From the NCBI RefSeq assembly GCF_035083965.1, contig NC_089724.1, positions 15,108,910 to 15,172,909 of the forward strand: DNA of 64,000 nucleotides. Direction: 5' to 3'. Below the pieces are notes generated by a model. The model was not told the DNA's origin. It saw only the letters and a program-made list of their open reading frames with translations, and searched no databases. How positions within the stretch are numbered: the first letter of the stretch is position 1; the number at the start of each line of letters is the position of its first letter. The translations under genes and the position numbers were made by a program. Source of the stretch: Branchiostoma lanceolatum. Its lineage: Eukaryota; Chordata; Leptocardii; Amphioxiformes; Branchiostomatidae. This document shows, piece by piece, positions 1 through 64,000 of the stretch.

Positions 1-900
1 ATATTATGTATTGATAGGTATTTATTGAAAATTTATGGGTTATTATTTATTTATTTATAGTACTGGAGTGTCTTGTTGAAAGTAAATATTGATGTGTACT
101 TATGATAATTTATTTATTCATTTGTTTATTTATTGATACAGTAGTACATTGTATCCACTGATTGTTGCTAACTTCCAGAAGAAGTATGGTGGTCCTTTGA
201 GATGGAAAATAAAAATCTAAAATGTGGAAAACGAATTTGCATCACGTATGTTCTTCCTAGTATATTCCTAACAATCAACTTTTAGATCAATACACACATG
301 ACTATCTTGTTTAAACAATGCTGAAGACACAGCACTTGGCCATGGTGCCTTTTCGTTACGTGATATGGCCATGGGGTGCGTATTTCATGTAAATAATTGT
401 ATGAAGACACCCTATTTTGAATATGACCTTAATACAGATAGTGTGCTAAGAATATTTAGTACTCTTTTAGTCACATACTGCCGCCCACATATCCGTTTCC
501 CCTCCAACGATTCCACGGCGTCTCCGCCACGTAAGCTATGCTTTTATAGTTTTTTTAAGTTATTGCAAACTACTCTTTTCCACATGGAATCTCTTTCCAC
601 AAATGGCCATGATAGAATTGGCAAGATCATTGCTTTGGTCGGTTTATGACATGGAATGTTGAATTCACAGTCGACTGTTTTTGAAACACGCCAGGCCTAG
701 GAAAAACAATGTTGTCTTTCCTGTTACCACGGGCTTTAGGCTACGGTATTTATGTTGGGTAACCGCCGCGGTACATGTTTTCGCTCAAATGCTCCCGAAG
801 ACAATTTCTCCCGTCGCTCACTCCGGAAATGCCACCCCCCTCATTAGCGGGGATGGTTTCTCCCGTCGTCCTTTGCTAATTACCTCTTACTTTCAAAGAA
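1..900. other. Non-genic stretch, AT-rich
   Basis: The first 130 bases carry degenerate TTTA/TTAT short repeats. I see no frame with splice sites or domain-like composition. The small open frames here have skewed, unconvincing composition. Nothing is assignable. Confidence 0.5.
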
Positions 901-925
901 ACCCTACGGGGCTCGCCCAGACAGA

Positions 926-1008
926 GTTCGGCTTCGCCGAACATTGCCGAAAACAGCCGAACACTGTTCGGCTCCGCCGAACACCGAACCCTGTTCGGCT
1001 CTCCGAAC
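926..1008. repeat. Cluster of three GTTCGGC/GCCGAAC hairpins
   Basis: Three short palindromes lie in tandem at 926-942, 966-982 and 993-1008. Each is GTTCGGC (or a near copy) facing GCCGAAC across 2-3 bases. The surrounding 820-1090 is clearly more GC-rich than its neighbourhood. A 174-codon frame at 681-1205 runs through it, but its residues simply reflect the repeats, so I do not call it a gene. Confidence 0.6.
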
Positions 1009-1209
1009 CCCCCGCTCGTGCCTTCGGCACCGCTTCGGGTTTTGCTCGGAAGCTTGGCACGGGTGATCCCCGCGCCGAGTACTTCGTCACGATCGGAACT
1101 TCAGCAGCTATTCAACGACAATACCTTTGCCTACCGCCTGTGCTGTTACTGGCCGACTTTAGCAAAAACCTGCCGACCCTAGCCCTTTTTGGGTCAACCG
1201 TATAAAATG

Positions 1210-2500
1210 TTCGATCTGACGCCTGAGTGATAAAACTCTAAACAGACTTCCTGCATTTCACACTCTGTTAACAGCTTAAAACTGTCAATAGCTGATGTAT
1301 AAGAAAAAAGAAACTGAATATTCTACTTCTTTGTTCAGTTTATTAGTATAATTGTCCTTGTACAATCCGTATCTGTATAATCATAATATAATGTTGAAAA
1401 CATCAGTGTCCTGGTACTTTTAGTTTTACATTGTTCAACTGAATTTCAGCACTTCTGTCGAAATCTATTAAACAGAAGAATCCCTACCTATACCTAGCCT
1501 ATTTTCCTCACGGCCGTAAGCGAAAAAAACAACATGTTTTTCCTCGGCCTTACTACAATTGAATTTGACAGTTTCTATGGACTGATTTAATGAAACAGAC
1601 CTGCATAACCCAACGGGCGCTCTACTCTTCGCGCTAATGGAATAAAGGGTGCCTGGTAAATACCATTTCTTTCAAAAGCCTTCCTGTTATACTATGAAGT
1701 AAAATAGTCTATTGCATGCAGTACGATCTGTTAGATAGAAAATAGGAAAATATCTTTATGCACAAAAACACACAGTTTCAGGTACTGTTAAGTAATATTT
1801 TGTTATGAGTGGTTTTCTCCACCCCCCCCACCCCCCCAAGGGGGCATGACATTTGAACTAGAGCCACCTCCAACCTTTGCAATACATGTTGATACAGTAA
1901 TATTCCGACTGGTATGTTACATTGGGTCTATTGTCGGCTCCACTACCATTAATCGTCAGATGAGTCAGATGACACTAATGAAAATAATCAATTATGTGTA
2001 AGGTCTGAGAAAGTTAATTTTGTGTTTTCGTATACGGTCCTGAAAGAGCAGGATCGGTAGGTAGGGAATATCTTCTTCTGTTTTTCCTTGGAGGGGGGGG
2101 GGGGTGTCAGCAGTTAACATAACAGGGGCCAACATAAACGGGGTCCTAAATTGGTGGGTCTGTTTATATCACATTTTCTATTGAAATTGAAATGAGAACA
2201 TTTTGAAAAATGACTCACTATATTTTTCCCTGGGCCCAACAGAAAGACTTATAAGTTATATCTGGTACTACTCAATGACGGTCCTTGTTGCATATCACCA
2301 GACCTTAATAAAAACTGGACACTGAAGGTGTTCTTGTCCATATTTGAACACTCCTCTACAGCTAAGAAATGCTTCCCCACAAGGCTTAAAGCTAACGCAT
2401 TTCACTTTTCAACTGACGTACAGAATGTTTGAGGTAAAACGGTAATCAGACGAAGTATGACACTTTTCGTTAGCTAGTAGTGTAATGTCGCTTTGCTATG
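1210..2500. other. Non-genic stretch with C and G homopolymer tracts
   Basis: It holds a C-rich tract near 1819-1840 and a G tract near 2092-2105. I see no coding exon and no recognisable element. Confidence 0.4.
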
Positions 2501-2650
2501 GCTCGCGGATTTCGCCAAGCACACAGGGTCACCAATGCTCTTCTCGATAAGTGTGTTGGGTTCTTTTACGTGTAGAGGTTTGACGCAATGAGCATCCCCC
2601 CACCCCAGACACGAGATCGCCGGCTTTACGTCCCCATCCGAAAAGACGGT
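2500..2650. repeat. Probable degenerate interspersed repeat
   Basis: The phrase around 2550-2640 (GTGTTGGGTTCTTTTACGTG, then TTTACGTCCCCATCCGAAAAG) resembles a dispersed non-coding repeat common in marine invertebrate and cephalochordate genomes. This is recognition by eye; a repeat-library search would settle it. Confidence 0.35.
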
Positions 2651-3171
2651 GCGACTCTTTTCCGGTGTTGTCCCGGCCGCTGGCTCTACGGAATTTGATA
2701 AGCAAAGTGCGCAGACCCCTACATCACGCGGACCAACCGCCGTCAGTCTAGATAGTACTCGACAGGGTCACTTGCCTTGTAGTTACAATAATGGATATCT
2801 GGAAAGGAGTCTTTGCTCCTGCACCAATTGAATGATAATGGCCCTTCTGTCTCCTTCGTCGACGTAGATACTCGACTTAGATGATGTTGAGGTATCTTAG
2901 CAGAGTCAGGAAGCTCAGGATGAGCAGGAAGAATAGGGTGATGAGGACCCTGGAAGACAAAGAATACAACGAGGTAGACAGTTAGAGCCCTACGAAGACG
3001 CACAAGTAATTTATCAGGGTAAAGATGGCTATCAGTCAGAATCGGCTTTCCTGTGGGTAGAGATCCTGATCGGACATGTCTACTTTGAAAACTGGTTAGC
3101 ATCAATGGCATTTTTTGGAACATATCAATTTGAAAGCAATTACTATCATATGCATGCATTTAGTAAAGATC

Positions 3172-3839
3172 TTAAAGCTGCACTATGTAAGATTTGGTCA
3201 ATACAGAAAGTCAATTTTTCTACCATTTCTTTACATAGTATGTTGAATAAACATTGTAGAATGACATACCAGTATTCAGGAAGGAATGTTTCAACATCAT
3301 TGCACCATATAAACCAGTTTAAAAACTGAACTTTCAAAGCCAGTTGGCAGTTGGGGCAGTGTGGCCACACAGGCTTATCACCCCAGCTGCCCAGTGGGGT
3401 GCCTGATTACAGTTAACCACAGTGTCTGCCAAACGTCCTTATCAGAGTTCTAGCAGTTTTGAAAGGGAGGGAAATCCACAGTTCCCTACAAACTTGGCTA
3501 ACATATTTCATCCTCATTCAAAAAGATATGAGTGTTTTTGAAGAAGATGATCTTCATAACATCAGCTGTTATCTAGATACACTGAAGTGTCGCTAAGTAA
3601 TTAGCCTACCCAGGGGTCCTGCCAGTGTGCAGGATGTTGTTGTTTACACCAGGTTGAGGTGGCGTCACAGACTTTTGCAGCTTGTTTTCGTACAGTTAAA
3701 AAACACCGTACATGCCAGAAATAGACGAATTAATGATGGAAACATGCTGAAAAGTGGTTGTCCATGTCATTTATATTAGGATTTGTTCACAAGAATATTT
3801 TCAATTTTTGCGCCAAAATGTTACATAGTGCAGCTTTAA
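3172..3839. mobile_element. TTAA-flanked non-autonomous (piggyBac-like) DNA element
   Basis: Two 15-base terminal inverted repeats, AGCTGCACTATGTAA at 3176-3190 and TTACATAGTGCAGCT at 3821-3835, are perfect complements. Both are immediately flanked by TTAA (3172-3175 and 3836-3839), the target-site duplication typical of piggyBac superfamily insertions. The 660-bp interior has no credible transposase frame, so it would be a non-autonomous, MITE-like copy. Chance occurrence of 15-base perfect arms with matched TTAA flanks is very unlikely, but the superfamily assignment rests only on the TTAA. Confidence 0.7.
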
Positions 3840-5560
3840 CGTAATTGTGTTACCTAAAAGATAGTTTCAGATCAAACGTAAATGCACGTAAGTAGTGCTT
3901 GCGTTTGCAAAACATACAAAAATTGATCAGCATGCGATTGACATCGCAAGGAAAATATACTTCATATAAAGCAAGCCTCGTCTTTGTACATCTGCGTGCT
4001 AAATGATAAACTATAGTGACAAAATGCTTTGATAGCACATTTGGCATACTTTCAACGTGGAGTCATTTTTATCTTTGTTAGGTTGATGAATGATGTCCAC
4101 TCATAGTTGATACCAATGTTTGACCATATTTGCGAATGTGAAGCTCACATCTGGGCCAAACGGCTTCATATGACGTCACACATTGACCAATGACAAGGTC
4201 GTGACCTCCGAGCCCAAGGTCACTTCGGCCATCTGAGAAGCTGCAGTACAACGTTTTGTGCCCTCGAGGTCTCACAAAATCTGACCTTAGATAAGATTTT
4301 ATCAGCTTCGCGATATGTGGAAGCCTGTCAACAGATGAATCGGTATTCCTACGAGCATCAGACTGACCTGTTTCAATAGCTATTTAATGCTAACATTTCA
4401 TTAACCGATGAAAGTTTCTGAATAAAGAATGAAAACCGTTTTTGAGATCAAAAGTCAACCCTCATGATTTCCACGAGTGCTCTCAGACCGCCATGCACGT
4501 CAAATGCCAACGGTGAATTTACAAATGGTCTTCTATTGCAGCATCAATAATCCCAAAGGTTTGCACATCTCAGATATCCAGGTATTCAAGATATTCTTTA
4601 GCCTAGATGCCATACTGTTTCCAGGGACTACACAGGCCAGACCCTCGGCTCTAAGGCCAACATGGCCTCAAGGAAATTGTAAAATAGCACCGAAGACTTC
4701 GATAACACAGTTACAAACATGTGGCGATGTTAGGAAACCCAGCGGAATTATGAGAATATATCACTGTTTGCAAGGTAACTTTGTACCGTATGCAGGTGGT
4801 CAATACATTCATGAGATGGCCTTGACAACACTGGTTTATCAATATGGCGGTGTGACGAGAGTTCACGTAAGATATATCGCTGTTGGCAAGCAAACTCTGT
4901 ACCGTATAAGTACAATATCATTCAAACTGGACAGAGTTATTTCGTTGCTATTAATCTATACTGCAGCTAGAAAAGTAAAATGAACTAACATCCTTGAACA
5001 AGTCGTTAATGGTTACAAATGAAGATGTCCTTGCGTAAGTGTCAAATACCTCGTCTAAAAAGCTAAAGGGCCGTCAAGAGATTTATGGTTTAATTTTACG
5101 CCAGGTGCCCTGCTTTTTGCTTATTGTAAGTATTCTTCTCCGAGCTGCCAGCCGTGACGGCGTTTGACCGACATAGAACTGACGTATTCAGTTTTAGTAG
5201 ACGATGGGATCTAATGACAGTCATCATAACATCAGAGGAATCCACGTTTCTAATTACTCAATTCATCAAGTCTTCCTATTCAGACATTAGCTTAAGTACA
5301 GGAGACAACGGTAAATGCTTATCATCATGTTGATATGAGGAGCACGCGTGTGATATATATGGCATGGCCACACACACTCATCAGGAAAACAATACGGCGT
5401 ACACAAAAGGCAATTCGCTTTGCTATGATAGAATACAACTGAACATAGAATTCGCAGAAAGCATATATTGTAAAAATTTTACAAACCCTGATGTAGCGAA
5501 TTAAGTTGACAAATTGCACTTTCGAACTAAAGTAATCCGTTAATCTTTACATTTACGCGA
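3840..5560. other. Non-genic stretch with a small internal duplication
   Basis: No gene is supportable. A phrase of about 45 bases at 4753-4797 recurs in diverged form at 4867-4912 (both contain TATATC, then TGTACCGTAT), suggesting an old local duplication. The 168-codon frame at 4477-4983 spans both copies and has no recognisable domain or splice context, so I leave it uncalled. Confidence 0.4.
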
Positions 5561-5599
5561 TGGTTTTATTTTGGGGGTTTTCGAATATGCATTTTTGTT

Positions 5600-5662
5600 G
5601 TACGTATGTATATATATATATACATATCCGATCGTCCGTGAGGATGAAATAGGCAAAGGAGG

Positions 5663-5713
<51 letters not shown>

Positions 5714-5775
5714 TATCCAGTTTTGTTTCAACCGCGTACCTAATAACTCCGTTCCCCCTCTCTCTCTCTCTCTAA
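5600..5775. repeat. (TA)n and (TC)n microsatellites
   Basis: There are short TA runs near 5610-5622, a long (TA)n run at about 5661-5709, and a CT run at about 5757-5773. They are simple sequence with no coding content. Confidence 0.9.
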
Positions 5776-5849
5776 ATATCGTGAAATTAAATCGCCACGA
5801 AAAGATATCATTGTACAGTATGTCATGCATTTTATCCGTTCATTAAGCA

Positions 5850-7180
5850 TCTTATGGTACTAGTCCACCCATAAAGAATCAAGCGACAACCCTTTAGATG
5901 TACAATTATTCAGAATGATACTTACCATATCCAGGTATCTGCTTCTTCATTCATCTTGACGTTTGCTGAAAACCTTCAGCGCCTTGTTGACATCGCCGTC
6001 TTTACGCTAAGAGAACGGTGGTTAGATTTGGTTTCAAGTGACCTCATTCAGAATTCGAAACGTCGTATGGTCCCTCATCTAGCAGAAATGGGGAAAGGAG
6101 ATAGCTATTTCCGACTCTGTTCCAACGCCTGGTACTTTGCAAGAGGGAAAGCCTAAACTGTTGCGGCTGGTGCTGTCTTAATGTAGAATTAGATTAGAAA
6201 TCCTTTACACGAAAGCAGCGAAAATCGGCGCTGTGTTCTATAACATAAGACTGTATATGGCGTAAAATGTCTGACACATTTCTGCACACGATTCCCTAGG
6301 CCTAGGCCTGAACAGAATCAGGTATCTTTTATTCGGTTGCAGCGCTAGAGAGAAATGTTATTAGGTCCATTTGCAATTGCTTCTTCACTACTAATTCAGA
6401 TTAATCAACTAATTCAGGATCAATTCTTTGGAAGTAAATGGGCAGAGTACCCAGAGTGCTAGATGGATATGTGAAACGCTATGGTTGGACATTTTCCTGA
6501 AACTTCGAAGTCTTGCTGGTGCCATATTCTAGATTTCTAATCACCAGAAAGGGACGCCTAAATCCGGTGATAGCTATAATAACACCTGCACAACACACGT
6601 TAGATACTATAGACAACCTTTTACCTGCGTAGTCGTCCACCGCAGAAGACAGTCAGATTCAATTTGACATCCTCCGAAGACGCATAAGTGTACGTACGGG
6701 CCATACATCGGCGAAAAGCACTGGGTAATTAGGCCATGTCAACTGCCTGGTGATAATTGGTACCGCCTTCAGTTGCCACTTTGGACTTGGACCCTTAAAT
6801 CGGAAGACAGCAACCTATGTCAGTTCTCTTTGATATCACCAAGACGCGTACAGCATTTTCGCCTACTTCTAAATGTCACCATCAAGGGACGACTAAACGA
6901 TGTTCACGAGCGCGCGTCGTTGTAGGTCGCGTAGCCAATCGGATCCTTTCGCATTGTTTTATATCTGCTTGAGCATGTTATCTACGGTATCCGTGCATTA
7001 TACCCGATTTCCTACCCGAAGTAGGAAAAGGGCACACGGGTGAATAGGAAGTCTGAAATATTTCACATTGTAACACCGGCGTTCTCCGTAGGAATTTGTG
7101 TTCCAAAACAGCTTATGAACGACAAATGATTTGGTTATTAAAGATATACACTGCTGGCCGTCAAATGAGTTGTTGGTTTC
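5850..7180. other. Non-genic stretch
   Basis: I see no exon, RNA gene or repeat structure that can be supported here. Confidence 0.4.
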
Positions 7181-7184
7181 TAGT

Positions 7185-7412
7185 CATACAATACAATACA
7201 ATACAATACAATACAATACAATACAATACAATACAATACAATACAATACAATACAATACAATACAATACAATACAATACAATACAATACCGTACTTTACA
7301 TTACAATACAATACATTACAATACAATACAATATCATACAATACGATACTATACAATAGAATACAATGCATTATCATACAATACGATACCATACAATACG
7401 ATACAATACAAT
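7185..7412. repeat. (ATACA)n pentanucleotide microsatellite
   Basis: About 100 bases of uninterrupted ATACA units (7186-7288) are followed by about 125 bases of increasingly mutated units, such as TACGATAC and CATTAC. Long open frames on both strands are pure artefacts of the 5-base period. Confidence 0.95.
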
Positions 7413-7855
7413 ACAGTGGTTAGATGCAAAAAAAATACATTTTCACAAGATTTCTATTGTAGTGCCACTTTACAATGATCTCGATTAAAAGATATACCGA
7501 AATTCCCCTTTTCTTTAGTACCCCACAAGCAAACTACACCTTTTTTGGTCTATCCCTGTAGTCAGAGCTTTGTGTCAAGTTGTAAAGACGATCACTTAGT
7601 GTGACATTTAGGTCCTATGATTTACTGAGTCGTGGTTCCTGCTATGCCTGCATACCGCAAGATAAAACCAAGACTGATTGGAATTACCTTTATCAGAAGA
7701 CGTAAGAGTACCCGTGATCAAATCTAAATCGGTTTTTTGCTGAGGTTGCTGACATGTAATTGTACGATTTAAACTGTAATAATCGCTAAGAGGGCGAAGG
7801 GCAATACACTTGTTCCTAATTACCTTCGAAAAAAGGGTTATTTTTGGTGCCGTTT

Positions 7856-7872
7856 GTGTTTGTGTGTGTGTT

Positions 7873-7910
<38 letters not shown>

Positions 7911-7965
7911 TGTGTATGTGTTTGTGTGTATGTGTGTGAGTGTGTGTGAGTGTGTGTGTGTGTGT

Positions 7966-8022
<57 letters not shown>

Positions 8023-8039
8023 TGTGTCTGTGTCTGTGT
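7856..8039. repeat. (GT)n microsatellite
   Basis: About 180 bases of GT/TGTG repeats carry scattered TGTA, GAGT and TCTG interruptions. Confidence 0.95.
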
Positions 8040-8074
8040 TAATCGCATTCGCATAACTCGAAAAGCTGTGAATA

Positions 8075-9000
8075 GAATCTTCTGAGTTTTGGTAGCTGGG
8101 TAGGGTAAGGGAAAATTAAGTTTGATAATGAGCATCCTAGCGGCTTTCTATGATACTGCAGTGGAACTTCCGGTTTCGATATCTCTCTTATTGTATTTGC
8201 ATATATTTTTTGGGTGCATTTGTCAAGCGATAGACATTCACGTATATCTAGAACGTTTCTATCATAAAACAAAACTTAGTGCGTCTTATAGCAAGTGATG
8301 TATGCACACGGTCTTCATCGGAACGAATTTCACACATCATGCTGTTCAATTATTTTGTTCACATATCTTTCATACTTGATGGTTATCAAAGAAAATAATG
8401 CTTTTCATAAACATCTGCGCACATAAACCATGTTGTTCCTGTGTTTAAGGAGCTTTTATCAGCTGTTATTTGATAATAGTATACTTAAACGCCAGCCAGT
8501 TTGCATATAAATGGTATTTATATTGCACACAATAAATGGGCTGAATACCTAGTTTTCATCAGGTGTAAAATTGAATCATCAAGTTGCTATGAAAACGAAA
8601 CCGTAAAGTGAATGCCTGGAAAGATCGCTCGGCTAGCCATGCATCCTTCCACTGGTTTTGAATCTTGCCGTGTACGCATCATTAGCCAATGAGGGCAGCC
8701 TTCTCTTGTGTGTTAGGTTTTCTATGCAACAATCTAATTGCTTTCCGTGAATGGCGCAACAAATATCAAACATAATAGCACATAGCTGCAGTGATGTGTA
8801 TGATCCATCATGGGAGCTCGAGGGGGGCTAGTTAGCTCCGTAAATGAAGTTCACCTCCTAAGGGGGTATTGTATTTGTGTTGGTTTGTGTGTCATGGTTT
8901 ATTTGGATGAATTTTTGCATGTCGGTAGTGATTGAGATACCGATAGCGGCGTTTAATCGTACTGCAGCGGAACTTCCAGTTTTTTATTTATTTCGTGTTT
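8075..9000. repeat. Fragments of the intronic repeat family seen at 33.8-35.8 kb
   Basis: Phrases at 8084-8165 (GGTAGCTGGGTAGGG, then CATCCTAGCGGC, then ACTGCAGTGGAACTTCC) and at 8930-8980 (TACTGCAGCGGAACTTCC) match the internal sub-repeat of the large element in the SIL1 intron (for example 34266-34320). These look like two decayed fragments of the same family. No gene is present between 8040 and 9300. Confidence 0.45.
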
Positions 9001-9403
9001 TTAAAATGCTGTAGTTATGATTTTTATTGGTAGATGTATCCTGTTGTATTAGTGCTTAAACCCAGCGAGAGTAAGGGCACGCTTGAACAACAGTCGGTGT
9101 ACGTGGGTACGTATACATTGTGAGAACTAGTGCTGTATAAAATCTGTATGCCCAACATGACTCTAGTAATGACAACGGATTATGTGCTGTTTATGTAATA
9201 ACTTCATTGCTCAACAACTGTATACTATACAACGTGCATGTGTGGAAACGTAAAGAGAAATTTTAGGAAACTAAATAGATCTACTCCAAAAAGTATATCT
9301 TTATTTGCTCGTTTCACAGTACCAACATCTTATCATGCATGCGGCGTCAGCGTTTATAGTGCAGTACTTCGCTAGTACGGTAGGGTGCGTTGTGAAGCGG
9401 GTA

Positions 9404-9725
9404 GCCTCCGTTGCAGTCCATCCCACTAGCGATTTTTTAGCGATTTTTTTTTGGGGGGGGGGTGCATCTGCTTGAGGCCCCATATCTGCTTGGGATTCTG
9501 TTACCGCTGTGATCCTGTGTCAGCGGACACAGGATCACAGCGGTAACAGAATCCGAAGCAGATATGCCTCACCCCGTCTGTGCGATACCCCTACTAGGGG
9601 ATTTACAGACTATGAAATAGAAATAGAAATAGATACGGGGCCTCAAGCAGATAGCCCCCCCCCCCCAAATAAAATTGAAAAAATAAATCGTTTAAAATCG
9701 CTAGAGCGAAGGACTGCAACGGAGG
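9404..9725. mobile_element. Foldback / long inverted-repeat element
   Basis: The core is a near-perfect hairpin. Arms at 9481-9521 and 9526-9566 are 41 bases each with one mismatch (9492/9555) around a 4-base loop. A second, outer complementarity pairs 9404-9418 with 9711-9725 and the G/C-tract regions at 9455-9478 with 9638-9668. The right side is interrupted by about 70 extra bases (9567-9635) containing GAAATA repeats. This is the layout of a foldback DNA element or hairpin MITE with a later insertion. No coding sequence lies inside. Confidence 0.65.
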
Positions 9726-9749
9726 ATAAGTCTAGCTGCCAAGGTACGG

Positions 9750-11430
9750 GATGATCTTTACATGGTTAAGACAAAACATAAGTGACATCGTAACATTATT
9801 ACAGCTCTTTGCGAGATAATGCCAATAATCAGTTACTCAAGCAACTGCATGGATATGATGTTGGAAACGGTCAGACGTTTCAAGTAGATTCCACTACTTT
9901 TCGTCACTGACCAACTGGTACATATAAATGGATAGATCTAGAATACACTTCAAGCTTAAGCCGACCAACTGCATTAAACGTAGAAAAATGACATTAAACG
10001 TGAATCGTGCATGCCAAAATAATGTTCTAGTCATCCAAGGTAGAATACAGGCTACTGGCCAATTGATAGTGAAGGAATTGACAAATCATATCAGACTCAA
10101 TGACGAATCTTCTAATCTTATTAGATGTCAGGCTCAGTGACGAATACTTTTCTTGTGACGTCTGGCAGAATATCCTGAAAAACAGAATTGCCTTCATACG
10201 TGGGAAAACCAATGTAATTATGACAAAACGGCCAACCAGATACGTCCCTACATTTAGGACTAATTGATTGACGTACTTGAAAGACTGGGCACAGATTAAG
10301 TTTTCTGTTTTTGCGTGCCGAATAATGTTTCATCGCGAGCGGGCAATCATGGTCCATTTACAACATACCCCGCACCTTTGATCTGTAGAACCAACCCTTT
10401 CATCATTTACTGACCTTTACAACATCTGATTATCGCCTGAAAATGCCGGTATGATTTGAGTAGGTAGTTTGGTGCAATCAAATTCGAAGCGAAAAAAGGT
10501 GTACGGTATATAGAGGCATTGAACAAGGTGTAGTATGGTCACTACATATAGAGTTAAGTTTCTTCATGAAGGTCGCTTTACCACTGGCTAATATATGTGT
10601 GTGTTTCTGGTGTGTAAACGCTGCTGTTGCTTACACCATTTTAACTTAGGTAACTCGCTATACTACATGTATTTACGGGCGTCTGTTAACGTTGTTTAGG
10701 TCGGCGAATTAATTATGTCTAGATCTCTATCAATGCAGTAGTTCCCATAGAACTAGTACTCCGGTTTTAAGAGATGTATATTGTGTACGGCGCTTTAACA
10801 AAAGCTTCTAATGAAATCAAATATCGGTAACTTTTCTCATTTGTTATGACTTATATTTCCTTTCCTGTAACACGTAATTATTACTGAGCTCCCATTAACA
10901 CTAATAACAGCTGGGTTATACCTTTTTGCAAATACGAGTCAACCTATTGTTTGTCTATTAAGTCACTACTAAGTATACAGTGTCGTTATGGTTACTGATA
11001 GACTATTTCAAATTATATTTACCTCAATCTCAGAGGATTACGCTGTGTGTTGTCATTAGGAGTGGCATTCAAAATCAGTTTTGAAAAATGCACCATAAGT
11101 TTGACACCTTTCTCATATTAGTAACCTAAAACGCCTTTATTGTTAAGATCCTTAATAGATTCAACAGTGGAATATTCATATTTGGAAAGACACCGAAAAT
11201 TAGACAATGTGATCGACTTTAATTAAGTCAAACATGTCTCTTTCTATAGATTTTATGACATCAATAAGGGCACCATACTTTTGTTTAGAAAGCATGACCT
11301 TTTAAATGAGAACTTTTGACATTGTACATTTAAGAACAAATAGTTGAATTATGTGAACTGTGTCAATAAAGGTTAGACATTCATATACATAATGCAGTGA
11401 ACAACATAAAACAAACAACTGAGAAGGGTA
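9750..11430. other. Non-genic stretch
   Basis: Several short open frames occur, none with splice or domain support. I see nothing assignable. Confidence 0.4.
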
Positions 11431-11440
11431 TCTGACGAAG

Positions 11441-11537
11441 TCAGATGTTTCAGACAGGATCTGCTGTCTTTCATAATGCAGCTTTTCTTCACTCAAGTTC
11501 ACTTCAATGTCAGAGGGTGCTGTCTGAAACATCTGAC
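11441..11537. repeat. 18-base perfect inverted repeat
   Basis: GTCAGATGTTTCAGACAG at 11441-11458 is the exact reverse complement of 11520-11537, with a loop of about 61 bases. It could be the end of a small hairpin element. I see no flanking duplication I can trust. Confidence 0.55.
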
Positions 11538-11589
11538 TCTGTTTAATACGTATACACACCCACTAAACTCCGAAGGCACGGGGCCGGTG

Positions 11590-12560
11590 GTATTCTCAAC
11601 AGTGGGCGGGATTGGTACTGGTATGACACCGTGTCTTCGCGACTTTCGCGCGGTAACTTAGGAAGTAAATCGCACAAGTGGTAACGTATGGCTCGTGAGT
11701 CATGTTAGGGCCCTATCACACTTGTGCGTATATTCAAGTGCGCGTGAGTTGCGCATTGACATTTTTGGGGGTTTAAGTAAGTTTTGTTGGGGAAAAGTTG
11801 TTTTCTACTTTGACCCACCGTTGGCTGCCTAGCGATCGAACATAGGAAATCACTTCTTCGGCTGCAAACTTAATCTAAACCCAAAACATGTTAAGACGCA
11901 ACCCATGCGGACGTGTATATACGCACAGGTGTGACAGGGCTTTAGGCCCCCATTCGACTAGACAGCGCTGTCATTGCGATCTTGCTGTGACCTAAGTAGG
12001 ATTTATGTACGGTATTATCCTTTCCATATCTTTAGATTGAACAAAGCAATGAGCCATGTACGTGTGTTCAAATCGTACGGTTCTTGTTGGCAAATGTGCT
12101 AGATGCTGGCACATCGCCCACCAAATCCGTAGTGTGTTTTTGTCACACTTTTAGACAAATTAGTCGAAGGGGCTGGGTGGGCGTCACTCCACTGCCAGGA
12201 AAGGTCGTGTAAAGTGTCTTTCCCAAGGGTACAACGTCAGGGCATGGTGAGCATCGAACAGTCCGGGACCTATTGGTTCTGATCGTTGCGCCACACCGAT
12301 GTGTTCAAACATCCCAAACATTCAGACCATTATTACCTGCCTTTACTAACGTTATTAGCAGTATTGTCTGATCCGAACGTCACAGTCACTGAAAAGCCTT
12401 TTAAAATTTTTTAACCAACCATCGCCCCTAGACGCCCTCCCTACCCAACAGTTTCAGGTATACGTGCTTCTTAAGCTTTCATTTTCGTGAAATGAAAATA
12501 TCATTCTAACGTGACGTCCTGTCATTGAAGTCATGCAAAGAGGTGTTCTCAGCAGTGGGT
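11590..12560. repeat. Local duplication, copy 1
   Basis: Two blocks here recur about 3.1 kb downstream. Block one (about 11610-11705, GGTATGACACCGTGTC and following) matches about 14640-14720. Block two (about 12300-12545, containing CTAGACGCCCTCCCTACCC) matches about 15415-15655. Neither copy encodes a recognisable protein. Positions 12165-12300 also look like a degenerate SINE or LINE-tail repeat (TGTCTTTCCCAAGGGTACAA). Confidence 0.6.
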
Positions 12561-12569
12561 GGGATTAGG

Positions 12570-14630
12570 GCAACTCCGTTTGATAGAAAGTTGGTCTAAA
12601 ATGTGTTCAAGGGGACTAGCCCCGTGAGACTATGGAGTATTTTTGTGTAGAGTACGTGTACTCCAGTCACGATTTTCATGACAACTACGCGAAGTACCGC
12701 TTAACATGCTGCGGTACAGTGCTTAGACGATACAAACATCTTGTCTTAAGTACCCTGTGCTACACAGTCTTACTGACATTATGACAGGCACATGGCCAGT
12801 GCTCTAACTGGTACACATTTTATCCGACTTTCTACACAATTGTGTTGTCCAGATGCCACCCAGTATTGAGAACACTTCGGCACCGTGTCCTGTTGTAACC
12901 GAGTGCTCGGATTCAGGAGTTAAATTGTGTTGTCCAATTTTCCTTATTTTGAGGTTAAATTCTCTGAATTTGCAGTGTCATTAATTTGTCATCAAAACTT
13001 GGCGGCTTGGTGTTGATGTACTAGAGTTTATCTTATGATTATCATTCATATCTATATGCATGATTTGAACACATTTGTCATACATTAGAAAACGTGACTT
13101 TTTGCCCGCTGCCGTCATAACTATATTCTTAAAGACTGATTTTATTACATCGGTGCTTTTGTCATTGTAAATAGATCAGCAGTTGGCGTGGTTACACCTT
13201 TTATTACCCCTTTTCAATTACATGTATTATAGTTCCCACCTCTGTGTGTTCTCTCCCTCCCTTCGACAACAATCTGTTGGGACCGATCTCCCATGACGTA
13301 TGCATGCTTCCGCCAATCAGTGTTTGCGTAGTTCCTGGACGTTTCTTTTATCCGGGACTGTTCACTAATCCCAGTCCACAATGGCAGGGTGTAAAATTTA
13401 GGTGTGTAATACTTAGTAGTTGCTATTTTAGAAATAACTAACGTATATCTGAAATATCTTAAATCAACTGAGTTAGTGCTGAAAATCACGATTTTTGTAG
13501 TTCACCCTTACCAAAGTATAATTAGTACCATCACTAGTAAATTTCAACAGCTGTTGCCGTCTCCCCCTACATCTAGACATCATTAATGAACGATCCTACC
13601 AAGCCCCTGCAAAAGCTCCCGAATCAACTGCTATCTTCCCGTACGGGTCAAACGTCAGTTCCCCCGCAACCAACGCCCAAGAATTACGTATATTTTGTAT
13701 GCGAATAATACGCCAGGTTCACTCCTCCGAGCCTTCACTTCGCTGGTGTGCTACTACTACCGGAGGTCTTCAGACGAAGTTGGTTTTCTATATTTTATAT
13801 TCAAAGCGACTTAAACATGATTCCTTCGTTTGTATCTGTCCTGTTATCGTTATGAGTTGAAGAAGGGGCGTCAACCAATTAAGAACGACCGGTAACCCCG
13901 TGTGTTTGCGGTAAGTAAATCAGCTTTATTTTATTACCTAGGAGGAGTATACAGGGCTTGCCTGTGGGACAAACCCTATCGCTAGTTTAGAGACGATTAT
14001 GCACATGTAGTATCTTTTCGATACCAAACAGTTTTCCGTTAACCAAGATAAATGTGAAAGTACTTCTCCGTGTATGTCTGGAAATACTGACCATGGTGAT
14101 TCAACAAAGACGAATGCAATATCGCCAATAATCCGCAATAACATTGGCTCACAACGACGAGTTTTTGATGAAATGAACTGCTCAACACCTGCACTTTTCT
14201 TAAAACGCAAAAGTGTTCTTTAGAAAGACACCCCTTCCCTCTTTGGTGCCTAAAAGTGCCCAATGGACGAACCATTCATTTTGACACTGGTCAACATGGC
14301 TTGCAGATAAGTCAGCCGCTCCCGCAATATGCCAAGCCATCGTCGCTGTCAGACGTTTATGATAATTTTGTTAATAGGAAAGATGCTGAAACTCACAACT
14401 AGCACCACCTGATTCTAACAAGATATTAAGGACTTAGTCATGTTAGCCTTCGTTGCTTAGTAAGTGGATTTTTAAGATTTATGTTGTATTTCTATTTTGT
14501 AGTTTAGAGTTGACTGTACGAAAGTCGCTGTAACGTCACCATTTGTTGCCTCAAGAAAGCTTCTGTCTATACTAATAGTGATAACACAGCTTGAAGCAAT
14601 AAATGAACACAATGTGGATTACGCATGGCA
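12570..14630. other. Non-genic stretch
   Basis: No supportable gene or element. Open frames near 13214-13489 and 13938-14275 lack domain-like sequence or splice support. Confidence 0.4.
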
Positions 14631-14636
14631 AAGTTG

Positions 14637-15660
14637 AGTACTGGTATGACACGGTGTCCTCGCGACTTGCGGTAACTTAGAAAATCGTACAAGTGGTCAC
14701 GTGTGATCATGAGTCATGTCACTCAGTTACCTGTAGCAGTGGCCACCTCCAACCACAGGGAACAGCAGGAGTTCCGCGAACACGTGTGCAAGGCTAGCGT
14801 AATGCTAATATTAATGCTGTATCAGCCTGAACTGACGATATTTTTGTGAGATTGGTGCTCTTGTTATTCTAATTCGCACTTGACTGTTGGCCCGGAGAAG
14901 GTTGCCCTGGTCTTGTCAGTAGTTTATCATTGGTTGAACATGTAGCATTCTTGACGCCGAAAAGCAGGCGAAAAGGTATGTGTTTTGAGAGTGTGTTTTA
15001 ATTGTCTAAACAGTCTGCCTTTTGTATTTTGGTTATTTTCATGAGAAAGCACAGCTCAATGTCACGATGCGTTGAGTATTGATAAAGAGTACTTGCTTTT
15101 TGGTTGTCAGTGTCTTTTTGTGTATTGTCGACTTTGTATGCTCCTTGCGAATAAAAGGACCGCTGCTATGTACGTACAGGTTGTCGCCCCCGTATGTTCT
15201 ATACGGTTCTGTAGACAGGGTTTCGTGTGCGTTGATGTGATTTAATTCATTAGTTTCGCTGTATAAATAGATACATGGTAACTGAACAGTATATGAATGT
15301 ACGGCGCAAGTGGTCACAAGGCACAAGACTTGGGTATATCAAATTGTATTCACGTGTGTTCATAGCCTGGAGTCCAGCCTTGTTAGCTTTGGCCGGCTCC
15401 CAGCTAGACTCAAGGCTAGTGTGTGCAAACATTCTGAACATTCTGAACATCAATTATTACCTGCCTAAAGGGTATTGTGTGATCCGTTAAGGAACGTCAC
15501 CGTCACTGAACAGCCTTTCATTTTTCCAACCAGCCATTACCTCTAGACGCCCTCCCTACCCCAACAGTTCCAGGTAAACGTGCTCCGTGTAGTTGTAGGT
15601 GTGACGAAGAAGGACCATTAACACGACGTCCGATCATTGACGTCAGACAAAGAACAACAT
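14637..15660. repeat. Local duplication, copy 2
   Basis: This is the second copy of the duplicated segment at 11590-12560. Order and orientation are the same, with many substitutions and indels between copies, so the duplication is old. Confidence 0.6.
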
Positions 15661-15664
15661 ATGA

Positions 15665-18600
15665 GTCGCTAGACTTTCATGTACACGTATGTTGTGAGTG
15701 AATACATTGTCGAAACTGGCAAAGTGAACAAATTTCCAAAGGACTCTCCTGATATATAAATCCATGACCTTCTACTAATATCACTCCCTTTAACATATGT
15801 AGTTTCCAGGGGCCTATGGCTGGTATGCGATACGAGCAGTTAACGAAGGCATTGTACATGTGAACAAACGGTAATCAAAGGGGACAGAGGGACATGTTGT
15901 GTTTTTTTTTTAAATGGCACGAGTTGTAATCTCCAAGCAACAGAAAATGTCTACCCCCCCTTAAATTGGACGGTTGTGTGGTCAGATCTATATGGCGCCA
16001 CTTAGAAACCGTTACGTTTTTGCCCCCATAGATCTACTTGGAGATTAATGAGATAAAGTGTTCCAGGATACAAAAAAAGCGCTCATTGTCAAATATAAGA
16101 ACTGCATATGTCGTACTAAGCAAACAGAGAAAATTTTATTTTCCTCGATGAATGTGGAATAGTTCAATGGAACATGACATTCTACGACTTGATAATGACA
16201 GGAGCATGCCTCCACCGCGACAGGTTATCTTGAATAGTGGTAAAGAATCCATTTAATTAGATAAAATTCAACATTTGTTTTAGCCTTTTACGTAATTCTT
16301 CAGAAGGATGTTGTATTTAGCCAAAAATAGGGCCGGGTATGCAAATTTTTCGTTCGTTATCACTGCTTGTTACTACTACTAATGGCAATAGACGGAATGG
16401 CCCAGGAGTGCCCCTTTTGTTGTTTACTTTAGCTCTCAGGGCTCTCTCGTTAACTGCTAAGCGATAGCCTCTCGTTGTATGGAAAGTTTATATCCTCTTT
16501 ACAACGCCGCCATGTTTGTTTAAAGCCAGTCATGTTTTCTAATCCGCCATCTGTTACGCACCTTTGTCCCAAATTGTCTTCCTCTCTCTCTCTCCGTAAT
16601 GAGCATAATGTTGCACCATGACGCCAGGATGTACGTGGCTTTGTGACGTCATGAAATGAAATTTGAAACTAAAGGGCAATGCTGTTTGGACGTGAATTTA
16701 AGTGAAAACCCCGAGTTCGTTTTTTAAGTCTTTTTACTACTACTTCTTTGACGTTAAACGCCAGCATAACTGGAATGTAAAAAAAACTTCCCCCGATACC
16801 AACCTGAAAAGTGGCAACTTTTCGCACATGTGATGCTACCAGAAGACATGTTAGTCAATCAGTACTCTGAAGGAAATTCTACCAGATACCACCATACTAC
16901 ACGAAGATCCTAGCCCGTATACACGATATTTGAAGTATAAAACTATATCCAGGTTGTATCCGAGAATCAGGCAGAATATACACGTCAAGAAAAAAAGAGG
17001 AAAATGGTGAAAGAGAAGTCCAGCGTTGAAGTTGTCAAATAACGGGCTTATTCAAGGTAAACATGCCTTTATTCGATTTCTCAAAACGTTTAAGCTTTCC
17101 TTAATAAACGTTACGTATTAATATTGTCCGAATGTTTGGTCCGTTTAAGTCAATATTTCCTCTACACTTACATTCAGCCCCTTGGACATATCTGCTTGAC
17201 TGATCGAAAATAAGATTGCCTTCGTCCAGTTGACCTTTCTGCCATCTTCACCGCCCGGCAAATCCTCCATACGACGCAAACATCACTCGTGATATACTTT
17301 CAACCAATTCCATCTCCATTATACCCCGCAATCTTGTAGCATTAGCGAAGTTTTGATTCCCGCACGCGAGGGGAAATGAAGGCTGCCGTTTCGTGGTTAC
17401 GGCAGAAAAACGTCTGCGCGCACAAAGGGAGAGCTCTGATTACAAGGCATTGATCACTAATGGGCCGGGGGTTGTAATTGTGATTGGGGCAATTTTCAAT
17501 GTGACATATTTGACCCTTAGATACATGCACGCGATTCTTTTTCGGTTGCCGCGCAGAGGGGCATGGGGAATACGAATACCTGGAAACGCTGCAGATGGAT
17601 ACTTTCTGTTATATTCCAATCGAACAAAATGCATTTCAGAAATCAGAAATCATCGTGTTTGATCGTGGATAAGGCATCAGATTTAAAGTTTTTATTCAAG
17701 TAATGTACCTTTTGTGCCTTCTGCGTTGAATTGTGGCTGACAAGTGATTCTTTTGTTGTTGCAAATTCATACCTAAAGGCTAATTGCAAGTAAACAAATT
17801 GTATAATCATACAATGACAACGAAAATAGAACAAAGGCGTTTCTGCGCACAGTATTGTTGTATTTGATTTCTTTTAAGGCAGTATGGTACCAATTGAAAT
17901 GCCCCACGTATTGGGTTATAATAAGTGGGTTGTGTGATTTTAGTAGAAATGTACTGTAGTTTTCTAAAAGTTGGAATACTTTCTGAAATGGGAATAGTTA
18001 GGGGAAACTGTGGCAACTGGTTTGAATATGGTTTGTACATTTGTCTCTTTTGGTCACGTTGTATTGAGAACACTAGCTGACAAATGCTAATTAGTCAACC
18101 ATATGCATTATTCTAGATTTGCTTGTGTCCTTTTTAGCCACTTGCAAAGTGTCTATAGAAACAAACAAAACACTATAGCTCTTTTGCCACTTAAGATATA
18201 GAGCGAAGATTGTGCTTTCAATGAATCCGCTGTCAAAAAAGTACTGTGTTTATTAAAATAACGATGCCATGTTTGTCATGTTTGTCATGTTTTGCTGCAT
18301 CTATGTCAGAGTAGATATTGCGGTCTGGCAGAATAATAGTAGATTCTGTAGGTAGAGATCACGACAGAGACTCCAAACAGGATTCTAAGAATATTTATAA
18401 ATCCTAAATTTTAAGTCAATCCATTGGCATAAAGTGACATAAACTGGAGTTGAAAAGTTATGACTGTCTTTTAAGCGAATATTATTGTGAGTTCACAGAC
18501 TCTGATTGGGATTATTCTACCAAATTGCACTCTACTGGTGCCCTGACATCTTAATTCGCTGTTTTATGCAACATCTTATTCGTGATAAATATAATCTTAT
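15665..18600. other. Non-genic stretch upstream of the SLC18 gene
   Basis: No coding exon is seen. An untranslated first exon and promoter of the downstream transporter may lie here, because its first coding exon is preceded by a splice acceptor, but I cannot place them. Around 18312-18372 there is a phrase (GCGGTCTGGCAGAATAATAG, then GACAGAGACTCC) related to a hairpin repeat at 43.6-43.85 kb. Confidence 0.4.
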
Positions 18601-18642
18601 TGTACCTTGTGGCTCCAGGCAACTGCATCAAAAGCCACAGCA

Positions 18643-21600
18643 ATGGCTCCTTTGGCCGAGAAGTTCACATCGGTGCTCGCCTACTGCAACGAGTGCCGCA
18701 TGTCAAAGAAGCTGATAGTCTTCACCGTCTTCGTGGCACTCCTATTAGACAACATGTTGGTCACGGTGGTCGGTAAGTTAACGCTTGGTTAACATCTTTA
18801 ATGTATCAATGAATGTAATGCAGCATCATATTTCAAACAGCTATGTATCTTGCTGCCTGCTTCTTAAGTCAACGTGTTCAGAACTACTTATTCTGAGTAC
18901 GAATACCAGCATTATGTCTATTTTAAGCTTTCATTTTTCTTTTTATCTTTCTACAGTGCCGATTATCCCTGACTATTTCTATCGCCTTGAGCACCCAAAC
19001 TTCACCGGTGACTCTGGCTATGACTGGATTGGCCACTCGGGATACTACAAAATGCAACAGCAGGAGAACAACAACAACCCTGTTTCAGAAGCTTACAGCA
19101 TGGCAAACAGCACCACCGCGCATGCGCATGATGATCACGTGACACAGACGCATGGACAGGTGACCGAAACATCCGGGGCTTACACAGAAGAACCGCAGCG
19201 AAACGAACACGACTGGGACCTCATACACGAGAACATCAAAATAGGACTTCTTTACGCGTCCAAATCAACGCTGCAACTTTTGGCAAATCCCTTCGTTGGT
19301 CCTCTGACAAATAGGTTAGAAACATTCTAAGTTATTTCAAGAAAAATGATGGACTAACGCTAGCCGAATTTCATATCTTCAGAAAATCATTTGGTAAACA
19401 GGACGATATCAAGGGATTCAATAGAAATAACAACTGTGAGAAAAGTGGAAATAACAATTTAAGTACAACTAAAGAAAACATCAGATTACAAATTTAAAGC
19501 TCTCGTCACGTTTTTATCAAGTCAAGTTTGACCTTGCCCTGGTCAAAAAAACTTGACAGTGTTCAAAAAGGTTCATTGTCGCTTTGGGCGAAATCGAGCG
19601 ATAGGATCTATGACCTTTTAACCCGCAGAAATCAAAACCCCATGTGGTCACAGATCAATGCGAAAAACACCACTCAAACATGCATTCCCTTCCTTACATT
19701 CTTATCTTCTCCCTGTAGGATCGGATACAGCATACCAATGTTTATAGGATTCATAATCTTGTTCCTGTCAACATTAGGTAAGTAAATAGAAGTGCTGTAT
19801 CTAATAAACTTGAATATGATAGATATATATTGCATTTACTACCTCTGAAGTTTGCTACATATATATATATATATATATATATTTTTTTTATAGTTTGTGT
19901 AGAAAATAAGGAGGGCGACATCTACAAATGTCATATATGCATGAAAATTGTTTGTAAAGATATGTAGAACGTGTTTGCGTGTTTGTTTGTGTGTGTGTGT
20001 GTGTGTGTGTGCGTGTGAGTGAGTGAGTCAGTGAGTCAGTGAGTCAGTGAGTGAGTCAGTAAGTAACAGTAGTAATACTAGTAGTAGTAGTGAAGTGGGA
20101 GTAGTAGTAGCAGTAGTAGAAGTAGGGGTATAGTAAAAGTAACATAAGATCAGCATTAGAGACTTGACATTTTAACGACATTTAATGAGACGTTTTGTCA
20201 CACATAGGGTTCGCCTTTGGAACTTCATACGCGGTCCTCTTTGTGTCCAGAGCGATGCAGGGGGTCGGCTCATCCTGCTCTTCCGTTGCAGGTATAGCCA
20301 ACAGGGCAATATGTACTTCACTGGTCATTTTCGTAGCTTTTTCTTTATAATCACAACAGAGCATTTCTAAGTTCTAAATGTTGGTGCATATTCTTGAGCA
20401 TTCCATTCCGATGGTAAGTATTTCGGTAACGTTAGTTTGCCATAGTGGCTGACGGGTGTTAGCAAAGCCAAAATTGCAATCTAATCAGTAACCTATTTTG
20501 CCTCAGGGATGGGTATGCTTGCGGACGCGTATCAAGATGACGCCGAAAGAGGAAGCGTGATCGGCATGGCTCTAGGAGGACTGGCATTTGGAGTATTGAG
20601 TAAGTGAAAATTACTGTTTCTTAACTTTCTTTTAGTGTCAAAACGCTTATGATAACATTGTGTCCTTATGTTTGACTTTTTCATCGTACGACTCCACCAT
20701 GAGCAAAGTTTTATGCATCCAACATTTTTTTCACCAAAATAGTTTTGCATTTCTGCATTAATTGTGTTGTACTTGTATAATGCGTGGCATCTCTCTGGTT
20801 ACTACCGCTTTATCAAAGGTCCACATCTAGCTGTTCTGTTGTCCAGTGTTTACATTTCTAGTAACGTCTTACTTGCACTCTATCTAGTTGGACCTCCTTT
20901 CGGCGGCGTGATGTACGAGTTCGTAGGGAAGAGCGCGCCTTTCCTCATCATAGCTGTCCTTGTGCTCTTGGACGGAGGTACGTCATCTAGAGATCTGTGT
21001 TCCTTAGAATTATTATAATTCTACTGAATTTGGTACAAAGTAATCTTTTTTCATCAGTTTTCAACGTCATAGACATAATCAAGGAGCTTCATATAAGCTC
21101 TATGATTTAATTGAATACATTGACCGCTGATTTTTCATTGATGAATTTGTATTTCTAGCTCTACAGCTCATGGTGCTGAGACCGAATGTCAAGACAAAGG
21201 TTTGTCATTTTCCGTTTACGTCAGTTTACAGTTGTGTTATTCACATCAATACTAGCGCTAACTTTATTTGTTAATGTTGGTATACTAATAGATGTACAGA
21301 GCACATGTAAGATGTAGATTGAAAAGTGAAAAAAACTTACCCCGACTTTTCTCTACAGGTGGACATGATTGGTGATCCCCTACACAAGCTGATGCGTGAC
21401 CCGTACATCCTCGTCGCCGCAGGTACTTAGAGTTATTCTTCCTAGCAAGCGTGGCGGTTCATATTAGTGTACTTTAAACATAGTACATGACCATCATGCA
21501 ATGATATAACAAGATGTAGTAGTCAATGACTGCAAAGAATGCAAAAGTAGTCTGGATTAAGTACCAAATCACTGCCTGCAGCATCAATTCAAAGAGTAGA

Positions 21601-24600
21601 ATCAACTGGCAACGGATGTTAGAAATGATGTTATGGCAGACATTTAGGTACAAACATTCTCCTTCCTTTTAAGTAGATTCAGCCCCTGTGTATACTTACA
21701 TCTCTACATAAAGCGGGGCCAGTTATGAGGTGTATGTGTTTTGTGTTCCAAAGGAACCATCTGCTTTGCCAACATGTCCATCGCGATGCTGGAGCCCTCC
21801 CTGCCGATCTGGATGATGGACACCATGGACGTTGGCCAATGGCAGCTTGGTACGTTACAAATTCAAATTCAAATTGCAACCGTGTCCGTCGAACTTCCGA
21901 AGATGATGTTAGTAAAATGGTTATGTTTTATTACGCGAGGGGATTGATAATTATGCTCAAAATAGTAAGTTGTTGAAACTTTCTATCTTTGTTGAGCATG
22001 GCCTCAGTGCTCTCGCGTTCGTTATTCTGAAGAAGCCTGTCATGATCAACATATTGTTTTCTTAATTGCCAGGTGTAGCGTTCCTACCTGCCAGCATCTC
22101 CTACCTGATTGGGACTGCCTTATTTGGTAACCTGGCACACAAGATGGGAAGGTCAGTGACCCACTGTTTGCTATGCTTTGTTTTGAAGGCCTCTTATTGG
22201 TGCCTGCGGAAGAGTGATGGATGCGGTGGCTATATTTTCTAACACTTAGAATTGCGCAAAACAATTACCTTTACGTACCTTTATCTTTTAGATGGCTGTG
22301 TGCCTTGTTGGGGATGCTGCTGATCGGAATCTTCTCATTTGTGGTAGGTACATCTATATTTCAGTATCCGCCCATACAGAAAAACAAAAACATAGACGTC
22401 ATAAGTCTTTAACATGAAATGGCTGAATGCATGATTCTACGTATCACGAATATCTTCACATGCATCGCAGTTTCGTACTGTCTGGGAGGCAGGTTTAGCA
22501 ACCTAAGCTTGCTTGTACATCTTACTTCATATTCTAAATGTACATGCAGGTGTAGTGGTAGAATGTCCTATTTGATAAATGGTTACGTTCCTTAATTGCA
22601 ATTGCAATGGCAAATAGCAATACCAGTGCAATACGCACATTTAAGATCTTATCTACTACGTCAATGACACGGTGTTTTCCCTTTCGTTCCAAGGTTCCTT
22701 TTGCCAGAAGTCTGTATGGACTGATTGTGCCAAACTTTTTCATCGGATTCGCAATAGGTAAGATCTTATAGTCCAGTTGTGCAACGATAGATATCATTTG
22801 ACAGAAAAGAAGGCCAATATCCCCATAATCTTTAACAGCTAACAATGCTTTAATATGTATACAAACATCTCGTTTTTGTATCTCTCACCTTAGGAATGGT
22901 GGATTCGTCAATGATGCCGATTATGGGGTACCTGGTCGACCTGAGGTTAGCTGTTCCCTTTGTCTTTATCAGTGACTATTACTCACTTCATATCGGTACA
23001 AGCAGTGGTACAGGACTGCTATATGAGGACGAACCAAGCCGATATATGTTTGTTGGACAATACAATATTTGTAACCATACCCGAAGAGGTGGGTCTAGGA
23101 CGCTGATCGATATCATCAATGGTAAAAGAGCTAGGTGGAGTTTTCCACTGATTCTTGAAAAACAAACGTTCTAAAATATCCCCAATCTTTTATACCATCA
23201 GTGCCTTCGATTCTCTTCGAGCTTCGTACTAATAATACTTATCCCTTCGGATCATGTTATAGCTGCTTTTGCGCATTATAATACCTTTGATATCTGCCAC
23301 ATATCGTAAAATATTAACTTGAAATAGGTTTTTATGTCCTAAGATGTTAAGATTGTAGATACTATTTCGCTACCAGACTGTATGTTGACCATGGCCACTG
23401 ATTTCTTTTGGAATATCTTACAGACACGTTTCGGTGTATGGGACCGTCTACGCCATTGCTGACGTCGCGTTCTGTCTGGGATTCGCCATAGGTATGGTCC
23501 TATCTTAATATGTACAGTTTATGAAATTTATGTAACTTTCCTTTCGCGATACCCATCCTTTTGGATCCAACGGGCGCTATATGTACCAGTCGCAAAACCT
23601 AGTCTCCTTTCCAGGCCTTCTAGGTGCGCCGGCACTAATTAATGGCCGTGGAAGTGCTGATTCGTGATTTTCAATTTATCGAGGCCAGCTTCTTTTGCTG
23701 GAGAGATCTTCGGGTGACAAAAACTATGTATCCAGCGAAAGAGCCTCGCCCCGATATGTTGTGCACGTGAATCAGCGCTCTCCCACAAATAAACGCCAGC
23801 ACCGCATAAAAGGCCTGTAAAGGAGTCTAGTACTTGTAGGCATCTACGCAAAAGCGTTATTCGTTTGTTTGAAATATGTTTTCCTAACATCTAAGTTCTA
23901 TTTGACATGTGTAATTCACCAGGTCCGGCGCTAAGCGGCGCTATTGTAAACGCGGTGGGCTTCCCCTGGCTGATGAGAGGCATCGCCATCGTCAACATCC
24001 TGTTCGCTCCGCTCCTCATCTTCCTCAGAAACCCGCCGGGGAAAGAAGAAACTGTGGTACGGTCGTCTCTCTCTCAAAAAAAAAAAGCAACATATAGCAA
24101 AACAAGAAATCGAAGAAGTCAGACATCGATTTGTGAAATATTCTGTATACATAGACAAAGATTTTTGTTTATTTCTTGTTTTATTCGTTATTGTGAATTT
24201 CCCACTTATTCCGTTTATGCATTTTCCTGCCTTAGATCTGGGCCAAGCCAACTTTCCCATCTTGCCAATCTCCGGGTTCACCATCTTCCGTCTCACATCC
24301 TGTCATACATGTAGTACAATACTCAAATAACTGCCTGCGGAAACACACCAAGACAAACAAACAAACAAACAAACAAACACAGAGACCGTAAACAACACCT
24401 CCGTTTTCACGGAGGTAACATAACCTGTAATATCAAAGCCATGGTCATGAGGTCCGTTTACACCATGACATACCATGCCATGTATGATTGTCCAGTGCGT
24501 ATTAAACCATAAGGGTACCGCGAAGGATGCCGACGACTATACTATACCATATTTCATCACATCACACCACACCACACCACACCACACCAGACTTATCTAT

Positions 24601-24915
24601 GCCATAGCATACCTACATTTACATGTGACGTTACAGTCCAACATTCACATTGTCCTACCTGTACAATACCTGTACCACATTTATCAGCTAGGACAGGGCT
24701 AATTTCGCTGCCATTTGACGAGATTCACTCCTCCTTTTCTTCAATGCTAACCTAGCAGATTGTCCAACCTCCATACTGGCTCATGACCCCTGCCGTTTGT
24801 TCCACAGGCTATTCTGTACAGTGAGGAATGCCCGATGCCGACCCAGCCGTATGTAATGAAGGACCGAGTGCAATACAACCTGGACGTGAAGGAACTGTCG
24901 TCGGACTCCGAATAG
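18643..24915 (+). CDS. SLC18A2: Vesicular monoamine transporter (SLC18 family)
   Basis: This is a proton-coupled antiporter that loads monoamines into secretory vesicles (major facilitator fold, 12 membrane segments). Sixteen coding exons keep frame to give 523 aa: 18643-18772, 18957-19314, 19719-19777, 20208-20291, 20507-20599, 20888-20977, 21159-21199, 21359-21422, 21754-21849, 22073-22151, 22292-22343, 22694-22757, 22894-22945, 23424-23491, 23923-24056, 24808-24915. Diagnostic motifs are LLLDNML with the TM1 aspartate (D36), the TM2 lysine in [13 protein letters not shown] (about K146), [44 protein letters not shown] and [14 protein letters not shown] with the TM11 aspartate. The large lumenal loop (about 50-138) has two N-glycosylation sequons (NFT, NST) and is His-rich. 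The cytoplasmic tail ends acidic (ELSSDSE). The many-exon structure and VVVPIIP motif favour VMAT over VAChT. The symbol names the closest vertebrate type; orthology to SLC18A1 versus SLC18A2 is not implied. A splice acceptor at 18617-18618 suggests an upstream non-coding exon. Confidence 0.95.
19857..20125. repeat. Compound microsatellites in a transporter intron
   Basis: (TA)n at about 19859-19881 is followed by (GT)n at about 19983-20010, then GTGAGTCA repeats and AGT/GTAGTA repeats to about 20125. All lie in the intron between 19777 and 20208. Confidence 0.9.
24352..24600. repeat. Short AAAC and CACAC/ACC repeats
   Basis: ACAAACAAAC units occur at about 24352-24379 and a CACACCACACC tract at about 24555-24590. 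Both lie in the last intron of the transporter gene. Confidence 0.85.
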
Positions 24916-26830
24916 TACTTCAACTAGATAGAACACGCACACCCCTAAAACAAATACAGGAGACTTGTACGATGGACTTGACGTAATAGAGTTGTGTTTA
25001 GGACGGTGTAAGAGAAATTAGATCAAGTTCCTAGAAATGATTTCTCAAGTTGTGGCGCTGTTTGCTTTGCCGTTACCTTTGTCGGGTGTCTTTTGGCAAA
25101 CGGAAATGTCGTTTTGGTGCCCGTTGTACAAAAATCTTACGACAGAGCTACTAATTAACCACAATACTTAAGTGTTACTGTAATGTACGTCCTATAGAAT
25201 TTAGAAAAACAGCCAAGATAAGATTGGAAGAGAGATTCATTTGTAGAGAGATTAATAGAAAGAACTTAATATACACGTACTTATCATAAGAACATTTCAG
25301 CTAGAGAAGCGAACAGTATTTGAAAATATACATATCACGGATGTACTTCAATTTTGAAACTGAAAAAGGATATATACATATATTGGCATTGAATTTCAGT
25401 AAGAAAGGGCAATCAAGATAACTACAGCTAAGATTTTAGAGCCAGAGAGCAACTTATAATTAATTAAGGCTGACAATTCACGTTGTCATAGCCATGCGCC
25501 AAAGTTAGACATTCTATTTCTTTTTAAATTTTGCTCCAGCTTTCCGGAGCAAAAGATTGTAAATGCAAAAACTGATTCTTGAAATCCAAAGACAACTTCT
25601 ACGTGCTCTACGTGTATAGGAGGCTATTTCGTGACGTAGTAGTTATATAACGTCGATTGTCCGTGTATTTAACGCTGTGCGAACAAAAGTGCACAGACAA
25701 GCGATTGAAAACTTCTGTATCTATGTATGAGGAATGCAAGACGTATTTGTGACGTACGTCTGTACGTACGTGGAATGTATGTAGAGGAGAACGGACTGTA
25801 GGAATCGCATAAGAACCCTGACATTTTCCGTGATGAGCGCTATTGAAACTTTGCACAATCGACATCAGAACTGTATATGTATAGATGATACGGCTGTTCT
25901 AATGGTATTCAATGTTTGTCGTATAACGTGTGCCGGTGCACTAAGATACTTGTGTATGTTTAGGTACGTAAAGATACTATCGTACACTAGTATACAGCAT
26001 ATTCTTGACATTTGAGTGTCAGAAAAAAGAAGTAAACATTTGCTGCATCGTCTGCTGAAAATTTCAAACTAGTTACAAAATACTATTTGATTTCAGATTC
26101 AAGGTCTAAAGAGAGGCCTAGGCAGTAACGTTTGTCATTAGGAGTTGCACCCGTTCCAAAATGTAAATCTTGCGCACTGTAAAACATGTTTTGGCCCACT
26201 AAATGCTGTACGGTGAAGGTGACGTCACACGCCATAATTACGAATGCAACTTTACCTGCCAAGATCCGGGCTGATTTAACTATCCAATATGGTGGATGAT
26301 GCTGACGTCATAGTCACGTGAGTGCTAATATCCTGTCCTGACCTCTACTGTTCACTGATGTTTAGGAGTATGATGTGCCTTAGGAAACCATATATTAATC
26401 AGACAATGAAAGTGTTGTTCGATATAGCAGAATAAATGCTTGAAAGAGCTATGGGCAGTCACTGGTCATTTATAGGTATAGGTTCATTCTTTTAAGTAAA
26501 GCTTTAGTTTTTGCTTTATTCATATCCTTTTACAGAGTTTTTGGTGCGTCTGTTCGTTTGTGTTCTTGTGTGTCCCTAGTTATTTGAATACACTATCAGT
26601 TAAGTGGCAGGAAGTGAGTAAGGAAATGGTGTCACCGCACAGGTCAGACTTAGAATTACTGGAGTGACAGGAAGTATCAGACATGACAGGTAATGGGGGT
26701 AATAATTCAAGGGGAGGTATTGTTTTTTTTGTCTGTTTGTGTTTTCACAGCTATATATTTTCTATATGCTTGTCACGTTCACCGTAGAGTAACAGGAAGT
26801 GATCAATGGACACATATAATGTTAACCAAA
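24916..26830 (+). other. Probable 3' UTR of the transporter, then non-genic DNA
   Basis: No coding exon follows the stop at 24913-24915. The first canonical AATAAA on this strand that I noted is at 26431-26436, which would give a UTR of about 1.5 kb. Nothing else is assignable. Confidence 0.4.
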
Positions 26831-27185
26831 ACATTATTTGCATAATCAATTTACTGCATTTAAACAGAAAGGACTTCTAGCCAAATGAGCTTCACCTCCA
26901 ATTTCTTATCAACTTTGACAACTGATTCAAACAGCACATTAACATTTTCAGAAAGTACCAAATACGATATCGGAAATTTCATTTTCCCTTTAGGCCACAC
27001 CAACTTGATTTTATGGATGACATCCTCTGGAGACCCCAAAACTAATGCGCGCGGGCGAAAAAAAAGAAAATCCAGCAAAAAAAAAAATGCTGCTAAACCA
27101 CAGGACTACTAGTACAAAGCTGGTATTGCGAATTGAACCACAAAACAGTTTATTTGTAGGAGGTACATGTAGGTTGTCTTGTTCA

Positions 27186-27776
27186 TCATAGCAGACTCAG
27201 CGCAAGTGATTGATTTTTAATATATTGACAAGAACGACCAAAGAAGTATATTATTAGAAGGTAGACTCCAAGGACTGTGGATGATATATGACTGTGATGA
27301 GAATACTCATATACACCCATAAGGGCAGTTTCAACATACATGGCATTGAACTCCATATTAAGCATTCCATGGTTTACGCTCACAAATCTCACCTCTGCCA
27401 ATCCCTCAATTCCTCTCACATGTCTCTCATTATTGCAAAAGAAACGTGTGAGAGCCACTCTGGATAGGTCGTGTTTGAAATTGTCTGGGCGATACTCGCT
27501 GGCCGCCGCGATCCTCTCGTACAACTGTGCAAACGCAAAATCCCCCTAGCCAACATCGATGGCATACCAATCCACAAATACGCCTCGAGTTTTCCAATAA
27601 GCCGGCACAATGCTAGCCTTTTGCGGCAAGTCGGCAAGTTCCGGAGTTCCGTGTAGCCTTGGAGGAGGTGATTTTTTTTTTTGTGACAACAGGCGAAAAT
27701 CAATGCGCGCACGGATGTCATCCATAAGATTAAGATGGTGTGGCCTTAAGCTATACAGATTATTATTCCAACTCAC
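27186..27776 (-). pseudogene. Unrecognised reading frame broken by one TAG
   Basis: On the minus strand a frame of about 76 codons (27776 down to 27549) is interrupted by a single TAG at 27548-27546. It then continues in the same frame for over 110 codons to a stop at about 27186. The residues around the stop read YAIDVG, stop, GDFAFAQLYERIAAASEYRPD, then RHVRGIEGLAEVRFVSVNHG. This is well-mixed, protein-like composition unlike the surrounding shadows. A TGG to TAG change would explain the break. I do not recognise the family and see no clear splice sites. It could be a decayed retrocopy, a transposon-borne domain or chance. Confidence 0.35.
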
Positions 27777-27840
27777 TCATCCCGAGATGCATATCAACCT
27801 GTATAAGGAATAACATCCATTGATATTCTACCCACAAAAC

Positions 27841-27846
27841 TTTATT
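27841..27846 (-). promoter_or_regulatory. Candidate polyadenylation signal for GRPEL1
   Basis: AATAAA on the minus strand, about 500 bases past the GRPEL1 stop codon, is the nearest canonical signal that I noted downstream of it. Confidence 0.45.
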
Positions 27847-28346
27847 ACTGAACAAGATTCACCAGCCATTTATTAAGGAATGTTTGTTAGTCACAAATGC
27901 CTTAAAACTACTGGTAGCATCCACTAATGATATCTACATAGTACCTTGATTAGTATGGTGTTTGGGACCCAAAATCTACTTCTTTTTTTTAACAGACAAT
28001 ATATTTCCCGAAAAGTAGAATGAAAAAAGGATAAATCCCTAGTCTAGATTAATATTGATTGCCCCAAATTGTACCATTTTCATAATTTTTTGTCATATCT
28101 TTTGCCAGCTAACCTTGTCATTCGAAGCACTGACAGAAATTTTGGCTACACAGTCAAATCTGTACATTGTCAAGAGACCACCTCTACATAAGGACCACTT
28201 GGCCAATGCTATGTGATCACTTTTTTGTTGTCCATTGGATAATCTTTTTCCATTGACACCTCTGAGTGGTAGTCTTAGTTATTTTCGACTGTATATCAGT
28301 GCTTGGAATGGAAAGGCTGTACACAGCCTGACTTTCTTCTATAGCT

Positions 28347-30403
28347 TCAAGGTGCTTTAACAACCCCTACTAGCGCAGGCCTAACCACACGGTTGTGAAG
28401 CGTGTATCCAACCTTCGACACGACCGCGACTGTGCCCGGTTCTTTCCCCTCCATGGGCGCCATGAAAAGTGCTTCATGAAAGTTCGGATCAAACTTCTCC
28501 CCGACGGGATTCAACATCTCCAGACCATTACGACTGAAAACTTTCTGCATCTGCGTCTCCGTCATTTTCAAACCTTCAAAAAGCGTCTTAAGGGTGGGAT
28601 TGTTCTTCATCTCTTCTGCGGGGACGGTCTCCGTGGCTTTCTGTAGCACGTCCGCGACCTCCAGGAGGTCCTTGCAGAAGCTCTGGATTCCATAGAGTTT
28701 GGCGTCCGCGAGCTGTTGCTTCATACGCTGTCGGACGTTCTCTGTTTCAGCAAGGGCCCTGACGTACTTGTCCTAGACAGAGAAAAAGGAGAGAAAGAAA
28801 TCTAATTATCAAAAGACACACCATAGACTAGAAGTAAACTAACAGCAATCTCAAAGCAGATGTGTGGTAGAAGATATACCATTTTCTGAAAGCTGGGTGA
28901 CAGTTGTTAGAGAAGCCCAACTTTCTGAAAGAAACTGTACAATCTTCACCTCAAGCATCACCATGGAGAGTCTATATTGTATTTACAACGCGTTAAAGTG
29001 AAATACAATATCTAGTTGACAAACATTTCATAATTAAGGTAAAGTCTGCATAGGGCAGCGCCCATCTCCGTTTCAGCAGCCCTTGGGCCTCACAACTTTG
29101 TGCAATCAGTACAGCAGGAGGCTAGTCTACTGGTAGTGGTGTGTAATGCTAAGCTGAGAAACAGAAAGCAGTATGCCACCAGAGAAACTTTGAATCCAAG
29201 CAGAGGTTGGTATCATGTTCACCTTGTATTCCTTTAGTTCTTTATCTAATTTGGCCTTTTCTTCTGTCAGCTTCTTGTCGGCTTGAGATATCTCCCCTTC
29301 TGCTGGTGTTTCTGACTTATCTGCCTCTGCATCTTCTGTCTTGGAGGTCTCTGTGGCTGTTGTAGCCAGGTATCTGGTGCTGTACCTAAGAACAAAGGTG
29401 GTCTTGTGTTAAGGGTTGTTGACTTGGAATGTCTTGTGTTAAGGGTTGTGTTAAGGTGGTCTTGTGTTAAGGGTTGTTGACTTGGAATTTAAAGGCCTTG
29501 GGTTCGACATTTTACCTTGGGAAAGACATTTTACACCTTTTTCCTCATTGAAAACTGAAAACCTAGTTTCGGTTAGGTACGTCTTCTCAGATGGGATATA
29601 AAACTGGAAATCCCATTTTGGGGGAGAGCCACACCTTGAGCAAGTTAAAGAATGCACCACACTTATTGAAGAGCATAGGGATCCATCTCGGTGTGAGTGG
29701 AACAAAACATGTTTCAGTCTGGTCTTAGTAGTGTCTTACATATAACAAAACTGGTGGGTTACTGCTAAAGGCAGTCTACCATTCATGAGTAACAAACAAA
29801 CAAACAAACAAACAAACAAACAAAACAAAACAGAACAATATGTAAATGCAGTTAGTACCAGGACGTATTACAATTGTTGTTGTTGTCCTTGTTTAACGTC
29901 TATTATATCGCTGGACGTGGTCTCTTGGTACTGGGTTTCACTTGGTTCAGTTACGAGTAGTTACACAACCCATAGTACTACTATTACACAAGCATGTTTC
30001 ACTACTAAAATTGCATCATCAAGAAACACAATGAATATAAGGCGTCAAAGATCTCTTAGTATGACAAGAAGGACAATTTTGCAACAGATTTTTGCCAAAG
30101 GGGTTGACACACGTGCTAAGAACTGCGGATTTGATAACGTGTTCCTAGAAATCTGCATCGCACATGGCAGACACATGGATGTTGGAGTGACCTCATCGCC
30201 CCCCTCCCTCTCCTCAAGCCTTGCGTTTACTGGCCCGTTTTCTTCTACTGGCGCCACAAATGATAAAAGCACGAAAGTCGAAAGTAACATAAGGACGTAA
30301 AAATTTGGTATATCCCTGCTTACCTTGGTTTTGTGCTTCTAAATAAAGCAGCAGAGGTAAAATTTGTTACGGAACGCAGCACGGTCCGACAGGGAGCTGC
30401 CAT
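28347..30403 (-). CDS. GRPEL1: Mitochondrial GrpE-like nucleotide exchange factor
   Basis: GrpE homologues release ADP from mitochondrial Hsp70 (mortalin) during matrix import and folding. Three exons on the minus strand keep frame: 30403-30324, 29385-29223 and 28772-28347, giving 222 aa, close to the usual 217 or so for GRPEL1. The N-terminus (MAAPCRTVLRSVTNF, then FRSTKPRYSTRYLATTA) is basic and Ser/Thr-rich with no acidic residue, as expected of a matrix presequence. Then come a charged coiled-coil (about 47-95, KKLTEEKAKLDKELKEYK), the four-helix dimer region (TENVRQRMKQQLADAKLYGI), and the C-terminal beta domain with the GrpE signature (FDPNFHEALF, EPGTVAVVSKVGYTLHNRVV, RPALVGVV). It is divergently paired with SIL1: start codons are 577 bp apart. 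Confidence 0.95.
29040..29195. repeat. Interspersed repeat shared with 61045-61200
   Basis: GGCAGCGCCCATCTCCGTTTC and the following 120 bases reappear with substitutions at 61045-61200 (GCGATGCCCATCTCCGTTTC). This copy sits in an intron of GRPEL1 and the other in an intron of the NHL gene. Confidence 0.55.
29395..29835 (+). mobile_element. SINE-like repeat with (ACAAA)n tail
   Basis: It starts with phrases repeated in tandem (GTCTTGTGTTAAGGGTTGTT). It contains a tRNA-like phrase (GGCCTTGGGTTCGACATTTT) and the phrases GTGTGAGTGGAACAAA and CAGTCTGGTCTTAGTAGTGT. It ends in an AAAC-rich tail at 29789-29826. Related degenerate copies occur at 31330-31560 and 42490-42710, and a reverse-oriented one at about 53640-53830. 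The tRNA relationship is inferred only. Confidence 0.5.
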
Positions 30404-30980
30404 CTTTCTTGGTGATGTATGACGTAACTTCGTGCAATGTAGCAGTCCCATCTGGCGGCTCTGTAAAGAACTGCAAAGTTTACAGTAACCTAAATGTAAG
30501 ATCCTGAAATATCTTTTAGACAGAAAATGTAGGTTTTATGATATGTATACTGCTGAAGAAAATAATGTGAGGAATAGTTTCTATTAGTACAGACTTAGTC
30601 TTAGAGTGCAGGATTAATATTTTTTACCTGATGTTGTTGCTTTGCCTTTTTCTAATATATGGAAGCATCACCCCCTCAGCCTAATGGAAGATCCCCGACA
30701 CAACATGGCTGACGTGTCTCTCTGTTGTTGTTCCACCTCACAACTCGAGAGTCACACGTGGACTTGTGTGCCTATATTTGAGCGCAGATAGCAGGAAAAC
30801 ATTAAGACGTGTCCAAGACATATATCGAAAAGAGCAGGCCACCTAAAGATATTCATAAAGGTACGTAAATAACCTAACAGTCTCGTCCTTTTGAACGTTG
30901 GAATTTTCGAAACTTTATCTTTTCGGGCAGATGTTTGTAACAGTCCTTGTATTCTCTCTTCAGCCACCATTATCTACTAT
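30404..30980. promoter_or_regulatory. Divergent intergenic region, GRPEL1/SIL1
   Basis: The 577 bases between two divergent start codons must carry both 5' UTRs and probably a shared promoter region. It contains TGACGTAA at 30420-30427, 17 bases upstream of the GRPEL1 ATG, and TGACGTGT at 30710-30717. These are CRE/ATF-like cores of the kind bound by ATF/CREB and ATF6 factors. An extended CACGTGG lies near 30755. No TATA box is obvious. Function is inferred from the motifs alone. Confidence 0.5.
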
Positions 30981-33900
30981 ATGAACAGAATGGAGAAGGT
31001 AGCAGCTGTCCATATAGCAAGTGTTCTTGCCCTGGTCTTGTCCTCCTTACTTCTACACGGAGGAAACACTCAGGATACTGAAGGCCTTCGAAACTCCAAG
31101 CAGACGTCGGGAGGTCATAATGGCGCGTTGATGGTAGTTCCCAATGAAGAAGAACTTCAAGAAGATGATGAAGATGATAATGGTGTCGTGAGTGTTGAAT
31201 TAGACGATTATGATGATGAGAATTTGGAGGTGTTCTACCCAACTAAAGAATGGCAAAGAATCAAACCAGGTTAGTGTTATGTTTTATTATCTTTTTATTA
31301 TTGATATCATTATAATGTATTGTCCTGAGCGTCTGTTAGGGACATGCTTTTAGATGGGACGAAAAACCAGAGGTCCTGTGTTTAAGACATGCCTTGAGCA
31401 CATTAAAGATACCACAAAAAGAGAACTAGAAGGGGTCTTCATTTCAGTCTGAGTGTTGTATTTAAACCTTAATTATACAGTCTGGTCTTACGCAAGTTGT
31501 ACCTACAAAATTGGTGTGTTATGTCTGAAGTTAAGGCATTTTACCAGGAGGACAAAACAAACATAAGGCCATTATGTGGCAATGAAAACGCCTTGATTTA
31601 ACTTTAAGTTTAACAGTTAAAGTTTGTTTTTTATTCGGATCATCCCCTTTTGAAAACTTAGGACAAGCCATTCCAGCAGGACTTCACGTTTCCATTGACC
31701 TCACAACTGGAGAAAAACGGGCCAAACTCTTGGACGATGATGACCACACAAAGGAAAAAGAAGAAGACATCTCGTCCAGGTACATGAAATGGAAAGACGG
31801 GGACCGCCAAGGCATGGTCAACACCAAGAACAAGTACTTCACAGCCAGCGAGCTGAAGGATGCTCTGAAGAAGTTCAAGGCCGATCAGGATGACGTGTCA
31901 GCAGCTGGGCAACAAAAGGTACCTTTAGCTATATTCATGATCAGAACTAGAAATTATGCACCAGTCCTAACCTACATGTAAACGTTCGATAAAGTAGAAT
32001 GCCAGCTAAATCTCATTACTGTTACACGAAGTCACTACACTACAGACAAAGCATTAGTCACTATACAGACAAAGCAACAATTACAAACCTCACCACTTCA
32101 TAATTTGTACCTTAAATTCTAGATAGATACTAGTTGATTCTCAATTATTGTGCTCCCTCAGAAAATGTAACCATTCCATTCTAATGTGGCCTCTCTGGAG
32201 CTTGATCTCCAAAGCTTCAGGAGCCAATTTGATGGCAAAGTCATCCTCATCTGAGTTGCCTGTAAGCCAGAAATGTCTGACCATTTCAAAATTGTATCCA
32301 GTTGCTTGAGTACTATTTACTGTTTATGGTAGACTAATACTACAGGTACATAAAAGTAAGTATGCCTTCTTTCTTCATCTTTCATGTAGCTCAAGAATGT
32401 CAAAGACCAGTACCGCTCCTACGACGAGTTGAAGGACATTTTACAGCAGATGCACGTAGACGTAGAAACAGACACGGAGATCATGCAGAAACTACTGCTG
32501 GCATACACTGAAGAAGGGTCGTCTGGTGACATGAGGCTCCACGTGCTCACAGAGTTAGAGTATCATGTTCACCAGGTAGGCACTGGAAACTCCTAGGTGG
32601 TCTTGAATGTTTGCTAATAATATGTAAATGATTTTGACTCTGACCAATGACTGCACTGTGTACAGAGCTTTAAAGTGTGATGCTATCCTGTAATATCCAT
32701 TTGGATTGACCTGCAGTACAGTCAAAACTGCCCAAGAAGACCTATAGTAATTAGGGACTGATAAAATCTGGGCATGTGTTCAAATATTATCTTAACCCAT
32801 AAATGTGTGGATGATACTTGATAACCAGTTTGTGTTTGTGTATTGTTCTATATCAGATTGACAATGCTCAGAACCTGATTGAGCTGGGAGGTTTCCAGTT
32901 GGTGATTCTGGCCCTGAATGACAGCAACAGCGACATCCGAGCAGAGGCAGCCAGGGTACTGGGGGCAGCAGTACAGAGGTGAGCACACAAATGCTATTTT
33001 CTAAAATAGATTTAGAAAAAGTAGTTGCTAGTTAACTTGGGCAAGACAGTTGGTTAGCATATAGACTATGTGCAATTTGCCAGGATATAATTGTGTATTT
33101 ACATATAACTCAAATATTTTGTTTCTGCACATTTTTCCAGTAACCCAAAGGTACAGATCGAGGCCCTGGAATCCGGAGCTGTCCCGACTCTAATCCGATT
33201 TGTTGCCAGCGACTCGTCTACAGCCGTGAGAAAGAAGGCTCTCTACGCCCTGTCAACTCTCGTCCGACATTTTCCTCTGGCTCAACTCAGGTAGTTTTTC
33301 CATTCTTCTATTGTCTTATGTACCTATTGTCAGTAACTCAGGGCTGGAAATACTATTATGCACTTCTGTGCACCCAGAATTGGAGTTGTGCACCTAGTTG
33401 ATGACTGTGGGTGCACCAGTGCACCAAGATATATGTGTAGAGTTATATAGGTAAAGGTACTTGACATTCAATTTTCTTTTTTGTGCTTTTTTCTGTGGCT
33501 AGGTTCCTTCAGCAGGGTGGTTTGAGTTGTTTGGCCCAGCTGTTTGGAGACCCCAATGCCACGACACTCCGCATCAAAGCAGTGACCTTGCTACATGACC
33601 TGATGGTGGAACAGGTAGGTGTCATGTGACTAAAATGGTTCAAGTGCTGGTGTCACCAATGACACTAAAACACAACCCTTCCTGATTACATTCAATTAAG
33701 TATATTTTAATGAACATAGATGTCTTTACAAAATATACACCCTTCTAAAACTTTTAAAACTTGATTACCTGGTGGCAGGAATCCAGAACTGAAAGTATGA
33801 TTACCTTCGCCGGGAATGTATGCATTCGCGGTAAGGTTATGTTATCGGTTACGCCAGCTGTAAAGTGGGTCCGTATGTATGTCGAGATCATAAGTCGAGA

Positions 33901-36881
33901 GAACTTTGACGGATCTTGCTGATTTTTGGTAGGTAAGTGGCGGTTGTGGGAATGAAGGTCAAGTTCGAAAATGGTTAACCTGGCGTTTTCCTAAAGAGCT
34001 CCAGTGGACTTTTTTTGTTAGTGTGTTTGTATGTAGACAACATAACTCGACGTATTGATGATGCATCTGCATGATTTTTGGTGGGTACGTAGAGATTGTG
34101 AAAACAAAGCTCAAGTTCAAAAATGGGTCACCTGGCATTTTCCTGCGGTACTGCAGTGGGCTGTTTATGTATGCGTATTTGTTTGTTGACAGGATAACTC
34201 GAGAAGCTGTTGATGGTTGTGCATAATATTTAGTGAATAGGAAGATTTATTAAAGGGGAAGGTCAAGTTCGATGATGGGCCTCCTAGCGGGTACTTTGGG
34301 TACTGCAGTGTAGCTTCAAAGTTTGAGGTCGAATTTTCTGCAAGTGCTACGGTCATGATTTTTGTGTGGTAGATAGTCCATGCCACATGAAGTAAGTTGT
34401 GCAAGTTTGGGCCCTCTAGCGGCTTGTTTGCAGCTGCAGCGGGTGTTTTTAATTTATTTGTTTTGACCTTTGGACATGAATAACTAGACTTTTGGTCAAC
34501 GGATCGTCTTGATTTATGGTATGTAGATAGCTCGATTAATGATTTACATAATTGAATATTCATTATGCAAATCAGGAGCTAATTTGCATAATTAGCCAGG
34601 AAAGTTTATAAATCTGCTGCCTTTCAAAATAGGACTCTCAAACATGTGACATATATAGCTGAAAAAGAGAGAGGTATCGATAGATACCAATAATGCTAAT
34701 AGCTACCTATTTTGCATAATTAATGAGAAAATACTAATTGAAAATACCACAATAGTAAATGTAAAGGTATAGCTAAGTAAAGGTGAACAATATCAGGCAA
34801 AAATCATGCATGACAAGGCCTCATTAACATAATTTATAAGGAAATGTCTACAATTCCCTTTCAATTTGCTATTTTTAAGTCTATATATTTAGGTTAAATT
34901 GCACTGACAGGTGACCTAGTTTACGGAACAGGCTCCCTGTGAGACGTCCCTGGAGGACACATGTGATACTTTACTTGCCTGGTGCAGGGCTCTGTTTTGG
35001 GGTCAGGGAGGTCACACAGCAGCCTTACGATCTAACGCTCTCCCTGTTTGGAAGGTATAGGTTTGATAAAAACTGATTGATATGTCGACTATGAAAATAA
35101 GGGCATAATTGAAGCAAATACATTGCCAACAAATTGCCTTATTTTCTGTAGTAAAGATAAAAGTTATGATACCAATTAAGCAAAAATATTCTTACAGTGA
35201 TTATTTTTATAACTCTTGGGAGAACTCGTGTAGGTATAGGTATGGGTTTGTTTTAAACTTTGAAAGAGAATACTAGTAACTCAAGAAGGTGATGACGGAT
35301 CGTCATGATTTGTAGGGATGTACATAGTTTGAGTGATGATTTACATGATCGTATAAGAATCATGCAAATCAGGATCTGTGATGTGAAAAAGTATACAAAC
35401 CCTTGCATTCCATTGTAGTCAAATACGTGACATGTAACTGAGAAAGAGAGGAATATTGATAGATATCAATTATGCAAACGAATACCTAATTTGCATAATT
35501 TATGACAAAATACTATAATTCCAGAGTGGTAAATGATGGGATTTCATTCTTGTGGCGTTTGGGAGATAATCAAATGTGGACGTTATCAGACATAAATCAT
35601 GATGGCCTCATTTACATAATATATGAGGAAATGCTACAATGGCCCTCTTTTCTAAGATTTTACTTTAATGCTGTGTTTTGTGTAGAGAAAAGGATCACTT
35701 GAAATTCATGCAATCGAGGACCTTATTTACATACTGAGTGATAAGCATTCACTTGAAAAGGCTAACATCAGTCGGCGAAGGTATGAGGTCGTGGAACTCT
35801 AGTTGGTAATGTTTAATGTTCAGAAAGGTGCATATTTTGTACAAACAGCTACCTTTTTAAATGATGCTTATTATGGTCATTACACTGTAATCAAAAAGTG
35901 TTGTATTTTAGTGTCATTGGAGACACAAGCAACTAACCTTTCTTCCTTCTGTCTTTGTCAAGGAATTGACCCACTCATTAACTAGTTAACTCACTAATTT
36001 AGTTCCCTTACATTTCATTTCTTGTTTTCAGATCAATGTAGAAAACCTGAGCCCAGACAACCCCACAAATATGGAGAAGAAAAAGCAGTATGAAAAGTAA
36101 GGGTTTTTATACCTTACTATTGTTATGAAATATGTTTACATTGTCCTGATGAAAAAAATTGGGAATGCTTGTTTGTTGATCACAGATGATCTTTCTGAAG
36201 CAGGATTCACAAGAAAAAGTTGGACTTTAATGATTTATGATTGACTGTGCAGTCTTTGTCAAGAAGCAAGCCAATCCACAGCTTCTGTGATTGTATTTTA
36301 TTTAGACATGTGACTCGGTAAGGAAGAGCAGTAAAAAAAGCCATATAAATCAGGCCCCTACAGCCATCCCTTAATAGACAGAGGACACCATAATTTAAGC
36401 TTTCTGCAATTTTTTATTCTTTCTACATTAAGTAATGTATTAGATTTTATAGTGAAATCATACTCCAGAATTAAAAAGTTTTCATGCGCAATGTCAAAAG
36501 TATAGACTTTAGGATTATCTTACCATTGGGGTGTAACCGAACCTTCAACCTTAGATAAGTACTCATACCAATATTTTTGTTGTTGTTTCATCCAGAGTTC
36601 CCCTGTTACAAATGATGGTAGAAGCAGGGTGGTGCCAGCTCATCCCCACACTGCTAGACAGCCCAGACCACGACACCAGAGAAAAGGTCCTCCGCGCCAT
36701 GATCACTCTCTTCACGCCCTGTCACAACGACTACAAGTCCACGGAGACACAGCAACATCTGTCCGTGTTGAGAGGAGAATACCAAGCACTTGTAGTAGAA
36801 GAAAAGCCAGAAGATAGTGGAGACGACTACTTTTCATTGCTGCTAAGTCTTGTTGATGAGATTTCAACAAAGATGTCGTAA
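30981..36881 (+). CDS. SIL1: SIL1 nucleotide exchange factor for ER Hsp70 (BiP)
   Basis: SIL1 is an armadillo-repeat exchange factor for BiP in the ER lumen. Eight exons keep frame: 30981-31269, 31662-31918, 32390-32575, 32857-32978, 33141-33290, 33503-33614, 36032-36096, 36596-36881, giving 488 aa (human is about 461). A hydrophobic signal peptide (about 8-25, VHIASVLALVLSSLLLHG) is followed by a long acidic linker (EEELQEDDEDD, DDYDDEN), then the family block VFYPTKEWQRIKPGQAIPAG. Helical repeats follow (YHVHQIDNAQNLIELGG, SNPKVQIEALESGAVPTLI, KKALYALSTLVRHFP, QQGGLSCLAQL), and the C-terminal DHDTREKVLRAM region. The last residues (STKMS) are not KDEL-like, unlike the KELR end of the human protein. 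A second in-frame Met lies three codons after the chosen start. The intron 33615-36031 holds a large repeat element. Confidence 0.95.
33802..35783. mobile_element. Non-autonomous TIR element in SIL1 intron 6
   Basis: Short inverted ends, TACCTTCGCCG at 33802-33812 and CGGCGAAGGTA at 35773-35783, enclose about 2 kb with no transposase frame. Inside, a unit of roughly 120-180 bases recurs at least four times between 33910 and 34440 (each contains a phrase like CAAGTTCGAAAATGG, then CTGCAGTGG). A larger block at about 34480-34870 recurs at 35270-35670 (GACATGTAACTGAGAAAGAG, AATTTGCATAATTTATG). An inverted, partial copy lies at 62325-62760. This fits a low-coding DNA transposon family with internal tandem repeats. 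Confidence 0.55.
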
Positions 36882-37486
36882 TGAATTATGTGAACCAGGG
36901 TTCGAAATACTTTGTACCAATTGTCATGTCTTTTCTGCAATATTCTACCTAGGCTGTTCATTCTTTAACCGTGCAAAATTTCAAGTTGTCTAGACAGTCA
37001 AGTATTTCCAATGCAGAAAGAGCAATAGGCTTGTGTGTAAGATTTGGAGCAATATATTTTCGACAGTGAATGAACAGACTCACACAAACTCACTTTATCC
37101 AGTTTATTGTCTGTTGTTTCTTGTCTTGCAAAGGGTTAGACTTCCCTGCACACAGATGTCATGGCTTCTTGATGACAGCCTGCCAGGTACCTCTGTGTTT
37201 TGGGTTAACACTGTGTAGGTTGAGGAGGTGACAGTATAGCATATCAAATATGTAAAATTATATGTTTATGAAGAGATATAAGGTATGTAAAAGACCCCCA
37301 TGGCATTGTAAGCAAAGCTATTTTAGAAAAAAATCCATGCTCCCTTCTGGGTAGCATGATATTTTACACAGATTCAAATGTTTCTTCTTAGAATTCATAC
37401 ATGCTCTGTTGTATCCTTTATCAAGTGGTGTTTCCTTGTACGAACATTCACTAAAGAACATGGTGCAATACTATTGTCTGCCTCGC

Positions 37487-37492
37487 AATAAA
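37487..37492 (+). promoter_or_regulatory. Candidate polyadenylation signal for SIL1
   Basis: AATAAA lies about 605 bases past the SIL1 stop codon, in otherwise non-coding sequence. Confidence 0.5.
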
Positions 37493-37779
37493 GAGATGTA
37501 TTAAATGTATTCCTGATGTTTACATGTTATCATTATTATGACAAAGTTGCTAATTTTGATCATTATTATTAAACGCAACGGATAAATTCATATTTTTGTT
37601 GCGTCTAGATAACCCTTGTATAAGAAACATGATCTGTTCATACATCTACACATGTACAAAGAAGCGAGAACAAGATGACTTTACTAGATTAGCTTAGCTT
37701 ATCCCTTTCTTCTACCATGTATGTTTACACAATGTACTGTACATATTTCACTGTATATGTCACTTAGATGTTAGTTAGG

Positions 37780-37862
37780 TTTGTGTTAAACGACCTGTAT
37801 CTAGCCCCTCGGGGCACGAACATACAATAAAGGTCTTCTTCATCATCATCATCATTATTGTT
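37780..37862 (+). repeat. Probable LINE 3' end remnant
   Basis: AGCCCCTCGGGGCACGAACA, then CAATAAAGGTCTTC, then a (TCA)n/(ATC)n tail, has the look of a non-LTR retrotransposon 3' terminus with a short tandem tail. The rest of 36882-38300 is non-coding. Confidence 0.4.
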
Positions 37863-38303
37863 TCAAAATAGGAAATGCATGAGAAATGTCTGACACTTAT
37901 GAACTGAAAATAATGATGGATTTTATTCGACACAACCTTTCCAAAGTGATTTATGTAAGTAAAAAGAAAATTTCGCCTTCATGTTTCCTTTTTAAAGATT
38001 TATTTGCACAAGAGTGACAAAATAATAAGTCAATGTCATAAAACAAAGGTTTCAAAGATCATTTTCAAGAAAGCCAAAACGGACATATTCAGCAACTATA
38101 TGTGCATGTAAATATAGTAACATAAAGATATAACTGATATCACGAATTGAACTCGCCTATATAGAAAATCATCACAAAAAGAACTTCCCTATAGAGGGAA
38201 TAGAATAGTCCGATTTTGACCTTTAACCCAAATGAAAGTTCCATAATCGTGCTTCGAGTTTCACTGTTGGCAACACGTATTTCTTAACACTTTCTACATC
38301 GTT

Positions 38304-41300
38304 ATGGACTACCAAAGTGAGCAGAATGATGAAAAAGGAGCTTTGCAAGCTATCTTTGAAGAAGATTTCACCGGTGAGTGTAGCAAAATAGTTGGAGCAG
38401 CTTCTGATGATGTGGACAACAACAACATTAACCCCCCTCCCCCTAAAATTTGTATATGACACGCCCACTAATTGATTAATTCTCTGAGCTGAGAAATCTA
38501 AAAATAAAGGTACTTTTATAATTTTGTATCCAGTCTTGTAAGAGAAAAGAAATACCAGTATTGAGTTTTTCTATGATTTTTTGAGAACATGAATATGGAA
38601 ATGTATTGATTACTAAACAGTAAATGTAGTTTATAATGCTTAATAATTAATGTCTTAATATTATGATATTTACACCATTCTTTCCCAACTGATAGACCTG
38701 GCTACAACGCCATGCAGTTTTATGTTAAAGCTGAAGGACATGGAAGTCCAACTTTCAGGTATTATTAATTAAAGAATGATAACCAATATACGTTATATAG
38801 TTTTAAGTTCAATATTTACATTCCTTTAAAAAGGAAACTAACTAGATATATAACATTAATGAAGGCTACATCATTGGGGCAATCTGGGGTTTGATTTTAA
38901 TATGTGATAGAATTTGTCAAGAATGCTTAAACTAAGTACCGATGAATTGTGGGTGTCAAATAATGTGCTGCTAAACAAAAAATTAAGGCAACCAATTACG
39001 CTTCGTAAAAAATATTCCGGTTCCGAATAATGGTCGCTACACCTCACAGAAAAATACATGACTACCATCATGTACAAGACTACTCACAGATTACAGTATT
39101 TACACTGAAGTGATTTTACCCCCTCTTCTTCCATTATTCTCTGTAGGTCCCTTGTATGTAAAGATAACATACAAGGAGAGATACCCAGACGAGGCCCCAG
39201 ATATAGACATCCCTCTGCGCTCTCAGGTTCTCACAACCCAGCAACATGCAGACTTGCTCAGCCATCTGAAAACAATTGTAGGTAGAGCACATATAACAAA
39301 TTTTCTACATGATTATGTTGTCAGCACTTTACTCAAAGAGCTGAGTCATCTAACATCTAACTCTGAGTCTTTATGACAATAATACGGAAGCGACTGCAAC
39401 TATATAATGTGAACTGAGCTACAAAAGATATGTTTATTGTCACACTGTTACTAGTACATAATGGCTCTGACTCTGTTTCTCTCTAATACCCAGGCAGAAG
39501 AGAGTGTTGGCATGGCCATGGTGTTTACACTAGTGGAGGCAGCCAGAGACTGGAATAACCAAAACGTGTGTCCAAACACACCCGATCAGGAAACGCCGCA
39601 GGTACAAATAATACACATTATTGTGTTGTGCACATTTGGTGGGCAGCATAATAAAACTGCAAAAACACAGACGAACAGGCAGACCAAAACCTCCCCTTGA
39701 ATAAGTAGCCTCATCCATTGACCGCATGACCTGGAATGTCTGTCTGCTGTCAGCCAAGCAAGATTGATAAATGAAGAAATCTGTTTGGCTTTTATTGTCC
39801 ATGTTACAGGACCAGACAGAAGAAAAACCAACAGACATCTCAGATATGTTGTCCTCACCGGTGGAGGTTACCGACAGTAGAAACACTGGAGGTCGCTGGA
39901 ACTTTGTGATTGGACTTGTGGTAAGGTCAATGTTAACATTCTTACCAATAAAAACAAGTGTGATATCATTCCATAATATCATTAAAGAAAAAAAAACGCC
40001 ATGAAATTCCTTACTTATAGTAGTATATTTAAGGTTCAAATCCAAACTCATGAAAGAAGACAGAAGAAATACAGCATTTTTTCCTAATTGCAGTTATCTG
40101 CAAATAAAAGAGGACTTGATAAACTTGTTGTTATATACTGGTATCACACTAACCGATGGTTACACTTACAGTGCCATAAAAAATCATTATTAAACTCTTT
40201 TTGACACATATGTGTGTGTGTTTTTTTGTTCTCTCAGGAGTTTCTTAAAAAAATATCGCAACACTTTGTTCATTGGTGCTGAATTGTCCTTGTATAATTT
40301 CTTCTCTAGGGTAAGCCATCAGCTGGGAAGTCTACCTTTTTCAATGCAGCCTTGGCCCAGAACCAGGCTAAAACTGCTGCCCATCCCTTCACTACTATAG
40401 AGCCCAACTTTGGCACTGCCTACTTCAGTGTACCGTGTCCATGTGCCAAGATGGACCATCGATGTGAAGCAGGTAATTTTTAATGATTACAAATGTATGC
40501 ACTTGTACTTTTGTGTACAGGGGAGCTAATCTCCAAGCAGATGTTGGAATGGAACATATACATGTATGTAGTTTTCTGACTGCCAGGCTTTTTTGACAGC
40601 CACCCTGTGACCCCAAGTCCAGATCTTAACACCCAACATCTAGATCTGCTTTGAGGCTGTGAGAGATTAGCCTGGCAACCAGAAAACATTGATGTTTTCC
40701 ATCCATACATCTTAATAGAAAATTTAAGATTTAAGTAATCCTGATCAGTAGTTAAATGTATTGTGAATGACTTGCATATTCTTCTGGAAATATTTTCATC
40801 TTCTTTGACAGCCTATGGCCATAACTACAAAGGTGAGAGACTGCTACCTGTGCTGCTGAAAGATGTTGCAGGGTTAGTTCCTGGGGCAGCCGATGGCAAA
40901 GGTAGAGGAAACAGGTAAAACAAAAATTGTGTACAATTTAGCACTTGGTCTTTAACAGAATACGCCAATTGTTAGGGCTATCTAGATTTGATTGGCTTAG
41001 GAAATGATGATTTTTAACTTTTTAACTAGGAAATGATTAACCAGTAAGAACAGGTGTTAATGATAAAGGCTTTGATATAGAAATTTCCATGGTTGCAGAG
41101 GTTCATGTGCTCTTCCCTTTGAGGTATGTGTATCATACTTTTTTGGACATAGAATACTCAAGTAATAGACCGAATCTGGCTGCCCATCACAATTAACAGT
41201 TCAGCCAATGATAACCTGGCAATAAGTGGTTCGACCTATGAGAGAGTGGCTACATGTCTGCCAAGTATTTGCATTTTCATTTTTTTAAGAAAGGTGGACA

Positions 41301-44300
41301 GGTATGGGATTGGTATAAAAGTATATTGTGCTGCTGTAGTTATTCAGCACCTAATCTTGTAACTTAATTAACATTCGGATTGACAATGATCCACCTCTGT
41401 CCCTTGCCAGGTTCTTGAATGACCTGTTAGATGCTGATGTGCTGATACACATCATCGATGCATCGGGACAGACGGACGAGAATGGGGAGGAAACTATAGG
41501 GTACGATCCAACTAAGGATGTCAGGTGGCTCAATATTGAAATACAGTAAGTCATGATACATTGTCAGGAATTATACAGTCACTCAAACCTGGTCTGCCAA
41601 CCGCTGTCTACTTATACCCTGTCCTTGGTGCTGAAGTGAAATCTCACAGCTTTTACCATGTTTTAAAGTGTTATTGTAGTATTTCTTTTCTCCAAATGGC
41701 ACATGCATAAATGAATGTTGATACTATATCTTCATGATGACATATATCCATTTCTATTTCTTCTCCTGCCACCATATTAATAGTAACTGTACACAGTAAT
41801 GCAATGTAGGATAAATCAAGCAACTGGATAGATGAAAGATAGTAGATGCTATCTGAAATGTCTGACTCTTGAGAGGATTTATCTAGTGGCTTGATTCATT
41901 CTGTATTGCCTGTCATCCATGTTCTACCTGGATGTCCAACCTTCATCAATGTAGCAGTAAGTGTTGATTGACACAATTATCCTATAGTCGCTGGATCTAT
42001 GACAACATTATGAACAAGTGGGAGACCATTGTGAAGAGACCTCTGAAGCTGCTGGACATGTTTTCTGGGTACCACGCCTCCAGATCTGTCATCCAAGCAG
42101 CCTTCACCGCAGCTGGCATCGATACAAGGTACAGCATTCAGCAAAAGAAGCCAGAGAGAGTAAATTTGAGATTTGTTCATATCACATTACGAAGTTTTTG
42201 CATTGATTTTGCTAGAATTGAAATGCCAACTTCTCATCCTAGCCCCTTGTATATCATCTGACCAACTTTTAGGAGTCATATTTCTACTGTCCATATCCAT
42301 CCATCCATTCATCCGTCCGTCCGTCTCATAGCTGTGCATATACATGATTATTGCTTTTACTTTTGGCAATCAGAATGGCAAGTTAATGAAGTACAACCCA
42401 GAAGGTATTACCATAAGCAAATATATATCCTTTCATCTAGCCTCATAGTTAGTCATGATAAGCTCATGTCTACACTCCTCTTTATTTAGTTTATTTGGTT
42501 AGTCTTTCAGAGTGGACTAAATGACCAACTTCCACAGCTTGAGTTTTGTCCATGGTGCTGAAGTGATAGTCCATCCGAGTGTGAGTGGATCAAACCAATA
42601 AGTATGGTCTTGTGCAGCTCAAAATACAAGACTGGGACATTATGCAATGAGGCAGATAACATGCTGTGTGCCACAAAACAAACAAACCAAACAAACAAAC
42701 AAACAAATCAAGGCACAGATTTTCTGAAGTTGTGTTTGTTCAATAGAAAGCTAGTGGAGACCCTGCCTGGATGGGACGTAGGTGTCCTCCACAAACTGGT
42801 GACTGAGTTCATCAGGATCCGTTTCCCCATGGTGCTGGGACTCAACAAGTCCGACCTGCCAGAGGCAGAGAACAACATACAGAGGTGTGTTCACTTTGAA
42901 AAATCTAAAATAAATTAGTTTTGCCCTTAGTGCTGAAGTGAAAGGCCAGGTGTTTTGTATCACACTGTGAACACTACAGTGTAAGTAGTTAAGCTAGGAG
43001 TGAATAACTCTGCCTCTACATGTCAAGATTCAAATCAATCTATTCAAGTGGTTACACACACAGAATTGTAATTTGATGACATTATTTCTAAAAGATTAAC
43101 AATTAGCCAGTTTGGAACCTGGCACTGGGGCTTGCAAAGGTTTATGGTTTGTACAAACATCAATCTATGGTTGAATAACATAATAAGAAAATGTTACGTT
43201 GTATTTTGGTGTCACTGGTGTTATTCATTTGCCCTTTTGTACATGTAGGATTGAGGAGGCCTATCCAAATGCAGCTGTCATGAGTATGAGTGCCCTGAGT
43301 GAATGTAAGCTGCAGGAGTTACAGAGGGATGGTTTCCTGCATTACTGTTATGGAGAACCCTCCTTCATGACTGACGACGAATTCCTTAGACCTCTGCCTT
43401 CCACAACAACCGGGGAACTGGACAGGATACAAAACAATGTACTTTCAAAGTACGTCAGTCACAGCAGTTAATTTTTTTCTATTTCATCTTTGATGATTTG
43501 ATGCTCAAACTATGTTCTGTTTATTCCATTTTTATCTGATTCACATGATGTTTTAGCTGGAACAAGAAATGTACAGGGCCCATGCATAATATGATATATA
43601 TACGTTTGGGTAGAGATTGCAATCTGGCAGAATCATGGTCAGAACTTTTTTTTAAACTTCAATTTATGTTAGGTCAGAGGTCAATGAATTGAATTGAAAC
43701 TCAAGGTTTATGAGTGAAAGACCTTTGTAACACATTCCTAGCATCCTGATAGGAGTCTCTGTCGACAGACAGAGACTTGAGACATTCTACTGATAGAATT
43801 GACAATTCTACCAGATTGCAACCCCTCAACATATGTGTTCCATCAGATAGGTTGAACTTCTTGGTTGCTTGTGTAACATTTCCTGAAGAAGATTGACAAT
43901 GCTGATACTGTGTTATTATTACTAGGTTTGGTTCTACCAATGTCCACAATGCCCTGAACCTTGCTGTGTCTCTCAAGTCACCCATCTTTGCCTTCCCTGT
44001 AAAAGACTTGGACACACTCATGTCACTGGACCACAGGCAGAAGGGAGAGGCACCCGGGGTGCTTAAGGTACAGACAAGGGCTTTAGACAAGGAAATCCAC
44101 ACTTAAACATCAAAGTTCTTAACCATATAGTGATGAATGGGTTCTCATTATCAGTGGCTTGTTTGTGTGTGGACCAGGGTTTGACATAGATGCTGGATTT
44201 TGATGATATTTGGTACATTTTATGTACTACTAGGTTGGTGATGCTATCCCAAAGATACTTGTCATTTGTGGGCCTCCCATGCTTTCCTCAGTACAGGAAC

Positions 44301-45175
44301 ACAAATATTTTTAAAATATATTTTCTGTTTTAGACATGTATCTGTTAGTACCAGGAAGAAGTGCTATTTTTCTGGGTCCCCAAACAGCTTGTTTGTAATG
44401 TTGACTATGCCTGATATTACTCTAACTATTCAATACATAGCACTTGAACTTCTTGTGACTCGCAATTATGCTTTGTGTCATTTTCAATGGCCAGCACTAA
44501 CTTGTATATCATTGTCACCCCCCTTCAGGACTGCATGGTCCTGAGACCAGGTACTACAGTGGGCCACCTGCACACAGTGTTGGTACATGCTCTAGAGCTT
44601 TTGAAGGGAACATTTGTCCGAGCGGAGGTATTTCTGAATAGTTTTACTACGCATACATCTACACGTTGTTGCATGTGACTTCCACATTGCTCAACCCTTG
44701 CGAAATGCTGCCCTAATGCTCAAGGTTTTGTTGTTGCTGTTGTCTGGCATTGGTGCCGTTTCCCTAGGCAGTTTCACAGTAATTATGACTGAGATCATAC
44801 TTTGCTGCAGTCTAGGAGAATGAATGATAAATGATTGTTAATGTCAGTGCAGCATTGATGCTAAATTGTCAAGGGATCTGGACTGAGGTGGCATCAATGC
44901 CAAAAATGCCAGACCAGTCCTGACCAGTTGGTATTACATATTTTACACTCATATCTTCTCAACTGTTATTTGTTTTTTTAGATATGATTGATTGCTTGAT
45001 TGATTGATTGATTGGTTGATTACCTGTGGATACTTTTTAAAGTCGTATTTCACATGTCTTCCTACAGGCAAGAGAAATCAACGGTGACAAACGTGTTGTG
45101 AGGAAGGATGAAGTCATTGGTCCATCAAACAATGTCATCAAAATTATGACATCTCCAAAATCTTCTCACTCCTAG
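38304..45175 (+). CDS. RWD domain fused to Ygr210-type Obg-family GTPase
   Basis: Fourteen exons keep frame to give 570 aa: 38304-38373, 38696-38758, 39147-39277, 39494-39601, 39810-39920, 40310-40472, 40812-40914, 41411-41545, 41988-42128, 42747-42884, 43249-43449, 43926-44067, 44529-44627, 45068-45175. Residues 1-125 form an RWD domain close to RWDD1 ([45 protein letters not shown]), then an acidic linker. Residues 155-570 are an entire Ygr210/OLA1-like GTPase: G1 GKPSAGKS (162-169), G2 HPFTT (about 186-190), G3 DVAG (233-236), G4 NKSD (375-378), G5-like MSALSE, the family block [15 protein letters not shown], and a C-terminal TGS domain ([14 protein letters not shown]). NKxD predicts GTP specificity, unlike the NMSE of OLA1. 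The substrate is unknown; a ribosome-associated role is inferred from relatives. An in-frame ATG at 39771 in intron 4 could start a GTPase-only form. Confidence 0.88.
41812..41960. repeat. Degenerate hairpin repeat (sibling of 45779-45861)
   Basis: AATCAAGCAACTGGATAG at 41814-41831 faces TATCTAGTGGCTTGATT at about 41879-41895. It is followed by TACCTGGATGTCCAACCTTC at about 41926, which also follows the 45.8-kb hairpin. A half-copy (TATCCAGTTGCTTGAGTA) occurs near 32296. Confidence 0.5.
43610..43850. repeat. Degenerate inverted repeat in GTPase intron
   Basis: AGATTGCAATCTGGCAGAAT at about 43613 faces ATTCTACCAGATTGCAACC at about 43803. A second short palindrome (GTCTCTGTCGACAGACAGAGAC) lies at about 43753-43774. 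A related phrase occurs at 18312-18372. Confidence 0.4.
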
Positions 45176-45778
45176 AATATCTTGCATATTAGCTGTACAT
45201 ACTTTTTTTTGGAATGTGCCCTATACAAAATATCATAATACACTTTTTAAAATTTTTTACGATCATGAGCAATGAAAAAAGTACATTTGACAATACTGTA
45301 TGTAGTTACATGTTTGAAGTTTGGAAAACTCAACGACTAACACAGAGGAATGACTTCATAACTTAGCTGTGTTAACCTTTGAAACAAGGGACACACAGGG
45401 TGCCTGGGTATTTCTTTTGGCCACTTATGATATGCAGTGGTGAATGAAGAGATCAAACTTATGTTGTCTTCCATAAACAAGTGCAATTTGAACACCATAG
45501 GAAATCTATTTTTAGATCAACTGATTAGACTTCTGCTCAACAGAATATTTTAGCTAAAAGCAATTAATATATTCAGAATGATTAAAAAATGTCTGATTTA
45601 GATGCCTCAAACAAGATAAGGAGGAATCCAGATATACAAATGTAAAATATTATATTTTCGTAAAATCAGCAATGATCTAAGTTGATTTTCTCCTATAATG
45701 TAAAGTTTCTGAAATATTTTTTAGTTCCATAATAGTAGTCATGACATGTACTTGACAGCTAACATAGCTATTTTATAT
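45176..45778 (+). other. 3' UTR of the RWD-GTPase gene
   Basis: AT-rich, non-coding. The first AATAAA that I noted on this strand is at 45971-45976, beyond the palindrome at 45779-45861. Confidence 0.45.
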
Positions 45779-45861
45779 GCCAAAAATAATTACTCAAGCA
45801 ACTGGATAAAGTTTTGAAAGTTTCAAAACTTTATCCAGTTGCTTGAGTAATTATTTTTGGC
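45779..45861. repeat. Perfect 41-base palindrome with 1-base loop
   Basis: Arms 45779-45819 and 45821-45861 are exact reverse complements around a single G at 45820. The arm begins GCCAAAAATAATTACTCAAG. This is a hairpin repeat, seen in decayed form elsewhere in the window. If the AATAAA at 45971 is used, the palindrome would be transcribed in the GTPase 3' UTR. Confidence 0.85.
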
Positions 45862-46429
45862 GTATCTTACTACCTGGATGTCTAACTTTCATCAACGTAT
45901 AGCTATTTTATGTTTTTAGAAAAATAGCTAAAAGACACAATTATGTTTGATAGTCATGATTATGCATGTCAATAAAACTAAATTGTGAATTATAGATAGA
46001 ACCTAATTGAAAATTCAATATAAAGGTCCTGACAAGTGCATTGATATCATAATACAAAAACAACTGGTGATCATGACTATGTAAAGTTCAAATATTCAGT
46101 GCCTTCAAGTTGTTGAACAAAAAGTATTTCAGTGTGCAATCGTTATTCAGTTCATGGAATTACAACAACATTGACAAGTTTCAATTTAGTAATGTTAAGT
46201 CATGACGTTGCAATGTTGTCATGTCAGCTGATACTTAGATATTACGTACACAATACTTTTAAGACGATAGATTTTATTGGACTGCTTTAAAGGATACTAG
46301 TACTACTCTAGTATATAAAGAGGTTTTAAATGACCTTATCTCAGTTCTCTATGTTTTTGTTGCGTAAATGGTATACCAATCCAAACCACATAACAATGGT
46401 TTCTGTATGTTACGTACGTGTACTAGCTG

Positions 46430-46560
46430 GGTAAGACCAGACAGATACGTTTGATCCTCTGAGTTAAGTGAGGGGAGTTAAGTGAGGATATTGTGGATCT
46501 AAACCCAGAACCTTTGGATTCCAAGTCAGTAACCCTAACCACGTACAAGGCCACCACATG
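46430..46560. repeat. Possible degenerate SINE
   Basis: TAAACCCAGAACCTTTGGAT, then CAAGTCAGTAACCCTAACCAC, resembles the reverse of a tRNA-derived SINE head (the GGTTCGA-type B box and anticodon arm). It is too decayed to be sure. Confidence 0.3.
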
Positions 46561-46569
46561 ACCGCATGA

Positions 46570-47105
46570 TTATATACTGCCTAATTCTCAGAAACCTTAG
46601 CTCCTCTATAAATATTCATCACCATTGTAATTACTACCATCATTTCCGTCTAAATTCTGAATTGGTCACAGCTCCGTGCGTAACATGCAGGACTTGTGCA
46701 AACGTCAATAGGGTTAGATGTTATAGCCTACACTCATTACATGGTTCAAAAACAGCATTACGAGTATTTCCTTTGACATCTTGGGACTTGATCAAGCTAC
46801 AGTGACCCGATTCAAGACAATAGGGTAAGAATGTGTTCCATACCATGTGTATACTGATTTTTGCATTGATTATTATAGTATGTTGCATCCACAGAGATTA
46901 ATGTTGGTATATGTTAAAAATGAGGATATTTATGAAATTGAATCCACCTATTGTGAAAAATCGGGACAAGGTAGCCATGATGGATAAAATACTTATTGTA
47001 CCTTGTCATTAGACTAAGATGCCAGAGAGGAAGTTCAAATCAAGCCAATTTACTGATAGTTAAACGTACTGTACTAGATCAACTTTACCAGACGGCACAC
47101 CTACA
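46570..47105. repeat. Duplicated flank A1 (paralogous to 51140-51690)
   Basis: Shared landmarks in the same order are ACTACCATCATTTCC, CTACACTCATTACATG, GACATCTT, CAAGCTACAGT, GGGTAAGAATGTGTT and TTGCATTGATTATTATA. Together with 49120-49650 it shows that the FAMeT/hevein region was duplicated. Confidence 0.75.
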
Positions 47106-47363
47106 AGTTGCGATAGAGGTCAAATTTGATTCTCTCAATATACCTCTGTCGGCGTCGTTCTTGTCGTATTGGTAAGCTTTGAATTAGTTTTGTCTAAAAT
47201 ATGTCATGATTTTTATCTACACTAGTGCGTTTTTATCCCCTAGGTTGCCTCCGCTATTTATCTGATTCTTAACTAACATTACTTGAAATTTGTTAACTCA
47301 ATGCAGTTTTGTAACCAATGTCAGATCTGTTATTCTTTGCAGATCATACTAAAGACGAGCATC

Positions 47364-48752
47364 ATGTATTCTGGATTTCTACTGGTGAATACACTGGCTT
47401 CAGTGGTTACCAGTCTGCCAGCCCCAACAAGCCAGGATCTCGCCTACAATAGTGAGTCATCTGAATATCCGATATAGCAGTTGTATGTATACAGGTGATC
47501 TTTCCTCGAATATGCAGACAATGAGAGAAACATGTATTAATATTGTAGATACACATGACGGTTGGGGCTTATATCTGGAACAGGTTTCAAACTTTTCAAA
47601 TTATATTGTGAAAGTACAAAAACAACTGTCATTTCAACATTTTTGATGTGGTTCCATTCAATTTTACGTCGTGTGAATCGTAATGTATGCACCGCACAAA
47701 ATCAGATCTTGAAGCGTAACCTAAACCATGCATAAAGGTGCCGTTTTCTCATTCGAATGAAGGAATAGAAACGCTAGGCATATACATGCTTCAAGGTGTG
47801 CTTTTTATGCAGTGATTCATGTTCTTTATTGATTAGGTGCAAATCTGCTACACCTAATGGAGCACATCTTCTTCCACCCTGATATCTGCCAAGAGAGATC
47901 CACAGACAGCACTTACAGGTACAGGTGGGACCTGAAGGGTATCGCCCCCTCACCTTTGACCTTTGAAGCCAGGGCCAGGAATGATGTCCGCATTGGTCTG
48001 TCTGCAGAGGACCGGGATCTCGACTACATGTACGAGATCGTCATTGGAGGTGACGGCAACACCAGGTCATTCATCCGCCGAGACGTGGGCGCTAGACTGG
48101 TAGAGGTTGACACACCAGGTAAAGACAAGTCTGTGGGAAGGTCTGCTACCAGATTCCACCAGTATTTGATGTCCAAACGTAGATGATTACAAAAATTATT
48201 GCAGACTGACGTGTATTATAACGTTAAAGGCTTGCCACTGATTTTCCACAAAATTTCATTTGAAGAAGACCAATACTGGTAAAGATTCAGAAGGATAACC
48301 AACAGCCTTACCTCTATGTCAGCAAAAGTAGTTGATTACGTGACATCTTTCCTTTCTGAGGCACCATGTTAGTTTGCATTACACACTGATTCTAAATAAT
48401 CCTCAAATTTGCCCTTCTTTTGCATACTTTTGATGCAGATATTTGATGTAGTTAATGGCAGGTGATGTTCTGTGTTACAAAGATGTAATACAGAATTCTG
48501 CAACTCTGTATGTCAATGCTGTGGGACAAGAGCATTACAGTTTTCAACTTTTTGTGTGTTGTAGGGATCCTCTCTGATACCGAATTTCGCGGCTTCTGGA
48601 TTGGCGGGTCGGTAGACGGGACCATCTCAGTCGGCAAACAAGGCGAACAGACCCCCTTCATGCAGTGGACCGATCCACATCCTCTACCTGTTATCTATGT
48701 CGGCTATACTACTGCCTATGGGAGTACTGGGGACTTCAAGTTTAGCTGTTGA
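47364..48752 (+). CDS. Small secreted Methyltransf_FA (FAMeT-like) domain protein
   Basis: Three exons (47364-47451, 47837-48118, 48565-48752) keep frame to give 185 aa. The N-terminus (MYSGFLLVNTLASVVTSLPA) is a likely signal peptide. The rest is one domain of the type named farnesoic acid O-methyltransferase (Methyltransf_FA): LTFEARARNDVRIGLSAED, YEIVIGGDGNTRSFIRR, FRGFWIGGSVDGTISVGKQG and VIYVGYTTAYGSTGDFKFSC. In animals this domain is a beta-sandwich found alone or in larger extracellular proteins. Despite the name, methyltransferase activity is not established for most members, and no S-adenosylmethionine motif is visible here. The gene lies between the two halves of duplicated flank A (46570-47105 and 49120-49650) and has no counterpart in flank B. 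Confidence 0.85.
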
Positions 48753-49660
48753 TGTTGAGTCTCGTGGCGCTTTGGTCCGTGTTATCATGGAGGTTTCTAT
48801 CATTCACCTATATGTATGTTTTTTTTTCTACCTCTCGGTGTAAGAAAAAGACATCTAACGTTATTATGTAAGTTTCCCTCTAGAGAACTAAATACCTTTC
48901 ACATACCGGCTGTGCCCTCATACAGTAAAACAGCAATACAACGTGAAATATGCAACATACAAGTGCAGAATATAGTAATAGGACATCGGTTCATTCAAAT
49001 ACATACTACAAACAAACTTACAACTGGACATACATATGTTAACGTTGTTTAGAGATCCGTACTTTAGGCACATCAGATCATTTCATAGTATTGCATTAAG
49101 TTTACAATATTTATTCAGATAAGCTATCCCCACTCAAAAATGGCTTCGTCTTATTTTGATAAGATTATAATTGCAAAGAAAAAGTTCTGTAAGCTAACTG
49201 GCCATTTCTAAATTGTATGGGAAGCTAGAGATCATAATTTTGGCTGCTTACACCCAAAACAACCGGTGTTTTAGAAAACTGGCCAGTTGTGCCCGCATGT
49301 TTGGAACGGAAGACTCACCGACACAAGGTCGTCACAATTACCATTATACTCAAGAGTAATGCAAATAATACTTAATTGCTATGTAATGGTCAGCCGTAAC
49401 GAGTAGTTACGGAGTTACGAGGGTTAATAATTTGAACCCTTCTGGAAACAAGTTTCGTTTTTAGCCGGATACCTTACAAGGATATGGCTATGCCAAAAAT
49501 ATGTTACAGTAATACATGCCTTCACGTACAAAGTGGTTTATTCGTAGCATAGTAGTATCATAAACTGTAAATGAAGTTCGAATAAGAATAAACGCTTGAA
49601 AGACGGAAAACGATTTCACATTTGTAAACAAAAGGTCCTATCTTTGAAAGGGCAATGTTC
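48753..49660. repeat. Intergenic; contains duplicated flank A2 (paralogous to 51935-52440)
   Basis: From about 49120 to 49650 shared landmarks are ATGGGAAG, GGTGTTTTAGAAAACTGGCC, TTGTGCCCGCATG, GTCACAATTAC, GGTCAGCCG, and CTTGAAAGACG before the hevein-like gene. AATAAA at 49587-49592 is conserved in both copies and may end the FAMeT transcript or be part of the downstream promoter. 48753-49120 is non-coding with nothing assignable. Confidence 0.65.
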
Positions 49661-49684
49661 CCGTTCATGCAAGAAGCTGAAACG

Positions 49685-50248
49685 ATGAAGAGAACTGCCT
49701 TCAAAGTAGCCACCCTGGTGGTACTTACGCTGATGTTGACTGTTCGGGGGCAGCAGTCGGAGCCACCGCCAGACGCCTTGGTTGTTCCAATTCACGAAGA
49801 CATCCCGGTGGAGAGTATCGACGATGGACTAAAAAAAAATGGGTGGCGCGCTAGATGGATTTTTCGGGTTGTTGAAGTTCATAGCTGACCAGAAACCAAC
49901 ACGTAAGTGGAATCTTCGTCACTGCATCTAAAATTTCTTCTGTCTGCAAACTGACCCTGATTTTTTGCTGAAACTAAACCTGAAAATAAAAGTTTTCACA
50001 TCCTTATTCTTTTGGGTCTCTTTTCTCCGATAGCCCCTCCGAAGTTTCGCAATGACTATCGATGCGGACCTGACTTCCCTGCAAAAGGCAGTAAAATTGC
50101 CCAATGTGACCCCGATGGAGTGTCCCCCTGCTGCTCCCCGTTTGGCTGGTGCGGCGAGACCGACAGGTTCTGTGACTGTGAGGGATGTATCGACTACAGT
50201 CGGCTGGCGACCGGCTCAGGTTCCGGGCCATCCTCCAGAAGTAAATGA
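49685..50248 (+). CDS. Hevein-like secreted protein 1, one-base frameshift in exon 1
   Basis: Exon 1 (49685-49902) starts with a signal peptide, MKRTAFKVATLVVLTLMLTV, nearly identical to that of gene 2. Exon 2 (50034-50248) encodes an eight-cysteine hevein-like (ChtBD1-type) domain: RCGPDFP, PCCSPFGWCGETDRFC, DCEGCIDY. The aromatic F/W/F positions match those that contact chitin in hevein. Exon 1 is 218 bases, whereas the paralogous exon is 217, and exon 2 needs phase 1. The reading frame therefore breaks, and the extra base most plausibly lies in the A9 run at 49831-49839. As written, translation stops at 49886-49888, inside exon 1, after 67 aa. A sequencing error, a polymorphism or a dying gene are all possible. 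Chitin binding is inferred. Confidence 0.7.
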
Positions 50249-51135
50249 CAGCCCAGCTTAAACATTGTTCTTTTCTATGTTTTGATTATGCAGCTAACTA
50301 TCTTGTAAAACTTAAGCTTGTTATAAGTGATGAATTGATTTTACTATTTGTCAAAAATCATACATTTATGTTTACTCCTAGGCAACCGGTAGCTTGAGCT
50401 GTGGAGAATCCAAAATGATCCCTTTCAGCCATAGGTGTGATTTGAAGGAAAACCCTGATTTAAAAAAAAATTACAATAGCTGTAATGATTCAAATTGCTT
50501 GTTTCTTAAGGAAAAGTTTATGTAGTATTGAATCATTCTTATGGCACTAGCCAGCTGACATAGATATTTTTAAGGCATCACCCCCGATCACAGCGACTTT
50601 TTTATTATCTCACATTTTTTATTATATGTCCCAAATATTCTTATATGCGTTATTTACTATATGCATTCTATTATCCTCTATACCAGGATTTCTCCCAACC
50701 GTTTCAAATAGGAAATTAGAATATGTATAAGTGACAACCCCTGAATTTTACATATAGGACAACATAAAGTTAACACAAATGACCGGATATTTATATATAA
50801 GTGATAACCCCTGAATTGTACAGATAGGACATCATATAGGACAACATAAAGTTAACACAAATGACCGAAAAATTGGAAATATGATTGCAATTGGAAAGCT
50901 TAATCTAACTGTCGTCAGTCTAAAGCGGGCCTTAGTTGTGCATCTCGAATAGGATGCATCATGCTTGAATGTGCAAGTAAACGGCAAGTGAATGACAAAA
51001 ACTGTGTATCGTGGTATGAACAACTGACGATTTATATATAGTTATGATACTGAAATAATTAGTAAGCGTGCATGCATGTATAAAGGTTTTGATTATATTT
51101 CTGTATTGCATAACAGTTACTATAATCGCTTATAT
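50249..51135. other. 3' flank of hevein-like gene 1
   Basis: No gene. Positions 50255-50450 resemble 56245-56405 (TATGCAGCTAACT, ATTTGTCAAAAATCAT, GAGCTGTGGAGAATCC), so the third module's 3' flank belongs to the same duplication. A phrase of about 65 bases repeats at 50722-50785 and 50796-50870 (AAGTGACAACCCCTGAATT, ATAGGACAACATAAAGTTAA). Confidence 0.55.
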
Positions 51136-51139
51136 ATGT

Positions 51140-52440
51140 GCTGTGCTTCTTTCTCAGAAATACTATCCCCTATATAAATAAATATATTACAGTGGTGCTA
51201 TCATAGCACCACTGTAAAATTACTACCATCATTTCCACTTGATTTTTAACTTTTCCACATGCGTAACATGCCAGACTTGTTCAAGCGACAATAGGAGAAG
51301 TAATAGTCTACACTCATTACATGTATATGGTCCCAAAGCAGCATTGCGTGTATTTGACATCTTGTGACTTGGTCAAGCTACAGTAACCCTGTTCAAGGGA
51401 AGTCTTGTATAGGGTAAGAATGTGTTTCTTACTAGTAATGCGTCGATTGATTTTTTCATTGATTATTATAATATTATGTCACACCCATGTAGATCTGCGT
51501 TGGCATTTATACATTGAATCTACAAACTGTGAATAATTGCAACAGTGTAGAATTCATGAACGAAACTGGATACAAAAGTATCTTGCCATGCGATGAGACG
51601 TAGAATCGAGGGCAGAGAGGAAGCTCATATCAAAACAACTATTTGATAGTTGAAAGTGACGGATAAATGCAACCAGATGACATACGTTAGAAGACACATT
51701 GTATATCTTATGGGCGGTGTGCTCTATCAAGTAAAATACATGCTGTGTTAGAGTTCAAACTAGATCCTCCAATACAATGATTGATAATTAAATATTATAA
51801 TTACATAACTCCCGTTTTATTGGTAGACAGTATATGCACCTTTGTTTAAGAATTTGCCGTGCTTTACACTATTCATCCTCTAGCTAGTCGTGCATGGTAA
51901 AAAGTGCTTCGTCACATTGAGGGCATGCTTATAATTACATAGAAAAAGTCATGTTAGCAGAAATTCCTAAATCATATGGGAAGTTAAAGGTCACAGGTTT
52001 GACTGCTTACATCCAGAGCAACTGGTGTTTTAGAAAACTGGCCAACATTCATGAATTTGGCGTTGTGCCCGCATGCCTGGAACAGTAGTCACAATTACTT
52101 TCGGAAGAGTTATGCAAAGGATACTAAATTGCTACATTAGTGGTCAGCCGTTTTCGTACCCATCTAACGGGTAGTTGAAAACCAGTTTACTTGTTTTACG
52201 GGGGTTAATGGTAAACAATTTCAACCTTCTTGGAAACCGGTTTCTTTTTTTGAGGGTATACGATTCTTTACAAACATCTGCCTACGCTAAATCTATACAT
52301 ACATTTTGCCTTCCCTTCCAAAACACTACCATATTTTCGTCATATGTGAATGAAACCGTCCGTTACAATAACATATGAAATGAAATGAAAATAAACTTAC
52401 TGAAAGACGATAAACAATTTGAGCCATGTCCACTGTTATG
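51140..52440. repeat. Duplicated flank B
   Basis: This region matches A1 (at 51140-51690) and A2 (at 51935-52440) but has only about 250 bases between them, where the A copy has 2 kb with the FAMeT gene. A 31-base palindrome at 51187-51217 (ACAGTGGTGCTATCATAGC core) is present only in this copy. Confidence 0.7.
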
Positions 52441-52819
52441 TCCTTTAATCTGGACCCCATTATCTGTGTTTGCATCTTTTTAAACAAGAGGACTGGGTGT
52501 GGTGCCAGTTACCCGAATACTGGGGCAATTTTCCGAGTGTAGGATATGCACCGCGTAACGTAATTATCAGCCCGCAACGTGGCACAAGGTCGGTAGGGCA
52601 GAAAGGATACGGACGGCATCGCAAAGTCTTGGGCTGAACGGCAAGCAAAGGGTGAGTATATATGTGTGTCGACGTTTTAACCTGCCTTACGTTTACCTCT
52701 TGAGTTTATTTCAACGTCTTCATACTATTTCGGTAGATTTTCATAGAACTTTCGAAAAAAGAAATGTATTTCTATTTAGTGAAATAATTGTCCTTCTTTT
52801 CGTTCAAGCAACTGAGACG

Positions 52820-53359
52820 ATGAAAGGAACTGCCTTCCAAGTAGCCACCCTGGTGGTGCTCGCGCTGATGCTGGCTGCTCGGGGACAGGAGCTGGTGGAG
52901 GTGCCGCCAGAAGCGCCGGCAGCTCACGGAGGCCACGAAGGCATCCCGGTGGAGGGACTTGGCGAATTGAGCGGCTTCCTAGCGGGGCTTTTCGGGCTAT
53001 TGGGAGGCCTAGGCGGGGGCCTGAAGCCAGGCGCGGGTAGAATGACTTAAAATTATCAGACGATCTATTTTTTTTCTACAAACTCCGCCCAGATTCGGAA
53101 CGAAACTGAAAAATGAACACTAATACTTTAATATTTTTTCTTTTCTTGAATAGCTCCTAAGAAGTGGCGCGAAGACTACCAGTGCGGGCCGGACTACCCT
53201 GCTGAAGACGGTAACCCTGCCGAATGTGACCCCGACGGTATCTACCCCTGCTGCTCCCCGTACAGCTGGTGCGGCATCACCCCCGATCACTGCGACTGTC
53301 CCGGCTGTACCGACTACAGGGAGCCGGGGAGCGGGACCGGTCCGTCCTTCAGAAGTTAA
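52820..53359 (+). CDS. Hevein-like secreted protein 2
   Basis: Two coding exons (52820-53036, 53154-53359) give 140 aa. A signal peptide (MKGTAFQVATLVVLALMLAA) is followed by a Pro/Ala-rich and Gly/Leu-rich linker (GFLAGLFGLLGGLGGGL). One eight-cysteine hevein-like domain follows (YQCGPDYP, AECDPDG, PCCSPYSWCGITPDHC, DCPGCTDY). The third aromatic binding position is His instead of Tyr/Phe, so sugar affinity may differ. The ATG is preceded by an acceptor at 52807-52808, and a donor (AAAGG, GTGAGT at about 52650) marks a 5' UTR exon. The exon 1 donor is phase 1 and can also join the exon at 53937 in frame. The likely role is binding chitin or similar glycans outside the cell, perhaps in mucosal defence; this is inference from the fold. 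Confidence 0.82.
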
Positions 53360-53936
53360 TACAAGCTGCAGCTTACACTACTTTTCTTTTGCTGCTTGAA
53401 TGCGCTGTGTAATGTACTGTACATGAAGTGTTATATTGTGTCTTCTTTTTAATTCTGCAATAGTTGATCTGTTAGCTGCTGTACTAACAATAAGTATGCA
53501 TTATACAACCGGTAAGGGTCTTTCAAATCATCCAGTCGTATCATATGTGACATTGTTTATCTTGTTTGTTTCGCATAACCGGTAAAACGCGTAACACACC
53601 AGTTTTGTACGGTACGTAAGCTGCGTAAGACCGAACTGTAAGGTATGATCCACTCACACCAGGATGGACCCCTGCTGTTTTCTGTAAGTGTGGGGGCGGG
53701 GGGGGGGGGGGTTATTTCACGTGCTCGATCTGTGGTTCTCCTCATACAATTACAAGGGACTCCGACTCTACATCCCCTTGGGAGAACGTCCCTAACCGAA
53801 GCTAGGAACTCATTTCCATTTGAGTGAAAGTCTTGTACCAGTACCTCTTGTAGATTACTTCTTAGTATCTTGGACCATGTGTGTATTCGCAATGGATCTA
53901 ATTCAGCTAAGAATACGATATTTCTGCTATAATAAG
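53360..53936. other. Intergenic or intronic, with reverse SINE-like copy
   Basis: Positions 53640-53830 resemble the reverse of the SINE-like repeat at 29395-29835 (GATCCACTCACACCAGGATGG, then GTCCCTAACCGAAGCTAGG) and carry a G15 tract near 53696-53711. No signal-peptide exon is visible here for the downstream module. Confidence 0.45.
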
Positions 53937-55721
53937 GCACGGACGCCGTTGAGGGTGAGCTGACTTGGCGGAACGACAATCGCTGCGGCTGGGGCTTCCC
54001 TGCCGAGGGTGCCGAGGAAGCCGAGTGCAATCCGAACGGAGTCTTCGCCTGCTGCTCGCCGTACGGTTGGTGTGGCGTCGCGCCTGAATACTGCGACTGC
54101 CCCGGCTGCATCGACTACGGCCATTACGGAGGTACTTTTATCATCAATCTTTTAACATAACGAAATTTATATGATAAAGCTATTTTGTTTTTCGAACATC
54201 AACAGGGAAGAATAGAATCATTAATTGCATTCTATAAAATACAATGTTTCTTTATTACTGTTTGCATGGAGACCAAACATTATGTTTATCAGGCGTCAGG
54301 CTAACGACTTTACTCATACCTGCAACAAATAAACAAACAAATGCAAACAAAAACAGAAAGGCAGATGGAATGTACATAGCTTCAGATTATAAATGTCAAA
54401 TGATACAATACGCATACCGTAGTTCACACACGCTTGTATCTTCTTAGAGTTCCAAATGTTTGTTTTTCCGGACATAACTACATTTATTTCTAAAAGCATT
54501 CTTTACTGTCTGTCAGTACGCAATCTTGGATGTTACACGGACAGTAAGGAGCGCATGATGTCCCATGGTCCAGAGATCTTCCGCAACACTCTCACCAACG
54601 ACATCTGTCTCGACTATTGCCGGGAGATGGGCTATGCTTACGCTGGTGAGTGGCAAATGTTGTTCTTACTTATTAGAATCCGAAATGACTTAAGCCTTTT
54701 TGAAAACGATGGTTCATAAAAATGTATAGTTCATAGAATGTATGATTTATTTAAAAAAATGTATATTTCGTAACTGTGGATGTATAGTTGGTATCTGCAC
54801 GAAGAATTCAAGAATTCCTAAGAACTAAGTGTGGAGGTATTCTTCAATATTTAGCGAAAGGTACGAGGGACGCATCACGGGTACATTGTTTTGATTTCTC
54901 ATTCAGCATTTATAATGCCTTCAACTCCATGCATATATTTTTCAAGATAGTGAAAGAACTCTCCGAGTTGAGTTTAAACTTATAGTCTTTTTGTTTCTTT
55001 TAGTTGCTTGCATTGTTTTGAAAATAAGTGCTCGTAGAAGCAGTATATCTTTTCATTACCTAATTTCTATTTGTATCACAGGCACGGAGTATTATGAAGA
55101 ATGTTTCTGCGGTACCGAGGAAGACTTCGCCCGCAACCTGGAGGGGAAAGAGATCCTGTATGAGTCATGTGACACACCGTGTGTGGGTGACGACCCGTCA
55201 ATCACCACCATGTGTGGGGGCGCCTGGAAACTCTCCGTCTTTAAAGGTAATTTTCAGTTGCATAAATAATAATTAAGCAAATGGTTGATGCTTGGACGGT
55301 CGGTCGGTCGGTCGGTCTGTTTCTTTGTTTCTTTGTTTGTTTGTAAGTATGTGAATGTGAAGTCTCTTGCTCGATTTTATATTGTACCTATCAATACAAT
55401 CAGTGCGTTTTTAATCCTTAAAACTTGTCAGATCTTCCGCTGTGCCGGTTTGAGAGAACTTTCTACATGCAAAAATACTGGAGAATCTTGATTAACAATT
55501 GTAGTTATATAGGTGAATTGATTGAATATATAAACGTCAGACAAGTTTAATAGTACGAATTCCAAAAGGATAACTGGGCTCCTATCACTGATTTTTATTA
55601 TCACTTTATATTGTGCCATATATACAGATAATACCATATCATACGTTGATGTTTACAAAACAAAAACAACCCCACATATATTGTTAAAATGTCTTTCTTT
55701 ACAGTCGGCTCTGCCAAGTGA
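53937..55721 (+). CDS. Hevein-like plus WSC domain module (5' end not in place)
   Basis: Four exons all entered in phase 1 (53937-54131, 54517-54645, 55082-55246, 55705-55721) give about 168 aa. The first carries an eight-cysteine hevein-like domain with the full Y/W/Y aromatic set (RCGWGFP, ACCSPYGWCGVAPEYC, DCPGCIDY). The next two encode a WSC domain (LGCYTDSKERMM, DICLDYCREMGY, YYEECFCGTEEDF, CDTPCVGDD, CGGAWKLSVF). The last adds VGSAK and the stop. No start codon or signal peptide exon is visible just upstream. The signal exon of gene 2 (52820-53036) joins in frame to 53937 and would give a 240-aa secreted protein. Alternatively the true first exon was lost. WSC domains bind carbohydrates, so this would be a two-lectin protein. 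Confidence 0.75.
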
Positions 55722-56936
55722 ATCCGATAAAGGAACTTTCAAGGTGACTTCTGCAATTTGTACACTCTTCTCTTTAACTTTGTAAACTATGACATACATA
55801 TATATATATACAATCATGCAAATAATTATGTATTGAAAATGGTTTCTGATATATAATTCAGAGTTTGTATCTCCTTATCATAAATCTGTTGAAGTTGGAA
55901 TTTATTTTGTAATGTCTTGCCTTACTTATAGGGAAGAAAAAACTTGATAAACACCATCAAAAGTGTAGCTAAGACCGATCCCGGGTTACCTTGTACACAG
56001 AACGACATTTTTCATCTGCTGTTTAAGTCCAATTCCTGTGTCCACCAATGCAGGTCAATACATAATGCATTTCTAAAATGAGACCAGCTTATCAATTCTG
56101 AACAATATTACTATACCCACATACAAATTCTTAGTTTTTGTCATATATACATTAGTCTCTGAGAGTTATTGTTGTTGTTTTTACAGTTTTCCATACCTTG
56201 TACCCTCTACAGCTGGTATGCAATAAAGCTCATTCATCCATTCATTCATTTGATAATGCAACTAACCCCTCGTAAAACCCTGTGATAACATGAGACTTTA
56301 TATGACATTTTGTCAAAATTCACACCCTTTTGTGTACACACGACAGCTAACCGCATGAGCTGTGAAGAACCCAACATGGCCCCAGTTCGCCCACAAGTGT
56401 CGGAGACCTTTATATATATTTGCATGTAAAGTATATCTATTTCACAGTGTCTTATCGTTGTGTATAATGCTACTTATAATACCAATTTGTATTTTTAGAT
56501 TATACTGATGTACCATACGTATCACAAAGATAATGTTAACTGCTGTTCGCTACATAGCATAACATAACAATTAATATATCGTATTTACAACTTCTTTTAT
56601 CATAATAATGATTCTAGTCATTGGGGGATGACTTTTTAAAATGATGTAAGCCTGACATCATCATTGCTTGTGCCATTTTCGGCTGCATGTCACAATGATA
56701 CAAGAAGTATTTCAGTACTTGTAATGAATGAATGTAACGTCTGCTTTTGCTTGTTGTTTCTAATTAACAGACTATTAGTAAGGGTAGGCTAGGTAAGCTA
56801 AGTATGTATGTATACATCATGAAATATTGTTCGCCAATAGTATTGGCAAATAAAACTTTTCATCGGGAATGTTTTCTTGAGTCAAAGTTTTGACATTCGA
56901 TAATGTCTTTTTCCCTCTTTTTTTTAGCCAGTGGAT
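55722..56936. other. 3' flank of the hevein/WSC module, with LINE-tail-like repeat
   Basis: Non-coding. Positions 56165-56252 (TACCCTCTACAGCTGGTATG, then CAATAAAGCTCATTC and an ATTC tail) look like a non-LTR element 3' end. Positions 56245-56405 are paralogous to the 3' flank of hevein gene 1. Confidence 0.45.
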
Positions 56937-57058
56937 TTGTAGACCTGTGCTTGGCGCAGGGAGGGGGGATTAACAGAAACAATCCTATTCATTATGCGCT
57001 GGGGAAAAGACTAGACTGTCGCACATTTCTGAAGCGTTGCTACGATGATACCGTCTGA
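56937..57058 (+). other. Possible terminal exon opposite the NHL gene
   Basis: A strong pyrimidine tract and acceptor (CCCTCTTTTTTTTAG) precede 40 open codons in phase 1 (SGFVDLCLAQGGGINRNNPI, then YALGKRLDCRTFLKRCYD), ending at TGA 57056-57058. It would overlap the last codons of the minus-strand NHL gene. I see no upstream exon that clearly joins it, so it may be chance. Confidence 0.2.
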
Positions 57059-60000
57059 CGCGGAAAAATGGTGATAATGTCTCGCTCCAAATGGGTAACC
57101 ACCAACTGTCCATCCGGTCCTATAGCAATGCCGTTCGGGGGCTTCGTACGAGCGACAGTGCGGACAAACTCCCCACGGCTTGTGAACATGTCCACTCTGT
57201 TCTTATCCAAGTTCGCCACGATGATGTTCCCCAAGCTATCCGTGCAAATACCTTGGGGGTAATTCCCTTTACCTGTACCAATCCTGAACCTTACCACCCT
57301 ATGTCCCTCCCGATTGTACACCTGTACAAATCTCCTGGTCTCTGCCGAAACAATGACGTGTCCTTCATTACCTGATGTGACGTAATGTCCCAACAATTTA
57401 GGTGAGCCGGGTCTTTCATATACTTGAATCAACGAGCCGTTTGACATGAAGATGTGAATATTGACAAAAATCGCAATGATTCTGTCATTGGGGTCGTCCA
57501 CAGCGATGCCTGCGTGAACACCGACGAGTCCAACAGTGGATGTACGTGGTAGGCGGAATGTGGTTTTCCCTAAACCTTCTCGACTATACTTAACCACGTG
57601 TGCAGTCATAGCACATTTAGAAGACGCTTCAGTGATACCCGCGACCCACAAATAACCCTTTCTGTCAATGGCAACATCTGAAGGATACATAGATTGTCCA
57701 TTTGTGCCAGGCACCACTGTCTTGAAGAGGCGGAGGAAGACGCCCCTCATGCTGAAGACTTGGACCCGATCATTACCTCTATCAGCCACATATATCTCAT
57801 TATCACTGGATACGGCCACTCCGTTTGGAGTATTGAATCTTCCGGGACTTGATCCCTTCCCCCCACCAATGATTATCTTTTCCGACTTGAAAATTTCGGT
57901 GTAGCTTTCTGTAATCAGAAATTAGAGTAAATCATGTAAATAGTGAAGCACTGATGGGGCTCACTTTAACTAAAGGGGAACACATCAACTCCAGAAGCAA
58001 GTCTTTTTAATTAAAGAAAAATGATTGTATTAGCAATTTAGCACCACGATTGGACTAGGTAGCAATAATATTGTTGTATTATCTACCAACAATTTTCAAA
58101 CCCCCAGAATGGTTAAAATACATCCATTATTTTCTATTCTCATGAAATTTGGGGTGATGTGAAAGAAATATTGCGTGATTTTGTGAGTAATGTTTGTATT
58201 ATGGTCGTAAATAATAGCCACTGAATGCTCCTCTTGTAAATGATAGCCACTGAATGCTCCTCTTGCTTTGATGAGCCAAACTTTAACATGGATCTTTAAC
58301 AATTATCCCATTGGAACCCGTGCCAAGAAATGTCTGCATCATCATAATCACCATGAGGCACTATTCAGTTATAGGATTATGATAGAAAGAAACAAAAATA
58401 AAGGTAATTCGCGTATACTTTAGGCACCATCCTACTTATTTGTAATGACCCAGGATCCTGAAATAAACATTTTTGGTCAAAAACTCTCAAAGAAGACATT
58501 TTTTTAAGGAGTGCATCACAGTAACATTGAAAATAACCATACATTTATGTCGAAGGCACTGTCATACCAGATCTCAAGTCATTATTTTTCGGCTGAAAAT
58601 AGCAAAAACATATAAACACGTCATATCGAAAGCCTGTTTCCCAAAAATAATATACTGGTCCCTGCATATATGCACGAGGAATGCCCATACCAAATTTCCG
58701 GTGATTTTGGTTTTCAATAGTCATGATTGAAGATTAACATGTCTTAAACTAATGACGCTAAAGATGACGCACCTTTTTCGGGGGATGATGTCGGTGCAAC
58801 AACACTTCTTGCGCTCACTTTCGATGTACGTTTGGTCGTATAAAAAAACATCGTCGTTTGGTGGGCGGTCAGTTTTGATGGTGCCGACTTAGAATCTGGG
58901 GTTCGCATTGGTGTAGAGACAGAGCTGTTGAAGGTTGATGGCAGTGTGACATCTCGTGAGCTGTTTGACGTTGGTTCCCCATTCCTGACAAAGCGATCGG
59001 TGGTCCCTACCTGCCATGGAATATCAAATGAGTTCCTGTTATTGCCTTGATATTGAGAGTCCTCACACACTTTCCATATCAATGAAGCGGGCAGATATTG
59101 ACCGCCATGTTGGGGAATTACATTTTAATGGACTCTGCTGCGCCCCCGAATTTGAGAATTGACAAGTGACAAGACCGGTATGCATAAACAATTACAACAA
59201 ACAATAAACAACTAAAGAACTTCTGGAAGTTATTAACATCACTACTGTCTAATTGTGTGCAACATCATCTAAGCTAGCTTCAAGCCAAACTCATGCCAAT
59301 CAGTCCATGCCATCTCGAGTTATGCATATATGCCGAATCAAACCTTCCGACAAAACGCCCTTACGCCGCTAAAAAAAAAAACTGTTAGGGACCCAAACTT
59401 CTGTCACTTCTTCGTCAACCTAAGATCTATTTTGATGACTGCACCATCTTCAAACCAAAGTTACAAAAATGGGGTTATTTCCGCTGCAGTACCATAACAA
59501 GCCGCAAGGGAGACCGAAATCGTATCATTTCAACAAGACCTGCCCACATACCAAATATCCACCCAGACATTATCGAGCTATCGTGTTCACAGACGAACAG
59601 GTTACCAGAATGGTAGGGAAAGCTAACGGACGCCTGTTCTTCTTGCGGAAACTTAAACATTTCAACCTTCCCACCGAAGACCTTGTCACCATATTTACAT
59701 CCTTTGTACGACCACTACTGGAATACTGCGCGCCAGTCTGGCATCCGGGGCTCACCTGCGCACAGTCAGACAAGCTCGAAGCAGTTCAAAGGAGAGAAGT
59801 TCGGACAATACTCGGAAGGCGGTTTACCAGCTATGAACAAGCCAGGAAAGACTTAAACCTTCCATTGCTCTCAGACCGCAGGCAGAAACTGTGTCTGAAG
59901 TTCGAAACTCAGTTAGAAGCACATAGTTCGTCAATGCTGCCACCAAAGGGATCGGACTGTCACGATAGATCCACTAGAAACAGCGACAAATATCGACCTA

Positions 60001-63000
60001 TCAAATGTAGAACAGACAGACTTAAGAACTCTCCCATATCCTACATTGTTCTACTTCTTAATGCTTAACTTCTTATATATTACTAAGGCTTTTAAAGTGT
60101 ATGCTCATTTTGTAAAAAAAAAATACTAGAAGTATATTTTAGATTTCGCCAATGCAAAACCAATTGTTTGTGTATCACGGACTTTTATATAATAATGTTG
60201 CCATGTGTTTATGTAATAATGTTGCCATGTTGTACAGAAATGAATTTTAAACATTGTCTAATCCGCAATTCAGCCGAATCAACACATACACACACACGCT
60301 CACACACACACACAGCTGCAGGGTCACACACACACGCGCTCACATGCACACACACACACACACATACATACATACAAACACACACACACACAGATATACA
60401 GACAGACAGACACATACACCAGCGTTACCCAGAGCAGTTCTGCCAAAGGTAAATGAATGAATGAATGTTTATTTCCGTGTCCTGCGACAAAAGTCGCCCA
60501 GCCCATACGGGCTTATAAGACACCATACATAAGAATACATAAACTTGAGAAATGTAGGAGGTACAGTAGTAAATAATGATAATCAGAAATAAATCATAAT
60601 GATAGCAGTACTGAGTAACAAAATAATATGAGCATAATAAAGTGGAAACACAAAAAGGGACACACCTGGTACAATGATTCAATTCAAGAAAGCAGGTGGT
60701 AAATGAACATAAATTAAATTCAAGTCAAAAGTTGTTGAAGTAAGTAAAAAGGTAAAAATGGAAATGTTAATTCAAACGCAACTCACCGTCAACTCGGACG
60801 TAAGATCATCTATCTCTTTTCTAGCGAAGCTAGTGCTGCAGCAACCAAAGTAAGCAGGACCGTAGTTATCATGGGCAGTTCCTATGATTGTGGTCACCTG
60901 TAGATTGAGAACAACATCAAGTGAATAAGTCGACACGCATGGACATAATCATATAGCCAGCAGTGCATGCGTGATTGGCCAATCAGGAGCTCGCAATACA
61001 TGTACATATCGATCATAACTAATAGTTCCTTCCCATACTTTTCAGTGTATAGGGGCGATGCCCATCTCCGTTTCTGTTGCCCTTGAGCAACACAGGTCAC
61101 TACTGTAGGGGGATAGTCCACTGTTAGTGGAGTGTGCCATAATCTTTGTCAAAAGTACTGAGTGCTAACTAGCTAGAGAAAGCACTGCACTGCATGCTGT
61201 TTATTTAAAGGCCGTAATACCATTCTAAAGTTAGGCTACAACACAAAAATAATCCAAGAAGGGAATACGCAGTGAAACACCTGGTGACAACGTTTATAAG
61301 AATATGCAATATTCTTCTCATCAGCAGGGTGGAATAAGATTTCTTGTCTCTACCAGACTCTTTGTAATTACGTTGCGTTGTTGAAGAAAAATTGCCAAAC
61401 AGGGAGAACAAAGAGGATCTACATAGAGTTACATGTTGTCCACCCATAATTTCACACCATGGCCGGCTCATTGTTCTGGCAGATTAGTCTAGCCGTTCGG
61501 CCGATTTTTACTATCTTCCAGCAACCAAAGGAGTCCGGTAGAGAATACATCCAGTCTTATCAAGATAAATATGCATTTCTCCCCATCAAAGAAAAGAACA
61601 TAGAGCCTGTGACTCAACAAAATACAAAAGCTTGCCTTTTCAGCATCCTGGACGCGGGTGCTGAAGTATAATCCAGCAAAGGTTGCACAGAAGACTAATA
61701 ACGCCATCAAAGCGATTGTCACAATAACGCTGGTCCGTCGGTACGTGCCCCATAACAATGCTGGAAACATTAAAAAAATCATTCAAAGCAAAAAAGACAT
61801 GCATGAGAGAGCTTTTCAGTTGCTTTGGCATGAAAACAATATTGTTACATCTCAGAAACAATTCTGGTAACAGAAAAAAAGGATGTAGTGAAAAAAGGCA
61901 ATCCGATTCTCAGCTAGAGTCAATTCAAAGTCACCGCAAGGGTGTTCAGATGACATCTGACATCTGTCATAACTATTTCAAATGAAATAATAGTTCAGTC
62001 ACAATTATAGTTTTAGCTTGTTCAAACAATTGAAAATGAAAGTTTGAACATGTTTGAACTAATCTATCTCTTTTACTGTTGGAAAATGTTCCAACAATTT
62101 ACAACAGTTTCAAAATGGTAGATTTGGTTTATTGCCCCAATAATCCGGCTAAACAAGCACCCACTCGGATTGGTCCTAATTGGAAATTGGTCTGTTTAAA
62201 TTCATTGCTAGACGTTGGTGCTGTTGATAATTAGAAACCACTTACTCATGACACAGAAATATTATTGAGCTAAACTGACTGTGCTCGCAGCATCCAAATA
62301 ATGACGCAATTGAAATTAACATAATTTATGTCTACAGATGATCCCCTACACAAATTACATATTCACATGTATCAAAGTCTCATTGCCTGCTGCTACAATA
62401 TCTTGGATGGTCCCAAGACGGCCGACACGTTGCATCACAAATTAAATCCACATCATTTGCCAATATGGCGTTATAGTATTTTGACATTAACTATGCAAAT
62501 TAGGTATTCATTTGCATAATTGACATCTATCAATATTCCTCTCTTTCTCCATTACACATGTCACATGTTTGAGAGTCCTATAATAGAATGCAGCGGATTT
62601 ATAAACTTTCCTCATTAATTATGCGAAGTAGTTCCTGATTTGTTTAATAAGCATACGATCTTGCCAAACATCATCTAAGCTATCTACATACCTAATATCA
62701 TGACGATCAATCAAGCCCTTCTTGAGTTATTCCCTTTCAAAGTTTGAAACGAAATCGGCTCCTGCAGTTCTGCTGGCCCAAGGGTAAATATAGAATACAA
62801 CACGGGGTATTCCGTATCACCCGAGGTCCCAGCCCGCCCGCGGATAGGATCGCCCGACAACCGTATTCGGCCGAGGGTGATGCGGAATACACCGTGTTGT
62901 ATTTTATTTATGTCATACCCACCCGAGAAAACACACATTTCAATGCGAAATGCGACAGAAGTTTAGGGAGTTTTGTGTCCTCGAACAAAAAACTGTAACA

Positions 63001-63970
63001 ACATTGATTCCAACCTCCGAATCCGGTATTCGAATTTTCGACGGCGGCGCAACCGGCGCAACCGGCGCGCTCGAAATGCATTCGAAATATTCTATGGAAG
63101 CCCGTGGGATACAACTCTAGAACCTCATGTGATACGGATAGTTATCACACGGTCCAGAACACCAGTATCAGGCCCAAGCATGACATAAGGAAAATCATCA
63201 CACGATGTGAAACACCCGTATTTAACTTTTTCGCGGCCCAGATATGACATAAAACAGAATATCATGTCTTTGCATGCTATACGAAATCAGTAACAACGCT
63301 AGCATAAATGTGAACAATTCTTACCACAGGCTGTTTGTCGTGGGCGCACATTCGGCAAGTACATCTCATTTTCTATCAGATCGTTTTGCGCTCTCATCTG
63401 ATTTGGAGAACTCGTTGAATGGCGGCTATTTGGTATCGCACTGTTACCTTGGACAAAAACCGACCCGTCAGCTGTGGGCATGTTATTGTCACTCTCATCA
63501 ACGATAGCATCCTGCCGTGTAGCTGCAAATGGCTGAATGCCGCACTGATTTTCATGATTTTTATCTAGTCCGGTGGCTGGTTGAGGGCGATCGTACACGT
63601 ATGGCTCGTATATCTGATTAGGGTTGCCGGTGGTTTGAGCGTACTCAGGACTAGTCTGGAAGGTGTTTGGCGCGTGCAAAGGATTATTCGGGTCCTGTGT
63701 AATTTGTCGGTACATTGGATTCAGGCCAGTGGAATTTTGTGTGTAGACAAGATTCGGGTTTTGTGTGTCCTGCTCGCACATTGGATTTTGATAAAGTCCA
63801 CGCTGTCGGATGTCAGGACTGATGATGCTGTTATCCCCTACCAAGGTTGAAGTGTGCACGCTCTTTTCTGATAAGTCACCACCCCTTGCCGAGGCGATTG
63901 TGACGTCATCGCTGTTGCTAGACGCTGTTTTTGTTTTCGCCTCCTCTGAACCTGTCTCACAAACCCCCAT
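57040..63970 (-). CDS. Type II membrane protein with NHL propeller (5' end may lie outside)
   Basis: Five minus-strand exons keep frame: 63970-63325, 61760-61636, 60897-60787, 59061-58773, 57908-57040, giving 679 aa. The N-terminal 215 residues are polar with repeated Tyr motifs (NPMCEQ, NPNLVY, NPMYRQ, SPEYAQ, NPNQIYEPYVY). One membrane segment (VIVTIALMALLVFCATFAGL, about 227-248) follows a basic YRR, predicting a cytoplasmic N-terminus. Outside are a Ser/Thr-rich stalk (about 295-390) and a C-terminal NHL beta-propeller (GRFNTPNGVAVSSDNEIYVA, DRGNDRVQVFS, NYPQGICTDSLGNIIVANLD, KPPNGIAIGPDGQLVV). Exon 2 seems to use a GC donor (AAAAG, GCAAGC). The exon 4 acceptor is weak. The frame is open upstream of the chosen ATG to the window edge, so the true start may lie outside. 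Similar membrane NHL proteins are expanded in amphioxus; the ligand is unknown. Confidence 0.8.
59230..59570. repeat. Reverse fragment of the 33.8-kb repeat family
   Basis: ACATCATCTAAGCTAGCTTC, and CCGCTGCAGTACC at 59482-59494, match the family in reverse orientation. It lies directly upstream of the LINE fragment. Confidence 0.4.
59590..60068 (+). mobile_element. 5'-truncated non-LTR retrotransposon, reverse-transcriptase C-terminus
   Basis: An open frame encodes the C-terminal end of a LINE polymerase: KANGRLFFLRKLKHFNLPTE, FVRPLLEYCAPVWHPGLT, SDKLEAVQRREVRTILGR, LNLPLLSDRRQKLCLKF, NSDKYRPIKCRTDRLKNSPI. This arrangement is typical of CR1/Jockey-group elements. The YADD catalytic core and endonuclease are absent, so the copy is dead. 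It sits antisense in an intron of the NHL gene. The 3' end may be near the A run at about 60114-60124. Confidence 0.85.
60283..60415. repeat. (CA)n microsatellite with CAGA units
   Basis: ACACAC tracts are interrupted by GCTC, GCAGGG and CATACA, and end in CAGA/GACA repeats. Confidence 0.9.
60450..60780 (-). repeat. Probable LINE 3' remnant in reverse orientation
   Basis: An (ATGA)n run at 60454-60468 is followed by GTTTATTTCCGTGTCCTGCG, then GCCCATACGGGCTTATAAG. This looks like the reverse complement of a non-LTR 3' UTR ending in a (TTCA)n tail. Confidence 0.4.
61045..61200. repeat. Interspersed repeat shared with 29040-29195
   Basis: Second copy of the family described at 29040-29195, in an intron of the NHL gene. 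Confidence 0.55.
61770..62320. other. Intronic sequence of the NHL gene
   Basis: No exon or recognisable repeat can be supported here. Confidence 0.4.
62325..62760 (-). mobile_element. Inverted partial copy of the SIL1-intron element family
   Basis: Read on the minus strand, this matches 34480-34760 and 35270-35510 in order: the phrase around ATGATTTTAGGTATGTAGATAG, then TTAATAAACAAATCAGGAAC-type spacing, GTTTATAAATC, CTCAAACATGTGACATGTG, GAGAAAGAGAGGAATATTGA, and GCAAATGAATACCTAATTTG. Confidence 0.6.
62794..62903. repeat. 29-base inverted repeat hairpin (MITE-like)
   Basis: Arms 62794-62822 and 62875-62903 pair at 27 of 29 positions (AATACAACACGG at the outer ends) around a GC-rich loop of 52 bases. 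It lies in the first intron of the NHL gene. Confidence 0.7.
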
Positions 63971-64000
63971 ACCATCATGACAGATTTCTTCACCACAGTC

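Follow-up and report, generated by a model that had tools for sequence, protein, structure and literature searches.

Among the closest described systems are Rbg2-Gir2 and DRG2-RWDD1 (DFRP2), which resemble the amphioxus locus described here in combining an RWD recruiter with an Obg-family GTPase, whose TGS domain has a putative, divergent counterpart in amphioxus (PMC8629797, PMC8040806). Gir2 binds Gcn1 through its RWD domain, which is both required and enough for this contact; in a Gcn1-bound disome, density at the A-site region was assigned to Rbg2-Gir2, and the TGS domain of Rbg2 touches the 40S (PMC8040806). Several members of the Obg family have been tied to ribosomes (PMC8629797). Unlike the amphioxus gene, these systems comprise two proteins that are joined through a DFRP domain, and the DRG proteins belong to a separate GTPase subfamily, with an S5D2L domain inserted into the G domain.

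The Ygr210 subfamily appears in lists of GTPase subfamilies (PMC8629797, PMC3510508), and a regulatory uORF was reported for yeast YGR210C (PMC5793785). Neither a molecular role for the subfamily nor a ribosome function for any of its proteins was found in the excerpted open-licence PMC literature on Ygr210. Among the six organisms of a published table, S. cerevisiae alone has a Ygr210 entry, which human, Arabidopsis, rice, E. coli and the red alga C. merolae lack (PMC4263083), in agreement with the original prediction, which knew of no human member. That prediction also knew of no description of an RWD-Ygr210 fusion, but the domain combination is already in print for one gene: Chlamydomonas Cre12.g538200 is given in a supporting-information legend from 2025 as MMR_HSR1 // FSH1 // RWD // YGR210-like_G4, and is described as 'conserved in algae and invertebrates' (PMC12711092). 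Compared by listed domains alone, it is like the amphioxus gene in having RWD, MMR_HSR1 and YGR210-like_G4 in one gene, and unlike it in having an extra FSH1 serine hydrolase domain. This was the only paper in the open-licence PMC literature to combine an RWD domain with MMR_HSR1 and also the only one to name Cre12.g538200, and PF08438 was named nowhere in that literature. Papers there that mention RWD together with TGS, YchF or Obg-like ATPase dealt with DRG, Gcn1 or ubiquitin folds, apart from two unrelated ones, and no title among the further papers listed pointed to such a fusion. The excerpted text of a survey of ubiquitin folds names no RWD-GTPase fusion (PMC1779556), and no functional account of the RWD-Ygr210 fusion was found in the open-licence PMC excerpts.

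Gene structure and the RWD domain

In the 64 kb window (the whole stretch of DNA analyzed), 14 exons on the + strand at 38304-45175 were assembled from GT-AG splice sites and the reading frame, which set the exon limits, into a single open frame of 1713 nt that encodes 570 amino acids and ends with TAG at 45173-45175. The predicted continuous frame was thereby reproduced: all 13 introns were GT-AG, the joined frame had no internal stop, and a TAA lay in frame 5' of the first ATG. Of two boundary variants tried, only an end of exon 3 at 39277 kept the whole frame open. With 570 codons free of stops, a pseudogene was ruled out. The predicted protein is ordered as RWD, linker, G domain, YGR210-like_G4 and a putative divergent TGS. 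Spliced genes or gene pieces also matched GrpE, NHL repeats, Methyltransf_FA, WSC (just at the cut-off) and MFS (below the cut-off), which points to an animal host.

Exons 1-4 (38304-38373, 38696-38758, 39147-39277 and 39494-39601, + strand) encode an RWD domain at residues 6-108, with the YPxxxP motif at Y57, which matched PF05773 at 64.5 bits (E 1.2e-17, Pfam cut-off 22.8). Among RWD proteins with solved structures, to which the ranking applies, RWDD1 (PDB 2ebm) scored 57.2 bits with 42% identity and the best GCN2 chain 26.9 bits, bearing out the predicted likeness to RWDD1. No DFRP family was present among the Pfam matches of residues 1-152 or of the whole protein. The linker between the RWD and G domains is about 42 residues long, with nine acidic and two basic residues. 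In the exon model, the remainder of this acidic linker lies in exon 5 (39810-39920, + strand) together with the first G-domain residues, and exon 4, the last RWD exon, runs to a donor site rather than to a stop. On this gene model, the fusion of RWD and Ygr210 in one 570-residue predicted protein is confirmed.

Intron 4 (39602..39809, + strand) is the junction on which a two-gene reading would rest: exon 4 would close an RWD protein, and the ATG at 39771 would open a separate Ygr210 GTPase. This ATG is in frame and directly 3' of a stop, the intron contains AATAAA at 39650, and reading through exon 4 reaches a stop 32 residues on. However, the + strand of the 64 kb carries 36 copies of AATAAA (0.56 per kb), some of them in introns 1, 5 and 10 of the same gene, and the ATG, 39 bases ahead of the acceptor, would leave 50 residues before G1.

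Family of the GTPase part and its archaeal-type counterparts

All three motifs predicted for an Obg-family GTPase were found. G1 (GKPSAGKS, residue 162) and G3 (DVAG, residue 233) are encoded by exons 6-8 (40310-40472, 40812-40914 and 41411-41545, + strand), with a cysteine-containing insert (C204/C206/C213), as determined from the MMR_HSR1 match at residues 158-278 (56.3 bits, E 4e-15, above the curated Pfam cut-off) and the comparison of columns with 77 archaeal-type rows. Exons 9-11 (41988-42128, 42747-42884 and 43249-43449, + strand) encode what is presumably the helical insert known for the G domain of this family, followed by the YGR210-like_G4 region, which contains NKSD (residue 375). 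The match to PF08438 (YGR210-like_G4) spans residues 374-482 at 78.5 bits (E 6.4e-22, Pfam cut-off 24.7) and extends into exon 12. The RWD, MMR_HSR1 and YGR210-like_G4 matches of the predicted protein are far beyond chance.

The top NCBIfam match was NF007171 (PRK09602, 'YchF-related putative GTPase'), with 281.7 bits over residues 157-563, followed by ObgE (76 bits) and TIGR00092 (YchF, 71.5 bits); its curated cut-off of 387 was not reached, and was not taken as defining for a eukaryote because NCBIfam names prokaryotic proteins. The closest solved relative was PDB 1wxq, which we take to be a Pyrococcus horikoshii protein (174.9 bits, 37% identity across 330 aligned residues), and YchF and OLA1 came next with at most 65.4 bits; E. 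coli YchF is called ribosome-binding in the PDB. Profiles built from 5 of 40 archaeal-type Ygr210 rows scored 264.7-295.6 bits in 20 random draws, versus 78.4 bits for YchF/OLA1 and 45.7 bits for DRG profiles of the same size. On the 40-row Ygr210 profile the amphioxus protein reached 311.2 bits, YchF/OLA1 rows 112-127 bits and DRG rows 39-108 bits; as a control, archaeal-type rows scored about 75-117 bits on the YchF/OLA1 profile, among the rows listed. PF08438 was detected in 4 of 14 control genomes, these being the four archaea (none of the other 10), and in all six genomes reached via archaeal-type loci.

Judged by its sequence, the region of residues 157-563 belongs to the Obg superfamily of GTPases and, within it, to the Ygr210 subfamily, as originally predicted. 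Like 1wxq and yeast YGR210C, it has the G domain, PF08438 and an NKxD motif, with a putative TGS in the corresponding position. Membership in YchF/OLA1 was rejected, because the C-terminal family PF06071 was not reported (E. coli YchF scored 133.8 bits as a Pfam control), the G4 sequence was NKSD and the YchF/OLA1 profile score was low. DRG membership was likewise rejected, based on the DRG profile score and the absence of PF16897 (MMR_HSR1_Xtn, which we take to be the DRG-type extension) from the matches of the whole protein at E up to 1.

A phylogenetic tree was built from 52 rows, including 40 of the best 80 archaeal-type loci and one paralogue (L083), with overlong starts trimmed in L014, L024 and L030. 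In it, a 98/98 branch put the amphioxus protein on the side of Ygr210, its own branch being long (2.11). The bootstrap was unsettled (0.989) and the long YchF and DRG branches met. AU tests rejected no alternative, neither the query with YchF/OLA1 (p 0.093), nor the query with DRG (p 0.069), nor a group of archaeal-type rows that excludes the query (p 0.112). A grouping of the query with Asgard was likewise not rejected (p 0.136), and the tree does not single out an Asgard origin. The tree alone is no proof of Ygr210 membership, and the assignment rests on the profiles and PF08438.

A scan of genome contigs gave at least 587 candidate stretches, of which at least 549 encode a relative, and the best 80 loci were kept. 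Of these, 78 are titled archaea and two (L021 and L022) have bacterial titles; both fall among the archaeal rows of the tree and have probably been mis-binned, and the whole set is termed archaeal-type. All of the best 80 loci matched the GTPase part. A simple pattern recovered NKxD or NRxD in 69 of the best 80 loci and missed 11. The NKxD motif is of the GTP type. In 77 of the 80 loci (L005, L014 and L024 being outside the length filter), which were used for comparing conserved columns and C termini, 75 columns were at least 90% conserved; 61 of these were kept in the amphioxus protein, and 7 of the 14 changed columns lay at or after residue 495.

Unlike the amphioxus protein, none of the best 80 archaeal-type loci had an RWD before the GTPase. 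Fewer than 90 open residues were available 5' of the first G-domain strand in 79 of the best 80 loci, less than the roughly 103 residues that an RWD takes up; in the remaining locus (L037), 257 open residues upstream contained no RWD by Pfam, and neither did four shorter stretches. An in-frame ATG was positioned 5-11 residues before G1 in 70 of the best 80, with none found by the pattern in eight and only a distant one in two. RWD domains were detected in one of six archaeal genomes (the Helarchaeon behind L031), in other proteins. The fusion was therefore probably made in eukaryotes. The gene neighborhood of the best 80 loci provided no consistent functional clue. The commonest neighboring family, of which one member was searched and found to be DUF2095, occurred in 13 of the best 80 loci and the rest in 10 or fewer; by our own reading of the sequences, one in 8 loci looks like Kae1 and one in 6 loci looks like ribosomal protein L15e.

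Exons 12-14 (43926-44067, 44529-44627 and 45068-45175, + strand), into which the NF007171 match extends, encode the end of PF08438 and a C-terminal domain that was predicted to be a TGS. Pfam reported no TGS, either in the whole protein (E up to 1) or in the last 95 residues (E up to 10), whereas the archaeal-type member from Thermococcus that was tried had a Pfam TGS at 47.3 bits. The last 95 residues do run collinearly with the C-terminal part of archaeal relatives, and the archaeal-type C-terminal profile weakly matched residues 499-563; the stretch scored 14.2 bits by itself and 9.3 bits inside the whole protein, and 200 shuffles of it reached 4.0 bits at best. We read this region as probably a true but divergent TGS.

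Proposed function and alternative readings

The RWD fusion is a strong functional clue, because the Gir2 RWD is known to recruit an Obg-family GTPase to Gcn1 on stalled ribosomes. By analogy, the amphioxus protein may be a single-chain GTPase in which an RWDD1-like RWD tethers a Ygr210 GTPase and which works like Gir2-Rbg2 via GCN1, a proposal that we consider evenly balanced. The RWD would bind GCN1 where ribosomes stall or collide, and the GTPase tethered to it would act in the A-site factor region, as yeast Gir2 and Rbg2 do. An RWD occupying GCN1 would exclude GCN2 and other RWD proteins. We infer GCN1 docking, action on the ribosome, GTP use and competition with GCN2 for a protein that would hold recruiter and GTPase in one chain, built on a GTPase other than Rbg2. 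As an analogy, the predicted equivalence of this one chain to the DRG2-RWDD1 pair stands; as a relationship between the parts it does not, given that neither PF16897 nor DFRP was found by Pfam and that DRG profiles scored 45.7 bits versus 265-296 bits for Ygr210.

Two residues of the RWD bear on GCN1 binding. Replacement of Gcn2 Y74 by Ala breaks Gcn1 binding in yeast (PMC8040806), and docking predicted a contact between GCN2 D37 and GCN1 (PMC10931611); Y74 is the Tyr of YPxxxP, kept as Y57 in the amphioxus protein, and D21 corresponds to D37 (chain 8t7t numbers this Asp as 38, one above the paper). The Tyr of the YP motif is also found in RWDD1 and GCN2, both reported as GCN1 binders (PMC10931611), and RWDD1 has Ser at the position of D21. 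Y57 and D21 are therefore permissive and not proof, as a GCN1 binder has Ser at D21 and the YP motif is general in RWDs. That these residues do not discriminate GCN1 binders counts against the mechanism, as do the divergence of the TGS, whereas that of Rbg2 touches the 40S, and the additional FSH1 hydrolase domain listed for the Chlamydomonas gene. Against a general role, deletion of GIR2 left GCN4 expression unaltered (PMC8040806). The Chlamydomonas strain lf5-2, which lacks Cre12.g538200, CDKL5 and one more gene, is alive (PMC12711092), so the gene is not essential in Chlamydomonas.

The same failure to discriminate is in keeping with a rather unlikely reading, in which a genuine fusion uses its RWD for some other partner and acts elsewhere than on stalled ribosomes. 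RWD domains do serve other complexes, for example in a study of a kinetochore RWD (PMC5709738). The nearest solved RWDs, however, are RWDD1 and then GCN2, both reported GCN1 binders (PMC10931611), and the ribosome links of several Obg-family members (PMC8629797) also argue against it.

We regard as distinctly improbable that the protein is a ribosome-bound GTPase of YchF/OLA1 type, its RWD being a regulatory or stabilizing cap outside the GCN1-GCN2 pathway. YchF and OLA1 are the best solved relatives after 1wxq, and the lack of an RWD before the GTPase in all of the best 80 archaeal-type loci implies that the core function needs none. But the amphioxus protein has NKSD where E. coli YchF has another sequence, PF06071 is present in E. 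coli YchF and unreported here, and the retention of an RWDD1-like RWD would be left unexplained.

Two neighboring genes split at intron 4 are very improbable, since the position of the ATG at 39771 is unlike that 5-11 residues before G1 in most archaeal-type loci, the RWD protein would be without a DFRP region, and both domains are listed together in Cre12.g538200 (PMC12711092), which makes this probably an old eukaryotic architecture and counts against a split.

Age and significance of the fusion

Returning to the single-chain GTPase, we infer an architecture that is old in eukaryotes and that fungi and vertebrates either lost or never had in fused form; for vertebrates, a loss is plausible. 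Viral contigs, scanned with the RWD, the whole protein and the query-1wxq alignment, yielded no relatives. Tentatively, and somewhat short of probable, the locus may represent an old eukaryotic GTPase system, retained by algae and invertebrates but missing from vertebrates, whose archaeal-type Ygr210 GTPase gained a GCN1-docking RWD. At stalled ribosomes it would add a third A-site GTPase pathway to those of Rbg1-Tma46 and Rbg2-Gir2, and would set the threshold of GCN2 activation in one polypeptide. The question can be put to the test in Chlamydomonas, a model organism with a listed fusion gene and an existing deletion strain (PMC12711092). If true, the response to ribosome collisions in invertebrates and algae would have a component that vertebrates lack.

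A cysteine-bearing insert in the GTPase domain

Residues 204–220 of the fusion protein (window positions 40310–40914) form a cysteine-bearing insert ahead of the G3 motif. By column comparison, the Cys positions of this insert were occupied by Cys in 41 to 68 of the 77 archaeal-type Ygr210 rows, and the fusion protein keeps three of the four, the fourth being Asn. From this residue pattern, the insert may be a former metal site.

Archaeal relatives and RWD proteins

Among the best 80 of at least 549 relatives, a small gene of one family was located near the archaeal Ygr210 gene in 13 loci (L008, L016, L017, L019, L023, L024, L031, L034, L041, L044, and three others); the one member searched, at L019, was DUF2095. 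The Nitrososphaera genome reached via locus L048 contained two matches to PF08438 (YGR210-like_G4), one of them at L083 (G005:C6:146283-146609), with DLPG in place of the family's DVAG.

RWD matches above the cut-off were found in two proteins of Helarchaeota (Asgard), L103 (G010:C22:7154-7396) and L104. The L103 protein (390 aa) also gave weak ubiquitin-conjugating, RH_dom and BRE matches, each under the cut-off, and is predicted to be an archaeal multi-domain protein of the E2 fold.

Surroundings of the fusion gene

Other genic pieces in the window were a GrpE exon (28347–28772, minus strand, 149 bits), an MFS piece (23895–24314, match below the cut-off), Methyltransf_FA (47833–48186) and WSC (54916–55269) pieces, and NHL repeats (57040–57921, minus strand). 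A near-perfect palindrome of 91 bases (45775–45865; two arms of 45 nt, 98% complementarity, 1-nt loop) lies 600 bases downstream of the fusion gene's stop codon. It is likely a MITE-like element, because related sequence occurs in intron 8 of the fusion gene (41817–41949) and at 32293.
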